A DNA stretch of 10,432 nucleotides, taken from positions 1 through 10,432 of the forward strand of contig JAJRTK010000139.1 of the NCBI GenBank assembly GCA_024278345.1, read 5' to 3'. Source of the DNA: a bacterium. Lineage in GTDB: Bacteria > CSSED10-310 > JAJRTK01. This document shows, piece after piece, positions 1 through 10,432 of this stretch. Made by a program: the position numbers and the translations under genes. How positions within the stretch are numbered: the stretch's first letter is position 1; every line of letters begins with the position of its first letter. The notes under the pieces are model-generated. The model worked only from the letters and a program-made list of their open reading frames with translations. It was not told the origin of the DNA and ran no database searches.

Positions 1-2
1 AT

Positions 3-711
3 GAGCCTGTCCTGAGGAAGCAGATTGGGAAGGAGGAAATCGTCATGCGCGGGGACGGCAAGCCGGACCGGCGCTACAATCCGCACTACACCTGGCCTGA
101 GAGCTGTGTTTATGGGACCGTGAGCAAGACCTACACCCGAGGCGGAGCCAGTTCGGTGAAGCGGAAGCTCGTCCATGGCACGGAAGAGGAGCTTGAGAAG
201 GCCTTGGGTGAGGGGCCTCGGTCATGGTACCGGCCACGGTTCAGATTTCAGACGCCGCCCCGGGGCTTCCAGCCCTGGAACCCGGCGGAGGCTCCGCCTC
301 CGGACCTCCGCTGGGAGCGCCGCTCCCAGACCCACATCTTTGTGCGCTGCGCGCTTTTTTCGGGTGGCCGGTACCATGACCGAGGCCGGCGAGTCGAAAG
401 TGAGCAGGAAGATCAACACGGCATTCATCGAGCGCCAAAACGGAACCGACCGGACACACAACGCCCGCAAGGCGCGCAAGACCTTGTGCGTTTCCAAGGA
501 TTTCGTCATGCCTCTGGCGGTCTCGTGGTGGGTGATGGTCTGCGACAACTTCCATTTTGTGAATAGTGGTCTGCGTCTCGTGCTGGAGCCCTTGCAGGTG
601 TTGCATCGCACGCCAGCGATGGCCATGGGGCTCGCGCGGAAGATGAGTGTAGAGCAGTTGGTTTTCACGCCTGTGAGCGACCTACCGTTGGTCTCTGAGC
701 TGAGGCCCTGA
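3..711 (+). pseudogene. 3' part of an IS1-like DDE transposase gene, interrupted by a short element
   Basis: Two reading frames together make the C-terminal part of a transposase. The first frame is open from position 3 (the gene starts upstream of the window) to about 212 and includes YGTVSKTYTRGG and LVHGTEEELEKALGE. The second runs from about 394 to the stop at 709-711 and reads SKVSRKINTAFIERQNGTDR, then NARKARKTLCVSKD, ending with HRTPAMAMGLA. The 'INTxFxERxNGTxR...ARKxRKT..FSKD...RTPAMAxGL' pattern is, from memory, typical of the catalytic C-terminal half of IS1-like/integrase-fold transposases; the Glu of FIER would be the last acidic residue of the DDE triad. The break is explained by the insertion at 213-387: deleting 213-393 joins GGT GAG to TCG AAA in frame (ALGE-SKVS). 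No product would be functional as it stands. The family name is less sure than the fact that it is a transposase. Confidence 0.8.
213..387. mobile_element. Nonautonomous MITE-like element with 24-bp perfect inverted ends
   Basis: Positions 214-237 and 364-387 are perfect reverse complements (24/24; the core is GGTCATGGTACCGGCCAC and its complement). The flanks GGTGAG (207-212) and GGCGAG (388-393) look like a 6-bp target duplication with one mismatch. The element sits inside a transposase reading frame and excision of element plus one flank restores it. The interior has no gene. It holds four hairpins, each with a three-base loop: 263-275 (GGGCT-tcc-AGCCC), 287-301 (GGAGGC-tcc-GCCTCC), 311-329 (CTGGGAGC-gcc-GCTCCCAG) and 344-354 (GCGC-tgc-GCGC). 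The last is followed by six T (355-360), so it resembles a plus-strand intrinsic terminator. No transposase is encoded, so it would have been moved in trans. Confidence 0.8.
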
Positions 712-745
712 CTACTTTCAGCCATGGAAGCGGGCAGGGCCTCAG
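700..745 (+). repeat. 11-bp inverted repeat overlapping the transposase stop codon
   Basis: CTGAGGCCCTG (700-710) is the exact reverse complement of CAGGGCCTCAG (735-745), with a 24-base loop. It begins inside the last codons of the transposase gene. It may form a transcript-end hairpin or be part of the insertion-sequence end. No T-run follows, so it is not a standard intrinsic terminator. Confidence 0.4.
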
Positions 746-853
746 AGAAGCGGCCCTGGCGTGAATGCCCTAACCATGGAGCACCACCGGAAGTTCTGGT
801 GCGCTCTCTTCTTTTGCCGGAATTCGCCCCTGACACGGGTGATGAAGGCGAGT

Positions 854-877
854 GGCGGCGGACGGACTGCCGCCGCC
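854..877. repeat. 8-bp GC-only hairpin in the leader region
   Basis: GGCGGCGG (854-861) pairs with CCGCCGCC (870-877) across an 8-base loop. It lies about 55 bp upstream of the predicted -35 box of the efflux operon and would insulate the operon from upstream transcription if it acts as a terminator, but no T-tract follows. Apart from this hairpin, the 700-745 inverted repeat, and the promoter and palindrome downstream, I see nothing in 712-1017. Confidence 0.4.
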
Positions 878-932
878 GGGAGCGGAACTCAACAAGGAAT
901 AGAATATTAGTTTTGGAAAGAAGCTTCTCCTC

Positions 933-962
933 TTGAAAAAATGTTCGGGGGGGGCCTATTAT
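933..962 (+). promoter_or_regulatory. Predicted sigma70-type promoter of the efflux operon
   Basis: TTGAAA (933-938) and TATTAT (957-962) are separated by 18 bases, close to the sigma70 consensus TTGACA-N17-TATAAT. The spacer contains a run of eight G. The predicted transcription start (about 968-970) lies some 50 bases upstream of the first gene. An overlapping TATAAA (960-965) would need a 21-base spacer and is less likely. This is the only convincing promoter found ahead of the three-gene pump operon. Confidence 0.55.
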
Positions 963-971
963 AAAGTGTTC

Positions 972-995
972 TTATCGAATACGTTGGACCGATAA
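972..995. promoter_or_regulatory. Spaced palindrome just downstream of the promoter; possible operator
   Basis: TTATCG (972-977) and CGATAA (990-995) are inverted copies with 12 bases between them, about the predicted transcription start. That position suits a repressor site for metal-dependent control. The half-sites do not match the CusR, CueR or CopY boxes I know, and a 6-bp half-site pair can arise by chance, so this is tentative. Confidence 0.3.
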
Positions 996-1017
996 TCGTT
1001 CGGAATAGAAGGTGCTG

Positions 1018-2355
1018 ATGTCCATACAACCTATATTGCGGAGTCTTGGCTTGCTTTTAGTCCTGACCACGCTGGCCCCAAAGATCGTCCAATCCGCTGA
1101 AAATCCTGTCAAGAAAGAGTCCGCTGAAAAGGCTGAAGTCAAGGCCAAAGAGGAGCTTTCCTTGTCGGCCCTCGTCGAAGAGGCTCTTCAGAATCATCCA
1201 TCTCTCAGTGTCACTCAACATGCGGCGGAGGCCGCTGCTCGAGTCCCGTCCCAGGTTGGCGCACTGCCCGATCCCGTCATCGCGCTCAACATCTCTAACC
1301 TTCGGATCGACGATCCTTCCCTGTCGTCCAGTCCCATGTCGGGGGTCCAGCTTGCGGTTCAGCAGGCAGTGCCGTTTCCAGGGAAGCTGGGACGACGCCG
1401 GAAAGTTTCTGAAGCGGGGGCAACCACGGCGCGCACGGTCAACCGCCTGCAAGAGATCGCGGTCATTCGCGAGGTCAAGGTTGCGTACTGGGATTACACG
1501 TACGCTCATGCCGCCGAGACGATTACGCGGCAGAACTTGAGTATCCTCGACACGCTGGTCAATGTGGCCAACAGTCGCGTTGCAGTAGGGCAAGGGGCAC
1601 AGCAGGACGTGCTCAAAGCACAAGTGGCCCTTGGCCAGCTCCGTGACCTTCTTCTGATCCGGGAACAGCAGACCGGGACGGCAGTGGAACGTTTGAGCAT
1701 CGCCGTTGGGCGCGAGCCCGGTCTGCCTTTGCCCATCTCGCCGCCGACAACGGCGCCGCCGCCTCCTCCATCGCTGGAGCTTTCTTCTTTGCTGGAGGAA
1801 TTGGAAGAGACCAACCCGCAGTTGCAGGTTCGTGACTCCATCGTGCAACGGACCAAGGCCAGCGTGAGAGAAGCACGCCATGATCTCTGGCCCGACTTTG
1901 TTTTCGCTGGCGCCTACCGATTTCGTGGAACGGTTCCCGGGGATGCTTCCGACGGCGCGGACATGTTCTCGATATCCGTTGGACTGAGTGTTCCCCTGTA
2001 CGCCGGCTCCAAGCAAAAGCAAAGGATCGCGGAAAACCGTCAGATCGACCTGCAGGCACGGGCAAAAGTCCAAGATACGCGTCTGACGGTGCAATTCGAA
2101 GCTCGCCGACTTTGGGACGAGCTTCAGCGGCTCGACGGCCAGGAAAAGCTTTACAGGCAGGAAATCCTGCCTCAGGCAAATATGGCGTTGGAAGCCTCCA
2201 TCACTGAATATCAAGTAGCCAAGGTCGGATTTTTTTCGGTCCTGGACAACTGGCGACGCCTTTTCGACTCCGAGATCACACACGAGAGGATCCTGGCCGA
2301 TCGGTCGATCCGTGTGGCTGAGCTGGAAGCTGTCGTGGGGAGGGAACTGCAATGA
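1018..2355 (+). CDS. TolC-family outer-membrane efflux protein (CusC/CzcC-like)
   Basis: This is the outer-membrane channel of a tripartite heavy-metal efflux complex. From ATG 1018 it has 445 residues. Residues 1 to about 26 form a signal peptide (SLGLLLVLTTLA core, cleavage near VQS-AEN). Two outer-membrane-efflux repeats follow (about 35-235 and 255-440), joined by a Pro-rich linker at 242-252. AVPFPGKLG at about 117-125 is the usual signature of metal-efflux TolC proteins. There is no lipobox Cys, so unlike E. coli CusC it is probably not lipidated. ATG 1018 is preferred because GAAGG (1008-1012) is spaced correctly for it; GTG 1012 is in frame but overlaps that site. The stop overlaps the next start (ATGA, 2352-2355), indicating translational coupling. 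The CusC-type assignment rests mainly on the neighbouring pump. Confidence 0.92.
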   Translation: MSIQPILRSLGLLLVLTTLAPKIVQSAENPVKKESAEKAEVKAKEELSLSALVEEALQNHPSLSVTQHAAEAAARVPSQVGALPDPVIALNISNLRIDDPSLSSSPMSGVQLAVQQAVPFPGKLGRRRKVSEAGATTARTVNRLQEIAVIREVKVAYWDYTYAHAAETITRQNLSILDTLVNVANSRVAVGQGAQQDVLKAQVALGQLRDLLLIREQQTGTAVERLSIAVGREPGLPLPISPPTTAPPPPPSLELSSLLEELEETNPQLQVRDSIVQRTKASVREARHDLWPDFVFAGAYRFRGTVPGDASDGADMFSISVGLSVPLYAGSKQKQRIAENRQIDLQARAKVQDTRLTVQFEARRLWDELQRLDGQEKLYRQEILPQANMALEASITEYQVAKVGFFSVLDNWRRLFDSEITHERILADRSIRVAELEAVVGRELQ

Positions 2356-3674
2356 AGAACTGGAGACCGAGTATGAAATCAGTGGCCTTTTTGGGAAGCA
2401 TTCTTCTGCTTGTCTGGACGCTGTCGGGCTGTGGCGGAGGAGAGGGAGGCTCCCAAACGGCGGGACAGGGAGCGGCGGAGGGGAAGAAAGTCATCTACTG
2501 GAAATCTGGTATGGACCCCTCTTTTGTCTCCCAGCGGCCGGGCAAAGATGCCATGGGAATGGAGCTTATTCCCGTCTATGAGGGCGACCCTGGGGCCAAT
2601 CTGACCTCGATCATCGTTTCCGGGCTAACTCTTCAACGAATGGCAGTGCGGACCTATGAAATCGTCCCGAAAAACCTGGAGCGATCCATTCGATCCGTTG
2701 CGACCATCAATTATGACGAAAGCACGCTCTCGTTGGTCAACTCGAAGTTCGAAGGTTGGATCGAAAAACTCTATGTCGATGAGACCGGACAGTATGTGCG
2801 GGCCGGATCGCCTCTTTTTGATATCTATAGCCCGGAATTACAGGCCAGCGCCGAGGAGTATCTTCAGGCACTGCTAGGAAATCCAAAGCTTCCCCACGTG
2901 GAGCATCTCATCGAGTCCGCTCGAAACCGCCTTGAGCAGTTCGATGTTCCCAACTCCGTCATCGACAGGATAGCAAAAACAAAAAAGGTGCCCCGGATCC
3001 TGACCATCCGGGCACCGAAATCCGGTTATGTAATCCACAAAAATGCACTGCAGGGAAGCTACGTCAACAAGCACGAAACCTTGTTCAGGATCGCGGATCT
3101 GCGGAAGATCTGGGTTCTGGTGGATGTCTATGAGTATGAACTTCCCTGGCTCAAGCTCGTGAAAGACGCCGATATGGAGTTGACCTACGTTCCGGGCCGA
3201 ACGTTCAAGGGGAAGATCGATTACGTCTACCCGTTCTTGAACCTGCAGTCCAGGACCGTGAAGGTTCGCATCGTCTTCAAGAATCCAGACCTCATCCTCA
3301 AACCCGGGATGTTCGCGTCGGTCTGGTTGCGAGCCAAAACAAAAGATCCCGTGTTGGTTGTCCCCTCTGAAGCAGTCATCCATTCTGGGAAGAGAAATGT
3401 GGTCTTTGTCTCCCAAGGAGATGGTAGCTTCGAAGCCCGAGATCTCAAAATCGGCCGTACGGGGGATGGCGGAGACTACGAAGTGCTGAAGGGACTGGAA
3501 CCAGGCGACCTGGTAGTCACCAGCGGTCAATTCTTGCTGGACTCCGAAAGCCGGCTCAAAGAAGCTGTCGCCAAGATGCTGGGAACCAATCTCCCGGCTG
3601 ACCCGGAAGATGAGCCTGTTCAACCCGAGCCGGAAAAAGCTGGCGAAGGGGACAAGCCGGACCAAGGCAAATAG
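2352..3674 (+). CDS. cusB: CusB-type periplasmic adaptor lipoprotein of a Cu/Ag RND efflux system
   Basis: This is the membrane-fusion adaptor that links pump and outer-membrane channel and delivers metal to the pump. It has 440 residues (E. coli CusB has 407). Residues 1-27 are a lipoprotein signal with lipobox L24-S-G-C27, so the mature protein should be anchored by lipid. Residues 47-76 form a heavy-metal-binding domain in its methionine version (YWKSGMDPS... GKDAMGMELIPVYE). Met54, Met68 and Met70 correspond to the three Cu(I)/Ag(I) ligands of E. coli CusB, with one residue less between the first and second. The two halves of the barrel-sandwich domain are at about 136-163 and 219-250, followed by a beta-barrel and a membrane-proximal domain; the C-terminus is a charged, Glu/Lys/Pro-rich tail. 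GGGAGG (2338-2343) supports the start at 2352 over the internal ATG at 2373. No CusF-like domain is fused or encoded next to it. Confidence 0.93.
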   Translation: MKNWRPSMKSVAFLGSILLLVWTLSGCGGGEGGSQTAGQGAAEGKKVIYWKSGMDPSFVSQRPGKDAMGMELIPVYEGDPGANLTSIIVSGLTLQRMAVRTYEIVPKNLERSIRSVATINYDESTLSLVNSKFEGWIEKLYVDETGQYVRAGSPLFDIYSPELQASAEEYLQALLGNPKLPHVEHLIESARNRLEQFDVPNSVIDRIAKTKKVPRILTIRAPKSGYVIHKNALQGSYVNKHETLFRIADLRKIWVLVDVYEYELPWLKLVKDADMELTYVPGRTFKGKIDYVYPFLNLQSRTVKVRIVFKNPDLILKPGMFASVWLRAKTKDPVLVVPSEAVIHSGKRNVVFVSQGDGSFEARDLKIGRTGDGGDYEVLKGLEPGDLVVTSGQFLLDSESRLKEAVAKMLGTNLPADPEDEPVQPEPEKAGEGDKPDQGK

Positions 3675-3687
3675 GGGGGGAAGCAAG

Positions 3688-6600
3688 ATGTTCGACAAGC
3701 TCATCGAAAAATGCGTGGCAAACCGCTACTTCATCTCTATTCTCCTCGTCATGGCCATGGTAGTGGGGGTCGAGTCCATGATGAACACGCCCCTGGACGC
3801 GATCCCTGATCTCTCCGATGTCCAAGTGATTGTCTTCACCGAATTCGCCGGCCAAGCTCCGCAGGTGGTGGAGGATCAGGTCACCTACCCGCTCACCACC
3901 ACTCTGTTGTCGGTGCCGCGTGCCAAGGTGGTCCGTGGATACTCGTTCTTCGGTTACTCTTTCGTCTATGTGATCTTCGAGGACGGCACCGACCTCTATT
4001 GGGCTCGCAGCCGGGTCCTCGAGTACCTCAATTTCGTTCGGGGACGCCTTCCCAGCACCGTGAACCCTGCCTTAGGCCCAGATGCCACCGGCGTCGGGTG
4101 GGTTTTCGAATACATTCTGACAAGTGACCGGCATGACCTCGCCCAGCTCCGTTCCATCCAGGACTGGTTTCTTCGCTACGAACTGCAAACCGTGCAGGGA
4201 GTCTCAGAAGTGGCTAGCGTGGGTGGCTTCGTCAAGCAGTACCAAGTGACGGTCGATCCGGACAAGCTTCTAGCGTTTAATATTCCACTGTCGAGGATCA
4301 AACACCAGATCGTTCGGAGCAATAATGACGTGGGAGGCCGGCTGCTGGAGCTGGCCGAAAACGAGTTCATGGTCCGGGGACTTGGATACATCAAGTCCAT
4401 CGAAGACCTGGAGTCGATCCCGCTGACCGTCACCGAAGACCATGTGCCCATCCGCATCAGCGACGTGGCCACCGTAAATCTAGGTCCTGAAATCCGTCGG
4501 GGCTTGCTCGATTGGAACGGCGAGGGAGAAGTCGTCGGTGGCATCGTCGTCATGCGCTACGGCGAAAACGCATTCCGTGTCATCAGCGATGTCAAAAAAC
4601 GCCTGGCCGCTCTCCAATCGTCCCTCCCGGAAGGCGTGGAAGTCATCCCGGTTTATGACCGATCCCACCTTATCGAACGTTCGGTGGAGACTCTCCAAGC
4701 AAAACTTATCGAAGAGTGCATCGTGGTGGGGCTGGTCTGTCTCATCTTTCTTCTCCACCTACGCAGTGCGTTGGTAGCGATCTTCACGCTCCCAGCGGGA
4801 ATCCTACTCGCCTTTTTGGTGATGCGCATGCAGGGGGTCAGCGCCAACATCATGAGTCTTGGCGGTATCGCAATCGCCATTGGAGCCATGGTGGACGCCG
4901 CGATCGTCATGATCGAAAACATGCACAAACACCTGGAACGGGATGCCGGGAAGTACACCCAGTGGGAGATCGCCGTGCGTGCCTCTCAGGAGGTGGGCCC
5001 GTCTCTCTTCTTCTCCCTTCTCATCATTGCGCTCTCGTTCCTGCCGGTGTTTAGCCTGCAAGCCCAGGAGGGACGCCTCTTCAAACCACTGGCCTTTACC
5101 AAGACCTATGCAATGGCTGCGGCCGCCTTCCTATCGGTCACTGTCGTGCCGATCCTTATGGGATTCCTTGTCCGTGGAAAAATCCGGCCTGAAGCATCCA
5201 ATCCAGTCAACCGTTTCCTCATCTTCATCTATCGCCCCGTCCTCTTATTCTGCCTAAAATGGCGACGATGGGTCGTCGTCGTCGCCCTGGCCTTGCTGCT
5301 AGGGAGTGCTTACCCGGCCCGGAAGCTGGGATCGGAGTTTATGCCGCCGCTCTATGAGGGTGATCTTCTTTACATGCCGACTCTGCTTCCTGGAATCTCT
5401 ATCACAACGGCCAAACAGATCCTCCAGGCCACTGATCGGATTATCCGCAGCTTTCCCGAGGTTCACCACGTCCTAGGCAAGGTGGGCCGAGCCGAAACGG
5501 CCACCGACCCATCTCCCGTCTCGATGATGGAAACAATCGTGACCCTCCGTCCCGAGGAAGAGTGGCGTCCGGGAATGACGCCCGAGAAGCTCATTCGGCA
5601 ATTGGACAATGCCATTCGCTTCCCCGGTGTGACCAACGCCTGGACCATGCCCATCAAAGCTCGAATCGACATGCTCTCCACCGGGATTAAAACACCCGTG
5701 GGAATCAAGCTCGTCGGCCTCGACCTAAACGTTCTGGCGGAACTCGGGGAACAGGTCGAAGCCGTCATCAGGGAAGTGCCGGGAACTGCCTCCGTCTACG
5801 CGGAACGGGTCACCGGCGGCAATTACCTCGACGTGAAAATTGATCGTCAAGCAGCCTCACGCTACGGCCTCACGGTGGGGGATGTCCAGGACGTCATCTC
5901 GTCCGCCATTGGCGGCATGAACGTCACCATGACCGTAGAAGGACTCGAACGCTACCCCGTCAACGTGCGCTACGCCCGCGAGCTCAGAAATGACCTCAAC
6001 GCTTTGAAGCGAGTGCTCATACCCACGGCCATGGGGCATCAAGTGCCCCTGGCTCAATTGGCTGAGCTGAAATTTGTTAAGGGTCCCCCCGTAATCAAGA
6101 GCGAGGGCGCTCGCCCCAATGCCTGGATCTATGTGGACGTGGAAGGCGCTGACATCGGCGGCTATGTCGAAAGAGCGCAAAAAGCGGTCGAAGCACGAAT
6201 TCAAATGCCACCAGGCTACCAGATGATCTGGAGCGGCCAGTACGAGTACATGCAGCGGGCATCCGAGAGGCTGCGTGTCGTGGTACCTATTACCATCCTC
6301 ATTGTCTTCATGCTTCTCTACTTGAACTTCCAGAGCATGACCGACAGCCTCATTGTCATGCTTTCGCTGCCCTTTGCTCTGGTGGGTGGTGTCTGGTTTA
6401 TCTACCTGCTGGGCTACAACATGAGTGTGGCCGTGGGGGTTGGTTTCATTGCCCTCGCTGGGGTGGCATCGGAAATCGGGGTCGTGCTCATCATGTACCT
6501 GCGCCACGCCGTCGATGAACAGCGGCAAAAGGAAGGAGAAGCCTTCAACGTCGGGCACTTGTTGAAGGGCATCCTGAATGGCTCCGTGGAGAGAGTTCGA

Positions 6601-6852
6601 CCCATCGTGATGACAGTTACCGCCGTTATCGCCGGGCTTCTCCCCATTCTTTGGGGCCATGGAACCGGAGCCTCGGTGATGAAACGGATTGCCGCACCCA
6701 TGATCGGCGGTATGGTTTCCGCGGCGCTCCTCACGTTGCTGGTCATCCCCGTGATCTACTTCATGATCTACCATCGTGGACTGCCTGCAGCTCAACCTTC
6801 GCCTTCCTCTGACTCCGGAGAGGCATCACCCGATCCACAATCCCCTGCCTGA
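3688..6852 (+). CDS. cusA: CusA-type heavy-metal RND efflux pump (Cu(I)/Ag(I))
   Basis: This is the inner-membrane proton-driven pump; it has 1054 residues, normal for the HME-RND family, starting MFDKLIEKCVANRYF. The start at 3688 has an AG-rich ribosome site (3673-3680) 13 bp after the adaptor stop; the in-frame ATG at 3610 lies inside the adaptor gene and would add 26 non-homologous residues. Met563 (LLYMPT), Met613 (SMMET) and Met662 (RIDMLSTG) have the same spacing (50, 49) as the E. coli CusA periplasmic triad Met573/623/672. The membrane Met ladder is also present (Met389, 401, 408, 476, 491, 998). Asp403 in GAMVDAAIVMIEN and Glu929 in GVASEIGVV match the relay residues Asp405 and Glu939. 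The third relay residue, Lys984, is Ile973 here (RVRPIVMT). A Cu/Ag substrate is inferred from the Met residues, against the Zn/Co/Ni type. Confidence 0.95.
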   Translation: MFDKLIEKCVANRYFISILLVMAMVVGVESMMNTPLDAIPDLSDVQVIVFTEFAGQAPQVVEDQVTYPLTTTLLSVPRAKVVRGYSFFGYSFVYVIFEDGTDLYWARSRVLEYLNFVRGRLPSTVNPALGPDATGVGWVFEYILTSDRHDLAQLRSIQDWFLRYELQTVQGVSEVASVGGFVKQYQVTVDPDKLLAFNIPLSRIKHQIVRSNNDVGGRLLELAENEFMVRGLGYIKSIEDLESIPLTVTEDHVPIRISDVATVNLGPEIRRGLLDWNGEGEVVGGIVVMRYGENAFRVISDVKKRLAALQSSLPEGVEVIPVYDRSHLIERSVETLQAKLIEECIVVGLVCLIFLLHLRSALVAIFTLPAGILLAFLVMRMQGVSANIMSLGGIAIAIGAMVDAAIVMIENMHKHLERDAGKYTQWEIAVRASQEVGPSLFFSLLIIALSFLPVFSLQAQEGRLFKPLAFTKTYAMAAAAFLSVTVVPILMGFLVRGKIRPEASNPVNRFLIFIYRPVLLFCLKWRRWVVVVALALLLGSAYPARKLGSEFMPPLYEGDLLYMPTLLPGISITTAKQILQATDRIIRSFPEVHHVLGKVGRAETATDPSPVSMMETIVTLRPEEEWRPGMTPEKLIRQLDNAIRFPGVTNAWTMPIKARIDMLSTGIKTPVGIKLVGLDLNVLAELGEQVEAVIREVPGTASVYAERVTGGNYLDVKIDRQAASRYGLTVGDVQDVISSAIGGMNVTMTVEGLERYPVNVRYARELRNDLNALKRVLIPTAMGHQVPLAQLAELKFVKGPPVIKSEGARPNAWIYVDVEGADIGGYVERAQKAVEARIQMPPGYQMIWSGQYEYMQRASERLRVVVPITILIVFMLLYLNFQSMTDSLIVMLSLPFALVGGVWFIYLLGYNMSVAVGVGFIALAGVASEIGVVLIMYLRHAVDEQRQKEGEAFNVGHLLKGILNGSVERVRPIVMTVTAVIAGLLPILWGHGTGASVMKRIAAPMIGGMVSAALLTLLVIPVIYFMIYHRGLPAAQPSPSSDSGEASPDPQSPA

Positions 6853-6916
6853 GTCGAAACTCCCACTGCGGACTTGCGGAAGCAGCTGAACTATCCTCCT
6901 CGCAGCATCCTGGTCA

Positions 6917-6944
6917 GCCTGGGCGAATCACGATTCGCCCAGGC
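6917..6944. terminator. 12-bp perfect hairpin after the pump gene (REP-like or terminator)
   Basis: GCCTGGGCGAAT (6917-6928) pairs perfectly with ATTCGCCCAGGC (6933-6944) over a CACG loop, 65 bases after the pump stop. No T-run follows on either strand, so it may stabilise the 3' end of the message rather than terminate it. Its GGGCGAAT/ATTCGCCC core recurs in the palindrome at 7655-7689, which suggests a repeated extragenic palindrome. Confidence 0.55.
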
Positions 6945-6966
6945 AAGGATGTGAAAGACAGGGGCT

Positions 6967-7002
6967 GGTCCCACGAAATGCGCCGTGGGCGGGACCCTTC
7001 TT
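6967..7002 (+). terminator. Possible weak terminator between pump and PII genes
   Basis: GGTCCC (6967-6972) pairs with GGGACC (6991-6996), and an inner CCAC/GTGG can extend the stem with a bulge. It is followed by the pyrimidine-rich CTTCTTCTC. If it works, it would lower transcription into the PII-like gene, giving regulator and pump different levels. The rest of 6853-7081 shows no clear promoter. Confidence 0.35.
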
Positions 7003-7081
7003 CTCATTGTGGGGGTGCTTCTGGACCTGTACCGCTACGACCTTCAGTGAGAAGCTCGGGCTTGCATAAGAGAGGTTCCCC

Positions 7082-7426
7082 ATGAAAGAGATCAAAGCTT
7101 ACATTCGACCGACCTTCCTTGAAGGGACAATCGCGAAACTCGAAGGAGCTGGCGCCCGGGACATCACAGTCATTCGGGTCGATGCCATCGGCCACATGGC
7201 TGACCACGAAGAAGACCGCAAGCATTTTTTCCGGAAATACAACGAGAAATACTGCTGTATTTCAAAGCTGGAAATCGTATGCCGAGACGAGGAAGCGCCA
7301 GTCTTTATCGACATTATCAAGAGGCATGCCAAAACTGGAAAGCCCGGGGACGGCCGCATCTTTCAAACAAATGTAGAAAGAGCCGTACGCATCCGCACCG
7401 GCGATGAAGGTGAGGGGGCTCTCTAA
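7082..7426 (+). CDS. PII-like nitrogen-regulatory family protein, metal-efflux-linked type (PII-NG)
   Basis: This 114-residue protein has the full length and fold pattern of GlnB/GlnK. It starts MKEIKAYIRP; the B-loop TGKPGDGRIF (85-94) and the C-terminal RIRTGDEGEGAL (103-114) are conserved, so nucleotide binding at the trimer interface is likely. The T-loop (about 37-57) is unlike GlnB. It lacks the RQKGHTELYRG motif with the uridylylated Tyr51 and instead has GHMADHEEDRKHFFRKYN, followed by KYCC, with Cys58, Cys59 and Cys67. PII proteins of this type, encoded beside heavy-metal RND pumps, have been described as a separate group (PII-NG). A role in gating or sensing for the adjacent pump is inferred from that linkage; the His/Asp/Glu/Cys content makes metal binding conceivable. 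AAGAGAGG (7068-7075) lies six bases before the ATG. The gene is 229 bp after the pump gene on the same strand. Confidence 0.9.
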   Translation: MKEIKAYIRPTFLEGTIAKLEGAGARDITVIRVDAIGHMADHEEDRKHFFRKYNEKYCCISKLEIVCRDEEAPVFIDIIKRHAKTGKPGDGRIFQTNVERAVRIRTGDEGEGAL

Positions 7427-7442
7427 CCTTGAAATGTCGCGA

Positions 7443-7470
7443 ATTTCCGGAGGTGTCTAAACCCGGAAAT
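7443..7470. repeat. 8-bp inverted repeat after the PII-like gene
   Basis: ATTTCCGG (7443-7450) is inverted as CCGGAAAT (7463-7470) with a 12-base loop, 16 bases after the PII stop. It may be the 3' hairpin of that transcript, but there is no T-run. Its right arm lies within the end of the element at 7452-7644. Confidence 0.35.
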
Positions 7471-7644
7471 CTCACCAAATCTCTGCTGCGTCAACGCAAT
7501 CGTCGCAGCCAACGGCCTCTTCCTCGATCAGGCGTCCTCAACATAGTTCTCAAGCCTCCGGCGCCTGCCTGTCGTCGGACTCATCGGCTGCACCGCCTCG
7601 CGACGGGATTTGATGAGAAATCTGGGTCTAAACCCGTGGACACC
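7452..7644. mobile_element. MITE-like element with imperfect inverted ends
   Basis: The left end (7452-7483) begins GGTGTCTA and continues AACCCGGAAATCTCACCAAA. The complement of the right end begins GGTGTCCA, then GACCCAGATTTCTCATCAAA. After the shared GGTGTC and a short insertion, 18 of 24 positions match (two inserts and several substitutions in total). The 11-mer GTCTAAACCCG also occurs in direct orientation at 7455-7465 and 7626-7636. The interior (about 130 bp) has no plausible gene. The size and inverted ends fit a decayed nonautonomous element; the parent transposon is not identified. Confidence 0.5.
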
Positions 7645-7654
7645 ATCACCGGTA

Positions 7655-7689
7655 GCCGAAGGGGCGAATAGATTATTCGCCCCTTCGGC
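7655..7689. repeat. 16-bp perfect palindrome with a three-base loop
   Basis: GCCGAAGGGGCGAATA (7655-7670) pairs perfectly with 7674-7689 over the loop GAT. It lies 11 bp beyond the MITE-like element and shares the GGGCGAAT/ATTCGCCC core with the hairpin at 6917-6944. It is probably a repeated extragenic palindrome. From here to about 7828 I see no gene or other clear structure. Confidence 0.65.
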
Positions 7690-7828
7690 GTCTCAATACC
7701 GCGCTTCTACTAGTCGCTCCTCCTGCCAGATATGCAGCCGCCACAACCCACGATGGACGCCCCCACCACCGATCTTGGGACGAGCGGGGGAGGAACACCT
7801 CTTCGCTTACAAAGTCGAGGTATCCACT

Positions 7829-7876
7829 TACGTTCATGGAGCCGAATCGATCCACCCCAGATGCATAAAAAAAAAG
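7829..7876. repeat. Partial copy A of a diverged repeat family
   Basis: The segment ACGTTCATGGAGCCGAATC (7830-7848), then CCACCCCAGA, ATG and a run of nine A matches the end of the unit at 8578-8622 (ACGTTTATGGAGACGAATC, CCACCCCAGAGAATG, A-run). Only this part is well preserved; the sequence to its left is too diverged to align by eye. Confidence 0.6.
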
Positions 7877-8333
7877 GCGCCGCCGAGCGGTGGCGATGCG
7901 TTGACAAGAGGCCGGAAACGCCGTAACTACGGGCCGTTCCACACGACTACATCTAGAAGACAGATCTCTGCTTCAGGTGTATTTTCACAGTAACTCGTGA
8001 GTCGCAAGTTCTCGGGATGATCCTGGTGTTTTTCCTGGGTTCGCGGGCGTCCCGCCCGCAACAATGGCCCGTGGGAACGAGGTTGCCGTGGGAGCGTTAG
8101 CCAAGCCGCAAAAAAACAAGAACCTCTCCATCAAAGGCTAGAACTATCGCGCCCATGATGCTTTCACCAAGGCGGTCCTGAGAAGCCGGACACGGCCTCG
8201 TCCCTTGGGAACACCGAAACGCTTTCCAACAAGGCGTTGGACGGTCAGTGGAGAACTTGCGACTCACGAGCACTTAACACTCATGGGAGAATCGAACCAC
8301 CCCGAAGAATGAAAGAAAAGACGCGCAGCGTCA
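7871..8333. repeat. Copy B of the diverged repeat family, split by a 277-bp insertion
   Basis: The left half (7871-7993) aligns with 8463-8577: GCCGAGCGG, GCGTTG, GAGGCCGGAAACGCCG against GAAGGCCAGAAATTCCG, then CATCTA, GAAGACA, and TGTATTTTCACAGTAA against TGTACTTTCACGGTAA. The right half resumes at 8271 with TTAACACTCATGGGAGAATC, ACCACCCC, GAATGAAAGAAAAG and the triloop hairpin GACGC-gca-GCGTC, matching 8574-8633. CACAGTAAC before the insertion and CACTTAAC after it may be its degenerate target duplication. Confidence 0.6.
7994..8270. mobile_element. 277-bp element with 20-bp perfect inverted ends
   Basis: CTCGTGAGTCGCAAGTTCTC (7994-8013) is the exact reverse complement of 8251-8270. The element interrupts a repeat unit whose uninterrupted relative is at 8463-8640, which defines both edges independently. 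The interior has no gene. It carries a triloop hairpin, GCGGGCG-tcc-CGCCCGC (8043-8059), and a small palindrome CCAAC-aaggc-GTTGG (8226-8240). It is best read as a nonautonomous transposon; I do not recognise its family. Confidence 0.7.
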
Positions 8334-8462
8334 AAAAAAGACGCGCAGCGTCATCATGCACCCACCAGGGAGCAGGTGCTCCCTGGTGGGTGCAGGGCAA
8401 AGCCCTGCCAGGGGACCGGGGACAGAGTCCCCGGACGACCGCCGAGTAACGCGAGGCGTTAC
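8320..8462. repeat. Array of six hairpins, five with three-base loops
   Basis: In order: GACGC-gca-GCGTC twice (8320-8332 and 8340-8352, period 20 bp); a 17-bp stem 8357-8373/8378-8394 with loop AGGT; GCAGGGC-aaa-GCCCTGC (8392-8408); CCGGGGAC-aga-GTCCCCGG (8416-8434); and GTAACGC-gag-GCGTTAC (8446-8462). On the minus strand the first two are followed by TTTTTTT and CTTTTCTTTC, so they read as tandem intrinsic-terminator-like structures. There is no coding potential of interest. The stems differ in sequence but keep perfect pairing and loop size, which argues for selection on, or replication through, the folded form. Confidence 0.75.
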
Positions 8463-8640
8463 CCGCCGAGCGGAGCGCGGCGTTGCCCGAAGGCCAGAAA
8501 TTCCGCAAAACCATAGGTCGTAAACCGCATCTACGACACGAAGACAAATTTCTGCATGGCGTGTACTTTCACGGTAACGTTTATGGAGACGAATCAAAAC
8601 CACCCCAGAGAATGAAAAAAAGACGCGTAGCGTACAAAAA
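8463..8640. repeat. Copy C of the diverged repeat family, uninterrupted
   Basis: This is the complete relative of copy B. It starts in CCGCCGAGCGG, passes AGGCCAGAAATTCCGC, CATCTACGACACGAAGACAAA and GTGTACTTTCACGGTAACG, and ends in CCACCCCAGAGAATG, an A-run and the triloop hairpin ACGC-gta-GCGT (8623-8633). On the minus strand the hairpin is followed by C and seven T, again terminator-like. After it comes ACAAAAACGTGGGTCC, which links it to the element at 213-387. Confidence 0.6.
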
Positions 8641-8647
8641 CGTGGGT

Positions 8648-8700
8648 CCAGGGAGTGAACTCCCTGGTGGGTGCAGGGCAAAGCCCTGCACCCACCAGGG
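8648..8700. repeat. Overlapping palindromes, one with an 18-bp perfect stem
   Basis: Positions 8662-8679 pair perfectly with 8683-8700 over loop AAA. CCAGGGAGT (8648-8656) pairs with ACTCCCTGG (8659-8667), competing with the first arm. Positions 8660-8689 repeat 8379-8408 exactly (30 bp direct repeat), so the two hairpin regions share a module in different surroundings. Confidence 0.75.
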
Positions 8701-8930
8701 CCCACTCATTCAGTAATGCTGGAACAGACTGATTCTATTAGACTTTCACAAAGCACCCCACTTACTCCGCATCTATTTGAAAGCACTGGGCTTTTCTTGA
8801 AAAATACCCAGCTCCTGAGCACATCTACTACCCTGAAAACGACCGGAAGCCCGATGACGACGAAGCTTGTGGCGGCTTAGTAGTTTTGCTTTTTATTTCA
8901 AACACTTCCACCATGACGGAATGAGTGGGC
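8700..8930. mobile_element. 231-bp element with 25-bp inverted ends (22/25)
   Basis: Positions 8700-8724 begin GCCCACTCATTCAGTAATG and match the complement of 8906-8930 (GCCCACTCATTCCGTCATG) at 22 of 25 positions, including the terminal GCCCACTCATTC and the inner TGGAA. The interior has no gene; it is more A+T-rich than its surroundings and contains an imperfect hairpin at 8786-8811 (CTGGG...CCCAG with inner TTTTC/GAAAA). No target duplication is visible. The left end abuts the 18-bp palindrome. It reads as a MITE-like element unrelated in sequence to the others. Confidence 0.6.
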
Positions 8931-8946
8931 ATGGAAATCGCCGGGA

Positions 8947-8970
8947 CCTGTTGCAATGAAAGGCAACAGG
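8947..8970. repeat. 8-bp hairpin downstream of the minus-strand surface-protein gene
   Basis: CCTGTTGC (8947-8954) pairs with GCAACAGG (8963-8970) across eight bases. It lies about 130 bases past the stop codon of the minus-strand gene and could mark its transcript end, although no T-run follows on the minus strand. Confidence 0.4.
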
Positions 8971-9012
8971 AGGGAACGGAGAAGAGGAAGCGTCCGGTGG
9001 ACGGTTTCGCCG

Positions 9013-9052
9013 TTCCCCAACCACATCTTTGTAAGCTTCGCGGTTTTTCTTT
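9013..9052. repeat. Third copy of the CACATCTTTGT / GCT-CGCG / T-run motif
   Basis: CCCCAACCACATCTTTGT (9015-9032), AGCTTCGCGG and TTTTTCTTT align with 327-360 in the element at 213-387 (CCAGACCCACATCTTTGT, GCGCTGCGCGC, T-run) and with the minus strand of 8610-8650 (GGACCCACGTTTTTGT, ACGCTACGCGT, T-run). The hairpin is decayed here. Confidence 0.5.
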
Positions 9053-9099
9053 GATTCCTTGAGTGTCCCGCCATGGGTGAATACCCCGCAGCGCTAGTT

Positions 9100-10432
9100 T
9101 CATGACCTCCTTCTAGCTCTCCAAATCGGAGTCATCACCACCAGGAGAAGGAGTAGGAGCAGCTCGACAAGCAATGAGCCCTCCGATTGAGCACCAACGA
9201 CATGACGAGTCGCTGTCGGCGTAGCCGTAAGAGTGGAAGTCGCCGTTGGCGTAGACGTTGCTGTTGGCGTCGCGGTGAAAGTGCTTGTCGGCGAGGAAGT
9301 GCTTGTCGCCGTTGGGGTGGATGTCGCGGTGGCTGACGGAGTTGAGGTTGCCGTCGACGTGGATGTCGCGGTAGCTGACGGTGTGCTCGTCACGGTCGAT
9401 GTCCAGGTAGCCGTAATCGTCGGCGTATGGGTTGCGGTCACCGTTGGCGTAGGCGTGAAGGTCACAGTCTGTGTGGGCGTCAATGTTGGCGTAGACGTCG
9501 GCGTAACAGTCGGTGTCAACGAAAGACAATTGTTTGGAAGCCCTGGTGTATCGTCAATTGCCACGTCGAAGACCCCTACAAACCAGTTGCCTGCCGCCCC
9601 ATCTGGGCACCGGAAAACGTGACCTGGAGCAAACCCGTTGTCAGGCCCGACCGTTGGCGGGCCGTAATGGAATTCGGTGCTGGCCGGAGGATTCTCCTCT
9701 TTGATGACCGCTATTCTATCAAACTCCGCCGTCCAGGGAAGCGAATCCAACACCCCATCGTCATTGAGATCCAAATCATCTCCGTTCGTCCCTGTGAACC
9801 CAGCAACCAAGAAGTGCGTGACGTTGTCGTTGTTCTCAAAGTTCAAGTTCGTCACGAGGTCGGGAGTACTCAGAGTAAAAGTTGTTTCGGCTGCGACAAA
9901 TAACCCACTGGCGGGAACAACAGTCCCTGCAAGATCGATGACCGCCTCGATCACACCGCTACCACCCGAGGCACTGTCTCCAATCACCAAATAGGTCAAT
10001 CCGTTTAGAGCCCGTCCCGGCGGCCCTATCAACTCGAAATACTCATTGTCGTCAGTACCTGTCTCGTCCGTCCGAATCTCATTGATCACTACATTCTGAA
10101 CAATGGGAGTCGGAGTGATCGTGGATGTGGCAGTTGGTGTAACTGTCGATGTGCTCGTTGGGGTGGATGTACTCGTTGGCGTCGATGTATTTGTCCGGGT
10201 GGCCGTAATCGTCGGCGTCAATGTCGATGTGCTTGTCGGAGTCGATGTTCGGGTATTCGTCGAAGTCGGAGTCAACGTTGCCGTATTCGTCGGCGTCAAC
10301 GTCGCAGTATTGGTTGGCGTCAACGTTGCCGTATTCGTCGGAGTCAACGTTGCCGTATTCGTCGGAGTCAACGTTGATGTACTTGTCGGTGTCAATGTAC
10401 TTGTGGGCGTTGACGTTGCCGTGCTGGTTGGC
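9100..10432 (-). CDS. Partial surface protein: Thr/Pro-rich stalks, lamin-tail-like domain, C-terminal anchor
   Basis: This is a minus-strand gene whose 5' end is outside the window: the frame is open through 10432 ([12 protein letters not shown] precedes the internal TTG codon at 10393-10395). It runs in three parts plus an anchor. First is a Thr/Pro/Ser/Asn repeat stalk (10432-10108) with an 8-residue period, LTPTNTAT. Then comes a globular domain (about 10107-9526) starting [21 protein letters not shown], which resembles the lamin-tail domain start 'vxINEIxxxxxxxEYxEL'; it contains an acidic, possibly Ca-binding stretch, [15 protein letters not shown] second Thr/Pro/Ser/Ala stalk follows (9525-9190). 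The C-terminus has a hydrophobic run, [19 protein letters not shown], followed by RARRRS. That tripartite end resembles C-terminal sorting signals such as PEP-CTERM-type tails. The protein is probably exported and cell-surface exposed, with O-glycosylation of the stalks possible. Its function is unknown and it has no evident link to the efflux operon. Confidence 0.85.
10271..10366 (-). repeat. 24-bp tandem repeat, four full units, coding
   Basis: Units start at 10271, 10295, 10319 and 10343 (plus-strand unit GTCAACGTTGCCGTATTCGT then CGGA or CGGC). Three are nearly identical and one (10295) differs at several positions; a partial unit follows at 10367. Each encodes one LTPTNTAT octapeptide on the minus strand. 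Such near-identical units can change number by slippage or recombination, so stalk length may vary between strains or be misassembled. Confidence 0.85.

Follow-up and report, generated by a model that had tools for sequence, protein, structure and literature searches.

The hairpin arrays found in the 10,432-nucleotide stretch analysed here (contig JAJRTK010000139.1, hereafter the window) form the modular inner parts of MITE-like, non-autonomous transposons of about 150-360 bp, which fall into several families. Taken together, such interiors, mobilisation in trans by a DDE-type transposase, and hairpin upkeep and growth by intrastrand template switching form the reading that we consider probable. 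Mobility, as read from sequence, is shown by the framing inverted repeats, the 8-9 bp target duplications and the copy number. It should be added that the assembly is a fragmented draft of 550 contigs, with a completeness of 87.9%, and that assembly error could touch some of the palindromes. The repeats cover 75 of 179 contig ends vs 64 of 4000 random positions; with about 40% of the sampled contig ends lying in them, they help to explain the assembly in 550 pieces.

Elements carrying the arrays

The first array lies in a copy of family A (214-387, plus strand), which has 174 bp instead of the usual 201 bp and is bounded by perfect 24-bp inverted repeats, GGCCTCGGTCATGGTACCGGCCAC on the left (214-237, plus strand) and its counterpart on the right (364-387, minus strand). 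This frame had been overlooked in the preliminary description. The interior holds hairpins at 263-275, 286-302, 311-329 and 344-354. Full family A copies were compared by eye. Of 27 copies sampled, 26 contain a 27-nt hairpin unit (CCAGGGAGCCAGCTCCCTGG and its linker) that is missing from the window copy, where the ACCCAC linker at 330-335 marks the site of the lost unit. The array finishes with a GCGC hairpin followed by TTTTTT (slot S1; 342-360, plus strand), an end resembling an intrinsic terminator. With up to two mismatches allowed, the genome contains 216 family A ends (108 + 108), and a reversed control pattern of this end gave 0 matches. Target duplications were identified in 7 of 12 paired copies, being perfect over 8 bp in six and of 9 bp in the seventh; the window's own copy has no perfect duplication.

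The window element interrupts a transposase gene of IS1-like type. The probable 5' part of this broken gene occupies 45-213 (plus strand); it was assigned from the protein sequence and has no Pfam match on its own. The 3' part (388-711, plus strand) resembles DDE_Tnp_IS1 with an E-value of 2.4e-4 and 21.9 bits, under the cut-off of 24.1, and has a homologue in C548 with 91% DNA identity. Another copy of these elements, C5:335-535, also sits inside a transposase gene and is accompanied by a 9-bp duplication.

Family B is represented by 439 ends in the genome, with target duplications in 11 of 15 copies (perfect 8-bp in eight, 9-bp in three more) and the same modular interior as family A. Half of a B-like element is located at 8930-9086 (minus strand); its B end, GGGTATTCACCCATGGCGGGACA, spans 9064-9086 of the same strand. 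Members of family D measure 156-158 bp, with duplications of about 6 bp as read by eye. The terminal inverted repeats are about 23 bp long in B and about 15 bp in D, and the A and B copies with a perfect duplication span 169-355 bp. Elements of A, B and D are small, devoid of a transposase gene and present in many copies. Throughout the elements, linkers of ACCC(A/C)C type separate the short GC-rich hairpins.

Family C, which is related to family A, forms the array at 8274-8700. The ends of C were deduced from its copies; neither these nor target duplications are proven, and its terminal inverted repeats stay below the standard reached for A, B and D. What appears to be a complete element (8274-8578, plus strand) starts with TTAACACTCATGG and finishes with GTGTACTTTCACGGTAAC, and a truncated one follows (8575-8700, plus strand), the terminal GTAAC being common to both. 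Inside the array, two tandem S1 copies of GACGC-TGC-GCGTC (8320-8352, minus strand), both with a T-tract after the stem on that strand, are succeeded by the slot S2 hairpin (8357-8394), the slot S3 hairpin GCAGGGC-AAA-GCCCTGC (8392-8408), the slot S4 hairpin CCGGGGAC-AGA-GTCCCCGG (8416-8434) with compensated stem changes among copies, and GTAACGC-GAG-GCGTTAC (8446-8462) with compensated variants in other copies.

A DDE-type transposase acting from elsewhere would move these elements, or would have moved them recently. Searches for such a mobiliser covered IS1, IS256, IS4/5-type, ISL3 and IS1595 elements, none of which has A or B ends: IS256 gave no match, and the other groups are represented only by fragments or have unrelated ends. 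Across about 1.28 Mb of the incomplete genome, 355 bp is the most that any pair of A or B ends encloses. Many accepted MITEs have no known parent. Sequenced plasmids contained no copies of the elements, and the A end (up to three mismatches) occurred in 1 of 59 other genomes, as a lone three-mismatch site without an array in G003. A first scan of the genome collection gave no matches to the A end, probably because the window's own genome was left out there; allowing nine mismatches, so as to reach distant A ends, produced mostly noise and a few older relatives.

Stems, loops and their variation

All thirteen stems of the preliminary description are present and perfectly paired. The claim that each has exactly three loop bases is selective, leaving out neighbours with two-base loops that are equally strong and belong to the same arrays, namely 8357-8394 (18 bp) and 8648-8667 (9 bp). 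A further stem of this kind occurs elsewhere in the window (6917-6944, 13 bp). The two bases of these loops in the arrays are unpaired. Moreover, 311-329 consists of a 9-bp stem with a one-base loop, which becomes GCC if the last pair is open, and 344-354 and 8623-8633 have four pairs only. The stems were also described as unrelated, which is partly wrong, since several represent the same hairpin slot in different copies: one slot is common to 8320, 8340 and 8623, another to 8392-8408 and the core of 8662-8700, and a third to 8357 and 8648. The stem at 7655-7689 has no repeat copies in 1.28 Mb of the genome and is no part of the array family.

Palindromes with stems of at least 7 bp were counted in 1.0 Mb of contigs, picked by number and not by content. 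Those with three-base loops exceeded the number in shuffled sequence 3.9-fold (232 vs 58.8, sd 3.4); the excess is due to the repeated families. Loops of 1, 2 and 8 bases reached 1.6-1.9 times the shuffled values, and loops of 5-7 bases showed no enrichment (1.0-1.2 times). The three-base excess was absent from a genome of the same phylum (12 vs 15.7 in shuffles) and amounted to 2.1 times in a Myxococcota genome.

Loop diversity exceeded stem diversity in all four slots measured (loop/stem: S2, 0.559/0.022; S3, 0.214/0.070; S4, 0.307/0.089; A4, 0.198/0.005); for S2, S4 and A4, the measured stem diversity is lowered because some stem bases served as anchors of the patterns. Compensated stem changes among copies occur in several slots, and covariation of stems inside these young families is modest. 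Pairing in slot S4 was 0.958 vs 0.891 with arms shuffled, the observed value being matched once in 2000 shuffles. Slot S3 showed no covariation above shuffles, and RNAalifold on 21 arrays returned a covariation score of almost nil (-0.54 kcal/mol). Only two pairs with double changes were found in the 21-copy alignment; the near-nil score is explained by the youth of the family copies, whose stems are nearly invariant. A strand bias among G.T wobbles of slot S3 was noticed as well; it comprises about three events and carries no weight.

Fold-back growth and alternative readings

Three sites, of which the window holds two, bear footprints of fold-back extension, with final stems of 18-22 bp. At 8357-8394, where the S2 stem has grown from 10 to 18 bp relative to the nearest copy (L006), the left flank CACGTGGGT has given way to TGCACCCA, which matches the right flank TGGGTGCA in reverse complement. 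At 8662-8700 the S3 stem has been extended from 7 to 18 bp: the CAGGGGACC that follows GCCCTGC in other copies is replaced by ACCCACCAGGG, and this is the upstream CCCTGGTGGGT in reverse complement. In a family D copy (L106:2273-2319), the stem has increased from 8 to 22 bp compared with other D copies at near-equal length. These three extensions support the view that the perfect pairing originates from intrastrand template switching. While DNA is being replicated, the nascent strand would fold at a hairpin and copy its own other arm, which would keep short GC-rich hairpins perfectly paired and sometimes lengthen them; slippage between linker repeats would cause hairpin units to be gained and lost. 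Template switching is visible as the three footprints, and gain and loss of units as the single 27-nt loss together with two cases of tandem amplification of 24-nt units; for both steps we infer the enzymes and the timing.

A structure-based origin, as proposed in the preliminary description, is supported by stems more conserved than loops, compensated changes in several slots and the three extensions. Among the routes offered there, replication through folded single-stranded DNA is favoured for the perfect pairing, and a structured RNA is plausible only for the terminator-like end. That the stems are kept by selection on RNA, as terminators or RNA-processing sites, with compensation arising from transcript selection instead of template switching, is possible, if doubtful. 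Slot S1, terminator-like on both arrays, has at least five A in the eight bases before the stem in 62 of 66 copies, equivalent to a T-tract after the stem on the other strand; loops are more variable than stems; and non-coding sequence is commoner in the flanks than among random positions (44% for A vs 11%). The GC hairpin with its T-tract at one end probably serves as an intrinsic terminator, a combination found in slot S1 only. Against selection on RNA, the arrays have several more hairpins without T-tracts. Extension by 8-14 paired bases in one step is not expected from stepwise selection, no Rfam family reached threshold for the arrays, and the RNA fold of the A array (terminal repeats left out) gave a z-score of -3.0 vs -9.6 and -9.9 for DNA folds of the arrays with the parameters used.

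A single-stranded DNA stage, for example in replication-linked transposition, might instead select well-folding hairpins with purine-rich, C-G closed triloops of GNA type, mostly on one strand. The exceptional stability of GNA-type DNA triloops is established, and GNA/TNC loops account for 23 of 76 non-identical three-base-loop palindromes (stem of at least 7 bp) vs 7.4 of 41.8 in shuffles, mostly on one strand within an array. We nevertheless consider this improbable, as the 76 palindromes lack independence, two-base loops occur in slot S2, target duplications of 8-9 bp speak for double-strand DDE chemistry, and no single-strand transposase is linked to the arrays. That the hairpins belong to the REP/REPIN type of palindrome and owe their movement to a Y1 (RAYT) transposase, as had also been suggested, is highly improbable. 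Triloop hairpins do resemble REPs, and the search for a Y1 gene returned one RAYT-like gene (C390), but it is single, under the Pfam cut-off and unlinked to the array hairpins: the palindrome flanking it is a different one, of GTAG type, with 1-2 copies in 0.9 Mb. Among the hairpin slots tabulated, none has a conserved unpaired GTAG or CGTC tag beside the stem, and the arrays sit inside 23-24 bp inverted repeats with target duplications; on these grounds Y1 targets were rejected.

It is also unlikely that hairpin strings with GGGTG/ACCC linkers form a general, unnamed class of bacterial repeats, arising repeatedly in unrelated phyla because fold-back template switching both produces and preserves them, while transposable elements serve as mere carriers. 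This idea draws on two-hairpin arrays of like design, with unrelated flanks, in Myxococcota MAGs and one Synergistaceae genome, and on the three fold-back-lengthened copies described here.

Relation to known repeats and significance

Similar to bacterial MITEs such as Correia/NEMIS, ERIC, RUP, QMITE and Chunjie, the elements are short, non-coding and mostly intergenic, with terminal inverted repeats, target duplications, high copy number and stable interior hairpins (PMC10969869, PMC2229807). MITEs are typically AT-rich according to review (PMC10969869, PMC2229807). Unlike in those families, the interior is a string of at least four separate GC-rich hairpins with loops of 1-3 bases and shared linkers, and families whose ends differ have exchanged such interiors. 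The nested and clustered small elements BOX, RUP and SPRITE of Streptococcus pneumoniae, one of them terminator-like (PMC10969869), are alike in organisation, whereas here the modules lie inside elements bounded by inverted repeats. GTAG/CGTC REP families, BIMEs and REPINs share the short, perfect, clustered and dispersed palindromes in high copy number (PMC3733652, PMC3116915), but REPs are defined by an unpaired tag, GTAG or CGTC, adjoining the stem (PMC3733652), and the present arrays possess neither tag nor RAYT link, their mobility relying on inverted repeats and duplications. Quasipalindrome correction in E. coli (PMC7202029) and yeast (PMC8604942) likewise homogenises inverted-repeat arms by multi-base changes in one event; in contrast to those cases, the footprints reported here are natural, occur in dispersed repeat copies and extend hairpins well past the original stem.

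The elements represent short parasitic DNA in hundreds of copies within a poorly known bacterium. Hundreds of hairpin-filled copies in one genome constitute a natural record of palindrome growth, in which sibling copies can be compared, so that the direction of change becomes readable. The three fold-back footprints suggest that compensated changes in hairpins, usually taken as selection on RNA structure, can arise by copying error.

Triloop hairpins and the repeats that carry them

All thirteen stems of the preliminary description are present and perfectly paired. The loop of exactly three bases is a selective description, as the same arrays contain stems with two-base loops (18 bp at 8357-8394 and 9 bp at 8648-8667). 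The stems, reported as unrelated, are only partly so, since several represent the same hairpin slot in different copies: the stems starting at 8320, 8340 and 8623 form one slot, those at 8392 and 8662 another, and those at 8357 and 8648 a third. The observation stands up statistically: 1.0 Mb of contigs picked by number contained 232 triloop palindromes with stems of at least 7, vs 58.8 (sd 3.4) after dinucleotide shuffling in 2-kb blocks, with loops of 5 to 7 reaching only 1.0-1.2 times the shuffled counts. The loop-3 excess, which originates from repeated families, was absent in one genome of the same phylum and twofold in one Myxococcota genome. Many of the triloops belong, on one strand, to the GNA type, which is known for exceptionally good folding as DNA; the hairpins sampled are too dependent on one another for a claim of selection. 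The finding as such is real.

The first array is a copy of family A (214-387) flanked by perfect 24-bp inverted repeats (214-237 and 364-387). The family A end had 108 matches per strand of the genome with at most 2 mismatches, and its reversed control pattern none genome-wide, which corresponds to about 110 copies if each has two ends. Full copies are mostly 199-235 bp long, and perfect 8- or 9-bp target duplications accompany 7 of the 12 copies having both ends in the sequence sampled. A copy at C5:335-535, a compared contig, lies within an ISL3 transposase gene and has a 9-bp duplication. The window copy, inserted in an IS1-like transposase gene, showed no perfect target duplication; at 174 bp it is short of exactly one 27-nt hairpin unit, which 26/27 sampled copies carry between two ACCCAC linkers.

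In family B (end GGGTATCCACGCAAGGCGGGACA, 439 ends, copies of 169-355 bp), 11 of 15 pairs show perfect duplications of 8 or 9 bp, and the copies contain the modules of the window's second array, 8274-8700, which is one complete and one truncated family C element. The ends of family C, inferred from comparing copies, are TTAACACTCATGGAGACC and GTTACCGTGAAAGTACACG; its target duplications are not established. Family D elements are about 156 bp long and carry the triloop hairpin ACCGGCA-AGA-TGCCGGT; their duplications, judged by eye, are of about 6 bp. The assembly breaks at these repeats: one of their motifs lay within 200 bases of 75/179 contig ends, compared with 64/4000 random internal stretches. 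Sampled elements were flanked by non-coding sequence more often than random positions, by crude ORF calls.

Beside the family C elements, a perfect 20-bp inverted repeat (7994-8013 and 8251-8270, 237 bases apart) around the hairpin at 8043-8059 looks like another small inserted element. Positions 7460-7630 are a separate repeat family without hairpin arrays, of about 170 bp, recurring at about 82% identity in four compared sequences (L125, L081, L112 and L150).

Modular interior and mobility

Families A, B and C share, on one strand, an order of A-tract, GCGC-type hairpin (slot S1), ACA...TGTGGGT and CCAGGGAG..CTCCCTGG (slot S2). Beyond S2, family A continues with CTGGGAGC..GCTCCCAG, CGGAGGC..GCCTCCG and AGGGCT..AGCCCT, and families B and C with GCAGGGC..GCCCTGC (S3), GGGGAC..GTCCCC (S4) and GTAACGC..GCGTTAC. 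Some copies contain tandemly multiplied units (24-nt units in the compared sequences L005 and L020). In L112:14520-14647, L018:1561-1688 and others, one S2 arm is swapped for another hairpin (TCCCGTTGCAACGAAGGGCAACGGGA, 8-base loop), to which part of the loop-8 excess is due.

Outside the arrays, two isolated long hairpins, at 6917-6944 and 7655-7689, resemble each other in their GGGCGAAT..ATTCGCCC cores; each is unique in 1.28 Mb, and they lie near a CusCBA-type tripartite metal efflux operon (1012-6852) and the P-II family gene following it (7082-7426). On the minus strand, 9100-10395 encodes a long protein with Thr-Pro repeats and no Pfam match, in which a hydrophobic segment and basic tail near the end are suggestive of cell-surface sorting.

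The proposal that the hairpins are targets of a REP-type (Y1) nuclease did not hold. The arrays lack the GTAG tag, and the genome's only RAYT-like Y1 transposase gene, which scores below the Pfam cut-off, has its own, different REP palindrome, of GTAG type, with one or two occurrences in 0.9 Mb. This gene (L001:1012-1737, contig C390) carries the palindrome (GGGCGGGTTCGGAACCCGCCC beside CTAC) doubled within its own ORF. No autonomous partner was found in the draft assembly, where repeated sequence is lost at contig ends; the transposase families searched were absent or fragments without A or B ends. Sequenced plasmids held no copies, and seven other genomes of the phylum no close relative. The families make up a repeat system of MITE type whose modular hairpin interior is unusual. 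Arrays of two hairpins built to this design (AGGGAGC..GCTCCCT, GGGTG linker, GGGGC-AAA-GCCCC) with unrelated flanks occur in Myxococcota MAGs (L226-L230, L232, L233), where they constitute a separate dispersed family, and in one Synergistaceae genome (L231); shared ancestry, transfer or repeated invention may explain them.

Maintenance and growth of the stems

Loops varied more than stems in all four slots measured (search patterns for S2, S4 and A4 were partly anchored on stem bases, that for S3 was unanchored). Compensated stems include the S4-type GGGGAC-GGA-GTCCCC, GGGGAT-GGA-ATCCCC and GGGGCC-GGA-GGCCCC, as well as AGGGCT-GGA-AGCCCT vs AGGGCC-GGA-GGCCCT and TAACGC-GAG-GCGTTA vs TCACGC-GAA-GCGTGA; a separate hairpin with conserved flanks has the arm variants GTGCGCAGGCC, GGGTGCGGGCC and GGGCGCAGGCC, each matched by a corresponding change in the opposite arm. 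Pairing in S4 was 0.958 vs 0.891 with shuffled arms, equalled in 1/2000 shuffles, and in S3 it was no better than with shuffled arms. RNAalifold on 21 arrays found double changes in two pairs only. There is genuine covariation, though of modest extent.

Selection for structure is a rival explanation that probably contributes at S1, where a T-tract follows the stem on the other strand in 62/66 copies, as in intrinsic terminators. The suggested structured RNA is plausible only for this terminator-like slot, and none of the Rfam families matched.

Three long palindromes in 1.28 Mb derive from a shorter family hairpin. The nearest relative of 8357-8394, the compared sequence L006, reads CACGTGGGT-CCAGGGAGCA-GG-TGCTCCCTGG-TGGGTGCA; in the window, CACGTGGGT has given way to TGCACCCA, which is the right flank in reverse complement, and the stem therefore grows from 10 to 18 bp. 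At 8662-8700, the sequence after S3 is ACCCACCAGGG, which is upstream CCCTGGTGGGT in reverse complement; other copies read CAGGGGACC at this place. In L106, a family D copy has a reverse-complemented version of its left flank in place of the right arm, which lengthens an 8-bp stem to 22 bp at a total length nearly equal to that of L135 and L139. Changes of this form are what one would expect intrastrand template switching (quasipalindrome correction) to leave behind, a process described in E. coli (PMC7202029) and yeast (PMC8604942). We infer that such switching would also keep the small hairpins perfectly paired. This element system is of interest mostly because its copies naturally record how palindromes grow.
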